From Corticimicrobacter populi (GTDB taxonomy: Bacteria; Pseudomonadota; Gammaproteobacteria; Burkholderiales; Burkholderiaceae_B), in contig NZ_QETA01000009.1 of the NCBI RefSeq assembly GCF_003123725.1, positions 1 through 64,000 of the forward strand: a stretch of 64,000 nucleotides of DNA. The letters run 5' to 3'. Both the position numbers and the translations under genes were made by a program. Below the pieces are notes generated by a model. The model was given only the letters and a program-made list of their open reading frames with translations. It was not told where the DNA came from and made no database searches. This document shows, piece by piece, positions 1-64,000 of this stretch; positions within the stretch are counted from its first letter, which is position 1, and the number at the start of each line of letters is the position of its first letter.

Positions 1-111
1 GAAAGGCCAAAAAAGGCATTGGGCGGATTAACGCCTGCTGCCTATGCTGGCCTTCTGGCAGTAAGAACGAATACATTAACCATCCCGGACTCTAAAGCCT
101 CGCGCTACTGA
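1..111 (+). pseudogene. IS3-family transposase, C-terminal end (5' part outside window)
   Basis: Frame 1 is open from the first base to TGA at 109-111 and encodes 36 residues. They begin ERPKKALGGLTPAAYA, the end of the IS3-family integrase core, where RPxxALGGLTPxxYA closes the DDE domain. The gene continues to the left of the window, so whether the whole transposase is intact cannot be judged. It differs from the second IS3-family element at 5469-6661, whose orfB ends in [10 protein letters not shown], so these are two different insertion sequences at the two ends of the accessory region. Confidence 0.75.
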
Positions 112-544
112 ATACGGGGAGACGTCGCGCTCACGGCTGCGGCTTCCGGTCCCGCCCTTGACACCGCTTTCGACCAAACTGCCTCCACACGTCAGCCTTT
201 TAATGGATGACGGGTCAAGGGGGATTGGTGCGGCCCGCAGCCCGTAGGGCGAGGACACGGCCCCTTGACGCGACGGGAACGACCTTACCCTTGGGACAGG
301 GATGCAGTGGTTCACCCCCTGCATCCCTGCTCCCGGCGAGGGTGGAGAGTCCAGAGAGGCAAAGCCTCTTTGGGAAGTGCCCTCACGGATGGCAGCCAAT
401 AACGCTGTCCATCGGGAAAACCTATTGATAGCCACAAAAACAAGACAATTTCTGCGTGAAACCTTTTTGCCTGTTTTCTCTACAAAACACCAAAAAAATC
501 CCACACCTTGTAAAATATCGTTACCTAAAGCACGGGAGACAACC
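112..544. other. Non-coding stretch between transposase tail and antitoxin gene
   Basis: I find no supportable gene in these 433 bases. The reading frames that cross it on both strands give proline/arginine/serine-rich translations without recognisable domains. The first bases after the transposase stop (about 110-130, GAATACGGGGAGACGTC) may be the right terminal repeat of the IS, but the left end is outside the window, so this cannot be tested here. Composition shifts from GC-rich to AT-rich at about 420. The last part, with TAAAAT at 511-516, may hold the promoter of the following gene, though no good -35 box is seen. Confidence 0.4.
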
Positions 545-769
545 ATGGCTGAGATGGGTTCGCACGAAACGGAACTAACTAAAACGATATCCGGTGCCGA
601 GCGCAACCGGCGTGTAGCGGCCGTCAACTACGCACGCGCATCAGTCGGCTTGGAGGGATTCTCGCTCAGTGCAGCAGATGAAGAACATTCTCAACGGTTC
701 ATCGACGGGAGCATTGACTTAGAAGAATTTGTGCAACCGCGTAGTGCCTTGGCAAGCCCTAAAGCTTAG
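545..769 (+). CDS. VbhA-family (Fic) antitoxin, orphan
   Basis: This 74-residue protein matches the VbhA antitoxin pattern: a short helical stretch with a basic start (AERNRRVAAV, residues 18-27), then ARASVGLEGF, then DGSIDLEEF. Residues S33-V-G-L-E37-G38 fit the (S/T)xxxE(G/N) Fic inhibition motif, in which the glutamate blocks productive ATP binding in a Fic AMP-transferase. The ATG at 545 was chosen because GGGAGA lies 5 bases upstream; the frame is open further upstream but has no similar signal. VbhA proteins normally sit next to a Fic toxin. None is present here; the next gene encodes a 1254-residue protein. It may be a stranded antitoxin, or may act on a Fic protein elsewhere. Family call is by motif only. 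Confidence 0.7.
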   Translation: MAEMGSHETELTKTISGAERNRRVAAVNYARASVGLEGFSLSAADEEHSQRFIDGSIDLEEFVQPRSALASPKA

Positions 770-963
770 TCATGACGAAGAAAATATAGGTGGTTGAAGC
801 TAGTGCAGGATAGGCTGTCGCCGGTATTTGTCATGCATCCAGATCGCGCGCAGTGATTTTTCTCAAAAGTGATGGAAAACGAGCAGTAGCGAGATTAAGA
901 AATTTCAGAAAACCTGCTGCTCAGAAATCATACGACCAACACAAATACAACTGAGGGTGAAGA
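770..963. other. AT-rich intergenic leader of the large island gene
   Basis: No gene is seen in these 194 bases. The end carries GAGGGTGAAG just before the ATG at 964, a usable ribosome binding site. The gap is long for genes in one operon, so the 1254-residue protein may have its own promoter, though no clear -35/-10 pair is visible. Confidence 0.35.
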
Positions 964-3900
964 ATGCAGTGGATTTCGGACGAAGACTTGAAGACTTGGA
1001 GTCGACGCACGGATGCGCGTGAGATTTTCATAGATCTCGTGGGCGACCTGATTCGCGCAACCGTGGGGGATCCCAAGAAATTCAGATTTCCAGGCCAAAG
1101 TGCTGGAACACTTCGCGGCTTTGATGGCGATCTGGAAACAACCGAGGCAATATCAAGAGTACCAGCTAAAGAATCCAAATGGGAATTTGGCACAACACCT
1201 GCCGGTAGGGCAAAAGCGCAGCAAGACTACGACAAGCGGACAGGGGCAACTCCACCGGATGTGATGGCAAGAAACGCTTTTGTCCTAGTCAACCTACATT
1301 CTTGGGACACACCAAGAGAGACACTAGTGAATTGGCTAGATGAGCGAAATGCTGAAGAAAATTGGCGAGAAGTTCATTTTATCGACGGCACCTCACTAGT
1401 CAGCTGGCTTGAGGAAAAGCCGGCAGTCGCAGCCAAATATGCGAGAAACGTTCTTGAAAAATCCCCAAAGAACGGCGCGCTTAGTACAGACGAGTTCTGG
1501 CAGCGATACAGCAGCAGTTTCAAGCCTGCATTAACAGAACAAATGCTGCTGTGTGAACGAGGCGAGGAGGCAGAGCAACTTTTACAAGTGCTTCTAGGGA
1601 ACCCTCAGAATTTCACGCTGGGCGCAGATACGGCTGAAGAAGTTATAGCATTCGCTGTGGCTGTTATTCGAAATGCACCGGACGAAACCCGGAGACTTCT
1701 TGAAAACCGGACTATGATCGTCGAGAGTTTCGAAGCAGCTCAGTTCCTATTAGGAAAAAAAGGCATGAACTTCTTGGTGTGGAAGGGTGCCGATGAACTT
1801 GCAGGCGCACTTGGACAAAAAGGCCCAACGCTGACAGCTGCGACCGGCGTGCAACGAAAGCGGCAAGGTCTTTCTATCCTCAAACGGCCCTCAGCCAGCG
1901 CGATGGCTGAAGCTATGGAGTCAATGGGTATTGACCGGCAAGATGGCTACGAACAGGCCTTTCGATGCGGTCGAAGCCTTACCATTTTCCGTAGGCTGCA
2001 TCCCGCTGCGGGCATTGCCTCTCCTGCTGAATGGGAGCATTTGGCAGCGTCACTGAAGCCCGTACTACTTGCTGGAGCGTGGACTACCGACTCAGCTCTT
2101 GACAAAGATATCATCTCTGGGCTCTCAGGCGGAGCGGACTATAGCACCGTAGAGACTTTAATTCGGCCGACGTTAACTATGTCTGACCCGCCATTCGACA
2201 AGGTCGAACAAGTTTGGCAGATACGAGCTGCTGTAGATGCATTTCCACACTATGGTCACCTTGTCGATGACAGTGATCTTGAGCGTTTTAAGGCGGCTGT
2301 CGTTCGAGTGCTTAGCCATCAAACAGTTGAACCAACTGAAGATGAGAAATTCTCCTTCCGCTATCGGGCACCAGACGATTACAGCGACTGGCTACGTGAC
2401 GGCCTTGCATACACGTTAATGCTATTTGCGGTTATGCCTGAGGTAGGTGGTCTCCAGCTGAATGGTACGACTCCCCAAAGATATGTCGATGAAGTGATTC
2501 GCTCTCTGCCAGGCTTCGCCCAAAGTCATAAATGGATACTTCCACTACTACCTCAACTCTCGATAGTCGCGGAGGCGGCCCCCGTCCCTTTTCTGGAGGC
2601 CCTCGGGAAGAGCCTCGAGGGCCAAGCTAGCGATGCTTTGGGACTATTCCAAGAGCCAAAAGATAATGACTATCTATTTTCGGCAACTAGCCCCCATGTC
2701 TACGTTCTTTGGGCCTTAGAAGTCTTAGCATGGAACCCAGATTATTTATTTTGCACCACAATAATTCTTGGAAAGCTTGCAGCCATCGATCCGGCCAGAG
2801 ATTCGAAAAATGGAAATCGCCCTTTAAATAGTCTTAGAGAAATTTTCTTGCCATGGCTACCAAATACTGACGCCGATCTAAATCAGCGATTTATTGCAAT
2901 CGACGGTTTGATTCGCGATCTGCCGGACGTGGCTTGGAATTTACTTACGCTACTCCTACCGCAAGGACACGAAACAAGTTCACCTACCGCTCGCCCAAAA
3001 CTACGAGACACAACGCCAATTCAGCCTGAGAAAATCACGTTTGGTCTTGTATGGGCAACAGAATCTCGGATTATGGATCGAGTGATAGTTCTTGCCCAGG
3101 GGGACGAGCGCCGCGTCATTTCTCTCGTCAGACATATAGGAAATCTACAACCCACTAATAGGGTGCGTCTAACAAGCCTGATCGCCGATACTTTGGCTGG
3201 TTTCTCTAATTCTGAAGGTAGTGATCTTTGGCATAAACTCAGAGATTACGTAGCACGTCAAGAATCCTTCCCAGACTCTGACTGGTCGCTTAAGGGAGAA
3301 GAGTTGGCTCAGGTCAAAGCGTTACTGACTCAGCACTACCCTTCGGATTTGGTAGCACAGACACGTCATCTATTTGACGACTGGGTCCCGTATGTGGGCA
3401 CAGACGCTAGAAGCTCTCTTGAAAAAGTCGAGTCCGAACGTGCTTCAAGCCTCCTTCACATTTATTCAGAACTTGGCGTCCATGGGATTCTGCGTCTCGC
3501 ACAGACTGTTAAAATGCCAAATCAAATGCGACAGGCATTTTATGCTTTAGAGCTTTCGAACGACGATGCGACAGACCTGATATTCTCTCTTCTAGATATT
3601 GGTGGAGACTGCTATAGCCTCGCCTCAGCACTTTCCGCTAGCTTAAAGCACCGGCATGGCGAAGATTGGCTAAACCACTTTACAACAGTCGTCGCTCCGC
3701 GCTGCAGATCGGAAAAAGAAGTCGCTTGGCTGCTTGCAAACTGGCCGAATGACTCGACCACTTGGCAGTTCGTTGCATCACTAGGACCAGATGTTCAGAA
3801 TTCGTATTGGCGTGACTTTGGCTCTTTACCTCTAAACGCGTCCATCGAGGAAATTCTCAACGCAATCGAAGAGCTTCGACGAGCCAAACGCAGTGTGGTT

Positions 3901-4728
3901 GTACTAAACTCACTCTACAACAATGTAGATAAAGTCAGTTCAAAAACCTTATTATCGTTGCTTGATGATGCTGTTGCAGAGCTTTCGAATGGCAATGGTG
4001 CCTCCTCAGTACTTTCACATTCAATTAGTGAGGTATTTAAGGAGTTGTCAAAAAGAGGCGATTTGGATCTCATAGAAGTTGCTCGACGCGAATTTGTCTA
4101 CCTCCCTCTAATTGAAGACAGTGTGGAGTGCCTCTCCATTCACGCCCTACTTGCACAAAATCCGGCTGAATATGTGGAAATGATTAGGAATGTCTTCGTT
4201 AGCAAAAACGAGGACCGAAACCCAAATCCTTCGGAGGAGGCGCGAACGAGAGCAAGGATGTCGTATCGCCTGCTCAAGTCTTTTCATACCGTCCCTGGTG
4301 ACAAAGAAGGCGTCATTCACGAGCCCACTCTCAGTGCTTGGATTTCAGATGTTCGCAAACAGGCGGCCGAAACTGGACACGAAGGCATCACTGACGAATT
4401 TATCGGTCAACTCCTTGCTCATTCACCGGCGGAAAATGGCACCGGAGCTTGGCCATCAATAGCAGTAGCAACCATCCTAGAGCGAATCGCGTCAGATAGA
4501 GTAGAGCGTGGAATCGAGGTTGAGCGCTTTAATATGCGAGGCGTCTACTCCAAGGGCGCACTTGATGGAGGTGCACAGGAGCGAGAGCTTGCTGATCGCT
4601 ATCGCCAATGGGCACAGCAAGCGACAGCAGCCCGCACCTCAGCAATGTTAGGTAGGATATCTGCGGAGTGGGAACAAAGAGGTAGGCAAGAAGATGTTAA
4701 CGCAGAGAAAAGAAAACTTAAACGATAG
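964..4728 (+). CDS. 1254-aa protein with restriction-endonuclease-like N-terminus, function unknown
   Basis: This is a very large, mostly helical, soluble-looking protein with no signal peptide or membrane segment. Residues about 15-165 look like a restriction-endonuclease-like (Mrr/PD-(D/E)xK type) fold: helix, beta strand KFRFPG, then GFDGD (D54) and SKWEFGT (E74), then KAQQDYDKRT and a strand FVLVNLHSW. The usual lysine of ExK is not in place, so activity is uncertain. I see no Walker A motif in the rest. Residues about 600-700 contain LWALEVLAWNP, AAIDPARDSKNGNRP and LREIFLPWLPNT, which I recall from long bacterial proteins annotated as hypothetical. Codon use is much more AT-rich than the core genes, indicating horizontal origin. 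The position beside a Fic-type antitoxin and between IS elements suggests a defence or conflict role; that is inference. Confidence 0.6.
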   Translation: MQWISDEDLKTWSRRTDAREIFIDLVGDLIRATVGDPKKFRFPGQSAGTLRGFDGDLETTEAISRVPAKESKWEFGTTPAGRAKAQQDYDKRTGATPPDVMARNAFVLVNLHSWDTPRETLVNWLDERNAEENWREVHFIDGTSLVSWLEEKPAVAAKYARNVLEKSPKNGALSTDEFWQRYSSSFKPALTEQMLLCERGEEAEQLLQVLLGNPQNFTLGADTAEEVIAFAVAVIRNAPDETRRLLENRTMIVESFEAAQFLLGKKGMNFLVWKGADELAGALGQKGPTLTAATGVQRKRQGLSILKRPSASAMAEAMESMGIDRQDGYEQAFRCGRSLTIFRRLHPAAGIASPAEWEHLAASLKPVLLAGAWTTDSALDKDIISGLSGGADYSTVETLIRPTLTMSDPPFDKVEQVWQIRAAVDAFPHYGHLVDDSDLERFKAAVVRVLSHQTVEPTEDEKFSFRYRAPDDYSDWLRDGLAYTLMLFAVMPEVGGLQLNGTTPQRYVDEVIRSLPGFAQSHKWILPLLPQLSIVAEAAPVPFLEALGKSLEGQASDALGLFQEPKDNDYLFSATSPHVYVLWALEVLAWNPDYLFCTTIILGKLAAIDPARDSKNGNRPLNSLREIFLPWLPNTDADLNQRFIAIDGLIRDLPDVAWNLLTLLLPQGHETSSPTARPKLRDTTPIQPEKITFGLVWATESRIMDRVIVLAQGDERRVISLVRHIGNLQPTNRVRLTSLIADTLAGFSNSEGSDLWHKLRDYVARQESFPDSDWSLKGEELAQVKALLTQHYPSDLVAQTRHLFDDWVPYVGTDARSSLEKVESERASSLLHIYSELGVHGILRLAQTVKMPNQMRQAFYALELSNDDATDLIFSLLDIGGDCYSLASALSASLKHRHGEDWLNHFTTVVAPRCRSEKEVAWLLANWPNDSTTWQFVASLGPDVQNSYWRDFGSLPLNASIEEILNAIEELRRAKRSVVVLNSLYNNVDKVSSKTLLSLLDDAVAELSNGNGASSVLSHSISEVFKELSKRGDLDLIEVARREFVYLPLIEDSVECLSIHALLAQNPAEYVEMIRNVFVSKNEDRNPNPSEEARTRARMSYRLLKSFHTVPGDKEGVIHEPTLSAWISDVRKQAAETGHEGITDEFIGQLLAHSPAENGTGAWPSIAVATILERIASDRVERGIEVERFNMRGVYSKGALDGGAQERELADRYRQWAQQATAARTSAMLGRISAEWEQRGRQEDVNAEKRKLKR

Positions 4729-4914
4729 GTCACCCGCTACATCCTAAATGCACTTGGGTACTGTACCGAAACTTAGGTACAGTACAGGTACAGCGACCAG
4801 TTTTCACCAATTCAGCTAAAATACGCTAACCTACTGGTTTGAAACTGGTTTTACCTATTCCAACCTACGCTAGAATTCGCTCCATTTCCCTGTAGAAACA
4901 CTGTAAATCACCGA
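4729..4914. other. Right boundary of the accessory island
   Basis: This non-coding stretch lies between the island gene and the shell-gene remnant. It is AT-rich, with a perfect hairpin (4758-4785) and two sets of short direct repeats: ACTGGTTT at 4833-4840 and 4844-4851, and TACGCTA at 4822-4828 and 4866-4872. Similarity to the encapsulin shell begins at about 4915 (codons for LDIHTRV), which places the island/chromosome joint close to 4914. Confidence 0.45.
4758..4785. repeat. Perfect 10-bp inverted repeat
   Basis: GTACTGTACC at 4758-4767 and GGTACAGTAC at 4776-4785 are exact reverse complements separated by 8 bases. Part of the right arm recurs immediately as AGGTACAG (4786-4793). There is no T-run after the stem, so it is a poor intrinsic terminator; a protein-binding or recombination site is possible. 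Confidence 0.6.
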
Positions 4915-5468
4915 CTCGATATCCATACGCGGGTTTCGGATCTCTACAGCAGCCCGCATGACCAAATCAAGGAGCAACTGCGGCTGACCATCGAAACGGT
5001 CAAGGAGCGCCAGGAAAGCGAACTGATCAATAACCCCGACTACGGCCTGCTGGCCAACGTGGCCGAATCACAGCGGGTCTTCCCGCTGACCGGCGCACCC
5101 ACGCCCGATGACCTGGACGAACTGCTGACCAAGGTCTGGAAAGAGCCTGCGTTTTTCCTGGCGCATCCGCTGGCCATCGCCGCCTTTGGTCGCGAATGTA
5201 CCCGACGCGGCGTGCCGCTGATTCCGTCCGACAAGATACCGGTCGTCGATGGCAAGTCCTCGATCCTGCTGTTGCGCGTGGGTGATCGCCGCCAGGGCGT
5301 GATCGGCCTGTTCCAGCCCGGTGTGGCCGGAGAGCAGGGGCCGGGGCTGTCGGTGCGCTTCATGGGCATCAACCGCAACGCCATCGCCTCCTACCTGATT
5401 TCGCTGTACTGCTCGCTGGCCGTGCTGTCCGACGACGCGCTGGCGGTTCTTGAAGACGTTGAAGTGGG
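4915..5468 (+). pseudogene. Family 2A encapsulin shell protein (SrpI-like), broken
   Basis: The frame from 4915 reads LDIHTRVSDLYSSPHDQ, then RLTIETVKERQESELINN, GAPTPDDLDELL, FFLAHPLAIAAFGRECTRR, LIPSDK, GLSVRFMGIN and SLYCSLAVL. These are signature segments of the family 2A (SrpI-type, HK97-fold) encapsulin shell. Three lesions are visible. The first third (roughly 100 residues) is missing where the island joins. The segment between RECTRRGVP and LIPSDK is absent; from memory of the family about 18-20 residues with a second RG(V/I)P belong there. The 3' end is interrupted by an IS element after GAAGTGGG. The GTG at 5059 could start a fragment but not a full shell. The next intact gene is the cysteine desulfurase cargo, which confirms the system type. 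A working shell from this copy is very unlikely. Confidence 0.85.
5465..5468. repeat. Target-site duplication TGGG, left copy
   Basis: TGGG directly precedes the left inverted repeat of the IS element and recurs directly after the right one (6662-6665). A 4-bp duplication is within the range of IS3-family transposition and fixes the insertion point. Confidence 0.75.
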
Positions 5469-5532
5469 GGTAATCCCCCCGAAAAAGCGGTGAGATCAGA
5501 AGTAGAATTTTCTCATTGAGGAGTTCTACAGC

Positions 5533-5799
5533 ATGAAGAAGTCACGATTCACAGACAGCCAGATTCTGGACGCGATCAAGCGCGTGGAAGCGGGCATCAC
5601 GGTACCCGAGATGTGCCGAGAGCTGGGCATCAGTTCAGCGACGTTCTACAAGTGGCGGGCAAAGTACGGCGGCATGGACGTGTCGATGATGTCACGGATG
5701 AAGGAATTGGAGGCGGAGAATGCCCGGCTGCGCAAGATGTACGTCGAGGAGAAACTCAAGGCCGAGCTGCGCGCGGAGGCTCTCGAAAAAAAGTGGTGA
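5533..5799 (+). CDS. IS3-family transposase OrfA (helix-turn-helix)
   Basis: This 88-residue protein is the DNA-binding part of the transposase. It starts [21 protein letters not shown], continues with a helix-turn-helix ([22 protein letters not shown], about residues 25-46), and ends in a charged leucine-zipper-like helix ([19 protein letters not shown]). GAGGAG lies upstream of the ATG. The run A7 at 5786-5792 followed by G provides the slippery heptamer A-AAA-AAG in the orfA frame, where a -1 shift would produce the OrfAB fusion that catalyses transposition. Confidence 0.9.
5786..5793 (+). promoter_or_regulatory. Programmed -1 frameshift site (A7G)
   Basis: AAAAAAAG lies six codons or fewer before the orfA stop. 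The orfA frame reads A-AAA-AAG, the canonical slippery heptamer, and orfB lies in the -1 frame, so slippage joins them. Confidence 0.75.
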
Positions 5800-6620
5800 A
5801 ACCATCTCGCTGCCACGAGATGGCTCAACACGTAGTGCGGGAGCGCGGGATCTCGGTCCGTTTGGCCTGTGAGACGTTTGGCATCAGCCAGACCTGCTAT
5901 CGCTATGAAGGCAAGCACCGGACTGAGAATGATGAGATTGCCCAGTGGCTGCTGCGCCTGACGGACAACCATCGTAACTGGGGATTTGGGCTGTGCTATC
6001 TGTATCTACGCAATTTGAAGGGGTTCGGCTGGAATCACAAACGGGTCTACCGCATCTATCGGGAGTTGGAATTGAACCTGCGGATCAAGCCACGCAAACG
6101 CCTGGTGCGCCAAGTGCCTGAGCCGCTGACGGTGCCCATGGCCATAAACCACGTTTGGTCGATGGACTTCATGCATGACCAATTGACTGATGGACGTAGC
6201 ATCCGACTGTTCAATGTGATCGACGACTTTAACCGCGAGGCACTGGGCATAGAAGTCGACTTCTCCTTGCCCTCGGAGCGGGTTATCCGTGCGTTAAAAC
6301 AGATCATTGCCTGGCGTGGCAAGCCCTTGGCGATTCGTTGTGACAATGGTCCGGAATACCTCAGTTCAGCAATCACCGAATGGGCGCGCCAGTGGGATAT
6401 CAAATTGGAGTATATCCAACCAGGCAAGCCACAACAGAATGCCTACATCGAGCGGTTCAACCGGACGGTGCGCTACGAGTGGCTGTCCCAATATCACTGG
6501 GAAGATCTGGATCAGGTCCAGCGTGCAGCGACAGAATGGATGTGGTCTTACAATCATGAACGCCCAAACATGGCTCTGGGCGGATATACCCCTAAACAGC
6601 GGCTGGCCATGACCGCATAG
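5796..6620 (+). CDS. IS3-family transposase OrfB (DDE integrase)
   Basis: This is the catalytic part of the transposase, about 274 residues from the GTG at 5796 that overlaps the orfA stop. The reading frame is open further upstream, but that part is antisense-like to orfA and is reached only by frameshift. Order: HTH-like N-terminus ([18 protein letters not shown]), HTH_21-type segment ([15 protein letters not shown]), then the rve integrase core with [19 protein letters not shown] and NAYIERFNR supplying D, D and E, and the C-terminal [15 protein letters not shown]. In vivo it is probably made mainly as an OrfAB fusion by -1 frameshifting at 5786-5793. No stop or frame damage is seen. Confidence 0.9.
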
Positions 6621-6661
6621 CATTCCTACTTCTGGAAATCGCTAAATATGGGGGGATTACC

Positions 6662-6699
6662 TGGGTAAGTACCATGAGTACCCCGACACCTACCGTTGA
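6662..6699 (+). pseudogene. Severed 3' end of the encapsulin shell gene
   Basis: If the IS and one TGGG are removed, the shell frame continues ...GAA GTG GGT AAG TAC CAT GAG TAC CCC GAC ACC TAC CGT TGA, ending [14 protein letters not shown]. The restored shell stop (6697-6699) would overlap the cargo gene's ATG at 6674 by 26 bases, implying translational coupling of shell and cargo before the insertion. Confidence 0.7.
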
Positions 6700-8560
6700 G
6701 CGGCCGCTGCAGGCCACTCCGCCCATCGGCGAGCAGGCCCTGGCGCAACTGGCCAACGCCCTGTTCGCGGCCTTGCCAGGCCAGAGCGGCGAAGCCATTG
6801 CCGCTCTGGCCGGACACCGACCGGACCAGCCCGAGGCGCTGCACCCTGTCCTGGCCCCGACCTCGACGCCCGGCACTCATACCGGCATCACCACGGCGAC
6901 AGGCGCAGGCAACCCGCACCCTTCGACCACACCGGCCCCCGGTATCAACGGGACGCTGCTGCAACCCGACGCAGTGGCCCTGGGGCGTGGCGGCATCGGC
7001 TACCTGGATCACGCCGGCCCGCATGCCATCCCGGCTCCCGTAGTGGACCACCCCTACTCGCCGACCTCCAGCACGCCCTACTACTTTCAGAAGGAAGGGG
7101 GCTGGCCCGTACCGGCGGCGGGCGCACCGCTGCCATCCTCGTTGCCAGGCGTGCCTGATCTGGAGCGGGAGGCCCCTCGCAGCACCGCGCCGTCGCCGTA
7201 TTACTTTGTGGATGCACAGCAGCCGGGCACGCGTGCGGCTTCTTCCGTACCCGTGACGCATCCGGCAGCCCCACAGAGGAGCAGCCCGTCGCCTGCCATC
7301 TCACCTGCCACCACGCCTGCTGCGACATCCCACAACCACGGCACCCTCGGTGCCTACGAACTGCATGCCCTGCGACGCGACTTTCCCATTCTGCAGGAAA
7401 CCGTCAACGGCAAGCCGCTGATCTGGCTGGACAACGCGGCCACCACCCACAAGCCCCAGGCCGTGATCGACAGGCTGGCCTGGTTCTACACCCACGAAAA
7501 CTCCAACATCCACCGTGCGGCGCACGCGCTGGCCGCACGCGCCACCGACGCCTATGAAGCAGCCCGCGAAAAGGCGGCCCGTTTTCTGGGTGCGGCCTCG
7601 CCCGACGAGATCGTATTCGTGCGCGGAGCCACCGAAGGCATCAATCTGCTGGCCCGCACCTGGGGAGCCCAACAGGTGGGAGAAGGCGACGAGATCATCG
7701 TTTCGCACCTGGAGCATCATGCCAACATCGTGCCCTGGCAACAGCTTGCCGCCGACAAGGGCGCACGCCTGCGCGTGATTCCGGTCGACGACGACGGCCA
7801 GGTCCGGCTTGATGCCTTCCGCGCCCTGCTGTCGCCCCGCACCAAGGTCGTGTCGATCACGCAGGTGTCGAACGCGCTGGGCACGGTAGTGCCGGTCGAT
7901 GCCATCATCCGGATTGCCCATGCGGCCGGCGTCAAGGTCATCGTGGACGGTGCGCAATCGGTGGCCCACATGCGGGTGAACGTACAGGCGCTGGATGCCG
8001 ACTTCTTCGTGTTTTCCGGGCACAAGGTCTTCGGCCCCACAGGGATCGGGGTGGTCTACGGCAAGAAGGCGCTGCTCGACAATCTGCCGCCCTGGCAGGG
8101 CGGCGGCAACATGATCGCCGACGTGACCTTCGAGCATACGCAATATCAGCCCGCGCCGGCCCGCTTCGAGGCAGGCACCGGCAATATCGCGGATGCCGTG
8201 GGCCTGGGTGCCGCCTTCGACTACCTGGATCGCTACGGCATCGACACGCTCGGTGCCTACGAACATGGCCTGCTCGAATACGCCACTGCAGGACTCTCGA
8301 CGATCCCCGGCCTGCGCCTGATCGGCACCGCCGCCCACAAGGCCAGCGTGCTGTCGTTCGTGCTGGAAGGTCTCTCGACCCAGGAAGTAGGCGTGGCACT
8401 GAACCGCGAAGGCATCGCCGTACGCTCGGGCCACCACTGCGCGCAACCCATCCTGCGCCGCTTCGGCGTGGAAAGCACGGTGCGCCCCTCGCTGGCGTTC
8501 TACAACACCCGCGAGGAAATCGACACGCTGGTGCAGGCGCTGCAAAATCTGAAGCGCTGA
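6674..8560 (+). CDS. Cysteine desulfurase, family 2A encapsulin cargo
   Basis: A PLP-dependent SufS-type cysteine desulfurase that releases persulfide sulfur from L-cysteine. Residues about 225-628 form the class V aminotransferase fold: [43 protein letters not shown], the PLP lysine K451 in [12 protein letters not shown], and the catalytic C589 in [10 protein letters not shown]. Residues 1-222 are a low-complexity Pro/Ala/Thr-rich extension with conserved-looking islands ([20 protein letters not shown], about 97-116) and two related blocks, TPYYFQ (134-139) and SPYYFV (174-179). Such an extension is the cargo-loading domain of family 2A encapsulin cargo enzymes. The catalytic residues are intact although the shell gene upstream is broken, so the enzyme may now work unencapsulated. 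Its former promoter lay upstream of the shell gene; expression now depends on the IS or island. Confidence 0.92.
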
Positions 8561-8572
8561 ACTTGCGTTATC

Positions 8573-8602
8573 AAGGGCGCGGCAGGCTGCCGCGCCCTTT
8601 TC
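8573..8602 (+). terminator. Intrinsic terminator after the cysteine desulfurase gene
   Basis: AAGGGCGCGGCA (8573-8584), a 3-base loop, and TGCCGCGCCCTT (8588-8599) form a perfect 12-bp stem, followed by TTCCT. It separates the encapsulin locus from argJ. Confidence 0.75.
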
Positions 8603-8679
8603 CTCTCCACAAGCCCCGAAAATTGACGATAATTGGAGGTTCGCCCGCATGCGCGCCTGACTTCAACACGAGTATCCAC

Positions 8680-9906
8680 ATGGCCGTCAATCTTCACATT
8701 CCCGCAGAAACGGATATCCATCCCGTCCCAGGTATCGAAATCGGTGTTACCGAGGCCGGTGTACGCAAAGCCAACCGGCGCGACCTGACGGTATTTCGAC
8801 TGGCCCCCGGCAGTTCGGTCGCCGGCGTCTTCACCCAGAACCGTTTTCGCGCCGCCCCCGTGCAGCTCTGTGAACGGCACCTACAGGCTGGTCAGGGCAT
8901 CCGTGCGCTGGTGATCAACACCGGCAATGCCAATGCCGGCACCGGAGAACAGGGACTGGCGGCCGCACAGGCCACCTGCGTGGCCCTGGCCCGCGAGCTG
9001 GATGTCGCTCCGGAACAGGTTCTGCCGTTCTCGACCGGCGTGATTCTCGAACAATTGCCCGTTGACCGCATCACGGCCGCCCTGCCCGCCGCCATTGCCG
9101 GCCTGGGCACAGGCAACTGGTTCAGTGCCGCGCACGGCATCATGACCACCGATACCCTGCCCAAGGTGCATTCGGTGCGCGTGCGCATCGGCGGACACGA
9201 GATCACCATTACCGGCATCAGCAAGGGCGCCGGCATGATCCGTCCCAACATGGCCACCATGCTGGGCTTTCTGGGCACCGATGCCGGCATCGCCCAGCCG
9301 CTGCTGGATCGCCTGGTGCGCGAGCTGGCCGACCAGTCGTTCAACCGCATCACCGTCGATGGCGACACCTCGACCAACGACTCCTTCATCGTGATCGCTT
9401 CCGGCCAGTCCGGCCTGCGCATCGACAGCGCCGATGACGCCCACTACGCCGAACTGCGCGATGCACTGGCACAGGCCTCGCGCGAACTGGCGCAGAAGAT
9501 CGTGCGCGATGCCGAGGGTGCCACCAAGTTCATCACCGTACATGTCGAAGAGGCCGCCACCACGGACGAAGCGCTCCAGGTTGCCTACAGCGTGGCGCAC
9601 TCCCCGCTGGTCAAGACCGCTTTCTACGCCTCCGACCCCAACCTGGGCCGTATCCTGTGCGCCATCGGCTATGCCGGCATCGACGATCTGGACACCGCCA
9701 AGCTGCGCCTGTGGCTCGATGATGTGCTGGTGGCCCGCGACGGCGGCCGCAACCCCGACTACCGTGAAGAAGATGGTCAGCGCGTGATGCAGCAGCCCGA
9801 AATCACCGTGCGCATCGCGCTGGGTCGCGGTGACGTCTCGGATACGGTCTATACCTGCGATTTCTCGCACGAGTATGTCAGCATCAATGCTGACTACCGC
9901 TCCTGA
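8680..9906 (+). CDS. argJ: Bifunctional glutamate N-acetyltransferase / ornithine acetyltransferase
   Basis: ArgJ recycles the acetyl group between N-acetylornithine and glutamate in arginine synthesis, and may also make N-acetylglutamate from acetyl-CoA. The 408-residue length is usual. Visible signatures: [12 protein letters not shown] (about 78-89), [18 protein letters not shown] with the autocleavage site A192/T193 (the threonine becomes the nucleophile of the beta subunit), [15 protein letters not shown] and [15 protein letters not shown]. The ATG at 8680 gives MAVNLHIP; an upstream in-frame extension to 8563 runs through the preceding terminator and is rejected. The following ATPase and Nudix genes in the same direction are its usual neighbours in betaproteobacteria. 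Confidence 0.95.
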
Positions 9907-9940
9907 GACATCCGTCAACACGCATATCCGCATAGACAGG

Positions 9941-10849
9941 ATGACACCGACAGACCCCACAGCCACGGCAGCCAACGCTTCTGGTGCCGACCTGACCACC
10001 CTGCTGGCCCAGGCCAGCCGTGTACTGACCCAGTTGGAAGCCTGGCTGCCGCCCGCGCCACCGCCCATCGACTGGGAAGCCAGTGCCTGGCGCTGGCGTC
10101 GCCGGGGTGCCCGGGGCTGGCTGGATGCCGTACGCCACGTGGCCCGCATCCAGCCGGATGACCTCCGACACATTGAGCGCCAGAAAGACATCATCGACCG
10201 CAACACCCGCTATTTCATGGCGGGCCGTCCGGCCAACAATGTCCTGATGACCGGCGCACGCGGCACCGGCAAGAGTTCACTGGTCAAGGCCATGCTAGCG
10301 GCCTACCATGGGCAGGGCCTGCGCCTGATCGAAGTGGACAAGTCGGACCTGGGCGACCTGCCCGACATCGTCGAACTGGTTGCCAGCCGCCCCGAACGCT
10401 TCATCGTGTTCTGCGACGATCTGTCCTTCGAGGAAGGCGAAGCCGGCTACAAGGCGCTCAAGTCGGTGCTCGACGGCTCGATTGCCTCGGCAGGCGACAA
10501 CCTGCTGATCTATGCCACCTCCAACCGGCGTCATCTGATGCCGGAACACATGCGTGAAAACCTGCAGGCACAGCCCGGCCAGGACGGCGAAATCCATCCA
10601 GGGGAAACCGTCGAGGAAAAAGTCTCGCTGTCCGAGCGCTTCGGCCTGTGGCTGTCGTTCTATCCGTTCCGTCAGGACGACTACCTCGATATCGTGCATC
10701 ATTGGCTGGCCCACCTGGGCTGCTCGCCGGAAACCATCGCAGCCGCCCGCGAAGAGGCGTTGCAATGGGCGCTTCATCGGGGTTCGCGCTCCGGCCGCGT
10801 GGCCTGGCAGTTCGCACGCGACTGGGCTGCGCAGCACCAGGATGCCTGA
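9941..10849 (+). CDS. DUF815-family AAA ATPase
   Basis: A 302-residue ATPase of the DUF815 family. Walker A is TGARGTGKSSLV (about residues 103-114), Walker B is RFIVFCDDLSFEE, and the family's C-terminal part includes SERFGLWLSFYPFRQDDYL. Its cellular role is not established. The chosen ATG at 9941 follows ACAGG, 34 bases after the argJ stop; an alternative start within the end of argJ would add residues not typical of the family. The N-terminal 50 residues are Pro/Ala-rich and precede a conserved W-rich segment (WRWRRRG). It lies between argJ and the Nudix gene, as in related genomes. Confidence 0.88.
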   Translation: MTPTDPTATAANASGADLTTLLAQASRVLTQLEAWLPPAPPPIDWEASAWRWRRRGARGWLDAVRHVARIQPDDLRHIERQKDIIDRNTRYFMAGRPANNVLMTGARGTGKSSLVKAMLAAYHGQGLRLIEVDKSDLGDLPDIVELVASRPERFIVFCDDLSFEEGEAGYKALKSVLDGSIASAGDNLLIYATSNRRHLMPEHMRENLQAQPGQDGEIHPGETVEEKVSLSERFGLWLSFYPFRQDDYLDIVHHWLAHLGCSPETIAAAREEALQWALHRGSRSGRVAWQFARDWAAQHQDA

Positions 10850-10891
10850 ACGCAGGATGCGCCCAAACCACCTTGATCCATAGATACAGGC

Positions 10892-11869
10892 ATGACTCCT
10901 TCTCCTCACAAGAAAACGATTGACGTCGCGGTCGGCATGATCCTCGACGCACAGGGCCGGGTACTGCTGGCCGAACGCCCAGCCGACAAGAGCTGGTCCG
11001 GCTGGTGGGAGCTGCCCGGCGGCAAGATCGAACCGGGCGAAACGCCCCTGCAGGCACTGGTGCGCGAGCTGGACGAAGAACTCGGCATCCAGGTCACCAC
11101 GGTGACGCCCTGGGTCACCTATACCCATGAATATGACCATGCCTTCGTCAAGCTGGCATTTGCACTGGTCACCGGCTGGGAAGGGACGCCCTACGGTCGC
11201 GAGCAGCAGAAACTGTCGTGGGCCCTGCCTGCCGAGGCCGACAGTGTCGGCCCGCTGCTGCCGGCCGCCTACCCGCCACTGCGCTGGCTGCAACTGCCGA
11301 CCGAATACGCCATCACGGATATCGGCAGTCCGCAGGCATTGCCCGATTTTCTGGACAGACTGGATCTGGCGCTGGCTCGCGGACTGAAACTGGTGCAATT
11401 GCGCGAACCCGGCTGGCCCGACGGCACGGATGCCAGTTCCCTGCATGACGCGCTGCAGGCGATCATGGCCCGCTGCCACGCGGCCGGTGCCCGTGTGCTG
11501 GTCAACAGTGCCCATCCGGAAGCCTGGTGGCATGAAGCCGACGGCGTGCACCTGCGTGCCACCGATGCCGCAGCCCTCCCGGCCCGCCCCAGCTTCGACA
11601 GGGACAGCAGCCTGGTCGGAGTATCGACGCACGGTTCCCGCGAATTCGCCCAGGCGCGGGCACTGCAGGCCGATTTCATCGTGCTGGGTCCGGTACTGCC
11701 GACCGGCAGCCATCCCGGACGTGCGCCGATGGGATGGGACGCCTTCCTCAAGACCACCCGCTCTGCCGGCCTGCCGGCCTATGCACTGGGTGGCGTCACA
11801 CCGGATCTGCTGCAGACCGCTCGCCAACACGGCGCACACGGCGTGGCGGGCATACGCGGCTGGTGGTAA
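10892..11869 (+). CDS. Nudix (MutT-like) hydrolase fused to ThiE-like domain
   Basis: A two-domain protein of 325 residues. Residues 8-130 are a MutT-type Nudix domain with an intact Nudix box (GGKIEPGETPLQALVREL followed by DEELGI), expected to hydrolyse oxidised dNTPs such as 8-oxo-dGTP. Residues about 140-325 resemble thiamine-phosphate synthase (ThiE/TenI barrel) with QLREPGW, VLVNS, DGVHLRATD, VGVSTHG, VLGPVLPTGSHPG and YALGGV. This fusion is common in proteobacteria; the ThiE half is usually degenerate (here HLRATD instead of HLGxxD), so thiamine synthesis is doubtful. It ends just before a strong terminator. Confidence 0.9.
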   Translation: MTPSPHKKTIDVAVGMILDAQGRVLLAERPADKSWSGWWELPGGKIEPGETPLQALVRELDEELGIQVTTVTPWVTYTHEYDHAFVKLAFALVTGWEGTPYGREQQKLSWALPAEADSVGPLLPAAYPPLRWLQLPTEYAITDIGSPQALPDFLDRLDLALARGLKLVQLREPGWPDGTDASSLHDALQAIMARCHAAGARVLVNSAHPEAWWHEADGVHLRATDAAALPARPSFDRDSSLVGVSTHGSREFAQARALQADFIVLGPVLPTGSHPGRAPMGWDAFLKTTRSAGLPAYALGGVTPDLLQTARQHGAHGVAGIRGWW

Positions 11870-11873
11870 ATGC

Positions 11874-11902
11874 AAACGGGCCGCGCAATGCGGCCCGTTT
11901 TA
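11874..11902. terminator. Bidirectional terminator
   Basis: AAACGGGCCGC (11874-11884), a 5-base loop, and GCGGCCCGTTT (11890-11900) form a perfect 11-bp stem flanked by A and T runs. It sits between convergent genes. Confidence 0.85.
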
Positions 11903-11930
11903 TCTGGCTGTAGAGAATTTCAGGCCCGAT

Positions 11931-12707
11931 CTAGGGCACCAGCGCGATCCACTCCGGCGTGAGAAAGCGGGTTTCCATTGCCTTGCGGGCCTTGGCCAGC
12001 GTATCCTCGCCCAGCACACCCAATGTCAGCAGCGGCGCTTGCTCACGGAATGAGTCCAGCATGGCCTGCACCACGGCATCACGACTCAAGCCTGTCTGGC
12101 TGCGTAAGGGATCGACACGCTTCTTGGCACTGGTCGTGCCCTTGTCGGACAGTTTTTCCTTGCCTATCCTCAGGACCTCGAGCATCTTGTCGGCGTCGAT
12201 ATCATAGGCCATGGTCACATGGTGCAGCACCGCCTTGCCGCGCCGGGCCTGGGCGGCACCGCCGATCTTGCCCCCCGAGCTGGTGATGTCGTTGAGCGGC
12301 TGATACCAGGCATCGATACCGAGCTTGCGCAAGGCCTGAATCACCCATGAATCGAGAAATTCATAGCTTTCCTGGAAACTCATGCCGGCCACGAACTCGC
12401 TGGGAACGCTCAACGAATAGGTAATGCCATTGCCCGGCTCGATGAACATCGCCCCGCCCCCACTGATGCGGCGCACCACCTTGATATCGTGACGGGCAGC
12501 ACCTTCGGGATCGATTTCATTCCTGAGCGACTGGAAACGGCCGATCACGACTGCCGGCTCGGACCACTCCCAGATACGCAGTGTCGGAGGCCGTATACCA
12601 TCACTGACTTCCTGCGTGATCACGTCATCAAGCGCCATGTGCAAGGCAGCCTCCTGCGGTGCCTCGTGGATCAATTGCCAGGGCAGGCTATCCCAACTGT
12701 GGCTCAT
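11931..12707 (-). CDS. lplA: Lipoate-protein ligase, catalytic subunit (LplA-type)
   Basis: A 258-residue BPL/LplA-fold enzyme that adenylates lipoate and attaches it to E2 and GcvH lipoyl domains. Signatures: LRIWEWSEPAVVIGRFQS, RRISGGGAMFIEPGNGITYS (lipoyl-AMP loop) and SSGGKIGGAAQARR, with the catalytic lysine of GGKIGG. It ends without the C-terminal accessory domain found in E. coli LplA. That domain is encoded by the adjacent upstream gene, whose stop overlaps this ATG by 3 bases (12705-12707). This split layout is the bipartite LplA/LplB type known from archaea such as Thermoplasma. Confidence 0.88.
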   Translation of the reverse strand: MSHSWDSLPWQLIHEAPQEAALHMALDDVITQEVSDGIRPPTLRIWEWSEPAVVIGRFQSLRNEIDPEGAARHDIKVVRRISGGGAMFIEPGNGITYSLSVPSEFVAGMSFQESYEFLDSWVIQALRKLGIDAWYQPLNDITSSGGKIGGAAQARRGKAVLHHVTMAYDIDADKMLEVLRIGKEKLSDKGTTSAKKRVDPLRSQTGLSRDAVVQAMLDSFREQAPLLTLGVLGEDTLAKARKAMETRFLTPEWIALVP

Positions 12708-12979
12708 GCCAGTGCCCTCCGCACGACCACGGCAACGGCCTCAGACGAGATCCCGAACATCTCGGTCCCTTCCGGCAAGGCGGCCGTGACGGCAGCGACA
12801 ATCTCGGCCTCACTGGCCTCGACAGGCAGGCCTTCCAGCGCGGCATCGATATCGGACAGTGCCTCCGGTGGTTCCAGGAAGAAATCACCGCTCAGACGGG
12901 CATCGATGATCTGACGCCCATCCGTCTCCAGATCAATGACCAGCAGCTTGCCACCAGGGACTTTGTATTCGGCATGCAT
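12704..12979 (-). CDS. lplB: Lipoate-protein ligase accessory (C-terminal domain) protein
   Basis: A 91-residue protein matching the separate C-terminal domain of bipartite lipoate ligases: MHAEYKVPGGKLLVIDLE, then RLSGDFFLEPPEALSDID, and a C-terminal helical half (EAEIVAAVTAALP, EAVAVVVRRAL). In archaeal systems this domain is needed for lipoate activation. It is translated first and overlaps lplA, so the two are co-expressed in equal amounts. The pair occupies the place between zapD and the Nudix gene where yacG often lies; no yacG is visible. Confidence 0.8.
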   Translation of the reverse strand: MHAEYKVPGGKLLVIDLETDGRQIIDARLSGDFFLEPPEALSDIDAALEGLPVEASEAEIVAAVTAALPEGTEMFGISSEAVAVVVRRALA

Positions 12980-13015
12980 CTAAAAAGCTTCCTGCAAGAG
13001 TAAGAAGGTACCCGC

Positions 13016-13768
13016 TCAGAAAGAGCACAGCGCAATCCGGAACGGGATCGTGCGCATCACCTGCTGAGGCTTCATTTCGCCATCCTGGCAGGAGAAGCGT
13101 ATCCAGATCATGTATTTGTTGGCGCTGATCTCGGGGAACACACCCAGTTCCTCATCGACATGAACCCGCACCAACTGCTGCACCTTGCCGCCCAGCATGT
13201 GCTGATAGGCTCCCTGCGCTGCCTCGGCATCGGCCATGCTGCCGGACTGTCGCAGCAGGCGCAGGCACAGCGACAGACTCTGGAACACGGGCAGGATCAC
13301 GGCCACCCAGTCGCGCAGGCTGGCACGGCGCTGCTCGATGGGTTTTTGCTGCCAGGCGTAATAGGACGGCATGTCGAACTGGGTGGCACCGCCCGGTACG
13401 CTCAGACGCCCGCGCAGGCTGGTCAGCCAGTCATTGTCGCGCAGCGCCTGGCCGATCTTGCCCTGGCTGGACAGTGCCGCAATCGCCTGCTCGATGTCGG
13501 CCAGGGTTTTTTCCAACCCGGTCTGGTCGACCGAGGCGTGGCCGCGCAATACCAGCAGCGCCTGGCGCTGCCGGTCGAGATCTTGCATTACGCTGCCCTT
13601 GATGTCGGTACGATCCAGGCATTCGAGAATATCGAACAGCGTGCCCATCGCCACCTGATGGTGGCGCGCATCCTCGCCCTGGGCGAAGAAGAACAGCCGG
13701 TCGAAGAGGCACTCCAGCCTCAGCAGTATCCGAACACGTTCATTGCATGGATATTCGTACAGGGTCAC
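13016..13768 (-). CDS. zapD: Cell division protein ZapD
   Basis: ZapD (DUF1342, formerly YacF) binds and bundles FtsZ filaments at the division ring. The 250-residue length is typical. It begins MTLYEYPCNERVRILLRLE, the conserved start of the family, and contains LFDRLFFFAQG, DWVAVILPVFQSLSLCLRLLRQ and the C-terminal KYMIWIRF. It follows coaE on the same strand with a 15-base gap, the usual pilD-coaE-zapD order. Confidence 0.95.
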   Translation of the reverse strand: MTLYEYPCNERVRILLRLECLFDRLFFFAQGEDARHHQVAMGTLFDILECLDRTDIKGSVMQDLDRQRQALLVLRGHASVDQTGLEKTLADIEQAIAALSSQGKIGQALRDNDWLTSLRGRLSVPGGATQFDMPSYYAWQQKPIEQRRASLRDWVAVILPVFQSLSLCLRLLRQSGSMADAEAAQGAYQHMLGGKVQQLVRVHVDEELGVFPEISANKYMIWIRFSCQDGEMKPQQVMRTIPFRIALCSF

Positions 13769-13783
13769 AAGCGCTGGATCTCT

Positions 13784-14422
13784 CTATTTTTGAGGGGTGG
13801 AGCGGGTACCGGCACGCCAGGTGTCATGCAGCGCACGTGCCTGCCGCGACAGATCATCGGGCGACACGCTGCCGTCGTTGTTGATAATATCATCCGCCGC
13901 CGCCAGCCGAGAACCCCTGTCTATCTGCGCCGCCATGACGCGCTCCACGGTTTCACGCGACAGGCCGCTGCGCACGGCCACCCTGGCAACCTGCGTCTCG
14001 GGGTCGCAATCGACCACGCAGACCCGGTCCACCCGATCTCGCCAATGCCCGGACTCCACCAGCAGCGGCACCACGAAGACGATGTATGGAGGCCGCGCAT
14101 CACCCGGCCGCGCCATGGCGGCTGCGGCCCGGTCTGCAGACTGTTGCTGGATCAACGGATGCAGGATGGCCTCCAGTCGATGACGCGCCCCTGGCTGGCG
14201 AAACACCAGATCACGCATGTACGCACGATCCAGTGCGCCCTCGGGCGTACGCGCCTGCTCACCGAAGGCCGCCACGACGGATTCCATGGCAGCGCCACCC
14301 GGCACAGTCAGCGCATGGGCAATGGCATCGGCATCGATCACTTCTGCCCCCCAGCCGGCCAGAAGCTCGGCAACGCGACTCTTGCCGGAACCGATCCCGC
14401 CCGTCAGTCCGATTTTCAACAT
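13784..14422 (-). CDS. coaE: Dephospho-CoA kinase
   Basis: CoaE phosphorylates the 3'-hydroxyl of dephospho-CoA, the last step of coenzyme A synthesis. The 212-residue protein starts MLKIGLTGGIGSGKSRVAE with the P-loop GGIGSGKS. It also shows VIDADAIAH, FVVPLLVESG and VVDCDPETQVARV, all characteristic of the family. It sits 19 bases after the prepilin peptidase gene and 15 before zapD, indicating one transcript. Confidence 0.96.
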   Translation of the reverse strand: MLKIGLTGGIGSGKSRVAELLAGWGAEVIDADAIAHALTVPGGAAMESVVAAFGEQARTPEGALDRAYMRDLVFRQPGARHRLEAILHPLIQQQSADRAAAAMARPGDARPPYIVFVVPLLVESGHWRDRVDRVCVVDCDPETQVARVAVRSGLSRETVERVMAAQIDRGSRLAAADDIINNDGSVSPDDLSRQARALHDTWRAGTRSTPQK

Positions 14423-14441
14423 ACTGCCTCACTCCCCCTCA

Positions 14442-15119
14442 TCAACCTTGCCATGCCAGCGCCATGATACCGGCAAGTGCCAGCCAGGGCCCGAACGGCA
14501 GGGCCTGCCCGGCCCTGCACCACCCCATTGCACGCCCCAGCAACGCAGCCAACACCCCACAGGCCGACGACACCAGCATCAGGGCAGGCAGCCACGTCCA
14601 GCCCAGCCACGCGCCCAACGCAGCCAGCAGCTTGAAGTCCCCGTAGCCCATGCCTTCGCGCCCGGTCAGGCGTCGGTATGCCGCAGCCGCGCACCACAAC
14701 ACCAGATAGCCGCCCGCGGCACCCAGCACGGCGTCTCGCAACGGAGTCAGCGCGCCGTCCAGATTGACCAGCAGCCCAGCCCACAGCAGCGGCAGGGTCA
14801 AACCATCGGGCAGCAGGCAGGTCCGGGCATCGATCCAGGCCAGAGCCAGCAGGCTCGCCCCACAGGCCGCCACCGCCATGACCACCCAGGCATGCTGCGA
14901 CACAGGCAACCACAACAATGCCACCGTCAGGACCAATACCAGCGCATGCGCTACCCGTCGTACTGCCGGCGCAGGTCGGCTGCGGACCATCTGCGCGGCA
15001 TCGATCTGCGCCACCAGTCGAGGCGCGATATGGCACAGCAAGGCCACCCATGCCTGCAGCAGGACAATAGCCAGCAAGGTTTGCTTCCAGTTTGCGAGCA
15101 GCTCGGACATGGCTCCCAT
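14442..15119 (-). CDS. pilD: Prepilin peptidase, short form without N-terminal methylase domain
   Basis: An integral membrane aspartyl protease of the GXGD family (225 residues). The two catalytic aspartates lie in LAWIDARTCLLPD and GMGYGDFKLLAALG. At least six hydrophobic segments are visible. PilD/GspO enzymes are usually about 270-290 residues with an N-terminal zinc-binding CxxC domain that N-methylates the mature pilin. Here the N-terminus is about 90 residues of hydrophobic sequence without that cysteine motif, so only cleavage activity is expected. Neither pilB nor pilC lies upstream, where a lipoprotein gene is divergently oriented. The second ATG (15110) is an alternative start. Confidence 0.85.
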   Translation of the reverse strand: MGAMSELLANWKQTLLAIVLLQAWVALLCHIAPRLVAQIDAAQMVRSRPAPAVRRVAHALVLVLTVALLWLPVSQHAWVVMAVAACGASLLALAWIDARTCLLPDGLTLPLLWAGLLVNLDGALTPLRDAVLGAAGGYLVLWCAAAAYRRLTGREGMGYGDFKLLAALGAWLGWTWLPALMLVSSACGVLAALLGRAMGWCRAGQALPFGPWLALAGIMALAWQG

Positions 15120-15184
15120 TCCCGTTAACGCAACGAACAGCTACACTACCATCGACCCCAATCCTCGCCCAGCCTACTGCGACC

Positions 15185-15883
15185 ATGATGACACACAGCC
15201 CACGCCTCTCGCCCTCCCTTTTCCTGCGCCGTCCGGGCGTGATCGGCCTTGTGCTGGCGGCCGGCCTGGTCACGGCTGGCTGTGCACAACAGCGCATCCC
15301 CGGCTACTACGACCCGCCGCGTGCCAGCTCGGCCACCGACGCCAGCTACCAGCAGCAGGAGTTGCACAATCGGCCCCGGGCTCAGGCCGCCTCGCAGATA
15401 CAGATCCCGCTGCGCGGCGCAGATCGCAACGACCGGCAGGACAGTGCCGAAACAACGGGTGAAGGCCCTGTCGTCCCGTCCACTCCGGCCACGGCGCAGC
15501 TCTATCCGGAGCCCATCACCTTCGCCGGCACGCTGCCTTGCGTCGGCAGACCTTCCCAGTGTGCGGCACAGCGCATCACGCTCACCCTGTCTCCCAACGG
15601 CCGCTGGCGTACACGCTCGGTCTCGCAGGACAGTCAGGGTCACAGCGGCACGGGCACCGTCGAGCAGGGTTGCTGGCAGGCAGTACTCAGCACCCCGGCC
15701 CATGTCCTGCTGTTCAATGCCGACGGCAATGTACAGGCGGATTTCAGTGTCATTACGCCGCAGACCCTGCGGTTGTATGCCTATGGCGGCCACCAGCCCA
15801 GCCTGCACTACAACCTGGCGCGCCAGCCCGACCTGGACCCAATCGACGAAGCGGGTGCCAACGCCCCCACTTGCAACAACTGA
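15185..15883 (+). CDS. Putative lipoprotein, NlpE-like
   Basis: A 232-residue secreted protein with a lipoprotein signal peptide: basic start, hydrophobic core (GVIGLVLAAGLV) and lipobox TAGC, so it is predicted to be lipid-anchored. A linker rich in Q, P and A follows to about residue 90. The C-terminal part has FAGTLPCVGRPSQCAAQ, LTLSPNGRWRTRS and QGCWQ, resembling the N-terminal domain of NlpE (copper resistance/adhesion sensing), including the paired cysteines, but the match is partial. Two adjacent ATGs (15185 and 15188) are possible starts. It is transcribed away from pilD and toward panC. Confidence 0.7.
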   Translation: MMTHSPRLSPSLFLRRPGVIGLVLAAGLVTAGCAQQRIPGYYDPPRASSATDASYQQQELHNRPRAQAASQIQIPLRGADRNDRQDSAETTGEGPVVPSTPATAQLYPEPITFAGTLPCVGRPSQCAAQRITLTLSPNGRWRTRSVSQDSQGHSGTGTVEQGCWQAVLSTPAHVLLFNADGNVQADFSVITPQTLRLYAYGGHQPSLHYNLARQPDLDPIDEAGANAPTCNN

Positions 15884-15889
15884 TACCGC

Positions 15890-16738
15890 CTAAAGTTCCA
15901 GATTATCGATCAGGCGCGTCCCGCCCAGGCGGGCCGCCACCAGCGCTACAAGCCGATCCGGCTCGACCAGGTCATCGGCCTGTGGCTGCTGGAGATCTGC
16001 GCGACGCCGGATAGCGACATAGTCCACATGCCAGCCATGGCGTTCGAGATCCGCGTACATCGCATTCTCCAGCGCCAGAATATCCGTCGCTCCGGCCATC
16101 ATCTGCTGCTGCAGGCCATGCAGACCGGCGTACAGCCGCGTTGCCTCCTTCAACTGTGCCGGCGTCAGGTAGCGATTGCGCGATGACAGGGCCAGGCCGC
16201 TGGTTTCGCGCACGGTATCCTGGGCCAGTATCTGTATCGGCAACAGGAACTGGCGGCACATGTTGCGCACCACCAGCAACTGCTGATAGTCCTTTTTTCC
16301 GAAGACCGCAGCCTGCGGCTGCACGCAGGCAAACAGCTTGAGCACCACCGTGCAGACCCCCTCGAAAAAGCCAGGCCGGAATTCACCTTCGAGAATGTCG
16401 CCCAGGTGCGCAGGAACGCTGACACGATAATTCTGTGGTTCGGGATACAGTGCCTGCTCGTCCGGGGCAAAGAGGATATCGACCGTGCCAGCCTGGCGCA
16501 GCTTGTCGGCATCATCATCAAGCGTGCGCGGATAACGGTCGAAATCCTCGTTCGGCCCGAACTGGAGACGGTTGACGAAAATACTGGTCACGACAGGGCC
16601 TGCCTGCAGCGCGCGAGCCTGCTGCGCCAGTGCCAAATGCCCCTCGTGCAGACTGCCCATGGTCGGCACGAACACCGGCCCCTTGTCATGCGCCTGCAGT
16701 GCTTCGCGCAATGCCTCTACCGTATGTACGACTTGCAA
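15890..16738 (-). CDS. panC: Pantothenate synthetase
   Basis: PanC condenses pantoate with beta-alanine using ATP. Signatures: [13 protein letters not shown] (HxGH nucleotidyltransferase motif), [33 protein letters not shown] and [14 protein letters not shown]. The start is placed at a TTG (16736-16738) that gives [11 protein letters not shown], aligning with other PanC proteins and preceded by AAGGAGAAGG at good distance. The alternative ATG at 16759 would add seven residues and lies within the ribosome-binding region. The gene lies 20 bases after the ABC transporter gene on the same strand. Confidence 0.92.
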
Positions 16739-16758
16739 GATCCTTCTCCTTGGAAACA

Positions 16759-18483
16759 TCACGCCAGCAGCGCCAGGCAATCCGTATGGAACTGCCGCAA
16801 CGCCGGACGATGCGCCACGCTGACGATGGCCATATCCGGGCAGCGCTGGACCAGCAGATTGTAAAGGGAAGTCTCGCTGGCCTCATCCAGTGCCGAAGTC
16901 GCCTCATCCAGGAAAAGATAGGCTGGCCGATGCAGCAGGACACGGGCGAAGGCCAGCTTCTGGCGCTCGCCGGGCGACAGACGGCGGCTCCAGTCATGGG
17001 CACTGTCCAGCAGTCCCCCTATCTGCCCTAGGCCCACATCCTGCAACGCCTGGAGACAGGCCTTTGCAGAAAATGCCTGTTCGGTGGCGGGGTAGCAAAG
17101 ACATTGCCGCAGCGTCCCGTCAGGGAGATAGCTCTGCTGAGGCAGAAACAGCATACGACTGCGATCCGGCACGGCAATAACGCCGACACCGTGCGGCCAC
17201 AGTCCGGCCAGCATGCGTAACAAGGTACTTTTGCCTGCCCCGGCAGGACCGGTGATCAGCCAGCGCTGACCTGGCAGGACAGACCAGGACAGCGGCCCCG
17301 AGAGCCGTTCCCCCTCCGGCGTGTAGACACTCAATGCACGCACGTGCAGACCGACACGACGCCCCTGCCGCCTGCGCAGACGGGTCACGGACGTGTCTGC
17401 GGGATCCCACCCAAGCGCCCGATCCAGCTCGCCCAGCCGCCAACAGACCGAGCGCAGCAGCGCCAGTTCCTTGTATTGGTAGATGAACCACGACAGCGCA
17501 GTGCGCACCCGCGTAAAAGCCTGGGTCAACTGAATCAGATCACCCAGGCTCATCAACCCCGCAAAGAATCGCGGCCCACAAAGCAGATAAGGCACCATGG
17601 CCCCGGCCTCCGTATAGCCCCGATCAATCAGCGTGATGCGCTTGGTGTAGGTCATGACATGTCGCCAATTGGCACGCACCGCATCAAAACGCCGCAACAG
17701 CGCAGATTGCTCGGCATGACCACCACCCAGCAAGGCGATTTGCTCGGCATGCTCGCGCACCCGGATCAACAGGAAACGGAAATCCGCCTCCGCCTGCTGC
17801 TGCCGATAATCGACCGCCACCATGCGCCGCCCCAGCCTTTCCATGACCAGAGAGCCCAGTACCGCATACAGGATGGCGACCCACAGCATATAACCGGCCA
17901 CCTCGAACTGCCGGCCGGCCAGCGACAGCGTCAGCACGCCGGACAGTCCCCAGACGATGACAGAGAAAGACACCAGATTGGCACTGTGCCTGAGCAATCC
18001 CAGGGACAACTCCAGCACATTGCAGGCCAGCCACTTGAGATCTTCGGCAATGCGCTGGTCAGGATTTTCGACCGTACCGGCATGGCTGATCCGCCAGAAT
18101 GCATCCTGCCTCAGCCAGCGCGTCAGGAACGCACCCGTCAGCCAGTTGCGCCAGCGCATCTCCAGCGCCAGTGCCGTATAAGCACGCGCGGCATCCATCA
18201 CCATGCCGACCAGCGCCAGTACCGCCAGCTCGCCCAGCAGGTGCCAGAACGTGGCAATCTGATGTGCCTCCAGCGTGTCATAGAAGTCCTTCTGCCAGTA
18301 GGTAATCAGGACAGCCCGATACACCAGCAGCATATCCAGCAGAATCACCAGTGCCAGCAGGCTGCGCCCCTTCCAGCGGTCGTCGGACACCCAGTAGGCA
18401 CCGATCAGGTGCCAGGCCGCCCGCCAGGACGGGCGTGGCACCTGATCGGCCTGAGGCAACGGTATCATGCGTTCAGCCCTCAT
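16759..18483 (-). CDS. ABC transporter with fused permease and ATPase (YddA/SbmA-BacA type)
   Basis: A 574-residue half transporter. Residues about 25-340 are a six-helix permease of the SbmA/BacA-like class ([58 protein letters not shown]). Residues about 365-574 are the ATPase domain: Walker [18 protein letters not shown]-loop [14 protein letters not shown], signature [13 protein letters not shown], Walker [13 protein letters not shown] and H-loop SVAHRP. It probably works as a homodimer. Relatives move siderophores, peptides or vitamin B12. The TonB receptor gene upstream on the same strand suggests handling of a metal-chelate ligand. Confidence 0.88.
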
Positions 18484-18495
18484 GCCTTGCGCTCA

Positions 18496-20649
18496 TCAAT
18501 ACTGCGCGCGCAGCGTCAGCATGAAGTTACGCGGCTCACCATAGGTGTTGTAGGTGTTTGTGCCGCCCAGGCGCGTGTAGTACGTCCGATCAAACAGGTT
18601 GTTGGCGTTGAACTGCACCGTAACCTGGCGATTGATCCGATAGCTGGCCATCGCATTGGTGATGGCGTAGCCGCCCTGGCGGCGCATGGCCCATGCATCG
18701 CTTGAGCCGGCAGAGCTGCTACTGGCGATGTTCACCCCTACCCCCAGGGTCAGGCCTTCAAGCGCACCCTCGCTGAACGACCGCAGCCCCCATAGCCTGG
18801 CCGAATGCTTGGGCTCCCAGGTCTGGAACGGCAATCCTTCGTTGTTTTTATCCTTGAGGTATTTGACACGGGAATAGGCATAGCCCAGTTGCACTTCATA
18901 GCCCGGTGCAGGCCGACCCACGATTTCAAACTCCCAGCCTTTGCTGGAGACTTCTCCCGTATTCACGTAATAATCGTTGCCATCGGACTGGGCGCGATTG
19001 GTATCACGCAAGTCATACACGGCCAGAGACGACTGCAACAATCCCTCCAGCCACTCGCCCTTGAGCCCCAATTCAACTTGCCTTCCTTCTCTGGGATCAA
19101 GCACACTGCCATCGGCCCTGAGCTGTGTTTGCGGCATGAAAATACTGGCATAGCTGCCATATACCGTCAGGTTGTCCGTCAGGTCATACAACACGGCACC
19201 ATAAGGCGTAAAGTGTGAAGATTCGCGAGCGCCCTGGTTCCAGTCAGTTCGTGCAGAAGGCGACGCTCCACGCGATTTGTCATTGAACCAACTGACACGC
19301 GCACCCAGCACCACCGTCAAAGGATCCGCAATGCTGGCACGAAGCTGCCCATAGAAGCCCCGCTGCGAAGTCTGGCTCTTGCTCCCCTGGTCATATACAA
19401 CATCCTGCAAATCCGACACCAGATCAGGACGCCCGAACGGTACATCGTTGGCACGATTCGGCGTCTTCCAGCCATAACGCTCATACCCACTGCGATAGCG
19501 CTCGTAATTAAACCCGACCAGCGCCTGATGCTCACGCCCCAGCGCCATCAAAGGCCCGGAGGCATACACATCCACCGCGTCGTGACGATGATCAAAATCG
19601 CCCTGACGCCGCCGATAATTGACCATCCCGGTCGTCTCACTCACTCCCGTCGTGACATAGGCATCCTTGAAGAAGTTATCCTGCTCACGGCGACTGAACT
19701 TGCTCCGGATCGCCCAGCCGCTTTCAAGCCGATGCTCGATCTCGGCTACCAGCTCATGCGAGCGCCAGGTGGAACGACTCCATTCGGGTACGGGGTTGGT
19801 CCGTCGCGAAACATCCAGCAGTTCGCCGCTTTCCCAGGCCGGCAAGCCACTGAAAGAGGCTCGCGTATGATCATCTTGCGCCGCCAGTGCCAGCGACAGC
19901 GTCGTGTCGGCGGTGATATCCCAATCCAGCGTGCCGTAGGCGAGCCAGCGGCGAGTATCGGTTACGTCATAGAAGTAGGCACGATCCGTCGTGGATAGCA
20001 CGGCACGGGCACGGACCGATCCGTCAGTATTGAGTGGGCCCGTGACATCCACATCGGCATGATAATTGTCCCAGGAGCCTGCGCTCACCGAACCGGACAA
20101 CGCAAACGTACGCAGAGCACGCTTGCGCACCAGATTGACCACGCCACCCGGCTCGTTCGTCCCCATGAACAGCCCCGCCGGCCCACGCAATACCTCGACC
20201 TGCTCATACATCGGCAGATCGAACTGCTGCATCCCGTTCAGGCTACCGCGAGCCGGAATGCCATCGTAGGCCACGCCCAACGAATAGCCACGCGAGTAAT
20301 ACTGGCTCTGGCTCGTATCATTCGAGATGACGGTCACGCCCGTCACCTGGTTCAGGGCATCGGCCACGGTCTGCAACCCCTGGTCTTCGATCCGCTGGCT
20401 GGAAATGACCGAGACTGAGTTGGCGATTTCACGCGGAGCGAGAGGCTCCTTGCCGGCAATGGTGGCTTCCCACGCATAGGAGGGACGCGGTGCCTCGGCG
20501 CTCACATCGATGCGAGGCAGCCTGCGAACCGGCTCAGCCGTCTCTTGATCTGCCGACTCGGCCATCACCGGAAACGCTGCAGCCAGCGCAAGCCCAAGAC
20601 TCAGGCAACGGACGGATGTGGTACCCACTTTTTTGGTCGACGCTTTCAT
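18496..20649 (-). CDS. TonB-dependent siderophore-type receptor
   Basis: A 717-residue outer-membrane receptor of the FhuE/FpvA class. A signal peptide (LGLALAAAFPVMA) is followed by the plug domain (ISSQRIEDQGLQTVADALNQV, SRGYSLGVAYDGIP, EQVEVLRGPAGLFMGTNEPGGVVN) and the 22-strand barrel ending NTYGEPRNFMLTLRAQY with terminal aromatic residue. No N-terminal signalling domain is seen. The ATG at 20649 follows GGGAGG; longer readings of the frame run into the metal-chaperone gene and are rejected. Its start overlaps the end of the HMA gene by 4 bases, so translation is coupled. The ligand is unknown; the HMA partner allows a copper-binding ligand as well as a ferric siderophore. Confidence 0.9.
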   Translation of the reverse strand: MKASTKKVGTTSVRCLSLGLALAAAFPVMAESADQETAEPVRRLPRIDVSAEAPRPSYAWEATIAGKEPLAPREIANSVSVISSQRIEDQGLQTVADALNQVTGVTVISNDTSQSQYYSRGYSLGVAYDGIPARGSLNGMQQFDLPMYEQVEVLRGPAGLFMGTNEPGGVVNLVRKRALRTFALSGSVSAGSWDNYHADVDVTGPLNTDGSVRARAVLSTTDRAYFYDVTDTRRWLAYGTLDWDITADTTLSLALAAQDDHTRASFSGLPAWESGELLDVSRRTNPVPEWSRSTWRSHELVAEIEHRLESGWAIRSKFSRREQDNFFKDAYVTTGVSETTGMVNYRRRQGDFDHRHDAVDVYASGPLMALGREHQALVGFNYERYRSGYERYGWKTPNRANDVPFGRPDLVSDLQDVVYDQGSKSQTSQRGFYGQLRASIADPLTVVLGARVSWFNDKSRGASPSARTDWNQGARESSHFTPYGAVLYDLTDNLTVYGSYASIFMPQTQLRADGSVLDPREGRQVELGLKGEWLEGLLQSSLAVYDLRDTNRAQSDGNDYYVNTGEVSSKGWEFEIVGRPAPGYEVQLGYAYSRVKYLKDKNNEGLPFQTWEPKHSARLWGLRSFSEGALEGLTLGVGVNIASSSSAGSSDAWAMRRQGGYAITNAMASYRINRQVTVQFNANNLFDRTYYTRLGGTNTYNTYGEPRNFMLTLRAQY

Positions 20650-20861
20650 ACTGCGAACCCTCCCGCCTCGATGGCATGCCGGAGCGTTTCCGGGTTGCTG
20701 CGGCGCGGATCGAAATCCAGTTCCACCTTTTTCGTGTCGACTTCGACCCGAGCCTCGATCACCCCATCCTGGGCGTTGAGCAGGCGCAGCAGGCGGCTGG
20801 CGCAGCCCGAGCAATTGAGATTCCTGACCGTCCAGGTCAGGGTCTGGGGATACGTATTCAT
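20646..20861 (-). CDS. Small heavy-metal-associated (HMA) domain protein
   Basis: A 71-residue ferredoxin-like HMA domain: strand TLTWTVRNL, metal-binding NCSGCASRLLRLL with CxxC (about residues 17-20), then VEVDTKKVELDFDP and ETLRHAIEAGGFAV. CopZ/Atx1-type chaperones carry Cu(I) on this motif; the usual GMxCxxC methionine is replaced (NLNCSGC). No signal peptide is evident, so it is probably cytoplasmic. It overlaps the TonB receptor gene by 4 bases, an uncommon partner for a metallochaperone. Confidence 0.88.
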   Translation of the reverse strand: MNTYPQTLTWTVRNLNCSGCASRLLRLLNAQDGVIEARVEVDTKKVELDFDPRRSNPETLRHAIEAGGFAV

Positions 20862-21093
20862 GATGCAATTCCTGATGATTCATTGGCAGGGATGGCAGCA
20901 CGCAGGCACACCCCTCCGGCGCAGCCAAGGCAGCGCCAGACAGGGACAGAAAGCGTGCGGAACATCCACAGGGAATGCCGCCGGGACGGCAATCTGCCCG
21001 CAGCCATGTTCAGGACCGGAAACGACAGGCGTCGATCAGCCAGGCAACCGGCATGCGGTCGCCTGCCGGGCCATCAGTCAGGCAGAGGCAGGA
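20862..21093. other. Intergenic gap in metal uptake block 1
   Basis: These 232 bases hold no convincing gene on either strand. A sequence near 20868-20885 (ATTCCTGATGATTCATT) has a weak resemblance to a Fur half-site pair, not enough to call. Confidence 0.35.
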
Positions 21094-21495
21094 TCAGGAA
21101 AAGACGGGAGGCGCACGTACCGGCACACGCAGCCATGACGGATCGTCAGGCAGGGCAACGGCAGCATCGGGGGGAGGAAAATCGGCGCGACCGGCATCAA
21201 CCGGCAGCAGCAGGAACAGCAGCGCGGCAAACAGCATCGGCAAGGGAATGCCTATCTTGCAGAACACGCATTGCGGCATGCGCTTGGCGACCTGGTCGAG
21301 CGGAGTATCACTCTCGTCGGACAGGTCGATCATCATGGTCAGCATGCCACCGGGGTTGCAGATGATGACTTCGACCTGACGCCCCTGAGACGTCCCCCAG
21401 GCTGTCAACGCGCTCAGCACCGGCCCCTGGACAACCAGGGTACAGAACATCAGCAAAGCGATGGAGCGAAGCCGTAACCGGCACCAGTGCAGCAT
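21094..21495 (-). CDS. DUF2946-like small membrane/secreted protein
   Basis: A 133-residue protein with an N-terminal hydrophobic segment (IALLMFCTLVVQGPVLSAL), a cysteine pair region (VIICNPGGM ... MPQCVFCKIG) and a second hydrophobic stretch (LPMLFAALLFLLLP). This layout fits the DUF2946 family, whose members have an ICxxxG and CxxC pattern and are often found beside TonB receptors or copper genes. Function is unknown; the cysteines suggest periplasmic metal contact. It heads the leftward block with HMA, receptor and ABC genes. A second DUF2946-like gene is at 35312-35734. Confidence 0.65.
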   Translation of the reverse strand: MLHWCRLRLRSIALLMFCTLVVQGPVLSALTAWGTSQGRQVEVIICNPGGMLTMMIDLSDESDTPLDQVAKRMPQCVFCKIGIPLPMLFAALLFLLLPVDAGRADFPPPDAAVALPDDPSWLRVPVRAPPVFS

Positions 21496-21540
21496 GGAAC
21501 GGATTCTACAGGGACGCGCACGCTCCCAGGTTGCGTTGCA

Positions 21541-22422
21541 TCAAGCCTGTTGGAGCGTCGTATAACTCAGGCGCACGTAGATGGGTGCATAGGGTTCGAC
21601 CTGGGTGATTTCCAACAGCGACTCGCGCGCCAGTTCGAGCATCGCCAGGAAATGGACCACAACCACTGCGGGGCCATCCCCGCTGTCGATCCGGTCGGCA
21701 AACAGTTCGGCAAATTCCATGAAGCGGACATTGCCCAGCTTGCGCAGGATCAGCGACATGTGCTCGCGCACCGACAACTGCTCGCGCGTGATCTGGTGGC
21801 TGGCATTGAGCTGTGCCCGGCGCAGTATGTCGAGCCAGGCCTGCTTGAGGTCATCGACGCTGACATCGGGCGGAATCTGCTCGAACACCAGGTTGCGCAT
21901 CGCCTGTGCCACCTGAAAGTCACGCCCCACGCGGGGCAGCGCATCCAGACCCTGTGCGGCCAGCTTCATCTGTTCGTACTCAAGCAGGCGACGCACCAGT
22001 TCGGCACGCGGGTCCTCGACCTCTTCGCCGGAATCGCTCTTGCGCACCGGCAACAGCATGCGGGCCTTGATCTCGATCAGCAGCGCCGCCATGAGCAGAT
22101 ACTCGGCGGCCAGTTCGAGATTGTGTTCCCGGATCTGCTCGACATAGGCCAGATATTGCCGCGTGACCTCGGCCATCGGGATATCCAGCACATTGAAATT
22201 CTGCTTGCGGATCAGATACAGCAGCAGGTCGAGCGGCCCCTGGAAGGTTTCGAGAAAAACTTCCAGCGCATCGGGCGGAATGTACAGGTCTTGCGGCAAC
22301 TGGAACAGCGGCTCGCCATAGAGCCGCGCCAGCGCCACATGATCGACAACGTCAGGCGTACTGTCGACCGCAGGCCGGGCCAGCGCATCGAGCTGAGTAT
22401 CCGGAACGGCCGCAGGCTGCAT
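21541..22422 (-). CDS. scpA: Segregation and condensation protein A (kleisin)
   Basis: ScpA is the kleisin subunit that bridges SMC heads and ScpB in the chromosome condensation complex. The 293-residue protein has ALEVFLETFQGPLDLLLYLIRKQNFNV in its N-terminal half (the conserved FxGPLDLLLxLI segment), then YLLMAALLIEIKARMLLP, and a C-terminal winged-helix part (VVVVHFLAMLELARESLLEI). About 45 residues precede the conserved core. It follows the DUF3460 gene on the same strand by 7 bases, a typical betaproteobacterial pair. scpB is not next to it. Confidence 0.93.
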   Translation of the reverse strand: MQPAAVPDTQLDALARPAVDSTPDVVDHVALARLYGEPLFQLPQDLYIPPDALEVFLETFQGPLDLLLYLIRKQNFNVLDIPMAEVTRQYLAYVEQIREHNLELAAEYLLMAALLIEIKARMLLPVRKSDSGEEVEDPRAELVRRLLEYEQMKLAAQGLDALPRVGRDFQVAQAMRNLVFEQIPPDVSVDDLKQAWLDILRRAQLNASHQITREQLSVREHMSLILRKLGNVRFMEFAELFADRIDSGDGPAVVVVHFLAMLELARESLLEITQVEPYAPIYVRLSYTTLQQA

Positions 22423-22429
22423 GCGCAGA

Positions 22430-22618
22430 TCAGTTGGTCTGGTAGACGTAGGCCTTCTGCGGCACGCGGGCGTTCTGGTAGCCTTCCTGCAGTTCGAAAT
22501 CGATCTCGCGATCCCACAGGCGGGCGCGGCCGTCGATCTGCTTCTTTTCCATATCGGGATGGGCCTTCTTGAGGTCTTTCAGAAAACAGGTGATTTCGGA
22601 TTCGAAGTTGTTGGCCAT
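22430..22618 (-). CDS. DUF3460 family protein
   Basis: A 62-residue protein, MANNFESEITCFLKDLKKAHP at the start, then MEKKQIDGRARLWDREIDFE and QKAYVYQTN. This is the full length and conserved pattern of DUF3460, a small betaproteobacterial family of unknown function usually encoded just upstream of scpA, as here. Confidence 0.88.
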   Translation of the reverse strand: MANNFESEITCFLKDLKKAHPDMEKKQIDGRARLWDREIDFELQEGYQNARVPQKAYVYQTN

Positions 22619-22683
22619 GGTGATCTGCTGTCAGGATGAACACGGACGGGACTGTCCCAACCGGGAGTTTACTACCTGTGCAC

Positions 22684-23424
22684 CTAATGCAGTATCTGAC
22701 TCAGGAACAGTTTCGTCCGCTCATGCTGCGGATTGTCGAAAAACGCGTCCGGTGTATTTTGCTCGACGATCCGCCCGCCATCCATGAAAATCACCCGGTC
22801 CGCCACGCGCCGCGCAAAACCCATCTCATGCGTCACGCTGAGCATGGTCATGCCCTCCTCGCCCGCCAGCTCCACCATCACGTCGAGCACTTCCTTGACC
22901 ATCTCGGGATCGAGCGCGGAGGTCGGCTCATCGAACAGCATGATCTTCGGTGCCATGCACAGTGCCCGAGCAATCGCGACCCGCTGTTGCTGCCCGCCCG
23001 ACAACTGGCCGGGATACTTGTCGGCCTGCTCGGATATCCGCACCCTCTCCAGGTAGCGCCGTGCAACCGCCTCGGCCTCGGCCTTGGGCCGATGCAGCAC
23101 CCAGATGGGGCCCAGGGTGAGATTCTCCAGCACCGTCAGGTGCGGGAACAGGTTGAAATGCTGGAACACCATGCCGACATCGCGCCGTACCTGCTCGACA
23201 TGGCGCAGGTCACCATCCAGCTCAGTACCATCGATCACGATGCGGCCCTGCTGGATCTCTTCCAGGCGATTCAGGCAACGGATCAGGGTCGACTTGCCCG
23301 AGCCTGACGGGCCGCAGATGACGATCCGCTCGCCACGTGCCACCTCAAGGTCGATATCCTGCAGCACATGGAACTTTCCGTACCACTTGTTGACGCCCTG
23401 CATCCGGATGATGGGGTCGCTCAT
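22684..23424 (-). CDS. Polar amino-acid ABC transporter, ATP-binding protein
   Basis: A 246-residue ATPase of the GlnQ/AapP/GltL class that powers uptake of polar amino acids. Walker [21 protein letters not shown]-loop [16 protein letters not shown], signature [15 protein letters not shown], Walker [15 protein letters not shown] and H-loop [15 protein letters not shown] are all intact, and [10 protein letters not shown] is characteristic of this subfamily. The ATG at 23424 overlaps the end of the preceding permease gene by 4 bases; the longer open frame upstream is the antiparallel or shifted reading of that permease. Confidence 0.95.
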
Positions 23425-24479
23425 GGGTCTATCCTCCGTCCGGTATCCAGCTCCCGCTCCAGGTGCCGGCTGTAGCGCGACATGGCGTAGCAGAATACGA
23501 AATAGATGGCGGCGATGAACACATACGCCTCGACGCCGAAACCGCGCCAGGCGGCATCGGCCAGTGCCGCCTTGGCCGCCAGCGTGAGGTCGAAGATCCC
23601 GATCACGACCACCAGCGACGTATCCTTGAACAGCGAAATGAAAATGCCGACCAGTGGCGGGATCACGGTCTTGAACGCCTGCGGCAGGATCACCAGCCGC
23701 ATCTGCCGCCAATAGCCCAGCCCCAGCGCATCGGCCCCTTCGTACTGGCCGCGCGGCACGGCCTGCAAGCCGCCACGCACCACTTCGGCAATGTAGGCGG
23801 CGGCAAACAGGATGATGGCAATCTGGGCACGCAGCAGCTTGTCGATCGTCACGCCGGCGGGCAGGAACAGCGGCAGCATGACCGAGGCCATGAACAGCAG
23901 GCTGATCAGCGGCACACCACGAATCAGCTCGATATACACCACACTCAGGGCGCGCACCGCCGGCATCCGCGAGCGCCGCCCCAATGCCAGCAGCACACCC
24001 AGCGGGAAAGCAAACACGATACCGAAGATCGACAGCATCAGGGTCACGGGCAAGCCACCCCAGCGGCTGTTGTCCACGTACGGCAGTCCTGCCACACCGC
24101 CCCACATCAGCACGGCCGAGGCCAGCAGCCCCGGCCCCCATATCAATAATAGACGCGGGCCCCAGAAACGGCGCAGGCAACTGCACACCACCACACCGAT
24201 CAGGATCAGGCAGGCCAGCAACGGTCGCCACTGTTCATCGTAGGGGTATGTACCAAACAGAATGAGCCTATGCTTTTCAGCGATGAATGCCCAGCAGGCT
24301 CCCGCAGCATCGCGGCATTCTGCTGCGGAGTCTGCACTGAAGCGGGCCGAGAACAGCGCCCAGTCCAGCATGAACGGCACAGTCATCATCACCAGCCAGA
24401 GTGCCAGCGCCGTCAACAGCATATTGAAGGGCGTGGCGAACAGATGCCGCCGGCTCCAGGTCCAGGCCTGTTGCATCAT
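23421..24479 (-). CDS. Amino-acid ABC transporter permease (AapM-like)
   Basis: About 352 residues from the ATG at 24479, which directly follows the stop of the upstream permease gene (24481-24483). It has an extended N-terminal part with hydrophobic segments, then the HisM/GltK-type core: [44 protein letters not shown], and the EAA loop region ([28 protein letters not shown]). The length and extended N-terminus match AapM-type permeases for general L-amino acids. It pairs with the AapQ-like protein encoded just upstream. Confidence 0.9.
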
Positions 24480-24480
24480 C

Positions 24481-25668
24481 TCAGCGCTCCGCCAGGGCAA
24501 GGCGCCGGTTGTACCAGTTCATGCAGACCGAAATGGTCAGGCTCACCGTCAGGTAGGCGGCCATGATAATCAGCACGCCCTCGATAGCCTGTCCGCTCTG
24601 ATTGATCACGGTATTGAGCACGGACACGATATCCGGATAACCGATCGCCACGGCCAGTGAACTGTTTTTGGTCAGGTTCAGGTACTGACTGGTCATGGGC
24701 GGCACGATCACGCGCAAGGCCTGCGGCAGAATCACCAGCCGCAGCGCCAGGTGCCGTTTCAGGCCCAGCGCATTGGCCGCCTCCCACTGCCCGTCTGCCA
24801 CGGCCTGGATGCCCGACCGCACCACTTCGGCGACGAAGGCGGAGGTATAGATCACCAACCCCGCCAGCAAAGCTGCCAGCTCAGGCGTGAGTTGCATACC
24901 GCCAGTGAAATTGAAACCGCGCAGCGTCGGCATATCCAGTGCCAGGGCCGCACCGGACAGCAGCCAGCCTGCCAGCGGCCCAAATATCACCAGTAGCAGC
25001 CAAGTCCGGGCCATCGGCCATGCCTGGCCCGTTGCCGCCTGCCTGCGGCGCGACCAGCGGCCAAAAAACACACCAACCACGATCGCCGCAGCCAGCCCGA
25101 CAGCCAGCCACGGCAGGCTATCGCCCACCAGCGCCGGAAACTGCAGCCCCCGATTGGACAGGAACACACCAGGCAAGGGGTTGAGCGCCTGGCGCGGACC
25201 CGGCAGACTTTCCGTGATCAGGGCATACCAGAAAAAGAGCTGCAGCAGCAGCGGAATATTGCGCATGACTTCGACATAGACCGCCGCCAGCCGGGCCACC
25301 AGCCAATTGCGTGACAGTCGTGCGATGCCGACCAGCGTGCCCAGCAGCGTCGCCAGCACGATGCCGGCCAGTGCCACCTTGAGCGTATTGACGATCCCTA
25401 CCAGAATGGCACGCGCATAGGTATCGGCAGGCGCGTAGGCAATCGACGCTTCACCGATGGCAAAGCCCGCCTCGCCCTGCAGGAAACCAAAACCGGTGGC
25501 GATATTGCGTGCCGTCAAATTGGCCAGCGTATTTGATACCAGATACCAGACACCGCAGCAGACCAGCGCCACCAGCAACACCTGGTAGACAAAGGCCCGG
25601 ACACCGGGCCGACGCCAGGACAGTGCGGCACGCAGACGTGCCAGAACAGGTAGGAATTCGTACTGCAT
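24481..25668 (-). CDS. Amino-acid ABC transporter permease (AapQ-like)
   Basis: A 395-residue permease with an N-terminal membrane segment (VLLVALVCCGVWYLVSNTLANL), a long central insert with VYVEVMRNIPLLLQLFFWYALI, and the terminal EAA loop ([31 protein letters not shown]) followed by KNSSLAVAIGYPDIV. This arrangement is specific to AapQ/BztB-type permeases. It is the first gene of the leftward Q-M-P operon. The periplasmic binding protein (AapJ) normally encoded first is missing here; upstream is a divergent signalling gene. Confidence 0.9.
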   Translation of the reverse strand: MQYEFLPVLARLRAALSWRRPGVRAFVYQVLLVALVCCGVWYLVSNTLANLTARNIATGFGFLQGEAGFAIGEASIAYAPADTYARAILVGIVNTLKVALAGIVLATLLGTLVGIARLSRNWLVARLAAVYVEVMRNIPLLLQLFFWYALITESLPGPRQALNPLPGVFLSNRGLQFPALVGDSLPWLAVGLAAAIVVGVFFGRWSRRRQAATGQAWPMARTWLLLVIFGPLAGWLLSGAALALDMPTLRGFNFTGGMQLTPELAALLAGLVIYTSAFVAEVVRSGIQAVADGQWEAANALGLKRHLALRLVILPQALRVIVPPMTSQYLNLTKNSSLAVAIGYPDIVSVLNTVINQSGQAIEGVLIIMAAYLTVSLTISVCMNWYNRRLALAER

Positions 25669-25809
25669 CGATAGTTTCTATACAACTTAGGTCTATTGGC
25701 TGTATCCCGCGACTATGCTATCTTGCACATCACTTACCAAATGTAATAAATGCGCGTGTAAGGCAATATCGCCTTGGGGGGCACATGCGTATGAAGCAAT
25801 CTAACATTC

Positions 25810-27723
25810 ATGCTGCACAAGCTTCAGAACAAAATCGCCACCCTGCTCTCGGTACCCTCCGACCCGCATCTGCTGGTGGCGCAGTGCCGCGCCCTGTCCA
25901 GGCATATTCCCATTCTGTACTGCCTGCTGCTGGTCAACACCTGGGCCATCACGTCAGGTCATATCCATAGTCTGCCGATAGAGCTGGGCGTCTATGCGCC
26001 ATTGGCGCTGACCATGATCTGCATCATGCGCCTGCTGCTCTGGTGGCGTTCGCGCAAGCTATCGCCCACGCCGCAGCAGGCCCGGCGGATGCTGGTCCAG
26101 ACCAACTGGCTGGCGGCTCTGCTGGCAGCGGCCTTCGTGCTGTGGAGCCTGACGCTGTTTCCCTACGGCGATCCCTACATGCAGGGGCATGTGGCATTCT
26201 ACATGGCGATCACAGTGATCGGCTGCATCTTCTGCCTGATGCACCTGCGCTCGGCCGCGCTGATCGTGGCCTTGATCGTCAATACTGCCTTTGCCATATT
26301 CTTCGGCATCTCCGGCCACCCCTCTTTTATTTCCATGACCATCAATACCGTGCTGGTATCGATCGTCATGCTGATCCTGCTGTCCGTGTACTACAAAGAC
26401 TTCACCCGCACCGTACAGGCGCAACACCAGACACAGGCCCTCAGCAATGAGAATTTCCGGCTCGCCAACATGGACAGCCTGACCGGCCTGCCCAACCGGC
26501 GCAGTTTTTTCTCGACGCTGCACCAGTTGCATATCCAGACCTGTCTCAACGACACGCGCCTGAGCGTGGGCATCATGGATCTCGATGGCTTCAAACCGGT
26601 CAATGACATCCACGGCCACACGCTGGGGGATCGCCTGCTCAACCAGGTCGGCCAAAGACTGCAGGCGGTCTGCGACAACCATTTTTTTCTGGCCCGGCTG
26701 GGCGGGGACGAATTTTCCGTCATCATCTCGCATCCGCATGACGATGCCGAATTACTGCGGCTGGGAGAAGATCTCTGCGCCGCCATCCGGGTCCCTTTCG
26801 CAATCGATGATGTCCAGGTGCAGATCTCGGCCTCGATCGGCTTTGCCAGCGCTCCCGATATCGCCGCCGATGCCGAAACGCTGTTCGAATATGCCGACTA
26901 CGCCCTCTATGCCAGCAAAAAGGCCCAGCGCGGACACGCCATCCTGTTCTCGCGCCAGCATCATGAGGAAATCTGCCGCAACGCGCTGATCGAACAGGCA
27001 CTGCTCACGTCCGATCTGAGCGCCGAACTCTCGCTCGCCTTCCAGCCCATCGTCGACATCACCACCGGCAAGGCCGCCGGCTTCGAGGCCCTGGCACGCT
27101 GGCACAATCCGATGCTCGGCGACATCCCCGCCGGCGCATTCATCCCCATTGCCGAACGCACCGGTCTGATCAGCCAGATCACATTGCTGTTGCTGCAGAA
27201 AGCCCTGGACACCGCCCGACTCTGGCCTGCGCACATCTACCTGTCCTTCAACCTGTCGGCGCACGACATCAACTCACCAACCCACATCCGCCGCATCCTC
27301 GATATCATCCAGCGCAACGCCATCAATCCATCACGTCTGCAGCTCGAAATAACCGAAACAGCCATGACCACGCATTTCGACCAGGCCAAGGCGGCCGTCG
27401 ACAAGCTCCGTCAACTGGGCTGCGGCCTGGCACTCGATGACTTCGGCACCGGCTACTCAAGCCTGATCCGGCTGCATACGCTGCCACTGACCACCATCAA
27501 GGTCGACCGCAGTTTCGTGACCCATATCCAGGACAACCCCGCCAGCTACAAGATCGTCCGTTCGCTCCTGAGCCTGAGCCAGGAAATGGGCCTGGACTGC
27601 GTCGTGGAAGGCGTGGAGACGGGAGCAGAACTGGATACCCTGCGCAGCCTGGGCTGCCGTCATGTGCAGGGCTATCTGTTCTCCAGACCGCTTCCTGCCT
27701 CGCAGCTCGACACTTTTTTCTGA
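25810..27723 (+). CDS. Membrane GGDEF-EAL protein (cyclic-di-GMP metabolism)
   Basis: A 637-residue membrane protein. Residues 33-195 hold about six hydrophobic segments (MASE-like sensor without a recognised ligand). Residues about 215-375 are the GGDEF domain with LGGDEF intact (298-302); the usual RxxD inhibitory site five residues upstream is absent. Residues about 395-637 are the EAL domain with FEALARW (EAL 426-428), LDDFGTGYSSL and VVEGVET, all needed for phosphodiesterase activity. Either or both activities are possible. It stands alone, transcribed away from the amino-acid transporter operon. Confidence 0.93.
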   Translation: MLHKLQNKIATLLSVPSDPHLLVAQCRALSRHIPILYCLLLVNTWAITSGHIHSLPIELGVYAPLALTMICIMRLLLWWRSRKLSPTPQQARRMLVQTNWLAALLAAAFVLWSLTLFPYGDPYMQGHVAFYMAITVIGCIFCLMHLRSAALIVALIVNTAFAIFFGISGHPSFISMTINTVLVSIVMLILLSVYYKDFTRTVQAQHQTQALSNENFRLANMDSLTGLPNRRSFFSTLHQLHIQTCLNDTRLSVGIMDLDGFKPVNDIHGHTLGDRLLNQVGQRLQAVCDNHFFLARLGGDEFSVIISHPHDDAELLRLGEDLCAAIRVPFAIDDVQVQISASIGFASAPDIAADAETLFEYADYALYASKKAQRGHAILFSRQHHEEICRNALIEQALLTSDLSAELSLAFQPIVDITTGKAAGFEALARWHNPMLGDIPAGAFIPIAERTGLISQITLLLLQKALDTARLWPAHIYLSFNLSAHDINSPTHIRRILDIIQRNAINPSRLQLEITETAMTTHFDQAKAAVDKLRQLGCGLALDDFGTGYSSLIRLHTLPLTTIKVDRSFVTHIQDNPASYKIVRSLLSLSQEMGLDCVVEGVETGAELDTLRSLGCRHVQGYLFSRPLPASQLDTFF

Positions 27724-27811
27724 TCTGTAACGCAATGCGTGGAAAGCGCTGAAGCAGCCTCGACGCAGGCAATCGGCGTTAATATGGCGGCTGGCCCTTT
27801 TGCGTGTCATC

Positions 27812-28489
27812 ATGATCGAGCTCCAGCACGTCTTCAAGTCCTACGGTCGCAACAGCCGCAATATCCTGGCGGATATCAGCCTGCGCATCGGCGCAGGCGA
27901 ACTGGTGTTCATCTCCGGGCCTTCGGGTGCCGGCAAATCGACGCTGCTCAAGCTGATCGCCGGCCTTGAACATGCCAGCCGCGGTTCGGTACAGGTCAAT
28001 GGCCAGCGGATCGACAAGCTACCGGCACGCGCCCTGCCCTACCTGCGCCGCGCTGTCGGCATCATCCTGCAGGATACCCACCTGCTGTTCGACCGCAGTG
28101 TGCTGCAGAATGTCATCCTGCCGCTGATCATCGCCGGCCAGTCCCCGCAGTCGGCAGCAGCACGGGCACGGGCGGCGCTGGGCAAGGTCGGCCTGCTCGA
28201 CAAGGAAAACTTCAACCCGATCGAACTCTCCGGTGGCGAGCAGCAACGCCTGGCCATCGCCCGGGCCATCGTCAACCGTCCGGCCATCCTGATTGCCGAT
28301 GAGCCCACCGCCAACCTCGACAAAGACAGTGCCCGTCTGATCATGTCGGTCTTCCGCGATTTCAACCAGGTCGGCGTCACCACCCTGATCGCCACCCACG
28401 ACGAGGCCCTGATGGCCGAAAACGCCACCCGTATCCTGCGGGTCGAACCCGGCCGCTTCTTTGACCTGCGAGCAGGGGAGCCGGCATGA
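27812..28489 (+). CDS. ftsE: Cell division ATP-binding protein FtsE
   Basis: FtsE is the ATPase of the FtsEX complex, which controls septal peptidoglycan hydrolases and divisome assembly. The 225-residue protein starts MIELQHVFKSYGRNSRNILAD in part, with Walker [15 protein letters not shown], signature LSGGEQQRLAIARAI, Walker B ILIADEPTANLDKD and H-loop ATHDEALM. The ATG at 27812 was chosen over a GTG four codons upstream by family start (MIExxxVxKxY). It overlaps ftsX by ATGA. Confidence 0.95.
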   Translation: MIELQHVFKSYGRNSRNILADISLRIGAGELVFISGPSGAGKSTLLKLIAGLEHASRGSVQVNGQRIDKLPARALPYLRRAVGIILQDTHLLFDRSVLQNVILPLIIAGQSPQSAAARARAALGKVGLLDKENFNPIELSGGEQQRLAIARAIVNRPAILIADEPTANLDKDSARLIMSVFRDFNQVGVTTLIATHDEALMAENATRILRVEPGRFFDLRAGEPA

Positions 28490-29394
28490 AAACGCTGCTG
28501 CAACAACACCGCTACGCGCTCGGCATCACGCTGCGGCGCTTCCTGGCCCAGCCGTTCTCTTCGCTCAGCAACCTGCTGGTGATCGCCCTGGCGCTGGCCA
28601 TCCCGCTGCTGGGGGCCAGCGTGCTGCAATCGGTGCAACCCGTGGCCCGCGAGGTCTCCATCCAGCCAGAGCTGACTCTGTTCCTGAAGATCGACATCGC
28701 CCCCGCCGAACGGACCGGGCTGGCAGACCGTATCAAGACCGAACATGCCGATCTGATCGAATCCGTGCGTGTGGTGCCCCGCGAAGCGGCCCTGGCCGAG
28801 CTGAAGGCGCATCCGGCCTGGTCCAATGCCCTGGCTGCGCTGCCCGACAATCCACTGCCCGACGCCATCGTCGCCACCTTGCGAGATGCCGACGACATTG
28901 CCTCGCAGGCCGACCTGCTGGCTCGCCAATGGGGCCAGTGGCCAGGCGTCGAGCGCGTCCAGCTCGACAGCGCCTGGGTGCAGCGCCTCGAAGCGCTGCT
29001 GCGCTTTGGCCGCATCGGACTGGGACTGCTGGCGCTGGGCGTCGCGCTGGTCGTGCTGGCGACCGTGTTCAACACCGTACGCATGCAGGCGCTGTCGCAG
29101 CGCGAGGAAATCTCGGTGGCGCGCCTGCTGGGCGCGACCGAATCCTTCGTTCGGCGTCCGTTCCTGTACCAGGGTGCGCTCACCTGCACCCTGGCGGCAT
29201 TGATGGCCATCGTGCTCAGCGCCCTGGCACTCCGGCCGCTGAACCGGGCCCTGTTCGATCTGGCGCGCAGCTACGACGCCGAATTCATCCTGCGCCTGCC
29301 CCCGGCTGGCTGGCTGCTGACTGCGATCCTGGCCATTGCCCTGCTGGGAGCCCTGTCGGCACGCTGGTCGGTCACGCGCAGTACCCACTTCTGA
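28486..29394 (+). CDS. ftsX: Cell division protein FtsX
   Basis: FtsX is the membrane partner of FtsE. The 302-residue protein has an N-terminal membrane segment (LLVIALALAIPLLGASVLQSV), a periplasmic loop of about 120 residues (TLFLKIDIAPAERTGLADRI through VQLDSAWVQRLE), and three C-terminal membrane helices of the FtsX/MacB-type permease domain. Its ATG overlaps the ftsE stop by 4 bases. The gene is followed 4 bases later by mutY, so the three are probably cotranscribed. Confidence 0.94.
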   Translation: MKTLLQQHRYALGITLRRFLAQPFSSLSNLLVIALALAIPLLGASVLQSVQPVAREVSIQPELTLFLKIDIAPAERTGLADRIKTEHADLIESVRVVPREAALAELKAHPAWSNALAALPDNPLPDAIVATLRDADDIASQADLLARQWGQWPGVERVQLDSAWVQRLEALLRFGRIGLGLLALGVALVVLATVFNTVRMQALSQREEISVARLLGATESFVRRPFLYQGALTCTLAALMAIVLSALALRPLNRALFDLARSYDAEFILRLPPAGWLLTAILAIALLGALSARWSVTRSTHF

Positions 29395-29398
29395 GTCC

Positions 29399-30499
29399 AT
29401 GAGCCTGGCCGCAGACCTGATCGCCTGGCAGCGAGTGCATGGACGCCATACGCTGCCCTGGCAAAATACGCGTGACCCTTACCGTATCTGGCTGTCGGAG
29501 ATCATGCTCCAGCAGACACAGGTCAGCACGGTCATCGGCTATTACGAACGTTTCCTGGCGCGCTTTCCCGACGTGGCTGCCCTGGCTGCCGCCCCGCAGG
29601 ACGATGTACTCGCCCTCTGGGCCGGACTGGGCTACTACGCCCGGGCGCGCAACCTGCACAAGTGTGCGCAAACCGTCATGCAGGCATGGAACGGCCACTT
29701 CCCAACGCGTGCGGCCGACCTGATCACCCTGCCCGGCATCGGCCGCTCCACGGCGGCTGCCGTGGCCGCCTTTGCTGCGCATGAACGCAGTCCCATCATG
29801 GACGGCAACGTGAAGCGGGTATTCTCCCGCTACTTTGCGATTGAGGGCGACCCCGGTCGCAAGGATGTCGAAAATCGCCTCTGGACGCTGGCAGAGACCC
29901 AGTTGCCCGAACAGGGCGACGACATGCCCGCCTACACACAAGGCCTGATGGATCTGGGTGCCACGCTCTGCACACGCAGCCGCCCCTCCTGTACGATCTG
30001 TCCGTTGCAGGGCCACTGCCAGGCCCGCATCCAGGGACGCCAACACCTGCTGCCCACGCCTCGCGCACGCAAAGCTCAACCACGCCGCAGTACCCGGATG
30101 CTGATCATCGAGTACGGCACATCCGTGCTGTTGCAGCGCCGGCCCGCCCAGGGTATCTGGGGCGGCCTGTGGAGCCTGCCGGAAGCGGATGAATCACAAA
30201 CGCCGGCAGAGTCGACCCACCAGCTGCTGTGGTCTGCCGTTCACCGCCCACCCACATCTCCAGCACCACTGGATGCAGGGACCGAACTGGCTGCGTTCGA
30301 GCACGTGTTCACGCATTTCCGGCTGACCATACAGCCCTGGCTGTTGCAGGTGAACACCGAAGCCCCCTGCCCGCCTGCCCCGCCCGATATGGTGTGGACC
30401 GAACGGCAAAAGCTGGCGCACCTTGGTTTGCCCGCCCCGGTCGAAAAACTGCTCTCCGGGCTCTATGCGTCGCAACAGAACAGTCTGATCGACACCTGA
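29399..30499 (+). CDS. mutY: A/G-specific adenine glycosylase
   Basis: MutY removes adenine mispaired with 8-oxoguanine. The 366-residue length fits. The HhH-GPD domain contains SEIMLQQTQV with catalytic E34, helix-hairpin-helix LPGIGRSTAAAVAAFA (111-126) and D135 in IMDGNVKRV. The 4Fe-4S loop cysteines are C191, C198, C201 and C207 (C-x6-C-x2-C-x5-C). The C-terminal Nudix-like domain (from about 225) recognises 8-oxoG. The ATG at 29399 lies 4 bases after the ftsX stop. The Nudix MutT-like gene elsewhere in the window belongs to the same GO repair system. Confidence 0.95.
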   Translation: MSLAADLIAWQRVHGRHTLPWQNTRDPYRIWLSEIMLQQTQVSTVIGYYERFLARFPDVAALAAAPQDDVLALWAGLGYYARARNLHKCAQTVMQAWNGHFPTRAADLITLPGIGRSTAAAVAAFAAHERSPIMDGNVKRVFSRYFAIEGDPGRKDVENRLWTLAETQLPEQGDDMPAYTQGLMDLGATLCTRSRPSCTICPLQGHCQARIQGRQHLLPTPRARKAQPRRSTRMLIIEYGTSVLLQRRPAQGIWGGLWSLPEADESQTPAESTHQLLWSAVHRPPTSPAPLDAGTELAAFEHVFTHFRLTIQPWLLQVNTEAPCPPAPPDMVWTERQKLAHLGLPAPVEKLLSGLYASQQNSLIDT

Positions 30500-30520
30500 A
30501 GCTCGCGCCCCGGCGCGGTA

Positions 30521-31429
30521 TCAGCCATCCAGGCCGGGATCATCCCAGGCCACCGGATCCTCCAGCGGCTCCAGATGCGTGACGACAGTCATGCCGGACA
30601 GCCGCGCACGCATATCGGCCTCGATCCGCTCCAGCAGATCATGTCCCTGCTGCACGCTCCAGGCCCCCGGCACCAGGATATGCACCGACACAAAACGGCG
30701 CGAAGCCGCCCGGCGCGTGCGCAGTGCATGGTATTGCACCTTGTCGCGCTCGCAGTAGCCTTCCAGCACCTGCACCAGCGCGGCCTGTTCCTCTGCAGGC
30801 AGTGCCTTGTCCATCAGGCCATCGATGGCGTCGCGCACGAGATGCCAGCCTGCCCAGATGATATGCAGGGCAACGGCCAGGGCAATCGCCGGGTCCAGCC
30901 AGTGCCATCCGGTCAAGGCCACCGCCGCCACGCCGGCCAGCACACCGGCCGTGGTCCAGACATCGGTCATCAGATGCCGGGCATCAGCCGCCAGTGTCAC
31001 CGATTCGTATCGGCGTGCGGCCTGCGCCAGTACCCGTGCAATGCCATAATTGACCAGGGAGGCCAGTGCCGAAATGGCGATGCCCAGCCCGGCCTGATCC
31101 AGCGGCTGAGGATCGAACAGGCGCGGCAATGCCGAATCGATGATCAGTACTGCGGCCACCAGGATCAGGAGGCCTTCGGCCCCGCTGGCGAAATACTCGG
31201 CCTTTTCATGTCCGAAGGGGTGACCCGCATCTGCGGGGCGCGCGGCGATGATCAATACCACCAGCGCCAAGACGGCCGCCACCAGGTTGATGACCGACTC
31301 CAGCGCGTCCGACAACAGGCCGACCGAGCCTGTCAGTTGATAGGCCCAGCCTTTGAGGCCGATGGTCAGTATCGCACCGGCAATGGACAGCAGCGCATAG
31401 CGCGCCAGGGATCTGCGGACGATAGTCAT
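30521..31429 (-). CDS. Cation diffusion facilitator (FieF-like) metal efflux protein
   Basis: A 302-residue proton-driven exporter of divalent metals (Zn, Fe, Co or Cd). Six membrane helices hold the metal sites: [12 protein letters not shown] (helix II), [12 protein letters not shown] loop, and [14 protein letters not shown] (helix V HxxxD). The C-terminal cytoplasmic ferredoxin-like domain ([34 protein letters not shown]) is typical. The ATG at 31429 gives [12 protein letters not shown]; the longer frame upstream lacks family similarity. It converges on mutY. Confidence 0.92.
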
Positions 31430-31646
31430 GGCAAAAATGGCTCTCTTGCTCCAGGGGCATGTCGTACACGCCATGCGGCATCATATCGCCAGATGGCAGC
31501 ATTGCATCGACACGGGCTTCATACAGGCATCCGGCACACGCATAATTGCCCAACCAACTTGCGGATGATCAAACAAACCACCACTTCGGACATGCTCTAC
31601 TGGCGGCTGATATTCGAAGCCGTCGCACCATGAAATCCGTTGTTCA

Positions 31647-33137
31647 ATGAAGATACGCACTCGTATCGTTCGACTGACCTACCTATTGCATCGCTGGACA
31701 GGCATTGTCGGCTGCCTGCTCATGCTGTGCTGGTTTGTCAGCGGCATCACCATGCTGTTCGTCGGCTATCCCAAACTGACACCCTGGGAACGCCTGGCAG
31801 CCCTTCCTGTCCTTGAGGCACAGTTTGCATACCAGCCACTCTCAACAGACACACGCCAGCAGCCCGGCGAGGAGATCAGCCTCACGTCCATAGGTCGACA
31901 ACCAGCCTATGTCACTGCCTCACAGACAGACGGCCTGCACAGCAACAATGCCAACGACGCCCGCAACATCGACGCCACGGCACCTGCCATTGCATTGACA
32001 GCCGCGCAAGCGTACCTGCCGAATACGCCCATGCACTATGACGCGCTCATCCAGGAGGATCGCTGGACACATTCGCGCAGCCTGGACAAACATCGCCCCC
32101 TGCACAGAATAGGCACACAATCCCCCAATGCCGGCTTGCTGTATGTTTCTTCTTCCACGGCGCAGGTCGTACTGGATGCGCCACAGGGACAGCAATACTG
32201 GAACTATGTCGGTGCCTGGATGCACTGGCTGTATCCTTTCAGAAATCACTCTACCGATCCGGTCTGGAACTGGATCATCATCGCGCTATCCGGCATCGGA
32301 CTTTTGTCGTCCATCAGCGGCATGGTCGTCGGTGTCTGGCGCTGGCGATTCAGCCGGCCTTATCGCTCCGGCCGCCGCAGCCCCTATCCTGAAGGCTGGA
32401 TGCGGTGGCATCACATGATCGGTTTGCTGTTCGGTGCCATTGTCTGCACCTGGATTTTCAGTGGCCTGATGGCCATGAACCCGGCCGGGATCATTTTCTC
32501 AGAGACCGTCAAACCCGATCTGCAGGCCTATCAAGGCCCCGAAACAGCCAGAAACCCGGCCCTGGCCAATCCCGCCACAATCCTGGTGCGTCTACAGGCA
32601 CAGGCGTTTGACGCCGTAGAGCTCAAGTGGATGCGACTCGATGCCATGGACTATGTACTGGCCCATGATGCCCAGGCCCAGACCCGGCTGGTGGTGGCGG
32701 GCCAGGCCGGGCTGGAAATCCGGCAATCCTGGTCAATCCCGGACGTACTGCCGGCAGCCCGCAAGCTGCTGCCCTGGCCTCTGGCAGAACACCGCATGCT
32801 GGCCAGCTTTGATGCCTACTACTACCAACGCCATCAGGAAGCCATGAATGGCGCAGCCATACAGCGGCTGCCCGCATTGCGCCTGGACTTTGACGATCCC
32901 GCACACACGCGTATCTATATCGACCTGCGTACCGGCGAGGTTTCAACCGTACTGAGCAGGGCCCAGCGCACATGGCGCTGGCTTTTCTATTTCCTGCATA
33001 GCTGGGATACGCCCCCATTGCTGGCATATCCACGCACGCGAGACATTTTGCTGATTCTGTTGAGCCTCGGTGGAATTGTTGTGTGCCTGACGGGCGTGGT
33101 CATAGGCTGGCGCCACTTGCGACGCCAACAGCCTTGA
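31647..33137 (+). CDS. PepSY-associated transmembrane protein
   Basis: A 496-residue inner-membrane protein with an N-terminal helix after HRWTGIVGCLLMLCWFVSGI, a long extracytoplasmic part, helices at WNWIIIALSGIGLLSSISGMV and MIGLLFGAIVCTWIFSGLMAM, and a final helix ILLILLSLGGIVVCLTGVVI. The HRWxG start, GWMRWHHMIGL and the LHSWDTPPLL region are features of the PepSY_TM family, whose members often accompany TonB receptors and may be ferric-siderophore reductases. It converges on the TonB receptor gene with a 27-base gap. Function is inferred from context. Confidence 0.85.
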   Translation: MKIRTRIVRLTYLLHRWTGIVGCLLMLCWFVSGITMLFVGYPKLTPWERLAALPVLEAQFAYQPLSTDTRQQPGEEISLTSIGRQPAYVTASQTDGLHSNNANDARNIDATAPAIALTAAQAYLPNTPMHYDALIQEDRWTHSRSLDKHRPLHRIGTQSPNAGLLYVSSSTAQVVLDAPQGQQYWNYVGAWMHWLYPFRNHSTDPVWNWIIIALSGIGLLSSISGMVVGVWRWRFSRPYRSGRRSPYPEGWMRWHHMIGLLFGAIVCTWIFSGLMAMNPAGIIFSETVKPDLQAYQGPETARNPALANPATILVRLQAQAFDAVELKWMRLDAMDYVLAHDAQAQTRLVVAGQAGLEIRQSWSIPDVLPAARKLLPWPLAEHRMLASFDAYYYQRHQEAMNGAAIQRLPALRLDFDDPAHTRIYIDLRTGEVSTVLSRAQRTWRWLFYFLHSWDTPPLLAYPRTRDILLILLSLGGIVVCLTGVVIGWRHLRRQQP

Positions 33138-33164
33138 ACAAAGGAACCCGCACCTGTCCGGATA

Positions 33165-35222
33165 TCAGAATTGCCAGTTCAGCGTTGCATACAGCCCGCG
33201 CCCATCTGCCGGGGAAAACCCTCTGGACCCACTGTCATACCAGGCGTATGCATAATTCCGGTCTGTCACGTTCTTGATCTGCACACCGATATCCAGATCC
33301 GGTCGCCAGGTATAGGTTGCCCCAAGGTTCAAGACAAAATATTGGCCGAACTTGCCTTCCGTATTGTTGCGCTCCACATAATAGCTGCCCTGACCATTCC
33401 CCCAGGCAGAGAATTTCCAGCGCGGCAATGGACGCCAGTCCACGCCGAACCCGACCAGATAGCGCGGTACGTTCTCGACCTGGCGGCCACGACTGGCCTG
33501 CGCATCGGGTGCCGGCTCGACAATCCTGGCACTCTGGTGCGAATAGGACAGCCAGGCCGACAATGTTGAATCAATCAACACATTGGCCTGGACATCAAAC
33601 CCCTTGCGCAGGGTCTTGCCAATATTGGCAACATCGCCGGCAGTACCCGTGATGCCCAATACCGTATGAACTTCATCGGTCGCACGCTGCTCCCAGTAAG
33701 CCAGACGCATGCTCAGGCTCTCCAGAGGCTGCCACTTGATGCCAGCCTCCCAGCCTGTATTGATGGACGGTTTGAGCTGGGTCTGGTTCACCCGATAGCT
33801 ATCCCGTCCCACGCCGATCTGGAAGGTACGCCCCCAGTTGGCATAGAAGCTGGCCTGCTCGGTCAGTTCATACAGAGCACTCAGCTTGGGCTGGCGGATC
33901 AGCCCATAGTCATAGGTCGACGCCGACTGCCCGGTCAGCCTGTCATCAAAGTGGCCGCCGATATGGTCGATACGGTAGCCTGGAATCAGCTTGAGACGCT
34001 CTGTCGGCTGCCAGACGACCTGCACATAGGCACCGGCTGTATCGAGCGTGTAATCCCAGTCTCGCAGCGGACTGATCGTGGTGCGCTCGACTGTCCGGTT
34101 GCGTCGGTTGGTATTGTCTTGCCGCTGCAGATCGGCACCGACTTCGACCATGACATTCTGCCAGCCATCGGCCACGGGTGCCCAGTTCAGATGAGACAGG
34201 ACACCGTAATGTGCCTCACGGTTGTAGCGCTCCTGCTGCGCGCCCGCCTCTGTGAAGCGAACCCATCGATCATTTTCGTAATGGTTGAAATAGACCCGCG
34301 ATGACCAGGCCAAGGTGTCACTCAACTGCCCGTCCAGCAGCAGACTGATTTGTCCGATATCTCGCTTCCCCCTGTCTGCCGACACATACTCCGGCGACAT
34401 GCGCGGATCATCCAGGGCTTGCTGCTCAGTCAGGTAGCCGGCTTCCAGTGCCCTGTTGCGATACCCTCGCACACTCAGCCCTGTCACCCAGCGCTGATCA
34501 TCGCTGGTATGCGTCCATTTGCCGGAAAGGGCAAACTTGCGGGCATCGGCATGATCCCGGTAACCGTCCGACTCACGCCAGGCCAGCGTGTAGTTCTGGG
34601 TCCAGCTATCTGTTTCGTGCCCTTTGGCGATCTGCACCTCACGCGTGCCAAAACTGCCTACGGTCATACTGGCCTGACCATCATTGCCGCCGGTACGAGT
34701 CAGTACATTGACGTTGCCGGCAATGTTGTAGAGCCCATAGCGGGGGTCATTGGTCCCCCGCACGATTTCAATGGCATCGATATTGAGCGGAAAGACGCCA
34801 TCCAGATAGGCCATGCCGCCGCCATTTTCATTGCTGGGGATTCCGTCGATCAGCAGCTTGACGGCATTGATGCGGCCTTCTGCATTGAAACCCCGAAATG
34901 AAATGCGTCCGGCATCCGTCCCCTGCTTGAACTCCGTCACCTGCACGCCCGGAGCCTGGCTGAACAGCTCCCAGCTATAGTCAACATGCTGGCCCTCCAC
35001 CCGGTCGGCACCCAGCACATCCACCGAGGTCAGGATGTCAGTCACGCTCTGCATGCCCACCGTGCTGCTGGGTACCGTGATCTGCCCCAGTGAGAGCACA
35101 GTGGAAGGGCCATCTGCCCGATCTGGCGAGACGGCCTGGGCCAAGGCAGAAAACGGGCTGACAGCCGTCAACGCACACCCCAATGCCAACACCAGGGGGG
35201 TGCATGTGAAATTGATCTTCAT
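33165..35222 (-). CDS. TonB-dependent outer-membrane receptor
   Basis: A 685-residue receptor with signal peptide (PLVLALGCALTAVSPFSALA), plug (WELFSQAPGVQVTEFKQGTD, RISFRGFNAEGRINAVKLLIDGIP, IDAIEIVRGTNDPRYGLYNIAGNVNV) and a barrel ending GLYATLNWQF with a terminal phenylalanine. The NIAGNVNV form of the plug motif and the IPSNENGG loop resemble Fe-citrate/siderophore receptors. The DUF2946-like gene upstream on the same strand and the PepSY gene opposite make a small metal-uptake cluster. Ligand unknown. Confidence 0.9.
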   Translation of the reverse strand: MKINFTCTPLVLALGCALTAVSPFSALAQAVSPDRADGPSTVLSLGQITVPSSTVGMQSVTDILTSVDVLGADRVEGQHVDYSWELFSQAPGVQVTEFKQGTDAGRISFRGFNAEGRINAVKLLIDGIPSNENGGGMAYLDGVFPLNIDAIEIVRGTNDPRYGLYNIAGNVNVLTRTGGNDGQASMTVGSFGTREVQIAKGHETDSWTQNYTLAWRESDGYRDHADARKFALSGKWTHTSDDQRWVTGLSVRGYRNRALEAGYLTEQQALDDPRMSPEYVSADRGKRDIGQISLLLDGQLSDTLAWSSRVYFNHYENDRWVRFTEAGAQQERYNREAHYGVLSHLNWAPVADGWQNVMVEVGADLQRQDNTNRRNRTVERTTISPLRDWDYTLDTAGAYVQVVWQPTERLKLIPGYRIDHIGGHFDDRLTGQSASTYDYGLIRQPKLSALYELTEQASFYANWGRTFQIGVGRDSYRVNQTQLKPSINTGWEAGIKWQPLESLSMRLAYWEQRATDEVHTVLGITGTAGDVANIGKTLRKGFDVQANVLIDSTLSAWLSYSHQSARIVEPAPDAQASRGRQVENVPRYLVGFGVDWRPLPRWKFSAWGNGQGSYYVERNNTEGKFGQYFVLNLGATYTWRPDLDIGVQIKNVTDRNYAYAWYDSGSRGFSPADGRGLYATLNWQF

Positions 35223-35311
35223 GAAACATACCGGCGGAGCACGCCGGCCCTGCGAAATGAGCAAAGAAAACCCTGCGGCAATCCCGCAGGACAAATCATG
35301 GAAAACTCAGG

Positions 35312-35734
35312 TCACAGGAAGGCAGGTGGAGCGCGAGGCCCAAGAGGGGAGCCGACTGCCTGCGGCAGTCTGGCGACAGCCGTGCCAACAGGCAGCAGAT
35401 CGGCAATCAGAAAGAAAAAGGGTACGCTGGCGGCCACACCCGAGGGTGGCAGATCTGCGGACAGGAACGTCAGAAGACAGAACGCGCAGGGCGTAGAACC
35501 CGCCACGCCGCCGTCTTCGGCATCGGCGCTCTGTGCTTGCCAACTGGCCAGAATTTCCTGGCTGCTCCGATCCGAGCCCACGCACAGATCAAAGCCAAAA
35601 CCGTGCTCTTGCACGCCCTGGCCAGGCATATAGCCAACAGGCACCAGGGCACGCAACGCCAGTACGAACAACAAGGGCCACAACAACAATTGTGAGGCAA
35701 GCCGTCGATACAGATTGAAACGTATGCGCAACAT
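35312..35734 (-). CDS. DUF2946-like protein, second copy
   Basis: About 140 residues from the ATG at 35734; a GTG at 35752 is an alternative. It has one N-terminal hydrophobic segment (LLLWPLLFVLALRALVPVGYMPG), the cysteine FDLCVGSD, and TPCAFCLLTFLSADLPP followed by another hydrophobic stretch, which fits the DUF2946 pattern of an upstream cysteine and a CxxC. Like the copy at 21094-21495 it is encoded immediately upstream of a TonB receptor on the same strand. Function unknown; association with copper or iron receptors is from context. Confidence 0.65.
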   Translation of the reverse strand: MLRIRFNLYRRLASQLLLWPLLFVLALRALVPVGYMPGQGVQEHGFGFDLCVGSDRSSQEILASWQAQSADAEDGGVAGSTPCAFCLLTFLSADLPPSGVAASVPFFFLIADLLPVGTAVARLPQAVGSPLGPRAPPAFL

Positions 35735-35778
35735 GGTGGCTGATTCTAGCACAGGGAATTCAGGTCAAAACCAAGCAT

Positions 35779-35791
35779 AAATCAATGATTT
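35779..35791. promoter_or_regulatory. Short AT-rich palindrome upstream of metal-uptake cluster 2
   Basis: AAATCAATGATTT is a perfect inverted repeat around a central base, 45 bases upstream of the DUF2946-like ATG and 29 bases before the CPCC gene on the other strand. It could bind a metal-responsive regulator; the match to a Fur box is poor. Confidence 0.25.
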
Positions 35792-35819
35792 CCATGAAAT
35801 CCCGGCTTCATAAAATCAC

Positions 35820-36236
35820 ATGCAGCACCCTCCCCATCTGACTGCCAACATGCCGCAAAATGAATCCGCACAGCACAATCTGTTCACCTGTCCATGCTGT
35901 GGCTACCTGATGTTTTCAGAGCCTCCCGGCTCCTATGACATCTGCCCTATTTGCTTCTGGGAAGATGATGGATTCCAGCTGTATTACCCTGAACAGTCGG
36001 GCGGAGCCAACCCATCCAGCCTGTTGACAGCACAGGTCAACTTTATCCAGTTCGGCGCATGCGACCGGGCCATGGCATCCAAAACCCGGACAATTACGCC
36101 AGATGACATCAGGGACGAGCGCTGGTTTCCATTGTGGATGCGCAAAGTCCATCTTCCCGATGCTGACACAGAGCCGTCCCATCCGCAGGCCACGCACTCG
36201 ATGACAGATCTGTACTACTGGCTGAGAACCGAATAA
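35820..36236 (+). CDS. CPCC-family cysteine-rich protein
   Basis: A 138-residue protein with a zinc-ribbon-like N-terminal part: FTCPCCGYLMF, then DICPICFWEDDGFQ (two CxxC pairs), followed by GGANPSSLLTAQVNF. This is the Cys_rich_CPCC family pattern. Such proteins occur singly or near toxin/immunity loci, but no function is established. The gene is transcribed toward the end of rodA, separated by one base, and has no obvious operon partner. An internal ATG at 35850 is an alternative start. Confidence 0.85.
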   Translation: MQHPPHLTANMPQNESAQHNLFTCPCCGYLMFSEPPGSYDICPICFWEDDGFQLYYPEQSGGANPSSLLTAQVNFIQFGACDRAMASKTRTITPDDIRDERWFPLWMRKVHLPDADTEPSHPQATHSMTDLYYWLRTE

Positions 36237-36237
36237 A

Positions 36238-37374
36238 TCAATCCGACGTTTCGCGATGCCGGCTGATACTCATCAGTATCCCGCAGGCAATGCCCAGCGT
36301 CAGCAAGGCCGTGCCGCCATAACTCAGAAAAGGCAACGGCACGCCCACCACGGGCAGCACGCCCGTGACCATGCCGACGTTGACGAATACATAGATGAAA
36401 AACATCATCGACAATGCCCCGGCCAGCAGGCGACCGAACTGGGTGTCGGCCTGCCAGGCGATCACCAGGCCTCGCAGGATCAGCAGCAGATAGAGCACCA
36501 GCAGCATGATGCAGCCGTACAGGCCGAACTCTTCGGCAAAGACCGCCAGCACGAAATCGGTCGTCCGTTCCGGGATGAAGTCCAGGTGCGTCTGCGTGCC
36601 CTGCATGTAGCCCTTGCCATACAGTCCCCCCGAACCGATGGCAATCATCGACTGTATGGTATGAAAACCCTTGCCCAACGGATCAGAACCAGGGTTGAGC
36701 AGCGTGCAGACACGGTGCTTCTGATACTCGTGCAGAACCACCCAGTCGACACCCGGTTCGCACAGGGCATCCTCGTTCACGACGACCACGGCCAGCACGG
36801 CAATGCCGATCACCGTGACCGGTACCAGCAGCTTGAACGACAGTCCACCGAAATAGATCACGAAAAATCCGGTGCCCAGCACCAGCAGGGCCGTTCCCAG
36901 ATCCGGCTGCTTGACGATCAGGATGAAGGGAATACCCAGCAGCACGATCGCCACCAGGAAATCTCGGATGCGCAGTTGCTGGTCATTGCGGTGGAAATAC
37001 CAGGCCAGCATCAGCGGCACGGCAATCTTGAGCATTTCGGAAGGCTGAATCCGCACCACACCAAGATGCAACCAGCGCGTGGCACCCTTGCTGGTCTCGC
37101 CAAAGAACTCGACGCCCAGCAACAGGATGACACCCAGCACATAGAATGGCACGGCGAACTTGCGCAGCCACGCCGGCGGCACCAGCGCCACGGCCCACAT
37201 TGCTACCAGAGCCAGCATCAGGTTGCGCAACTGATCGTCAAAACGGCCGCCGGTATTGCCGACGGCAGAATACATGATGGTCATGCCCAGACCTGCGAGC
37301 ATGGCCAGCAACCCCAGCAGCGGCCAGTCGAAAACCGTCACGATACGCCACAGCCACTGTCCCAGTCTTCTCAC
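36238..37374 (-). CDS. rodA: Rod-shape peptidoglycan glycosyltransferase RodA
   Basis: RodA is the SEDS glycosyltransferase that polymerises lipid II during cell elongation with PBP2. The 378-residue protein has about ten membrane helices and SEDS signatures: GATRWLHLGVVRIQPSEMLKI, VKQPDLGTALLVLGTG, FIPERTTDFVLAVFAEEFGL and LPFLSYGGTALLTLG near the C-terminus. It is the last gene of the mreBCD-mrdA-rodA operon, starting 4 bases before the mrdA stop. Confidence 0.96.
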   Translation of the reverse strand: MRRLGQWLWRIVTVFDWPLLGLLAMLAGLGMTIMYSAVGNTGGRFDDQLRNLMLALVAMWAVALVPPAWLRKFAVPFYVLGVILLLGVEFFGETSKGATRWLHLGVVRIQPSEMLKIAVPLMLAWYFHRNDQQLRIRDFLVAIVLLGIPFILIVKQPDLGTALLVLGTGFFVIYFGGLSFKLLVPVTVIGIAVLAVVVVNEDALCEPGVDWVVLHEYQKHRVCTLLNPGSDPLGKGFHTIQSMIAIGSGGLYGKGYMQGTQTHLDFIPERTTDFVLAVFAEEFGLYGCIMLLVLYLLLILRGLVIAWQADTQFGRLLAGALSMMFFIYVFVNVGMVTGVLPVVGVPLPFLSYGGTALLTLGIACGILMSISRHRETSD

Positions 37375-39347
37375 AGCGCCTCCTCGGCCTGCGTGCCTGC
37401 AGCGGTCGCGGCAGCCGATGCCTGCGAGCGAGCGGATGCACGCACCACATCGACATCAGAGGCAGCCGCGGCGCGATCCAGCACCGCAGCCGGTGCGGCA
37501 TGCTCCGGTCGGGCCAGCCAATAATCGAACACCTGACGGGCCAGGGGTGCCGCGATGGAGGCCCCCCAACCAGCATTCTCGACAATCAGCGCCAGGGCAA
37601 TCTTGGGCTTTTCTGCAGGCGCGAAGGCCATGAAAAGCGCATGGTCGCGCAAGCGCTCGTCGATCTGGCTGGCACGGTACTGGCCGCCACGCAGACTGAA
37701 CACCTGGGCTGTCCCCGTCTTGCCAGCCACACTGTAAGGGGTGCCGGCAAAGGCGCGCCGGGCCGTCCCCGTCTGGGTGACTGCGACCATCGCCTGCTTG
37801 ACCGCATCGAGGTTGGCCTGCTGCAGCGGAATGATATTGGTCGGCTCTGTGACCACATCCTTTTCGATGTCCTGGCCGGCCTCGCGCACGGCCCGCACCA
37901 GGTGCGGCTTCATGACGACGCCATCATTGGCCAGCACCGACGTGGCATGCGCCAGTTGCAGCAGGGTAAAGGCGTTGTAGCCCTGCCCCACCATCACGGA
38001 AATGGTCTCGCCGGTATACCAGCGCTGCTGCTCACGCTCCCGGTAATAATTCCGCTTCCAGTCTGTCGAAGGCAGGATGCCGCGCCGCTCGCCATCGAGA
38101 TCGATACCGGTCAGTTGCCCAAAGCCGAAAGGCTGCATGAAATCGTGCAAAGCATCGACGCCGATATCCGGTCCCAACGCATAGAAATACGTATCAGAGG
38201 ACACCGCCAGCGCCCGATTGAGGTCAATGGAACCATAGGCTGCAGACCCCGCATTGCGGAATCTCTGGCCGGCGAACTCGAAGAATCCGGGATCGTAGAA
38301 ACGATCCGTCGCCCGCCGCTTGCCTAGTTCCAGGGCTGCCAGCGCCACGAACGGCTTGTAGGTCGAACCGATCGGATAGGTGCCGTAGAGTGGACGATTG
38401 AGCAGCGGGTGATCAGGCGAATCGCGCAACTGTTTCCAGTTTTCGACATCGATGCCATCGACAAACAGGTTCGGGTCGAACGACGGCTGGGACACAAAGG
38501 CCAGTACTTCGCCGGTTTCCGGTTCGATAGCCACCAGGGCACCCCGCCTGCCAGCGAACAGCCCCTCGGCCATTTGCTGCAGCCCGAGGTCGATGGACAG
38601 CATGAGATCCTTGCCAGGCTCGGGATCGACACGCCGCAGCGTGCGCACAGGCCGGCCCGTGGCCGTCACCTCGACTTCCTCGAAGCCGGTCTGTCCGTGC
38701 AAGCTGGATTCCCAGGTCTTTTCGACGCCCTTCTTGCCTATTACGTCGGAACCACGATAGTTGGCAAGCTGATCCGTTTCCTCCAGCCACTCGACGTCCT
38801 TGTCGTCGATGCGGCCGATATAGCCCAGCACATGGCCGGCCACCTCGCCATGCGGATACTCCCGCACCCAGCGAGCATGCAGGTTGACGCCCGGGAACTG
38901 CCAGCCGTTGACGGCAAACCAGGCCGCTTCGGTGTCGTTAAGGCTGGTACGCAATGGAATGCGGGCATAACGCCCAGACTCCTGCACACGCCGCAGGAAA
39001 CGGCGTTGCTCGACCGGCGAGATATAGACCACGGGAGACAGCTTCTGGAGCAGTTCGTCGATGTCGCCAGCATGTGCCGGCACGACTTCAAGCGTATAGG
39101 TCCGGTAATTGCGAGCCAGCACCTCGCCATTGCGGTCCAGGATGTCGCCGCGCCGCGGTGGCAGCGGCACGATGGCCAGGCGATTGCGATCAGCCCGGGC
39201 AGCCAGCCCCTCATGGCGCTCGACCTGCAGGAACCAGAAACGCCAGCCCAGCACCCCGAGCCCCAGCAACGTCACGAGCAGCGCAACCCCCACCCGCAAC
39301 CGAAAACGCTGCCGCTGAAACTGACCGATGCCCTTGAATTCGAACAT
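37371..39347 (-). CDS. mrdA: Penicillin-binding protein 2
   Basis: PBP2 is the transpeptidase of the elongation machinery. The 658-residue protein has one N-terminal membrane anchor (VGVALLVTLLGLGVLGWRFWFL), the dimerisation domain with RRGDILDRNGEVLARN (about 65-80), and the transpeptidase domain with catalytic S328 in STYK (YPIGSTYKPF), SSDTY and the KTG motif (VAGKTGTAQVF). The C-terminal 50 residues are Ala-rich and probably disordered. It overlaps rodA by 4 bases and follows mreD closely. Confidence 0.96.
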   Translation of the reverse strand: MFEFKGIGQFQRQRFRLRVGVALLVTLLGLGVLGWRFWFLQVERHEGLAARADRNRLAIVPLPPRRGDILDRNGEVLARNYRTYTLEVVPAHAGDIDELLQKLSPVVYISPVEQRRFLRRVQESGRYARIPLRTSLNDTEAAWFAVNGWQFPGVNLHARWVREYPHGEVAGHVLGYIGRIDDKDVEWLEETDQLANYRGSDVIGKKGVEKTWESSLHGQTGFEEVEVTATGRPVRTLRRVDPEPGKDLMLSIDLGLQQMAEGLFAGRRGALVAIEPETGEVLAFVSQPSFDPNLFVDGIDVENWKQLRDSPDHPLLNRPLYGTYPIGSTYKPFVALAALELGKRRATDRFYDPGFFEFAGQRFRNAGSAAYGSIDLNRALAVSSDTYFYALGPDIGVDALHDFMQPFGFGQLTGIDLDGERRGILPSTDWKRNYYREREQQRWYTGETISVMVGQGYNAFTLLQLAHATSVLANDGVVMKPHLVRAVREAGQDIEKDVVTEPTNIIPLQQANLDAVKQAMVAVTQTGTARRAFAGTPYSVAGKTGTAQVFSLRGGQYRASQIDERLRDHALFMAFAPAEKPKIALALIVENAGWGASIAAPLARQVFDYWLARPEHAAPAAVLDRAAAASDVDVVRASARSQASAAATAAGTQAEEAL

Positions 39348-39359
39348 GGCCGCGCTCCG

Positions 39360-39920
39360 TCAGTTACTGGCCCGGTCGGCATCACCGGCGTGCCGCCGGG
39401 GCAGCAACAGCAGCCAGCCGATTACCGGCCACAGCAGGGCAGTCAGCACAGCCCCCACCAGCCAGCCCCAGCCGATCCAGGCACCGTGGATAATGCTGTA
39501 GAGCACGGCCGTGATGAAGTGCGCCACGATGAAAGCAGGAAACATGTGCACTGCCTGGCCGAACAGATCGAAATGCTGCAACCGACGGTGCAGCAGCCAT
39601 GCCGCATAGGCCACCAGCGTATAGTCAAGTGCCTGCCCGCCCAATGGTGCGGCATCATGCACATCCATGACCAGACCCAGCAGGAAAGCCGTGATCAGTC
39701 CTACCCGGCTGGGCGCATGCACGCACCAGAAGGCAAGCGTGACCAACAGCAGGTCGGGACGCATGTCGCCGCCACGCCAGAACACCAGTGACAGCAGCCA
39801 GACCAGCGCCAGCGACCCCCAGACCAGCCGGCCGCTGAGCGGACGACTCATCTGCTCCGGCTCGATGCGGGCGCGGGGCTTGATGGGTCGCGCCGCATGC
39901 ATCCGTCGATCCTGGCTCAT
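39360..39920 (-). CDS. mreD: Rod-shape-determining protein MreD
   Basis: A 186-residue integral membrane protein of the elongasome. The first 25 residues are basic and polar. Hydrophobic helices follow (LVWGSLALVWLLSLVF, LLLVTLAFWCV, VGLITAFLLGLVMDVHDAAPLGG, FPAFIVAHFITAVLYSI, LVGAVLTALLWPVIGWLLLLP). The segment GLVMDVHDAAPLGGQAL is the family's recognisable motif. Its ATG overlaps the mreC stop by 4 bases. Confidence 0.93.
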   Translation of the reverse strand: MSQDRRMHAARPIKPRARIEPEQMSRPLSGRLVWGSLALVWLLSLVFWRGGDMRPDLLLVTLAFWCVHAPSRVGLITAFLLGLVMDVHDAAPLGGQALDYTLVAYAAWLLHRRLQHFDLFGQAVHMFPAFIVAHFITAVLYSIIHGAWIGWGWLVGAVLTALLWPVIGWLLLLPRRHAGDADRASN

Positions 39921-40834
39921 GGTGCCACCTCTTCCTGGGCGGGTGCTGCGGGCGCGTCGGCCGGCTCCACTTCCTGCCCTTCCTGTGACAATGATTGCTG
40001 CGGGTCCGTTTTCAGGACCAGGAAATGGCGATAGCGCTCGGGATGCGCCAACGGGACTGCTGTGGCACGGGCAAAGCCGCTGGCGGAATCGCGCTCGATG
40101 TCCTCGATCTTGCCCACCGGCAGACCGGCCGGGAACCAGCCTCCGACGCCGCTGGTAACCAGGACATCGCCTGTTTCGATATCGGCATTGGATGCCACGT
40201 AGCGGACTTCAAGTTGGCCCGGCTGATTGCCACCGAAGGTGATCAGGCGCAAGCCATTGCGCAAGGTCTGTACCGGGATGGAGACCAGTTCATCGGTCAG
40301 CAGGGCGGCTTCTGCGGTGAAAGGCGTGACACGGATGATCTGCCCGATGACACCGCCCTCGTCGATCACCGGCATGCCTGGTGCAATGCCGTCATGAGAA
40401 CCCTTGTTGAACACCAGCCGCTGCTGGAAAGGATGGGCCGGCTCATAGAGCACCTCGACCACGGCAGCCGATTCATCGAGCGTATCGACTACCCCCAGCA
40501 GGCGCCGCAACTGGCCATTCTCGATGGCAAGCTGCGCAGCCAACGTACTGACCTGCGCCAGCTCGATGCGCTGCCTCTGCAACGCTTCGTTTTCGTGGCG
40601 GATCATGGCAGCAGCATTCATCCAGCCGTTGACTTCGGCAGCCAGATCGCCGGGGAAGGCAACCAGTCGCTGGAAAGGATAGAGCCCCGTGGAGATGACC
40701 TGCCGCACCGGCTCAAGCACCTTGCTGCGGCTGTCGAAGAACAGCAGCGCCAGCGCGGCCAGCACCAGCACCAGCAGACGGACGCCGGCCGAGTACCCAT
40801 GCCGGAAAAGCCTGGGAGCGGTTTGTGCCGACAT
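39917..40834 (-). CDS. mreC: Rod-shape-determining protein MreC
   Basis: A 305-residue bitopic protein: one N-terminal helix (LLVLVLAALALLFFD), a coiled coil (about 75-115, ENEALQRQRIELAQVSTLA), and a periplasmic beta domain with LGVVDTLDESAAVVEV, NKGSHDGIAPGMPVIDEGGVIGQI and VLVTSGVGGWFPAGLPVGKI. The Pro/Glu/Ala-rich tail after about 275 is disordered. MreC activates PBP2. It sits between mreB and mreD as usual. Confidence 0.95.
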   Translation of the reverse strand: MSAQTAPRLFRHGYSAGVRLLVLVLAALALLFFDSRSKVLEPVRQVISTGLYPFQRLVAFPGDLAAEVNGWMNAAAMIRHENEALQRQRIELAQVSTLAAQLAIENGQLRRLLGVVDTLDESAAVVEVLYEPAHPFQQRLVFNKGSHDGIAPGMPVIDEGGVIGQIIRVTPFTAEAALLTDELVSIPVQTLRNGLRLITFGGNQPGQLEVRYVASNADIETGDVLVTSGVGGWFPAGLPVGKIEDIERDSASGFARATAVPLAHPERYRHFLVLKTDPQQSLSQEGQEVEPADAPAAPAQEEVAP

Positions 40835-40862
40835 CAGCCTGGGCGCGGACCGTCAGGCCCGG

Positions 40863-42114
<1,252 letters not shown>

Positions 42115-42417
42115 ATGGCGCTCAACGAACAAGACGTCACCCGCATTGCCCGGCTTGCCAATATCGCCATCAGCGACGAACAGCGCACAGCCGTGCAGGG
42201 TGAACTCAACGATATCCTGGCTCTGATCGAACAGCTCCAGGCCGTCGACACGCACAATGTCGAACCCCTGGCCACACCACTGGCGGCCCATGCCGAGGTC
42301 GCCCTGCGGCTGCGAGACGATGCCGTCGCACCCGGCAACTGCAGCCGCGAGGCGCTGCTGGCCAACGCCCCGGCCGTCCAGGACGGCCTGATTCTGGTTC
42401 CCAAGGTCATCGAATAA
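42115..42417 (+). CDS. gatC: Aspartyl/glutamyl-tRNA amidotransferase subunit C
   Basis: GatC is the small subunit that holds GatA and GatB together in the amidotransferase that converts Glu-tRNA(Gln) or Asp-tRNA(Asn) to the amidated form. The 100-residue protein has [38 protein letters not shown] and the conserved LRxDxV segment ([10 protein letters not shown]). It ends 2 bases before gatA. Confidence 0.94.
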
Positions 42418-42419
42418 CC

Positions 42420-43955
42420 ATGTCGCATCCCATCCATACCGAATTCGCCGGCATTGCCGCGCTGCGCGAGGCGCTGCGTGCACGACGCCTGAGTGCAGAG
42501 GAAGTTGCCCGCAGCGCACTCGAGGCTGCCCAGGCACGCCATGCCACCCTCAATGCATTCGTGCAGATCGATCCCGAGCTGACCCTGCAGCAGGCCCGCG
42601 CCGCCGACGCTGCACTGGCCGACGGCTCGGCCGGTCCGCTGGCCGGCATCCCGATCGCCCACAAGGACCTGTTCGTCACGCAGGGCTGGCGCACGACGGC
42701 AGCCAGCAACATGCTCAAGGACTACGTCAGCCCGTTCGACGCCACCGTGGTGGCCCGCCTGCGGGGTGCCGGTGCGGTCTCGCTGGGCAAGCTCAACTGC
42801 GATGAGTTCGCCATGGGATCGGCCAACGAAAACACCATCTTCGGTGCCGTGCGCAATCCCTGGGACACGGCCGCCGTGGCCGGTGGCTCGTCGGGCGGTT
42901 CGGCCGCCGCCGTCGCCGCGCGCAACGTGCTGGCCACGACCGGTACGGATACCGGCGGCTCGATCCGTCAGCCGGCTTCGTTCTGCGGCGTCAGTGGCAT
43001 CAAGCCGACCTATGGCACCGTCTCGCGCTTCGGCATGATCGCCTACGGCTCCAGCCTCGATCAGGGCGGCCCCCTGGCACGGCACGCCCGTGACCTCGTC
43101 GAAATGCTCGACGTCATGTCCGGCTTTGACCCTGCGGATGCCACCAGCGTGCCATCCTGCAACGGCACACGCAACGAGTCCGGTCGTGTGCGCGACGCCT
43201 TCGAGGCGGCCCTGGCGACCCAGCAGACACAGGGCGAGCGTCCCCTGACCGGGCTGCGCATCGGTGTGCCGCGCGAATTCTTCGGTGCCGGCCTGGCCGA
43301 TGACGTCCGCGCCGCCGTACAAGCCGCCCTGGCTCAGTTCGAATCACTGGGCGCAACGCTGGTCGATATCTCGCTGCCGCGGACCGAACTGTCGATCCCG
43401 GCCTACTACGTGATCGCGCCCGCCGAGGCCTCCAGCAACCTGTCGCGCTACGACGGCGTGCGCTACGGCCACCGTGCCGCCGAGTTCGGCGACCTCAACG
43501 ACATGATCGCCCGCTCGCGCGCCGAGGGCTTCGGTGCCGAAGTGCAGCGCCGCATCCTGATCGGTGCCTATGTGCTGTCGCATGGCTACTACGACGCCTA
43601 TTATCTCCAGGCACAGCGCTTGCGCCGCCTGATTGCCCAGGATTTCCAGCAGGCCTTTGCCGGCCAGTGCGACGTGATCATGGGACCGGTCGCCCCGACC
43701 GTGGCACGCAACCTGGGCGACAACCAGAATGATCCGACCGCCGACTGGCTGGCCGACATCTACACGCTGGGTGTCAACCTGGCCGGCCTGCCCGGCATGT
43801 CGATCCCCTGCGGCTTCGGCCAGGGCGACCATGCCCGCCGCCCGGTCGGCCTGCACCTGATCGGCAACTACTTCGACGAAGGCCGCCTGCTGGCCATCGC
43901 CGACTGCTACCAACACGCCACCGACTGGCACACCCACACGCCGGAGCTCGCATGA
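42420..43955 (+). CDS. gatA: Aspartyl/glutamyl-tRNA amidotransferase subunit A
   Basis: GatA is the amidase that releases ammonia from glutamine. The 511-residue protein carries the amidase signature: catalytic lysine in [27 protein letters not shown], and [16 protein letters not shown] with the cis-Ser/Ser pair. The C-terminal part ([25 protein letters not shown]) matches bacterial GatA. It overlaps gatB by 4 bases. Confidence 0.96.
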
Positions 43956-45400
43956 ACTGGGAAATCGTCATCGGCCTGGAAACCCACGCCCAGCTTTCCA
44001 CCGCATCCAAGATATTTTCCGGCAGCAGCACCCGCTTTGGCGCCGAGCCCAACACCCAGGCCAACGAAGTCGATCTGGCCCTGCCTGGCGTCCTGCCGGT
44101 GCTCAACCGGGGGGCCGTCGAACGCGCCATCCGCTTCGGGCTGGCCGTCGGTGGCACGGTAGCCCCCGTCTCGGTGTTCGCCCGCAAGAACTACTTCTAT
44201 CCCGATCTGCCCAAGGGCTACCAGATCAGCCAGTTCGACCTGCCCACCGTACTGGGCGGCACCATCAGTTTCCTGCTTGACGGCGAACTGCGCAGCATCA
44301 ACCTGACCCGTGCCCACCTCGAAGAGGACGCCGGCAAGTCGCTGCACGACGACCATCTCGACATGAACGGCATCCCCGCCAGCGGCATCGACCTGAACCG
44401 CGCCGGCACGCCGCTGCTGGAAATCGTGTCGGAACCCGAGATGCGCTCGGCGGCCGAGGCTGTGGCCTATGCCCGCGCCCTGCACAGCCTGGTGGTCTGG
44501 CTCGGCATCTGCGACGGCAACATGCAGGAAGGCTCGTTCCGCTGCGATGCCAACGTCTCGGTGCGCCCGGTCGGCCAGAAGGAATTCGGCACGCGTGCCG
44601 AAATCAAGAACGTCAACTCGTTCCGCTTCCTGGAACGTGCCATCCTGTTCGAGGCACGTCGCCAGATCGAACTGATCGAGGACGGCGGCACCGTGGTGCA
44701 GGAAACCCGCCTGTACGATGCCGACCGCGACGAAACCCGCAGCATGCGCAGCAAGGAAGACGCGCACGATTACCGCTACTTCCCCGATCCCGACCTGCCG
44801 CCACTGATCATCACGCCGGAATGGATCGAGGAAGTCCGTGCCACCATGCCGGAACTGCCCGATGCGCAGCGCAACCGCTTCGAGCAGGAATATGGCCTGT
44901 CGGCCTATGATGCCGGTGTACTGACGCAGGACAAGGCCTCGGCCGCATTCTTCGAGGCTGCTGCCCGCAGCAGCGGCCAACCCAAGCTGGTCAGCAACTG
45001 GGTAACGGGCGAATTGGCCCGGCGCATCAACAACGATGGCCTCGACTTTGCCAGCCTGCCGATCGGCAGCGCGCAACTGGCGCAACTGGTCACGCGCATC
45101 GCCGATGGCACCATCTCCAACAATGCCGCCAAGCAGGTCTTTGACGCCATCTGGACCGGCCAGGGTGACGATGTGGATGCCCTGATCGAATCGCTGGGCC
45201 TGAAGCAGATCAGCGACAGCGGTGCGCTCGAAAAGATCATCGACGACGTGCTGGCCGCCAACGCCAAATCGGTCGAGGAGTTCCGGGCCGGCAAGGAAAA
45301 GGCGTTCAACTCGCTGGTCGGCCAGATCATGAAAGCCAGCCGCGGCAAGGCCAACCCGGCCCAGGTCAACAGCCTGCTCAAGGACAAGCTGAGCGCCTAG
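43952..45400 (+). CDS. gatB: Aspartyl/glutamyl-tRNA amidotransferase subunit B
   Basis: GatB binds the misacylated tRNA and activates its side-chain carboxylate with ATP. The 482-residue protein starts [17 protein letters not shown] and shows [49 protein letters not shown] and [13 protein letters not shown], with the YqeY-like tail ([21 protein letters not shown]). A terminator follows. Confidence 0.97.
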
Positions 45401-45425
45401 GCACGATTGCCCGGCATGCCTCATG

Positions 45426-45463
45426 CGCCCTTGCAGGCCCAGCCTGCGAGGGCGTTATTTTTT
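45426..45463 (+). terminator. Intrinsic terminator after gatB
   Basis: CGCCCTTGCAGG (45426-45437), a 5-base loop, and CCTGCGAGGGCG (45443-45454) pair over 12 bp with one G-T, followed by TTATTTTTT. Confidence 0.85.
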
Positions 45464-45543
45464 ACTGCAGGGCTGCACCCAGGGCAAAAGTGCTCCCTGG
45501 GAGGCAGCAAGGCGCAGGCGCAGCGTGGGGGCATCTTTCACAC

Positions 45544-46833
45544 TCAGCCGGTGCCGCCAGCCCTGACAGCACGCGCAGCACCACAACCGCGCAGCACGGC
45601 GAGAAAGACCACGCCTGCCCCCAGCGCCAGGCAGGCCAGCATGCCCTCATAACGAACCGTATCGACCAATACACCGGCCACGGGCGGCATGGCGACCCGT
45701 CCCAATCCAAACAGGCTGGACTGAATGCCGTAATCCACCGCCTGGCGTGCATGACGGGCAAAATCCATCATCAGCCCGAACACCAGCGCCGATGTCACGC
45801 CCATGGCCGCCCCCAGCAACAAGGCCAGCCCCAGCAGCACGGGGCGGGCAGCCTGCAACCAGACCGCCAGGGCCATCAACGCCAAGACCATCACATTGCA
45901 AAACGCCGAGACAGGCAGAATGGCGTCCGTACGACCAGCCCTCACCCAACGAGCCACCAGCAAACTCGCGCAGGCTCCCAGGCTGCCACCCATCACGCCC
46001 GCAATCCAGGCCACCGCTGAGGCACTGAAGCCACGATCCAGCAGCATCGGCTTGAGAAACACCCAGGCGGCCGCCAACAATGGAAAATAGGCCAGCAGCA
46101 ACCCGGCCCAGCGCCATGCCCCCGGCTGTCCGAAGAAATCCCGCAGCGCCCGACCCGGCCACGGTGGGGCCGCCGCCATGCCAGTCACGCTGCCGACGGG
46201 CAGCGATGCCGCAGGCGCAGACACCTCCGGCACCATCAGGTCAGTACACCGGCCTCCCTGCGCCTCCAGACTACCCAGCCGGTACAGCAGCCACAGGACT
46301 GCCAGCACCAGCACGGCCATCAGGATGAAGGGCGCAGCCCATCCATATGCCTGCTGTACCAGCAGCATGACACCGCCCCCCAGGATACCGCCCACGAACA
46401 ACGCCGCAGAACGGATACCACCGGCACGCATCCGCTCCTGCTCCGGCATCATGCGAAAGGCGGCCGCATTGACCGGAATATCGACCCAGGTCGACATCAG
46501 CGCGGCAGCGGTCGCCAGCAGGAACAGCAACGGCCGGGGCGTATGGATATTCACCCACGACAATGCCAGCAGCGTCAGTACATAGCCGCCTCCCAGCCAC
46601 CAGGCCCAGGCACCATATCGCCCCCGTGCGCCACCCCAGCGCTGCACCGGCATGGCCAGCAGGAATTTCAGCAGGGCTGGCAATCCCGCCAGCTGGAACA
46701 GCCCGATCTCCGTGCCCGACCAGCCATGCTGACGCATGATCAGCGGCAGCCCCAGCAGCAGATATACGCTGGGCGTGAACAGGACCAGATTAGCCAGCCC
46801 GAAGGCCGCATGATGCCAGCGCAACCCCCGCAT
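45544..46833 (-). CDS. MFS transporter, putative siderophore carrier
   Basis: A 429-residue 12-helix major facilitator protein with a long central polar loop between the two six-helix halves (about residues 195-235). It starts MRGLRWHHAAFGLANLVLF, with RGRYGAWAWW after the second helix region and a general AmpG/RhtX-like pattern (GIQSSLFGLGRVAMPPVAGVLVD). Its ATG shares one base with the stop of the methyltransferase gene, so they are cotranscribed. In comparable siderophore loci a single MFS protein (FptX, RhtX, YbtX) moves the siderophore across the inner membrane; that role is inferred here. Confidence 0.82.
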   Translation of the reverse strand: MRGLRWHHAAFGLANLVLFTPSVYLLLGLPLIMRQHGWSGTEIGLFQLAGLPALLKFLLAMPVQRWGGARGRYGAWAWWLGGGYVLTLLALSWVNIHTPRPLLFLLATAAALMSTWVDIPVNAAAFRMMPEQERMRAGGIRSAALFVGGILGGGVMLLVQQAYGWAAPFILMAVLVLAVLWLLYRLGSLEAQGGRCTDLMVPEVSAPAASLPVGSVTGMAAAPPWPGRALRDFFGQPGAWRWAGLLLAYFPLLAAAWVFLKPMLLDRGFSASAVAWIAGVMGGSLGACASLLVARWVRAGRTDAILPVSAFCNVMVLALMALAVWLQAARPVLLGLALLLGAAMGVTSALVFGLMMDFARHARQAVDYGIQSSLFGLGRVAMPPVAGVLVDTVRYEGMLACLALGAGVVFLAVLRGCGAARAVRAGGTG

Positions 46834-47897
46834 CACGCAGCCTCCCGGCGGCCGCTCACCAGGCAGGCGGGTGCCAGCGGATAACTCTCCAGCATGGTTT
46901 CGTGCAGGCGTCCGAAACCTGCCTGCCGCATCATGACGGCCAGTTCGCCCTGCCGCCACAGCGTCCTGCCACGCATGCGCAACGGCAGGTAATACGGCAG
47001 AATCCGGGCTGCCAGCTCGCGATCATCAGGCAATTCGGCATGGGCCGCCAGCAGATACCCGCCCGGTGCCAGCGCTTCATACAGCCGGGCCAGCATCTTC
47101 GGCACATCGGCGCAAAAGTGCAGGACCGACGAGCACCAGATCACATCGTAGCCCCCACCCAGCGGCGTCTGCTCCATATCACCGCCCTGCGCCCGCACCC
47201 GGTCAGAGAGTCCGGCACGTGCAATCGCCTGTCCGGCCACTGCCGCCGTTTCCGGCTGGTCAAAGACAACGCCCTGCCAGAGCGGCTGGTCCTGCGCCAG
47301 TGCAATCGCCACCCGACCCGGCCCGCCGCCCATATCCAGGAAACGGCGCGGCCCATCCAGTTCCTTCAGTTGCCGTACCGCCTGCACCGCCAGGCCAGCC
47401 GTCGCTGCACCCTGCTCCTGCCATATCTGGGATTGCGCAGCCTGCGCCCAGGAGGATTGCCCTGCCGCCTCCGGTGCCATGCTTCCCTGCCGCAGCAGTT
47501 GCGGCAACTGCGCCCCGAAACGCCGCATCGAATGCAGACGAAAGCGCAACGAGTCACCGCAATACTCAGGACTCTCAGGGTTCAACCAACGGATCATGCT
47601 ACCGGCCAGTTCGAAGCCATAACGGCATGGCACCCGCGAATGGCAACGCCGCCGCAGGAGAAGGCCCATGCTCCAGAGCACGTCCAGCAGTGCCTGCAAC
47701 GCCGCTTCGTCAAGCTGTGTGCATTCTGCCAGCGTCGCTGCGGTCTGCGGCCGCAGCAACTGGCTGAACAGTCCCAGCTCCAGTGCCGTATCGAGCGCAT
47801 CCGCCCGCACCGACATCAGCGACAGTGACCAGAGTGGATCAAGGGGGTGTGTCTGGGTCATGTCCGGCATCGCAACCGTCTCATTTTCATTCGTCAT
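46833..47897 (-). CDS. SAM-dependent methyltransferase (O-methyltransferase family 2 type)
   Basis: A 354-residue two-domain protein. The N-terminal about 100 residues form a winged-helix dimerisation region (MSVRADALDTALELGLF, LDEAALQALLDVLWSMGLL). The C-terminal domain has SAM motif I (FLDMGGGPGRVAIALAQ, about 190-206), RAQGGDMEQTPL and VIWCSSVLHFCADVPKMLARLYEALAPGG. This is the fold of the hydroxyneurosterol/hydroxyindole O-methyltransferase class. It lies between a FyuA-like receptor and an MFS carrier, suggesting action on a small chelator or an imported ligand; the substrate is unknown. Confidence 0.85.
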   Translation of the reverse strand: MTNENETVAMPDMTQTHPLDPLWSLSLMSVRADALDTALELGLFSQLLRPQTAATLAECTQLDEAALQALLDVLWSMGLLLRRRCHSRVPCRYGFELAGSMIRWLNPESPEYCGDSLRFRLHSMRRFGAQLPQLLRQGSMAPEAAGQSSWAQAAQSQIWQEQGAATAGLAVQAVRQLKELDGPRRFLDMGGGPGRVAIALAQDQPLWQGVVFDQPETAAVAGQAIARAGLSDRVRAQGGDMEQTPLGGGYDVIWCSSVLHFCADVPKMLARLYEALAPGGYLLAAHAELPDDRELAARILPYYLPLRMRGRTLWRQGELAVMMRQAGFGRLHETMLESYPLAPACLVSGRREAA

Positions 47898-47898
47898 G

Positions 47899-49932
47899 TC
47901 ACATCCTCCAGGTCAGTCGCAGCCCTACCTCGCGCGGCGGGCTGTAGATGGTCACGAGACCGTTGAGAAAGCCGATCGCATCGTAGGTCCGGTCAGCCAC
48001 GTTGTTGACGTACAGCGTCGCATCGACCGTATCGAACTGATAACCGGCACTGAGATTGACGATGCCGAACCCGGCGCGGCGATAGTCATTCGCCGCATCC
48101 AGGTATACCTTGCCAGCTCCCTGCACCCTGGCCTGGGCATACCAGCCCCCGGCAGACTGGTAGCGCAACCCGGCATAGCCGCTGAGCTGCGGCGAGAACG
48201 GATTGCGGTTGCCACCATAATCGGCCGTACCATCCTGGAAGCGACGGAAGCGGCTCTGGTTGAACGCCAGCCCTGCCTGCAACTGCCAGCCCCGATCCAG
48301 CCACAGCGACATATCGAACTCCGCCCCCAGCGACCGGCCGGATGCGGCATTGGTCATGAATACCTGGCCAGGCAGGCCCATCTGCTGTACCTGCATCTGG
48401 CGTATGGTCATGTAGTAGAGCGAGGCACCATACTGCAGCCGTTCGTCAAACGCATGGCCCTTGGCACCCATTTCGAACGCCAGTACCTTTTCGGGATCGT
48501 AGTCGCGGTAAGCGGCCGGAGCGAACGCATTGAAACCCCCGGCGCGATAACCTTCGGAGACACTGGCATAGAAAGCGGTCTGGGGCCGCCAGGCATAGTG
48601 AACGGCCAGCTTGGGCGAAAAACGGGTCCATCCACGCGACTGCCCACTTTCACCCGGCAGGTCGAAATCCACGCTGCTGTGCTCGATCCGCCCGCCCGCC
48701 GTCACCGACCAGGCACCGCCGAGCGGGACGGTCCAGTGCGTGAACAGGGCCGACGTACGGCTTTTCTGGCGCGCCTCGGTGCGCACCAGGGCCATCGGCG
48801 TCTTCTGGGCAAAACGCAGATCCTGGGTATCCCGGTCCAGGTAGAGGCCCGCCAGCCAGCTTGCCTCGCCTGCCGTGCCCTCAAGGCGCAATTCCTGCGA
48901 CACGCCCTTGAAGTCATGATCCCGGCCGATATGCATCATGTCGGCCGGCATGAAATCGGTATCCTGCTGCAAATCGTCCTTGTAGGTATTGCGCGCACTG
49001 ATGGCACGCAGCCTGAGTCCTGACTCGAACTCATGGGCGACATCCAGCGACAGCGTGCGGGCACGGGAACGATTCCAGCCATCCGTGCCGGAGCGGACTT
49101 CGGCGCGTGGTGCCGACGGCGACCCCCACAGCGAGGCATCGTCATCGTAATCGGCCCGCGTATGGCGCAGCACCACGTCCGTGCGCACGCCGGGCGTCCA
49201 GCGCAGAACCAGCCTGCCGCTGCGGCGCAACTGCCCGCCCAGTTCTTCGTCCCGGTAGGTATTGTCGATGAAACCATCCTGCCGGGTCACGCCACCGGCC
49301 ACGCCGATATACAGGCTGTCTTCACTCACCGGGGTACTGACATCGAACTGCAGTCCACGCCGACCGTGGTTGCCCAGGTTACCGGACACCATGGCATATG
49401 GCTCGTTGCCGGGCTTGCGAGTCTGGATACTGATCACGCCGGCCTCAGCATTGCGCCCGTACAAGGTGGACTGCGGCCCTTTCAGCACCTCGACCTGCTC
49501 CACGCCCAGCAGGGGATCATCGAAACCCTGCGCGCGCAAGGTCGGCACGCCATCCACCACCAGCGCCACCGACGACGAAAAGGAGGTCACGTTGGCACTC
49601 AGCCCACGCATCACCGGCGGCATCAGGCCGGATTGCCCCATCGGCTGAAAACCGAGCCCGGTCATCATGCCGGGCAAGGCATCCAGCCCCTGCGCACCCT
49701 CGGCCTGCAGGTCGTCACCGGAGATCACGGCAATGGCAGCAGGCACGTCCTGCAGCAGTTGATCGCGTTTCTGCGCACTCACCACGATGGGAGCCAGCGC
49801 AGCCGGCCCGGACCTGTCCACCGATGCCGGCTGCGCCCACGTCGCCCGCCACGGCAACAAGATACTGCAGCCCCCCGCCGCCACCAGAATCACAACGCCC
49901 AAGCGCCGGCCCGGCCCAGCAAAAATATCCAT
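47899..49932 (-). CDS. TonB-dependent receptor, FyuA-like
   Basis: A 677-residue outer-membrane receptor. The signal peptide is followed by VVSAQKRDQLLQDVPAAIAV, the TonB-box/plug start typical of FyuA and pesticin-type receptors. The plug continues with VMRGLSANVTSFSSSVALVV, VDGVPTLRAQ and VEVLKGPQSTLYGRNAEAGV, and the barrel ends PREVGLRLTWRM. The last 20 residues and the SAGYQF segment are normal. It leads a leftward operon with a methyltransferase and an MFS gene and is divergent from an AraC regulator across a Fur-like box, so iron-regulated uptake of a yersiniabactin- or pyochelin-like ligand is likely. Confidence 0.88.
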   Translation of the reverse strand: MDIFAGPGRRLGVVILVAAGGCSILLPWRATWAQPASVDRSGPAALAPIVVSAQKRDQLLQDVPAAIAVISGDDLQAEGAQGLDALPGMMTGLGFQPMGQSGLMPPVMRGLSANVTSFSSSVALVVDGVPTLRAQGFDDPLLGVEQVEVLKGPQSTLYGRNAEAGVISIQTRKPGNEPYAMVSGNLGNHGRRGLQFDVSTPVSEDSLYIGVAGGVTRQDGFIDNTYRDEELGGQLRRSGRLVLRWTPGVRTDVVLRHTRADYDDDASLWGSPSAPRAEVRSGTDGWNRSRARTLSLDVAHEFESGLRLRAISARNTYKDDLQQDTDFMPADMMHIGRDHDFKGVSQELRLEGTAGEASWLAGLYLDRDTQDLRFAQKTPMALVRTEARQKSRTSALFTHWTVPLGGAWSVTAGGRIEHSSVDFDLPGESGQSRGWTRFSPKLAVHYAWRPQTAFYASVSEGYRAGGFNAFAPAAYRDYDPEKVLAFEMGAKGHAFDERLQYGASLYYMTIRQMQVQQMGLPGQVFMTNAASGRSLGAEFDMSLWLDRGWQLQAGLAFNQSRFRRFQDGTADYGGNRNPFSPQLSGYAGLRYQSAGGWYAQARVQGAGKVYLDAANDYRRAGFGIVNLSAGYQFDTVDATLYVNNVADRTYDAIGFLNGLVTIYSPPREVGLRLTWRM

Positions 49933-50029
49933 AGATACCGTCCAAACAGAAAGAAGAAAGATCGCTCTCCTGCCGGAAAACGATCACTGCGGGACAGACG
50001 CCCGCCGTCTCTCTATAATAGGCATCATC

Positions 50030-50048
50030 AATAATGAATATCATTCAT
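50030..50048. promoter_or_regulatory. Fur-like box
   Basis: AATAATGAATATCATTCAT matches 13 of 19 positions of the Fur consensus GATAATGATAATCATTATC. It lies between the divergent receptor and AraC regulator genes, 98 bases upstream of the receptor ATG, and would repress both under iron sufficiency. Confidence 0.7.
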
Positions 50049-50054
50049 ATTCGT

Positions 50055-50981
50055 ATGGCAACCGCATCCTTTCATATGCGAACCGCACAGGACGACGTCA
50101 CCGGGCAGGAAACAGGTCCGTGCCTCACGCGCACCTTGCCTGCCATCCAGGACTTCCGGCTGCTCTATACCGAGTATCGACCGGATCGCGACCTGGCCGA
50201 AGCCAGTCGCCAGCAACCGGCACGCCCACTCATGGTGCTGACGTTCGGCCTGGAAGGAGAATCGGCTTTCCGCAACCGCAGCGGGACCGAACTGGTTTTC
50301 AAGCCCGGCCATGCCACCCTGACGGCATTCCGCACCAGCGATGGCGCACGCCACTACCAGGGCAAGCGTGCCGTCCGGCAGTTGCGCATGATCGTGCCTC
50401 AGGATGCCCTGGCACAGTATTGCGAGCCAGGCACCGATATGCCACTGCCCGACACGGACATCCTGCAACTGTCGGCCAGGCCGTTGTCATCCAGTGATCA
50501 CAACGCGCTCGAAGCACTGCTGTGCCAGGCCAGCCGGCCCCGGCCGGACCGACTGCAATTGCATATCCTGATGCTGCAGTTGCTGGCCGGGCAATTGCCG
50601 GTCGGACCTGCCGCCCTCGACTCGCAACGCCCGCTGGGGCAGCGCGAATTGGACCGTATCGACCTGGCCTACCGGTTGCTGGCGGAAGAACTGGGCCAGC
50701 CGCTGTCGATCACGGCGCTGGCCGCCCGGGTCGGCCTCAATGTGAACAAGTTGCGCCAGGGATTTGCGACGCGTTTCCGGGCCAGCCCCGGACAGGTGCT
50801 GCTGATGCTGCGCATGCGCAAGGCGCAGGCGCTGCTGCAGGCCGGCTGCCAGGTCGCCGAAGCGGCCTATGCCGTCGGATACGGCCATCCCAGCAACTTC
50901 AGCGCCGCGTTCAGCCGGTTCCACGGCTATCCGCCGAAAGCGGTATTCAAGGTGCCACGCAACCTGCCGGCACACGGCTAG
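50055..50981 (+). CDS. AraC-family regulator (PchR/YbtA-like)
   Basis: About 308 residues. The N-terminal half (LRPL-type ligand-binding region with PLMVLTFGLEGESAF) senses an effector, and the C-terminal about 100 residues form two AraC helix-turn-helix motifs (LSITALAARVGLNVNKLRQGF, CQVAEAAYAVGYGHPSNFSAAFSRFHGYPP). PchR and YbtA activate receptor genes when the cognate ferric siderophore is present; the divergent FyuA-like gene supports that role. An ATG at 50034 lies inside the Fur-like box, so I prefer 50055; 50076 is also possible. None has a strong Shine-Dalgarno. Confidence 0.87.
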   Translation: MATASFHMRTAQDDVTGQETGPCLTRTLPAIQDFRLLYTEYRPDRDLAEASRQQPARPLMVLTFGLEGESAFRNRSGTELVFKPGHATLTAFRTSDGARHYQGKRAVRQLRMIVPQDALAQYCEPGTDMPLPDTDILQLSARPLSSSDHNALEALLCQASRPRPDRLQLHILMLQLLAGQLPVGPAALDSQRPLGQRELDRIDLAYRLLAEELGQPLSITALAARVGLNVNKLRQGFATRFRASPGQVLLMLRMRKAQALLQAGCQVAEAAYAVGYGHPSNFSAAFSRFHGYPPKAVFKVPRNLPAHG

Positions 50982-51013
50982 GGTGTATCGGCATTCATCT
51001 TGCGGTAGAACCG

Positions 51014-52576
51014 CTACAGTCGGAACACCGCCAGAGTGCGTCCCAGCACGCCGGCATTCCGATTCATCTGTTCGGCAGAGGCCACGCTGGCCTCGACCAG
51101 TGTGGCATTCTGCTGCGTGACTTTGTCCAGAGACGCCACGGCCTGGTTGACCTGTTCGATCCCTGTATTCTGCTCGTTGGCAGCCAAATCGATCTGGCCC
51201 ATGAGTTCGTTGACATGCGCCACCGACGCCACCACTTGCTCTATCACACTAGCCACCGATGCCATCTGCTGCACGCCGTGGCCGACCTGCGTACCCGACT
51301 GGCCGATCAGCCGGCGGATCTGCTGTGCCGCATCTGCACTGCGCTGTGCCAGGGCCCGCACCTCGTTGGCCACAATGGCGAAGCCCCGGCCCTGCTCGCC
51401 CGCACGGGCGGCTTCCACGGCAGCATTGAGCGCCAGGATATTGGTCTGGGCAGCAATACCCTCGATCACTTCGATGATCTGTGCCATCTGACGCGACGAT
51501 TGCTCGATGGCACGCATGGCAGCATCCACCTGGCCCACAGCATCGCCACCATCCTGTGCCAGACTGGCACTGCGATTGCTTTCGACCAGTACTTCCTGCA
51601 CAGTATCCAGCGACTGACGTACCGTGGCGGCCAGCTCCTCCATCGAAGCCGCCGTCTGCTCCAGGCTGGCGGCCTGGGCATCGGTACGTGCGGCCAGATC
51701 ATTGGCACCATGCGCCAATTCTGCGGATATATTGCCAAAACTGCCTATCTCCACCCGTGCATCACCCACCACGGCACGGAGATTCAGCTGTATCTGCCGC
51801 AGGCGCTCGGTCAACTGCCCCATCGGATGACGGCGTTGCGCATATTCGATGGGCGTCTCCAGGTTGCAACCGGCAATGTCGCGCGCCAGCAGATTGGCTT
51901 CCTTCCAAGTTTGTGTCATGCAACGGTCGAAACGCACCACCACCAGCACGGCCAGCGCCGCTACCAGGGCGGTATGCCAGGACAGCAGGCTGCCGGTGCC
52001 TGGCAGCGGCACCACCGTCGGCAGCAATGCCACGGCCACCAGTCCGGCCACCATGGCCCCCAGCCGTTGCGTGAGCGTCGCCCGGTGCAGTTTGCCCAGC
52101 CAGTCGCGCCACCCGGTGTGACGCACCCTGCCGCCATGCAGGCGGAATGTGGAGCGCCCCGCCTCGCGTTCATGCCGGAGACGATCGTACAGCGCCACGG
52201 CAGCCCGCACCTCTTCGTGTTCGGCTTTGCAGCGTACCGACATGTAGCCCTTGGGCTTGCCATTTTCCATGATGGGCGTCACGCTGGCGCGCACCCAGTA
52301 ATAATCGCCGTTCTTGCGCCGATTCTTGACAATCCCCGTCCAACTGCGCCCACGCCCGACCGTAGCCCACATATCGGCAAATGCCTCGGGCGGCATATCG
52401 GGATGCCTGACCTTGTTGTGTGGCTGACCGATCAGTTCTTCCATCGAAAACCCGCTGACCCGGCAAAAGGCAGCATTGCAATGAGTAATGACACCTCGAC
52501 TGTCCGTCGTGGACATCAGCAGTTCGTTGCCGGGAAGCGGGTATTCAGTCGTCGTGACAGGCTGGTTCAGGCGCAT
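51014..52576 (-). CDS. aer: PAS-containing methyl-accepting chemotaxis protein, Aer-like
   Basis: A 520-residue energy/oxygen taxis receptor. The ATG at 52576 gives MRLNQPVTTTEYPLPGNE, matching Aer starts; the longer frame is not conserved. The PAS domain (about 10-120) has ITHCNAAFCRVSGFSMEELIGQPHNKVRHPDMPPEAFADMW, the FAD-binding type of Aer. Two hydrophobic segments follow (about 180-225), then a HAMP-like stretch and the MCP signalling domain with the hairpin tip EGIAAQTNILALNAAVEAARAGEQGRGFAIVANEVR. No chemotaxis genes are adjacent. Confidence 0.92.
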   Translation of the reverse strand: MRLNQPVTTTEYPLPGNELLMSTTDSRGVITHCNAAFCRVSGFSMEELIGQPHNKVRHPDMPPEAFADMWATVGRGRSWTGIVKNRRKNGDYYWVRASVTPIMENGKPKGYMSVRCKAEHEEVRAAVALYDRLRHEREAGRSTFRLHGGRVRHTGWRDWLGKLHRATLTQRLGAMVAGLVAVALLPTVVPLPGTGSLLSWHTALVAALAVLVVVRFDRCMTQTWKEANLLARDIAGCNLETPIEYAQRRHPMGQLTERLRQIQLNLRAVVGDARVEIGSFGNISAELAHGANDLAARTDAQAASLEQTAASMEELAATVRQSLDTVQEVLVESNRSASLAQDGGDAVGQVDAAMRAIEQSSRQMAQIIEVIEGIAAQTNILALNAAVEAARAGEQGRGFAIVANEVRALAQRSADAAQQIRRLIGQSGTQVGHGVQQMASVASVIEQVVASVAHVNELMGQIDLAANEQNTGIEQVNQAVASLDKVTQQNATLVEASVASAEQMNRNAGVLGRTLAVFRL

Positions 52577-52691
52577 GGTCTGGCAGTGCGTGGCGTGAAT
52601 CGGGCGAACAGCAAGAATTCGCATTTGACTCAGCAGTGCCACACACCGCATTGACCTGTATCAAAATCTATCTATATACCGATATGTCGCT

Positions 52692-53366
52692 TCAGTCAGG
52701 CTGGACACCGTAGCGTGCGCGATACGTCAGGACGGCATCGCGATGCTCTGTAAAACGCGTGTCATCATCCAGCAGACCCAGGATATCCTCCAGTGAAGCG
52801 ATGCTGACCACCGGAATACCGTACTGGCGCTCGACTTCCTGCACGGCGGAATAGGCCGCCAGCGCATCGTCCTTGCCGGCTCGTTCACGCCGATCCATGG
52901 CGATCAGCACGGCTGCCGGCTCGGCACCGGCCGCACGGATGATATCAACCGATTCTCGCACCGAAGTGCCGGCCGTGATCACATCGTCAATGATGACCAC
53001 GCGCCCCGTCAGCGGTGCACCCACCAGCGTACCGCCTTCGCCATGATCCTTGGCTTCCTTGCGATTGAAGGCGAATGGCACGTCGCGCCCTTGCAGGCCG
53101 GCATGCCCGGCCAGCGCCACGGCCGTGGTCGCCGCCAGCGAGATGCCCTTGTAGGCAGGGCCGAACAGCATGTCGAACGAGACACCGGACTTGACCAGCG
53201 CATCTGCGTAGAACTGCGCCAGGCGGCCGATGGAAGCGCCGCTGTTGAACAGTCCGGCATTGAAGAAATAGGGACTGACGCGACCGGACTTGGTCACGAA
53301 ACTGCCAAACCGCAACACCCCCTGGTCCAGGGCGAAACGGACGAAATCACGACGAAAATCTGACAT
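52692..53366 (-). CDS. pyrE: Orotate phosphoribosyltransferase
   Basis: PyrE converts orotate and PRPP to OMP in pyrimidine synthesis. The 224-residue protein starts [21 protein letters not shown] and contains [13 protein letters not shown], the loop [11 protein letters not shown], and the PRPP motif [17 protein letters not shown]. The ATG at 53366 was preferred to one four codons upstream by family alignment. Confidence 0.96.
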
Positions 53367-53433
53367 GACGATATCCACGAAGCAAATGCGAAACCGCCAT
53401 TATCGCCCAGTCGTCGCCACGTTCGGACGTGTT

Positions 53434-53757
53434 TCAGGGCTGGCGTACGGTAATGGCAATCACCACGTACTTGCCATCACGGCGTTCGGCCGTGAATGTC
53501 ACCCGATCGCCCGGTTTGATCTGGCCCGCCAGCTCTGCAGGATCGGCCTGGTAAACCAGGGTCATGGCAGGCAGCTCCAGAACCGCAATCGCCTCGTGCT
53601 TGATGGTGATCTTGCCTTGCTGGGCATCCGTACGACGCACCTCGCCGCTGGCTGTCGCCTGCTGTGCCCAGGCACCGCTCGCAGGCAACCATGCCGCCAT
53701 GCCCAGCAACGCTACCGCAGTGATACGTGTCCATCCGCTCATCAGACGGGTCTTCAT
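53434..53757 (-). CDS. CusF-like periplasmic copper-binding protein
   Basis: A 107-residue exported protein with signal peptide (ITAVALLGMAAWLPASGAWA) and a small OB-fold domain of the CusF family: ASGEVRRTDAQQGKITIKHEAI, the metal-site region LELPAMTLVYQ, and KPGDRVTFTAERRDGKYVV. In E. coli CusF the ligands are a histidine, two methionines and a tryptophan; here H (IKHEAI) and one M (PAMT) are seen, while the tryptophan position is not obvious. No cusCBA efflux genes are nearby. Confidence 0.85.
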   Translation of the reverse strand: MKTRLMSGWTRITAVALLGMAAWLPASGAWAQQATASGEVRRTDAQQGKITIKHEAIAVLELPAMTLVYQADPAELAGQIKPGDRVTFTAERRDGKYVVIAITVRQP

Positions 53758-53891
53758 GATGCATTCCCCTTATTCGATGGAATCTCCCGCCGATTGTACC
53801 TGCTGCCTTAGCTGCCCCGTGGCAGCCATGTCTTTGCGCTGCTTTCCTGCTATCGTTGCCGGATAACAGAACAAGGTGGAAGGAACGCGCC

Positions 53892-55382
53892 ATGACCTAC
53901 CTGCTGGCCCTTGACCAGGGCACCTCCAGCTCCCGCAGCATCGTTTTCGACGAACACGGCTACGCCGTGTCCAGCGCCCAGGCGGAGTTGCCCCAGCACT
54001 ATCCCCAGCCGGCCTGGGTCGAGCACGATCCCCTCGATATCTGGCGCAGCCAGCTCGAAACCGCCCGCCAGGCACTGCGCCAGGCCAGTCTGGACGCCAG
54101 CCGTATCCGCGCCATCGGCATCACCAACCAGCGCGAAACCACGCTACTTTGGAATCGCCATACCGGCCAGCCGCTGCATCGTGCCCTGGTCTGGCAGGAT
54201 CGGCGTACCGAAGCCTTCTGCGCTGCGCTGCGTGACCAGGGTCGGGCCCCCCTGATCCGGGAAAAGACCGGCCTGGTGCTCGATGCCTATTTCTCGGCAC
54301 CCAAGCTGCGCTGGCTGCTGGACAATGTCACCGGTGCGCGAGATGCCGCCGAACGTGGCGAACTGGCCTTCGGCACCATCGACACCTGGTTGATCTGGCA
54401 ACTGACACAAGGCCGGGTCCATGCCACCGATGTCAGCAATGCTTCGCGCACGCTGCTGTTCGATATCGAGCGCAGCGACTGGAGCGACGAACTGCTCGGT
54501 CTGTTCAACATCCCGCGCAGCGTGCTGCCCGAAGTCAGGCCCTCGGCTGCCGACTACGGCACGACTGCGCCGGAACTGTTCGGCCAGCCCATCCGCATCG
54601 CCGGGGTCGCCGGCGACCAGCAAAGTGCCCTCTTCGGCCAGGCCTGCCACAAGCCAGGCCAGGTCAAGAATACCTATGGCACGGGTTGCTTCATGCTCAT
54701 GCACACCGGCGACCAGCGGCATACGTCCAGGCATGGCCTGATCACCACCCGCGCCGCCCAGCCCTCGGCCGATGCACAGTACGCCCTCGAAGGCAGCGTC
54801 TTCATCGGCGGTGCCGTCGTGCAATGGCTGCGGGATGGCTTGCGCTGCATCCGCGCCAGCACCGAGATCGAGGCGCTGGCCGCCAGCGTGCCCGACAGCG
54901 ATGGCGTGGTGTTCGTGCCGGCCTTCGGCGGACTGGGTGCCCCCTATTGGGAACCCGAGGCACGCGGCACCATCACCGGCCTGACACGGGGTGCCACAGC
55001 GGCTCACATCGCCCGCGCCGCACTGGAAAGCATCGCCTTCCAGAGCACGGCCCTGCTGCGCGCCATGCGCCAGGATGCCGAACAGCAGGGCCTGGACATC
55101 CACGAACTGCGGGTCGATGGCGGTGCCTGCGTCAACAACCTGCTGATGCAGTTCCAGGCCGATCTGCTCGGCATCCCCGTGGTGCGTCCAGCCCACATCG
55201 AGACCACTGCGCTCGGTGCCGCCTATCTGGCCGGCATCGGCTCGGGGCTGTATCTCGACCTGGACACCATCGCAGCGCGCTGGCGCACAGACGCCGTCTT
55301 CACACCCGTCATGTCGCGAGACCAGGCCGAAGGCCGCATGGCTCAATGGGAACACGCCGTGCGCCAGGCGACGGCGCGCTGA
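53892..55382 (+). CDS. glpK: Glycerol kinase
   Basis: GlpK phosphorylates glycerol to glycerol 3-phosphate. The 496-residue protein starts [21 protein letters not shown] and has the FGGY-kinase signatures [60 protein letters not shown] and [29 protein letters not shown] precedes the ATG at 53892. No glpF or glpD is adjacent; the next gene encodes a TSUP permease. Confidence 0.96.
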
Positions 55383-55397
55383 CCGGGAGAACATGAC

Positions 55398-56165
55398 ATG
55401 GACATGAGTCAACTGGCCCTGATGGACAGCGTGCTGCTGCTCGTCGCCGCCCTGGCCGGCGGCCTGCTCAATGCCATCGCCGGCGGCGGCAGTTTCCTGA
55501 CCTTTCCTGCGCTGGTCTATGTCGGCGTGCCCCCCGTCGCCGCCAACGCCACGGGTACGCTGGCGCTGCTGCCCGGCTACCTGTCGGCCACCTATGCCTT
55601 TCGCAACCACATGGCCCCGCCACCGGGGATGTCCTGGCTCGGAGTGCTGGGTATCTCGGCGCTGGGCGGCGGGCTGGGAGCGGCGTTGCTGGTCATCACG
55701 CCCGATGCCGGCTTCCAGCGTATCGTGCCCTGGCTCCTGCTGGTCGCCACCGTCGCCTTCGCGGCCAGCGACTGGTTGCTCGGGCGCATCTACCGGGCAG
55801 GTCGCGCCGTGCCGGCCGTGGTGGCCCGTGCCGTACTGTTCGGCGTCACGCTCTATGGTGGTTACTTCAACGGTGGCGTCGGCATCCTGCTGCTGGCGGC
55901 CCTGGGCCTGGTAGGCATGCGTGACATGGGCATGGCCAATGGTGCCAAGAACCTGGTGTCATTCGTGCTGACCCTGATCGCCGTCATCCTGTACGCACGG
56001 GCCGACGTGCTGGTCTGGCCCCTGGCACTGCCGATGATGCTGGCCGGTATCGTCGGCGGCCTGCTCGGCGGTATCCTGGGACGCCGCCTGCCCCGACGGC
56101 TGGTGCGTGCCGTGGTCATCCTGACCGGTGCCATCATGACGGTGGTGTTCTTCCTGAAAGCCTGA
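55398..56165 (+). CDS. TSUP-family (TauE/SafE) permease
   Basis: A 255-residue integral membrane protein with eight or so hydrophobic segments and the family's paired repeats: GLLNAIAGGGSFLTFPALVYVGVPPVAANATGTLALLPG in the first half and GVTLYGGYFNGGVGILLLAALGLVG in the second. Members export or import sulfite, sulfoacetate and other small anions. It follows glpK by 15 bases on the same strand, though no functional link to glycerol use is known. An internal ATG at 55404 is an alternative start. Confidence 0.9.
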   Translation: MDMSQLALMDSVLLLVAALAGGLLNAIAGGGSFLTFPALVYVGVPPVAANATGTLALLPGYLSATYAFRNHMAPPPGMSWLGVLGISALGGGLGAALLVITPDAGFQRIVPWLLLVATVAFAASDWLLGRIYRAGRAVPAVVARAVLFGVTLYGGYFNGGVGILLLAALGLVGMRDMGMANGAKNLVSFVLTLIAVILYARADVLVWPLALPMMLAGIVGGLLGGILGRRLPRRLVRAVVILTGAIMTVVFFLKA

Positions 56166-56206
56166 TCTCAGGGATATCCCGATTGTGCGTCGGAACTCGC
56201 ACGGAT

Positions 56207-56221
56207 AATATTGGCACCAAT
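56207..56221. promoter_or_regulatory. Palindromic operator, copy 1
   Basis: AATATTGGCACCAAT contains the inverted repeat ATTGG-N2-CCAAT. An identical 15-base copy lies at 61514-61528. This one is 23 bases upstream of the alpha/beta hydrolase gene that starts the peptide-utilisation operon. The GntR/FCD regulator encoded between the two sites is the likely binder. Confidence 0.7.
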
Positions 56222-56244
56222 TTTGTAAAAAATAAAGGCCAACC

Positions 56245-57129
56245 ATGACCGACACCGCAGCACAGCCCGTCGACGCACAACACACCTTCGGACAGAAACG
56301 CGCCCGCGCCATCTACGATCTTGGCCACAGCACCATTTTCTCGGCACGCAGCGATGCACGCTTTGCCTACTGCACCTATGTCCCACCACAACTCGACCTG
56401 GCAACCAACCCTCCCGAACTGGTCGTGGTCATGCACGGCACCGGTCGTGCCTTCACTGAATACCGCAACGCCTTTGCCAGCTTCGCCCGCTGGAACAACT
56501 GCATTATCCTGTGCCCGCTGTTCCCGGTCGGCGTCAACGGAGACGGCAACCGCGATGGTTTCAAGCAACTGCGCGAAGGAGAGATACGCTACGACGACAT
56601 CCTGCTGGACATGGTGGCCGAGGTCGGCGAGAAGTTCGGCTGCACCTTCCCGCGCTTTGCCCTGTTCGGCTACTCCGGCGGCGGCCAGTTTGCCAACCGC
56701 TTCTGCCTGCTGCACCCGACCCGCCTGTGGGCAGTCTCGATCGGCGCACCAGGTTCCGTCACGTTGCTGGACCCGTCCCAGGACTGGTGGGTTGGCACAC
56801 GCGACATGCATCAGCGCTTCGGCACCACACTGGATCTTGATGCCCTGCGCGCACTCCCGGTCCACATGATCGTCGGCAAGGCCGATATCGAAACCTGGGA
56901 AATCACCCACAAGGAAGGCGGCAAGTTCTTCATGCCGGGTGCCAACGACGCAGGCAAGACACGCCCGGAACGCCTGCAGTCGTTGCGGCACAGTTTCGAG
57001 CAGGCTGGCGTACAGGTCCATTTCGACATACTGGACAACGTGCCACACAACGGCCAGGCCTGCGTCGAGCCGGTGCAGGACTTCTTCGCGCAGGTCCTGC
57101 GCCAGATGCGACAGCCCGGTAGCGTCTGA
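56245..57129 (+). CDS. Alpha/beta hydrolase
   Basis: A 294-residue cytoplasmic alpha/beta hydrolase. VVVMHGTGRAF (60-70) forms the oxyanion region, and the nucleophile is S144 in FGYSGGGQF. D214 (GKADIE) and H268 (NVPHNG) complete a plausible triad. The start follows an A-rich stretch and the palindromic operator. It is the first gene of an operon with dppBCDF-type transporter genes (28 bases before the next start), so it probably processes the imported compound or peptide. Substrate unknown. Confidence 0.85.
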   Translation: MTDTAAQPVDAQHTFGQKRARAIYDLGHSTIFSARSDARFAYCTYVPPQLDLATNPPELVVVMHGTGRAFTEYRNAFASFARWNNCIILCPLFPVGVNGDGNRDGFKQLREGEIRYDDILLDMVAEVGEKFGCTFPRFALFGYSGGGQFANRFCLLHPTRLWAVSIGAPGSVTLLDPSQDWWVGTRDMHQRFGTTLDLDALRALPVHMIVGKADIETWEITHKEGGKFFMPGANDAGKTRPERLQSLRHSFEQAGVQVHFDILDNVPHNGQACVEPVQDFFAQVLRQMRQPGSV

Positions 57130-57157
57130 AACCCGATTGCCCTGACTGGAGCTCGCC

Positions 57158-58102
57158 ATGCTGCGCTTCGCCCTTGCCCGCATCATCATGTCGATTCCGA
57201 CACTGCTCATCGTGGCCGTATCGGTTTTCGTGCTGATCCGCCTTATTCCCGGCGACCCTGCACAACTGCTGCTGGGCGATCTGGCCGATCCGGTCAGCCT
57301 TGCCGACCTGCGTACCCGGCTGGGGCTGGACCAGAGCTGGCTGGCTCAGTTCGGCATCTGGTTCGGCCAGGTGATCCGGGGCGACCTGGGCACCTCAATC
57401 AATATGGGCGCACCGGTCCTGCCGCTCATCTGGGAACGCTTTACCGTCAGCGCCCAGATCGTGCTTTATGCCGTCTTCCTGGCCAGCCTGGTTGCCGTGC
57501 CTGCCGGTATGATCGCCGCCTGGCGCCAGAACCGTCCCACCGACCTCGTCCTGGTCGGCAGCGCCACCCTGCTGGTATCGATCCCGACATTCTGGCTGGG
57601 CCTGCTGCTGCTGATTTTATTCGGTCTGAAACTGGAATGGCTGCCAGTGGTCGGCTATGTCTCCATCAGCACCGACTGGAAGGCGGGCCTGCTATACCTG
57701 GCCATGCCCGTTCTGACCCTGTTCCTGCATGAGATCGGCGTACTGATCCGGATGTCGCGGGCCAGTACCCTGGAAATCCTGCGACTGGACTACATCACGC
57801 ACGCCCGGGCCAAGGGCCTGCCCGAGCATACGGTACTGATGCGCCATGCCTTCAAGAACGCCTTCGGCCCCACATGGACACTGATCGGCCTGGTGCTGGG
57901 CAACCTGCTCGGCGGCATTGCCGTAGTGGAAACAGTATTCACCATTCCCGGCCTGGGGCGGTTACTGGTCGATGCCATTTTCGCCCGAGACTATCCGGTG
58001 ATACAGGGCTGCCTGCTGTTCGTCGCCGTGATTTACGTACTGGTCAATCTCGTGATCGACCTGTGCTATCCGATTTTCGACCCGAGGGTGACCGCAGAAT
58101 GA
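57158..58102 (+). CDS. Peptide ABC transporter permease (DppB-like)
   Basis: A 314-residue permease of the dipeptide/oligopeptide/nickel class. It begins MLRFALARIIMSIPTLLIV, followed by RLIPGDPAQLLLG and the LRTRLGLDQ segment, both standard for DppB/OppB. The EAA loop is DYITHARAKGLPEHTVLMRHAFKNA, and IVVETVFTIPGLGRLLVDAI-like sequence closes the domain. It overlaps the DppC gene by 4 bases. Confidence 0.93.
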   Translation: MLRFALARIIMSIPTLLIVAVSVFVLIRLIPGDPAQLLLGDLADPVSLADLRTRLGLDQSWLAQFGIWFGQVIRGDLGTSINMGAPVLPLIWERFTVSAQIVLYAVFLASLVAVPAGMIAAWRQNRPTDLVLVGSATLLVSIPTFWLGLLLLILFGLKLEWLPVVGYVSISTDWKAGLLYLAMPVLTLFLHEIGVLIRMSRASTLEILRLDYITHARAKGLPEHTVLMRHAFKNAFGPTWTLIGLVLGNLLGGIAVVETVFTIPGLGRLLVDAIFARDYPVIQGCLLFVAVIYVLVNLVIDLCYPIFDPRVTAE

Positions 58103-59004
58103 AACGACAAAAAATCCCCCCACGCTTGTCGCTACGCTCCGGCGCTACCCCCCAAGGGGGTGCTTTTTGCCTTGGGGCGGCCCGGCGACAAAAAATCGCT
58201 CCCAACGCCCTGCTGGGTGGCCTGATCGTCGGCATCCTGCTCTGCGTGGCCCTGGTCAGCGCCTTCTGGACACCTCACGATCCGCTCAAGATCAACTTCG
58301 CCGCACGCCTGCAGCCTCCGAGCGGCGCGCACTGGCTGGGGGCCGACGAGTTTGGTCGCGACGAGCTGTCGCGGCTCATGGCGGCAGCCTCATCCAGCGT
58401 CTGGATCAGCTTGCTGACGGTATCGCTGTCCGTCATTGCCGGCACACTCATCGGCGTGCTGACCGGCTTTGTGCGGGGCTGGCTGGATCGCATCGTGATG
58501 GCGTTCAACAACGCCCTGCTGGCGTTTCCCGGCCTGCTGCTGGCGCTCGGACTGCTGGCTGTGGTCGGTGCCAACAAATATGGCATCGTCCTGGCCCTGG
58601 GCCTGGCTTATGTGCCTTCAGTCACCCGCATCGTGCGCGGCACCGTGCTGTCATTGCGAGAAAAGGAGTTCATCGAATCATCACGGGTCCTGGGCAACTC
58701 GGAGTTGTACACCATGTTCCGGCACGTCCTCCCCAACTGCGTGGCACCGCTGACCGTTCTGGCCACCTCCATGTTCGGCTGGGTCATTCTGGCGGAAAGC
58801 TCCCTGTCATTTCTCGGACTGGGCGTACCGCCCCCAGCCCCGACATGGGGCAACATGCTGGCCTCGGCACGCCCCTACCTGAGCAGCGCCACCTGGCTGT
58901 CAATCTTCCCGGGGCTCTGCATCGCCATCACGCTCCTGGGCGTCAACCTGCTGGGCGATGCGATACGGGACCACCTGGATCCACGCATGCGAGGCTCACG
59001 ATGA
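58099..59004 (+). CDS. Peptide ABC transporter permease (DppC-like) with REP-like insert
   Basis: A 301-residue permease. The core has the N-terminal helix (LLGGLIVGILLCVALVSAFW), then PPSGAHWLGADEFGRDELSRLM, the DppC signature, and the EAA loop (EFIESSRVLGNSELYTMFRHVLPN) with SSLSFLGLGVPPPAPTWGNML. The first 27 codons after MKRQKI come from an 81-bp repeat-like insertion (58105-58197 region) that keeps the frame; without it the protein would begin MKRQKIAPNALLGG. The extra residues are polar and basic and probably cytoplasmic, so function may be preserved. It overlaps both neighbours by 4 bases. Confidence 0.9.
   Translation: MKRQKIPPRLSLRSGATPQGGAFCLGAARRQKIAPNALLGGLIVGILLCVALVSAFWTPHDPLKINFAARLQPPSGAHWLGADEFGRDELSRLMAAASSSVWISLLTVSLSVIAGTLIGVLTGFVRGWLDRIVMAFNNALLAFPGLLLALGLLAVVGANKYGIVLALGLAYVPSVTRIVRGTVLSLREKEFIESSRVLGNSELYTMFRHVLPNCVAPLTVLATSMFGWVILAESSLSFLGLGVPPPAPTWGNMLASARPYLSSATWLSIFPGLCIAITLLGVNLLGDAIRDHLDPRMRGSR
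58105..58197. repeat. REP-like GC-rich palindromic element within dppC
   Basis: A 12-base direct repeat CGACAAAAAATC (58105-58116 and 58186-58197) brackets a GC-rich segment containing CCCCCCAAGGGGG (58148-58160) and GCCTTGGGGCGG. The unit spacing is 81 bases. Similar CCCCCAAGGGGG-type elements are, from memory, scattered in Alcaligenaceae genomes, usually between genes. Confidence 0.65.
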
Positions 59005-60656
59005 ATACTGCACACACTTCCCTGGTCTCGGTACAGGGCCTGACACTGACCGTCGGCACCGGCGGCAGGGAAATCGTCTCCGATGTCTCGTTCGACATTG
59101 CCCCCGGCGAATTCGTCGGCATCGTCGGCGAATCCGGCAGCGGCAAGACACAGGCGGCCCGCGCCATCATGGGTCTGACACCCGCCCCGCTGGAAAGGGC
59201 GGCAGGCCGCATCCTGTTCGACGGACAGGATATTGCCCAGGCCTCGCCAGCCCGTCTGCGTAACCTGCGTGGTGCCCGTATCGGCATGGTGTTTCAGGAG
59301 CCTATGACCTCGCTCAACCCGTCCATGAGCATCGGCCGGCAACTGCTCGAAGGCCTGACATTGCATCGCCGCGATCTGAACCAGCAGGCTCGCCGCCAAC
59401 TGGTCCTGGAGATGCTGGCACGGGTCGGCATCCATGACCCGGAAGCCGCCATGCAAGCCTGGCCGCACGAATTCTCCGGCGGCATGCGCCAGCGCATGAT
59501 GCTGGCCTCGGTCATGCTGCTCAAACCCGCTCTGCTGATCGCCGACGAGCCGACCACAGCACTCGATGCCGTAGTCCAGCGTGATGTGCTGGAGCTGATG
59601 GTCTCGCTCACCCGCGAATACCATACTGCCGTTTTGATGATCAGCCACGATCTCCCCATGGTGGCCCGCTACACGAACCGGATCGTGGTCATGCAGCACG
59701 GACACGTCGTCGAGTCAGGAGCCACAGCCGACCTGCTATCCAGGCCCGCTCATCCATACACGCGCAAGCTGCTGGCCGCCATGCCTTTTCGCCCGCCAGC
59801 CCGCACCCGCCCCCCCGCTGAGCCACTGGTCAGGATACGGGATCTGGTAGTGGAATATCCTGGTCGCCCGCGCCTGTTTTCCAGAACCGAACCCAAGCGT
59901 GTCCTCAAGGGTATCGACCTCAACATCCACCCAGGTGAAGTCGTCGCCGTGGTGGGGGGATCCGGATCAGGGAAAACCACGCTGGGACGCACCATCGCCG
60001 GCCTGCTGGAACCCACCTCCGGCACGCTGTTGTTCAACGGCCAGACCATCGCTCGCAATACGCCACACTGGCGTCAGTACCGCCTCGATTGCCAGATGGT
60101 GTTCCAGGATCCCTATTCATCTCTCAATCCGCGCATGACCATCGGTCAACTGGTCGGCGAAGGCTTGCGTCACCAGACCGACATGACGCCTGCCAGCCGC
60201 CTGCGCCGAATCCACGAAGTACTGGAAGAAGTCGGTCTTGAAAGTCGCTATGCCAGCCACTACCCGCACGAACTCTCGGGGGGGCAGCGCCAACGCGTCG
60301 CGATTGCACGGGCGGTGGTACGGCGTCCGGCATTCGTCATCGCCGACGAACCCGTTTCCGCCCTCGATGTGACGGTGCGGGCACAGGTGCTTGCCCTGTT
60401 TGCAGACCTGCAGCAAAAGCATGGTTTCTCCTGCCTGTTCATCAGCCACGACCTTGGTGTAGTGGAACAGGTCGCCGATCAGGTCATCGTAATGCAACAG
60501 GGAGAAATCGTCGAGGCCGGCTCTCGCGACGAGGTCTTCGACACGCCCCGTCACGCCTATACGCGCACCCTGCTGTCAGCCATTCCGGCACTAGAGCAGA
60601 CGCCGGAGGGAGGTGTGCGTCTCAAATGGCGCACAGGCCAGCCGGTAGAGACCTGA
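59001..60656 (+). CDS. Peptide ABC transporter, fused double ATPase (DppD-DppF)
   Basis: A 551-residue protein with two complete ATPase domains. Domain 1 (about 8-255): Walker A GESGSGKTQAARAI, FQEPMTSLNPSMSIG, FSGGMRQRMMLASVM, LLIADEPTTALD. Domain 2 (about 285-540): [56 protein letters not shown]. Each has the oligopeptide C-terminal tail (HPYTRKLLAAMP, HAYTRTLLSAIP). The fusion replaces separate DppD and DppF subunits. Its ATG overlaps dppC by 4 bases. It probably dimerises internally and drives the DppB-DppC pore. Confidence 0.94.
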   Translation: MNTAHTSLVSVQGLTLTVGTGGREIVSDVSFDIAPGEFVGIVGESGSGKTQAARAIMGLTPAPLERAAGRILFDGQDIAQASPARLRNLRGARIGMVFQEPMTSLNPSMSIGRQLLEGLTLHRRDLNQQARRQLVLEMLARVGIHDPEAAMQAWPHEFSGGMRQRMMLASVMLLKPALLIADEPTTALDAVVQRDVLELMVSLTREYHTAVLMISHDLPMVARYTNRIVVMQHGHVVESGATADLLSRPAHPYTRKLLAAMPFRPPARTRPPAEPLVRIRDLVVEYPGRPRLFSRTEPKRVLKGIDLNIHPGEVVAVVGGSGSGKTTLGRTIAGLLEPTSGTLLFNGQTIARNTPHWRQYRLDCQMVFQDPYSSLNPRMTIGQLVGEGLRHQTDMTPASRLRRIHEVLEEVGLESRYASHYPHELSGGQRQRVAIARAVVRRPAFVIADEPVSALDVTVRAQVLALFADLQQKHGFSCLFISHDLGVVEQVADQVIVMQQGEIVEAGSRDEVFDTPRHAYTRTLLSAIPALEQTPEGGVRLKWRTGQPVET

Positions 60657-60807
60657 GTGGCGGCCAGCCAGGCATGACCGATCCTTTGATGCCGTAAAAT
60701 CACCTGCTCTGCCCGGAAGGGCAGGCATGTACGACCGGATTCGCCATGAAGCCCACTTGGCACGCATCCCATCATGCATGTCGACTCACCACCCTGTGGA
60801 GCTGCTC

Positions 60808-61431
60808 ATGGCACGTCATCGATCCGTTTCCTCCCCTGACCTTGTCGACCGCATCGCACAGGATATCCAGTGCGGCCATTACGGCCCTGGCAGCTGGCTC
60901 AAGCAGATCGACCTGCAGACCCGTTATTCAGCCCCCCGGCCAGAGGTCCGCAAAGCGCTGGACCAACTGGCCCTCAAGCGACTGATCGAACATATCCCTA
61001 ATCGGGGATATCACGTCCATGTCCCGGACTCAGAGCGCCTGGACAAGATCCGAGATATACGTATCCTGCTCGAATGTGGTGCTGCAACCCAGGTAATCGA
61101 ACATATCACGCCCGCGCAAATCAACCAGATCCGGCAACTGGCGGAACGCTTTGCCGAACTGGTGGAGACCGGCACGCTCATGGAGCAGTACGAGGCCAAC
61201 CTGCGCTTTCATCGCGCGATCTACGCACTCTGTCCAAATGACGAACTGGTGCGTCTGATCCAGGAAATCCGCTCGGGTATGCCTTCCGCCCCCACCACGC
61301 AATGGCGCACGCATGCGCGCATTCTGCAGTCAGCCCAGGAGCATTTCGGCATCGTCGATGCCCTGGCCGCCGGCGACCTGCCACGACTGCAACAGCTGAT
61401 CGCCCAGCACATTTCCCAATCCGGCACCTGA
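60808..61431 (+). CDS. GntR-family regulator with FCD domain
   Basis: About 207 residues from the ATG at 60808, which follows TGGAG; upstream in-frame ATGs at 60727 and 60778 are less well supported. The N-terminal winged helix (LVDRIAQDIQCGHYGPGSWLKQIDL, RPEVRKALDQLALKRLIEHIPNRGYHV) is followed by the FadR-type FCD helical domain (ILLECGAATQVIEHITPAQI, NLRFHRAIYALCPNDELVRLI, HFGIVDALAAGDL). It sits between the transporter and binding-protein genes and probably binds the two palindromes at 56207 and 61514, releasing them when an acid or amino-acid ligand is present. Confidence 0.9.
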   Translation: MARHRSVSSPDLVDRIAQDIQCGHYGPGSWLKQIDLQTRYSAPRPEVRKALDQLALKRLIEHIPNRGYHVHVPDSERLDKIRDIRILLECGAATQVIEHITPAQINQIRQLAERFAELVETGTLMEQYEANLRFHRAIYALCPNDELVRLIQEIRSGMPSAPTTQWRTHARILQSAQEHFGIVDALAAGDLPRLQQLIAQHISQSGT

Positions 61432-61513
61432 AGAGGGAGTCGCCTGCTGCACGCCGCAGCAGGATCAGGGTAAGCACCGAGTGACGCACAACAGGGTTCG
61501 CTTCAGAATCATC

Positions 61514-61528
61514 AATATTGGCACCAAT
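61514..61528. promoter_or_regulatory. Palindromic operator, copy 2
   Basis: AATATTGGCACCAAT, identical to the copy at 56207-56221, ends 32 bases before the ATG of the binding-protein gene. This placement fits a repressor site overlapping its promoter. Confidence 0.7.
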
Positions 61529-61560
61529 AATGCTCCATATTGATCAGCAAGGAACCCTCC

Positions 61561-63102
61561 ATGACGATATCCCGGTCCATCCTGCACACCACACTGCTCT
61601 GCGCGGGTCTTGCCACTGCCCTGCCCGGCTGGGCGGCACCCCTTGTGATTGCCCAGCCTGCCGATATCCGCTCCACCAATCCAGGCGTGAACCGGGACAA
61701 TTCCACCGACGGTGTCATCCTTAACGTCATCGAGGGATTGGTCGGCTACCGTGCCGATGGCACCGTTGCCCCCCTGCTGGCGGAGTCCGTCGATATCTCG
61801 TCGGACGGCCTGACCTATACCTTCCGGCTACGACCCGACGTCAAGTTCCACAATGGCTCCCCGGTGACGTCAGCCGAAGTCCTGTGGAGCTGGAACCGTT
61901 ACATGGACCCGGCCACAGGCTGGCGCTGCCTCGGTGAGTTCGACGGTCGCAATGGCCTGAAAGTCACGGAAGTCAGCGCACCGGATGCATCCACCTTTGT
62001 CATGAAGACCGATCAAGCCTCTGCCCTGTTCCTGGACACGCTGGCTCGCACCGACTGCGGCATGACCGCCATCCTGCACCCCGATTCCGTTGCGGCCGAT
62101 GGCAGTTGGCTGACGCCCGTCGCCACAGGGCCGTATACCTTCGTCGACTGGAAGCGTGGCGAATACGTCACCTTGCGTGCCTTTACCGACTACCGTTCGC
62201 CCGGCACCGAAAAAAGCGATGGCTATGTCGGAGACAAAACCCCGCACGCCGAAGAAGTCCGCTTTCTGGTCGTGCCCGACTCGTCTGCGGCCAAGGCAGG
62301 ACTGCAATCGGGGGCGATTGACCTTGCCCAGGTCACGTTTGCCGACTATCTGGAACTGAAAGACAACCCGAACCTGGACGTTCTCATTCCTGGCGAAGCC
62401 ACCAAGCACAGTCTGCTGCTGCAGACCCGTGACCCGGTACTCCAGAACCAGAAGCTGCGACAGGCCATCGCCGCTTCGCTCGACATCAGCCAAATCGTCC
62501 AGGCAGCCAGCGAAGGGGTCGCCAACCAGACCAACCAGTCGGCAGTGCACCAACACTCGCCGTTCTACAGTGACACCCAGCGCAAGGGCTACAGCTACGA
62601 TCCTGCTCTGGCACAGCGCCTGCTTCAGGAGGCCGGCTACAAAGGCGAAAAAATCACGATCTATGCCAACAAGCGAGCGCATGTACCCAGCTACCAGGTC
62701 GCTATCATGGCGCAAGCCATGATGCAGGCTGCCGGCATCAATGCTCAAATAGAAGTCCTGGAATGGGCAACCCAGCTCGACCGCTACAACCGGGGCAACT
62801 ATCAGATCAGTTCATTCACCTATTCGTCGAGGCTGGATCCCAGCCTGAGCTATGAGCAGTTTGCCGGCGACAAGGACCAGCAATCCCGCAAAGTCTGGGA
62901 GAATCCGGAAGCGCTGGAGCTGATCGAGGCGTCGATGCGTGAGTTCGACCCGACCAAGCGGCAGGTGCTCTTCGATCAGTTGCACGAAAAGATGCTCGAT
63001 GACGTGCCGCTGATCATTCTGTTCAACGGTGCAACGGCATGGGGCCAGAAAAAAGGCCTCGATCACGTCACTGTATGGGAAGGCAAACCGCTGCTCTGGT
63101 AA
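61561..63102 (+). CDS. ABC transporter substrate-binding protein, family 5
   Basis: A 513-residue periplasmic protein with signal peptide (LLCAGLATALPGWA). SBP_bac_5 features: LVIAQPADIRSTNPGVNRDN, VGYRADGTVAPLLAESVDIS, YTFRLRPDVKFHNGSPVTSAEV, ATGPYTFVDWKRGEYV, QNQKLRQAIAASLDISQIV and YDPALAQRLLQEAGYKG. Family 5 proteins bind di/oligopeptides or related ligands. AAGGAA precedes the ATG at 61561, and the second operator lies just upstream. It serves the DppB-DppC-DppDF transporter encoded on the other side of the regulator. Confidence 0.93.
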   Translation: MTISRSILHTTLLCAGLATALPGWAAPLVIAQPADIRSTNPGVNRDNSTDGVILNVIEGLVGYRADGTVAPLLAESVDISSDGLTYTFRLRPDVKFHNGSPVTSAEVLWSWNRYMDPATGWRCLGEFDGRNGLKVTEVSAPDASTFVMKTDQASALFLDTLARTDCGMTAILHPDSVAADGSWLTPVATGPYTFVDWKRGEYVTLRAFTDYRSPGTEKSDGYVGDKTPHAEEVRFLVVPDSSAAKAGLQSGAIDLAQVTFADYLELKDNPNLDVLIPGEATKHSLLLQTRDPVLQNQKLRQAIAASLDISQIVQAASEGVANQTNQSAVHQHSPFYSDTQRKGYSYDPALAQRLLQEAGYKGEKITIYANKRAHVPSYQVAIMAQAMMQAAGINAQIEVLEWATQLDRYNRGNYQISSFTYSSRLDPSLSYEQFAGDKDQQSRKVWENPEALELIEASMREFDPTKRQVLFDQLHEKMLDDVPLIILFNGATAWGQKKGLDHVTVWEGKPLLW

Positions 63103-63132
63103 GCCCCTGATGATTCGTACTGCATAATCAAA

Positions 63133-63172
63133 AAAAGACCCCGCACCTCATATATGAAGTGCGGGGTCTTTT
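63133..63172. terminator. Bidirectional intrinsic terminator
   Basis: AAAAGACCCCGCAC (63133-63146) pairs perfectly with GTGCGGGGTCTTTT (63159-63172); the loop contains the self-complementary TCATATATGA. It ends both convergent genes. Confidence 0.92.
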
Positions 63173-63215
63173 GACTGAGCACAGCACACATGCGGCCAGC
63201 CTGGCCGCACATGCC

Positions 63216-64000
63216 TCAGAGCACAACCGGATCTGCGTCCAGGCTATAGCGTGTGAATGTTCTGTTCAATGCAGGCAGCGGCGCGGCTTCCAGGATGCCC
63301 AGCGCCGGCTCCATGACCACCATGGCGACCGTGGCCGACAGATTGTGTCGACTTGCCGGGCGCGGAGGCCGGCAGACCGAATAGGGGGTACCGAAGTCAT
63401 CGAAGAGTGCCTGCTTCAGGTCCTCGCGAGTCAGCTGTGGCCGGGCATTCAGCAATCGGCGCACGCGCCAGTCCCGATAGGGACTCTCTGGCGTATTGGC
63501 ACGGCCCATATCGCGCAACTTGCATAGTGCAACCTCGCTGACCCAGTGATTGGCATGCACGATCAGGCCATCCTCTCCCGGATAGAGCGGAAACGCTTCG
63601 TTGGTCGAGCATTCGTAGTCCACCCCGAATCCCTCGGCCATACCCAGCATAATGTTGTTCGAGCAGGACTTGGGCGTAGACGACACTGCCTTCATGGCCA
63701 ACGCGAAATGCTGCTGCTCCAGCACCTTGCGCCGGATCAGCGAAAGTGGCACCCCTTCCTGTGTGAAATCGCGATCGGACTCCAGATAATTCGCTGTAAT
63801 CGAGATGCCGGCGCTGTTCAGCCCGCTACGCGCCAATCCACCCGCTTCCACGAAGGTCAGCATATCGGGGCCATCCTCTTGGCGCACGCGCAATACCACT
63901 GCAGTATCCACGCATTCGGCCCGCCAATCCCAGTTCTGCCCATGAATCAGATTGCCAGCCGCGGCACGTTCGGGCAGGATCAGTGCTCCCGTGCAACCAT
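63216..64000 (-). CDS. C45-family autoproteolytic acyltransferase/peptidase, partial (5' end outside window)
   Basis: The frame is open to the window edge and encodes 261 residues of the C-terminal part. It begins GCTGALILPERAAAGNLIHGQNWDW, the start of the mature C45 (penicillin acyltransferase-like, Ntn) domain, where the cysteine after glycine (codon 63993-63995) is the expected nucleophile freed by autocleavage. Further motifs: GGLARSGLNSAGISITANYL, STPKSCSNNIMLG, YECSTNEAFPLYPGEDGLIVHANHW and SYSVCRPPR-like ending. C45 enzymes hydrolyse or transfer acyl groups on small peptides and amides. It converges on the peptide binding-protein gene, suggesting breakdown of the imported substrate. 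Confidence 0.87.
   Translation of the reverse strand, partial: GCTGALILPERAAAGNLIHGQNWDWRAECVDTAVVLRVRQEDGPDMLTFVEAGGLARSGLNSAGISITANYLESDRDFTQEGVPLSLIRRKVLEQQHFALAMKAVSSTPKSCSNNIMLGMAEGFGVDYECSTNEAFPLYPGEDGLIVHANHWVSEVALCKLRDMGRANTPESPYRDWRVRRLLNARPQLTREDLKQALFDDFGTPYSVCRPPRPASRHNLSATVAMVVMEPALGILEAAPLPALNRTFTRYSLDADPVVL

Follow-up and report, generated by a model that had tools for sequence, protein, structure and literature searches.

A predicted sensor-nuclease as likely exchangeable cargo beside a putative oriT and an orphan vbhA-like gene in Corticimicrobacter populi

Avs (AVAST) proteins combine an N-terminal effector, a STAND core and a large C-terminal sensor, and antitoxins of the VbhA class carry the inhibition motif [S/T]xxxE[G/N]. 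Likenesses to both meet at one end of a contig of Corticimicrobacter populi, of which we analysed positions 1–64,000 (contig C17, NZ_QETA01000009.1; hereafter the window): a small vbhA-like gene is followed by a gene for a 1,254-amino-acid protein, P0002. An earlier note on this DNA had proposed that the two form a new two-gene defence or toxin–antitoxin unit or, failing that, a chance remnant of a Fic module. We arrive at a different reading, in which P0002 is probably an independent, exchangeable cargo gene, most likely a one-gene anti-phage sensor-nuclease by its predicted structure, on a carrier island that also bears an orphan vbhA (Table 1).

Table 1. Features at the left end of the window and the evidence for each
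Feature	Positions	Strand	Basis
IS3-family transposase gene, 3' tail	1–127	+	blastn, 71–74% to IS3-like elements IS1404, IS1403, ISCte3
Non-coding carrier repeats	128–400	+	Matches to PromA-like plasmids; copy on C10
vbhA-like orphan antitoxin gene, 74 aa	545–769	+	Pfam VbhA PF18495, E 5.6e-10
Putative PromA-type oriT core	761–828		Matches to oriT regions of pSB102, pIPO2, pTer331
P0002, 1,254 aa, probable single-gene cargo	964–4728	+	ORF, homologues, alignment
Predicted restriction-endonuclease-like domain, residues 1–165	964–1458	+	AF2, pLDDT 88.7; VIA-align
Predicted STAND/NB-ARC-like module without Walker A, residues 168–452	1465–2319	+	Foldseek, VIA, alignment
Predicted all-helical solenoid, putative sensor, residues 453–1254	2320–4725	+	AF2 of residues 335–1254
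Conserved right end of carrier	4760–4914		91% to C10:329649–329803, after HamB
Encapsulin (SrpI-like) pseudogene	4915–5493	+	About 96 first codons missing; profile match and sequence comparison
Transposase ORFs, rve and HTH_21 domains	about 5533–6620	+	Domain matches; IS3 type by our reading

The small protein matches the Pfam VbhA family with 39.5 bits, above the curated cut-off of 25.9, and its inhibition motif, read from the translation, is complete (S33-VGL-E37-G38). It thus resembles the class I Fic antitoxins of VbhA/FicTA pairs, from which it differs in having no Fic partner: we found no Fic gene in the island, the assembly's two Fic matches being on contigs C1 and C10. Because the contig ends at window position 1, sequence further to the left is out of reach. 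These results agree with the earlier note, which had described an intact VbhA-like protein at a locus free of a Fic toxin, and we read vbhA as an orphan antitoxin gene next to a putative oriT. A second vbhA copy, on C10 of the same genome, retains the motif. The two copies differ by 8 synonymous and 11 nonsynonymous changes, and the flanking non-coding DNA is more conserved; constraint on vbhA thus appears weak, and the gene may be decaying. Among 399 genomes of the order, 13 VbhA loci exceed the cut-off, and a Fic-like gene or fragment adjoins nine of them (five recognised by motif and four by eye, two of those four being fragments). The loci without an adjacent Fic gene are the two C. populi copies and one each at L052 and L054. 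Phage records gave no match to the 74-amino-acid protein.

Could the VbhA-like protein restrain the nuclease of P0002 in a two-gene toxin–antitoxin or defence unit? The genes lie on the same strand, 194 bp apart, and the inhibition motif is intact. Against this, VbhA adjoins a P0002 relative in none of 21 other genomes or records searched; only one of these (G138) encodes VbhA at all, at a distance of 86 kb and next to a Fic gene of its own. Moreover, an oriT-like sequence stands between vbhA and P0002, the module with vbhA precedes Hachiman in its other copy, and 6 of 16 aligned P0002 relatives have an HTH (HTH_3) of their own fused at the N-terminus. This co-occurrence result, of the kind that the earlier note had itself named as refuting its proposal, leads us to reject the two-gene unit, a reading we now find barely credible; vbhA and P0002 most likely do not function together. 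The note's other proposal, a chance remnant of a Fic module, came close; the segment is better described as the vbhA–oriT end of a conjugative element, given its copy on C10 and its PromA oriT core.

Window positions 129–830, which hold plasmid-type repeats, vbhA and the putative oriT, recur on C10 of this genome with 86% identity (C10:325410–326137). Elsewhere among the 399 genomes of the order, this left module matched in only three besides its own, over about 40 bases each. Two parts of the repeats are found in each of three PromA-like plasmids, positions 128–175 in 5–6 copies and positions 287–374 in 3–5 copies (50,000 of the 55,578 bases of pSB102 were compared); no known RNA family reached its gathering threshold in the window or in L031. 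The oriT core contains a nic-like sequence, GCAGGATA at 805–812, which on the minus strand reads TATCCTG/C, the slash marking a cleavage point that we presume from RP4-type oriTs. The core matches pSB102, pIPO2 and pTer331 at coordinates that coincide with the oriT regions given for these plasmids in a figure legend of PMC4175270, in which PromA oriT regions are aligned with the IncU plasmid RA3. With core and nic site at published coordinates, positions 761–828 qualify as a putative PromA-type oriT. What the window shares with the PromA plasmids is the core sequence and the nic-like site; it differs in that its oriT lies between vbhA and the cargo, not directly ahead of mobC.

The conserved right end also recurs outside its C10 copy, at 76% identity in genome G325, at 70% in genome G267 and, across some 60 bp, at 79% on C1 (C1:822851); plasmids gave no match to it. 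ARAGORN found no complete tRNA at the right ends in loci L132, L133, L041, L134 and L042. A tRNA-like 3' tail, recognised by eye, lies past the right end in L132. Positions 128–4914 are best explained as the right-hand portion of an island, conjugative or mobilisable, whose oriT is of PromA type, an account that we consider probable as a whole.

What the carrier holds differs between its copies. On C10 the left module (86%) and right end (91%) enclose HamA–HamB, the Hachiman system, by PADLOC (7.8e-133 and 1.1e-197), and to the left of these genes lie relaxase, MobC/NikA-like, VirB5 and VirB6 genes. Hachiman and P0002 therefore share one carrier slot within this genome, whereas by family assignment HamA–HamB is unrelated to P0002. 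Because left module and right end recur around Hachiman in the same genome, we conclude that one carrier holds exchangeable cargo. As for the three further right ends, that of G267 directly adjoins a PADLOC candidate pair, that of G325 has weaker, partial PADLOC matches within a few kilobases and the third has none.

The island had been described as AT-rich and bounded by IS DNA. Its GC content is indeed 48–52% over positions 1–5000 versus 57–68% in the kilobases after, and transposase sequence lies on both sides. As a statement of the island's limits, the description needs amending at the right edge, which is a truncated encapsulin gene from about position 4915, with IS DNA only beyond it. 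The carrier with its cargo interrupts an encapsulin gene here; the pseudogene also has about 18 codons deleted internally, and its last codons are replaced ahead of the IS.

The large gene is real, as the earlier note had assumed: P0002 has three whole-length homologues at 65–68% identity (nonsynonymous divergence 0.23–0.25; synonymous divergence beyond the range of the method). It belongs to an unnamed family. P0002 matched no family in Pfam, PADLOC or NCBIfam, and where its 16 aligned relatives have PADLOC matches, HTH-type models seem to account for them; searches by sequence gave chance-level matches only among solved structures and, among phage records, one partial match (residues 19–202, 28%). 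Titles and abstracts of the top-ranked open-licence matches hold no description of the family, an earlier one being possible. A Gifsy prophage protein, considered as a described relative, was set aside as a P-loop ATPase of another kind, going by an excerpt of PMC12724215. Relatives of P0002 occur in 204 of 5,426 E. coli genomes (all 8 E. coli copies among the matches listed are interrupted by IS3) and in 22 plasmid records; they are annotated there mostly as hypothetical or HTH regulator.

The model of P0002 residues 1–165 aligns with LlaBIII, MspJI, FokI and AspBHI (VIA-align Z 7.7–8.4), which suggests a restriction-endonuclease-like fold and supports the N-terminus proposed in the earlier note. 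All 16 aligned members (A3) keep D54, E74 and K84; residue 76, two after the catalytic glutamate, where the usual PD-(D/E)xK lysine is expected, is glycine in each of them, and our guess is that K84 substitutes for that lysine. One might instead suppose that the nuclease domain is inactive and that P0002 has a non-defence role, such as HTH-linked regulation of mobile-element transcription. The glycine and the fused HTH domains would fit such a role, which we nevertheless judge improbable in view of the three invariant residues and of scaffold relatives that carry other, effector-like N-termini in exchange.

For the core, Foldseek ranked Avs3 and Avs4 first (E 2.0e-4 to 6.8e-4), then Dark, CED-4 and Apaf-1; TM-scores are low (0.22–0.33 over the top nine rows, scaled by query length). 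VIA Z values of about 8 are middling by the tool's own note, and AAA+ proteins such as ClpC1 and ClpA also score Z 8.0 against residues 170–352, over about 160–169 residues versus 225–278 for the NLR-type matches. These scores suggest a STAND/NLR-like core, a build known from immune receptors of animals and plants, as a remote, middling match, with AAA+ proteins tying on the core. Walker A is absent from the equivalent P-loop position in all 16 aligned members. The C-terminal model (pLDDT 84.0, pTM 0.64) matches general HEAT/importin-type solenoids at Z up to 9.4, which may mean only a common helical-repeat arrangement, and we claim no specific sensor fold for it. P0002 thus resembles Avs in its top Foldseek matches and in its predicted order of effector, core and large C-terminal sensor; it differs in the Walker A missing from all 16 aligned members and in matching no Pfam, PADLOC or NCBIfam family.

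By eye, some relatives are surrounded by genes for HsdM/HsdS, HsdR, an RT-like protein or integrases. The nearest ORFs of at least 140 amino acids around relatives (88 proteins from 24 loci, with L087 and L090 left out and a wider list of 178 unused) matched 297 PADLOC families, versus 73 for 89 control proteins (90 listed, less the longest ORF of L123; first 25 families listed for each set), a comparison that is no measure of enrichment, given redundant families, mechanically called ORFs and controls that partly share the relatives' contigs and have PADLOC matches themselves. The position beside oriT, together with the 11 of 22 plasmid records typed as conjugative, might point to an anti-plasmid or inter-element conflict protein, a weapon by which the mobile element enforces incompatibility or exclusion. 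We regard this as unlikely: relatives also occur on viral contigs and near annotated tail-fibre or integrase genes, and in predicted fold P0002 comes closest to the phage-binding Avs proteins.

We favour the anti-phage reading because of the Avs3 and Avs4 folds, Hachiman in the same carrier slot, the exchanged N-termini and the neighbouring genes. The defence role raised in the earlier note therefore gains support, from predicted fold and context, for the large gene alone and not for a pair with VbhA. As cargo between oriT and right end, P0002 would sense an infection signal through its helical C-terminus, its STAND-like core lacking Walker A would relay the signal by assembly or rearrangement, and its N-terminal nuclease would cut DNA and so stop the infection. 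The vbhA gene lies on that side of the oriT which should be first into a recipient; there its product could counteract the Fic toxins that resident or competing elements encode.

More tentatively, P0002 may represent a wide NLR-like immune family that works without ATP, its core having lost Walker A, with no counterpart detected before about residue 355 in the L080 type, and its sensor scaffold accepting exchangeable effectors, among them a separate HetE-N protein recruited through a matching amyloid-like motif. The gene of one scaffold relative (L085) closely follows that of a HetE-N protein (PF20701, 5.6e-33), and the facing ends of the two proteins carry similar THSG-G-NI or NHSG-G-NI motifs, a type that we take to be amyloid-like. 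This single locus resembles the HetE-N effectors and amyloid-motif pairs of NLR-like receptors, whereas in P0002 the effector is fused.

Should this broader reading be true, antiviral NLR-type signalling could proceed without nucleotide switching. If our main reading is right, the locus would clearly illustrate how a single conjugative carrier swaps defence cargo beside its oriT while keeping an orphan antitoxin, the family in those 204 E. coli genomes and 22 plasmid records would be a single-gene defence, NLR-like in appearance minus the nucleotide switch, and P0002 would show the extent to which the STAND scheme can be reduced.

The 74-aa product of vbhA scores well above the Pfam VbhA cut-off in a profile search and retains S33, E37 and G38, bearing out the earlier note's description of a VbhA-like protein with a full inhibition motif. 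Of 399 genomes of the order, 16 (our own genome counted) carry a relative of P0002, the 1,254-aa product of the adjoining gene; further relatives occur in 22 plasmid records and on viral contigs, and a single genome-contig scan gave two close ones, 68% identical in Massilia soli and 66% in Cupriavidus campinensis. We searched for VbhA-family proteins in 22 genomes or records carrying the large gene, a set made up of the 16 of the order, the two close-relative genomes and, out of the 22 plasmid records, the four L004-L007, with no viral contig among them. VbhA was found only in our own genome and in G138, where it comes with a Fic gene of its own, at a distance of 86 kb from the large gene. The suggestion that the two genes form a unit did not survive this co-occurrence check: VbhA stood beside the large gene in 0 of the 21 others, about 20 of them independent given that G354 and the genome of L002 share a contig of equal length and look like one genome. 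Our preferred reading is that the two genes are neighbours by chance, through where each happens to sit on a mobile carrier.

Features of the carrier, its surroundings and loci compared with it (window positions unless a contig or locus is named)
Feature	Position	Remark
IS3-type transposase tail	1-127	position 1 is the contig end
Repeats	128-175, 287-374	several intergenic copies per PromA-like plasmid, unannotated
Left module	129-830	copy at C10:325410-326137, 86% identity, with a second vbhA
vbhA	545-769	74 aa
DNA aligned with PromA-like plasmids	761-828	
nic-like octamer	805	minus strand
P0002 gene	964-4728	1,254 aa
Right end	4760-4914	copy at C10:329649-329803 (91%); shorter match at C1:822851
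SrpI-type encapsulin	4915-5493	pseudogene; island cuts left side, IS right side
Cysteine-desulfurase-like gene	6674-8560	past the IS; reading frame still open
Second carrier copy (L041)	C10:318000-337000	relaxase, VirB5/VirB6, Hachiman system
VbhA-family gene with kinase gene	L054 (G225:C2), 1456-2168	overlapping genes
HetE-N protein with P0002 scaffold relative	L085, 5567-8697	similar THSG/NHSG-G-NI motifs at facing ends
Unnamed protein of about 1,283 aa	L095, 626-4474; L128, 2682-6533	divergent; adjoins E. coli-type P0002 relative

A DNA search of our own genome located the left module a second time, on contig C10, where a relaxase, a NikA/MobC-like protein, VirB5 and VirB6 precede it and the Hachiman proteins HamA and HamB follow it. 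The module is rare, matching 4 of 399 genomes, the three besides our own over only about 40 bases. Between its two copies, vbhA differs by 8 synonymous and 11 nonsynonymous changes (91.6% identity), the non-coding flanks are 95.8% (333-544, before vbhA) and 98.2% (770-826, after it) identical, and the inhibition motif is the same. This sequence comparison hints weakly at selection on the VbhA protein, and vbhA is possibly decaying.

The end of the left module aligns with the intergenic DNA that directly precedes mobC in pSB102, pTer331 and AJ297913 (which we take to be pIPO2), all three PromA-like plasmids. In pSB102 the gene that follows is annotated as hypothetical, and PMC4175270 names it as the MobC homologue; the aligned positions coincide with the oriT regions in the Figure 7 legend of that paper. 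We regard vbhA as an orphan antitoxin adjoining a PromA-type oriT. With RP4-type polarity the transferred strand starts at nic, and the minus-strand nic-like octamer would therefore send it leftwards, vbhA entering first and P0002 last; the transferred strand would be the template for vbhA. PMC11541004 reports that leading regions contain orphan antitoxins and that toxin-antitoxin genes are carried by the transferred strand; in PMC5675462 the orphan antitoxins of pVbh are suggested to counter addiction. Elsewhere, plasmids of Variovorax, Xanthomonas and Acidovorax (L033, L034, L037) have VbhA genes close to partition genes and without an annotated Fic, adjoining a NotI-type restriction-modification pair in the first two loci. 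At L054 a zeta-toxin-like kinase gene, seen by eye, takes the place of Fic, a possible mixed toxin-antitoxin pair.

Searches of P0002 against the Pfam, PADLOC and NCBIfam models, with E values up to 1 admitted, gave no match. An AlphaFold2 model of residues 1-480, built from 11 sequences (pLDDT 88.7, pTM 0.85), retrieved Avs3 and Avs4 first in Foldseek against the PDB (E 2.0e-4, 3.8e-4 and 6.8e-4; no other hit had an E value of 0.001 or less), followed by Dark, CED-4, Apaf-1 and SAMD9 with low TM-scores. VIA-align, which re-aligns only Foldseek's own matches and whose Z values here are middling by the tool's own note, placed restriction endonucleases on residues 1-165 (LlaBIII, Z 8.4, rmsd 4.0, 135 aligned; MspJI, 8.1; FokI, 8.0); up to about residue 452 it gave CED-4 (8.4, 262 aligned), NRC4 (8.3), Dark (8.2) and EfAvs5 (7.8), with Clp-type AAA+ proteins reaching 8.0 on residues 170-352. 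Residues 335-1254 are modelled as a helical solenoid (pLDDT 84.0, pTM 0.64). D54, G55, W73, E74, G76, K84, A85 and D88 are invariant in the 16-member alignment. None of the 16 members has GK[ST] in the stretch that follows the first core strand, where a P-loop would be expected; 6 of the 23 rows do show Walker-A-like patterns, all at other places. We favour a nuclease with an NLR-like fold because the Foldseek and VIA lists agree and the domain order fits; judged from predicted fold and context, P0002 is most probably a one-gene defence nuclease of NLR-like build that lacks the nucleotide switch.

Its relatives are modular. An N-terminal HTH_3 domain is present in 6 of 16 members, and viral-contig relatives of 1,180 aa (L080, L083, L084) can be aligned with P0002 from about residue 352 to residue 1223 only, and have a different nuclease-like N-terminus that presumably resembles DUF4297; L080 and L083 had no Pfam match over cut-offs. 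The L085 relative has no nuclease-like N-terminus, and the gene directly upstream encodes a HetE-N protein (5.6e-33), a pair resembling amyloid-signalling receptor-effector pairs. By eye, restriction-modification genes (HsdM/HsdS in L071, HsdR in L072) and an RT-like gene (L074) lie near relatives; others have integrases or tail-fibre genes nearby. The PADLOC comparison of these surroundings with control regions was not clean. Among 5,426 E. coli genomes, 204 carry the P0002-like type of L095 (125 of them over 80% or more of its length) and 8 the L080 type; all 8 L095-type copies among the matches listed are broken by IS3, and one inspected copy lies at the ssrA integrase site.

The encapsulin gene beyond the carrier lacks about 96 first and about 18 internal codons of the 309-codon L110 copy, and other sequence takes the place of its last part ahead of the IS. 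No other encapsulin piece was found in a search of our own genome; in three other genomes, among 101 of the family, the SrpI-like gene shows no visible break.

The carrier's right end recurs 3' of HamB on C10 and, among the 399 genomes of the order, in G325 (76%) and G267 (70%). In G267 it directly adjoins a PDC-M05A/B pair (PADLOC, 3.2e-86 and 3.7e-65). The gene closest to the G325 end (542 aa) has no match, and those beyond it give partial PADLOC matches to PDC-S60 (2.3e-25, positions 4-186 of 906) and PDC-M36A (7.5e-12), with an HNH protein, a Schlafen-type helicase and a VirB6 gene further left. The 180-aa protein adjoining the C1 match has no family. In C10, G325 and G267 the right end continues into a common core, ACTCAAAATCCCCCG, read by eye with one mismatch allowed after the first eleven bases (unneeded in C10 and G325; G267 also has the core). 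In the window a similar ACTCGATATCC leads directly into the encapsulin gene; we infer that the carrier inserted there at a secondary site. We regard P0002 as its exchangeable cargo.
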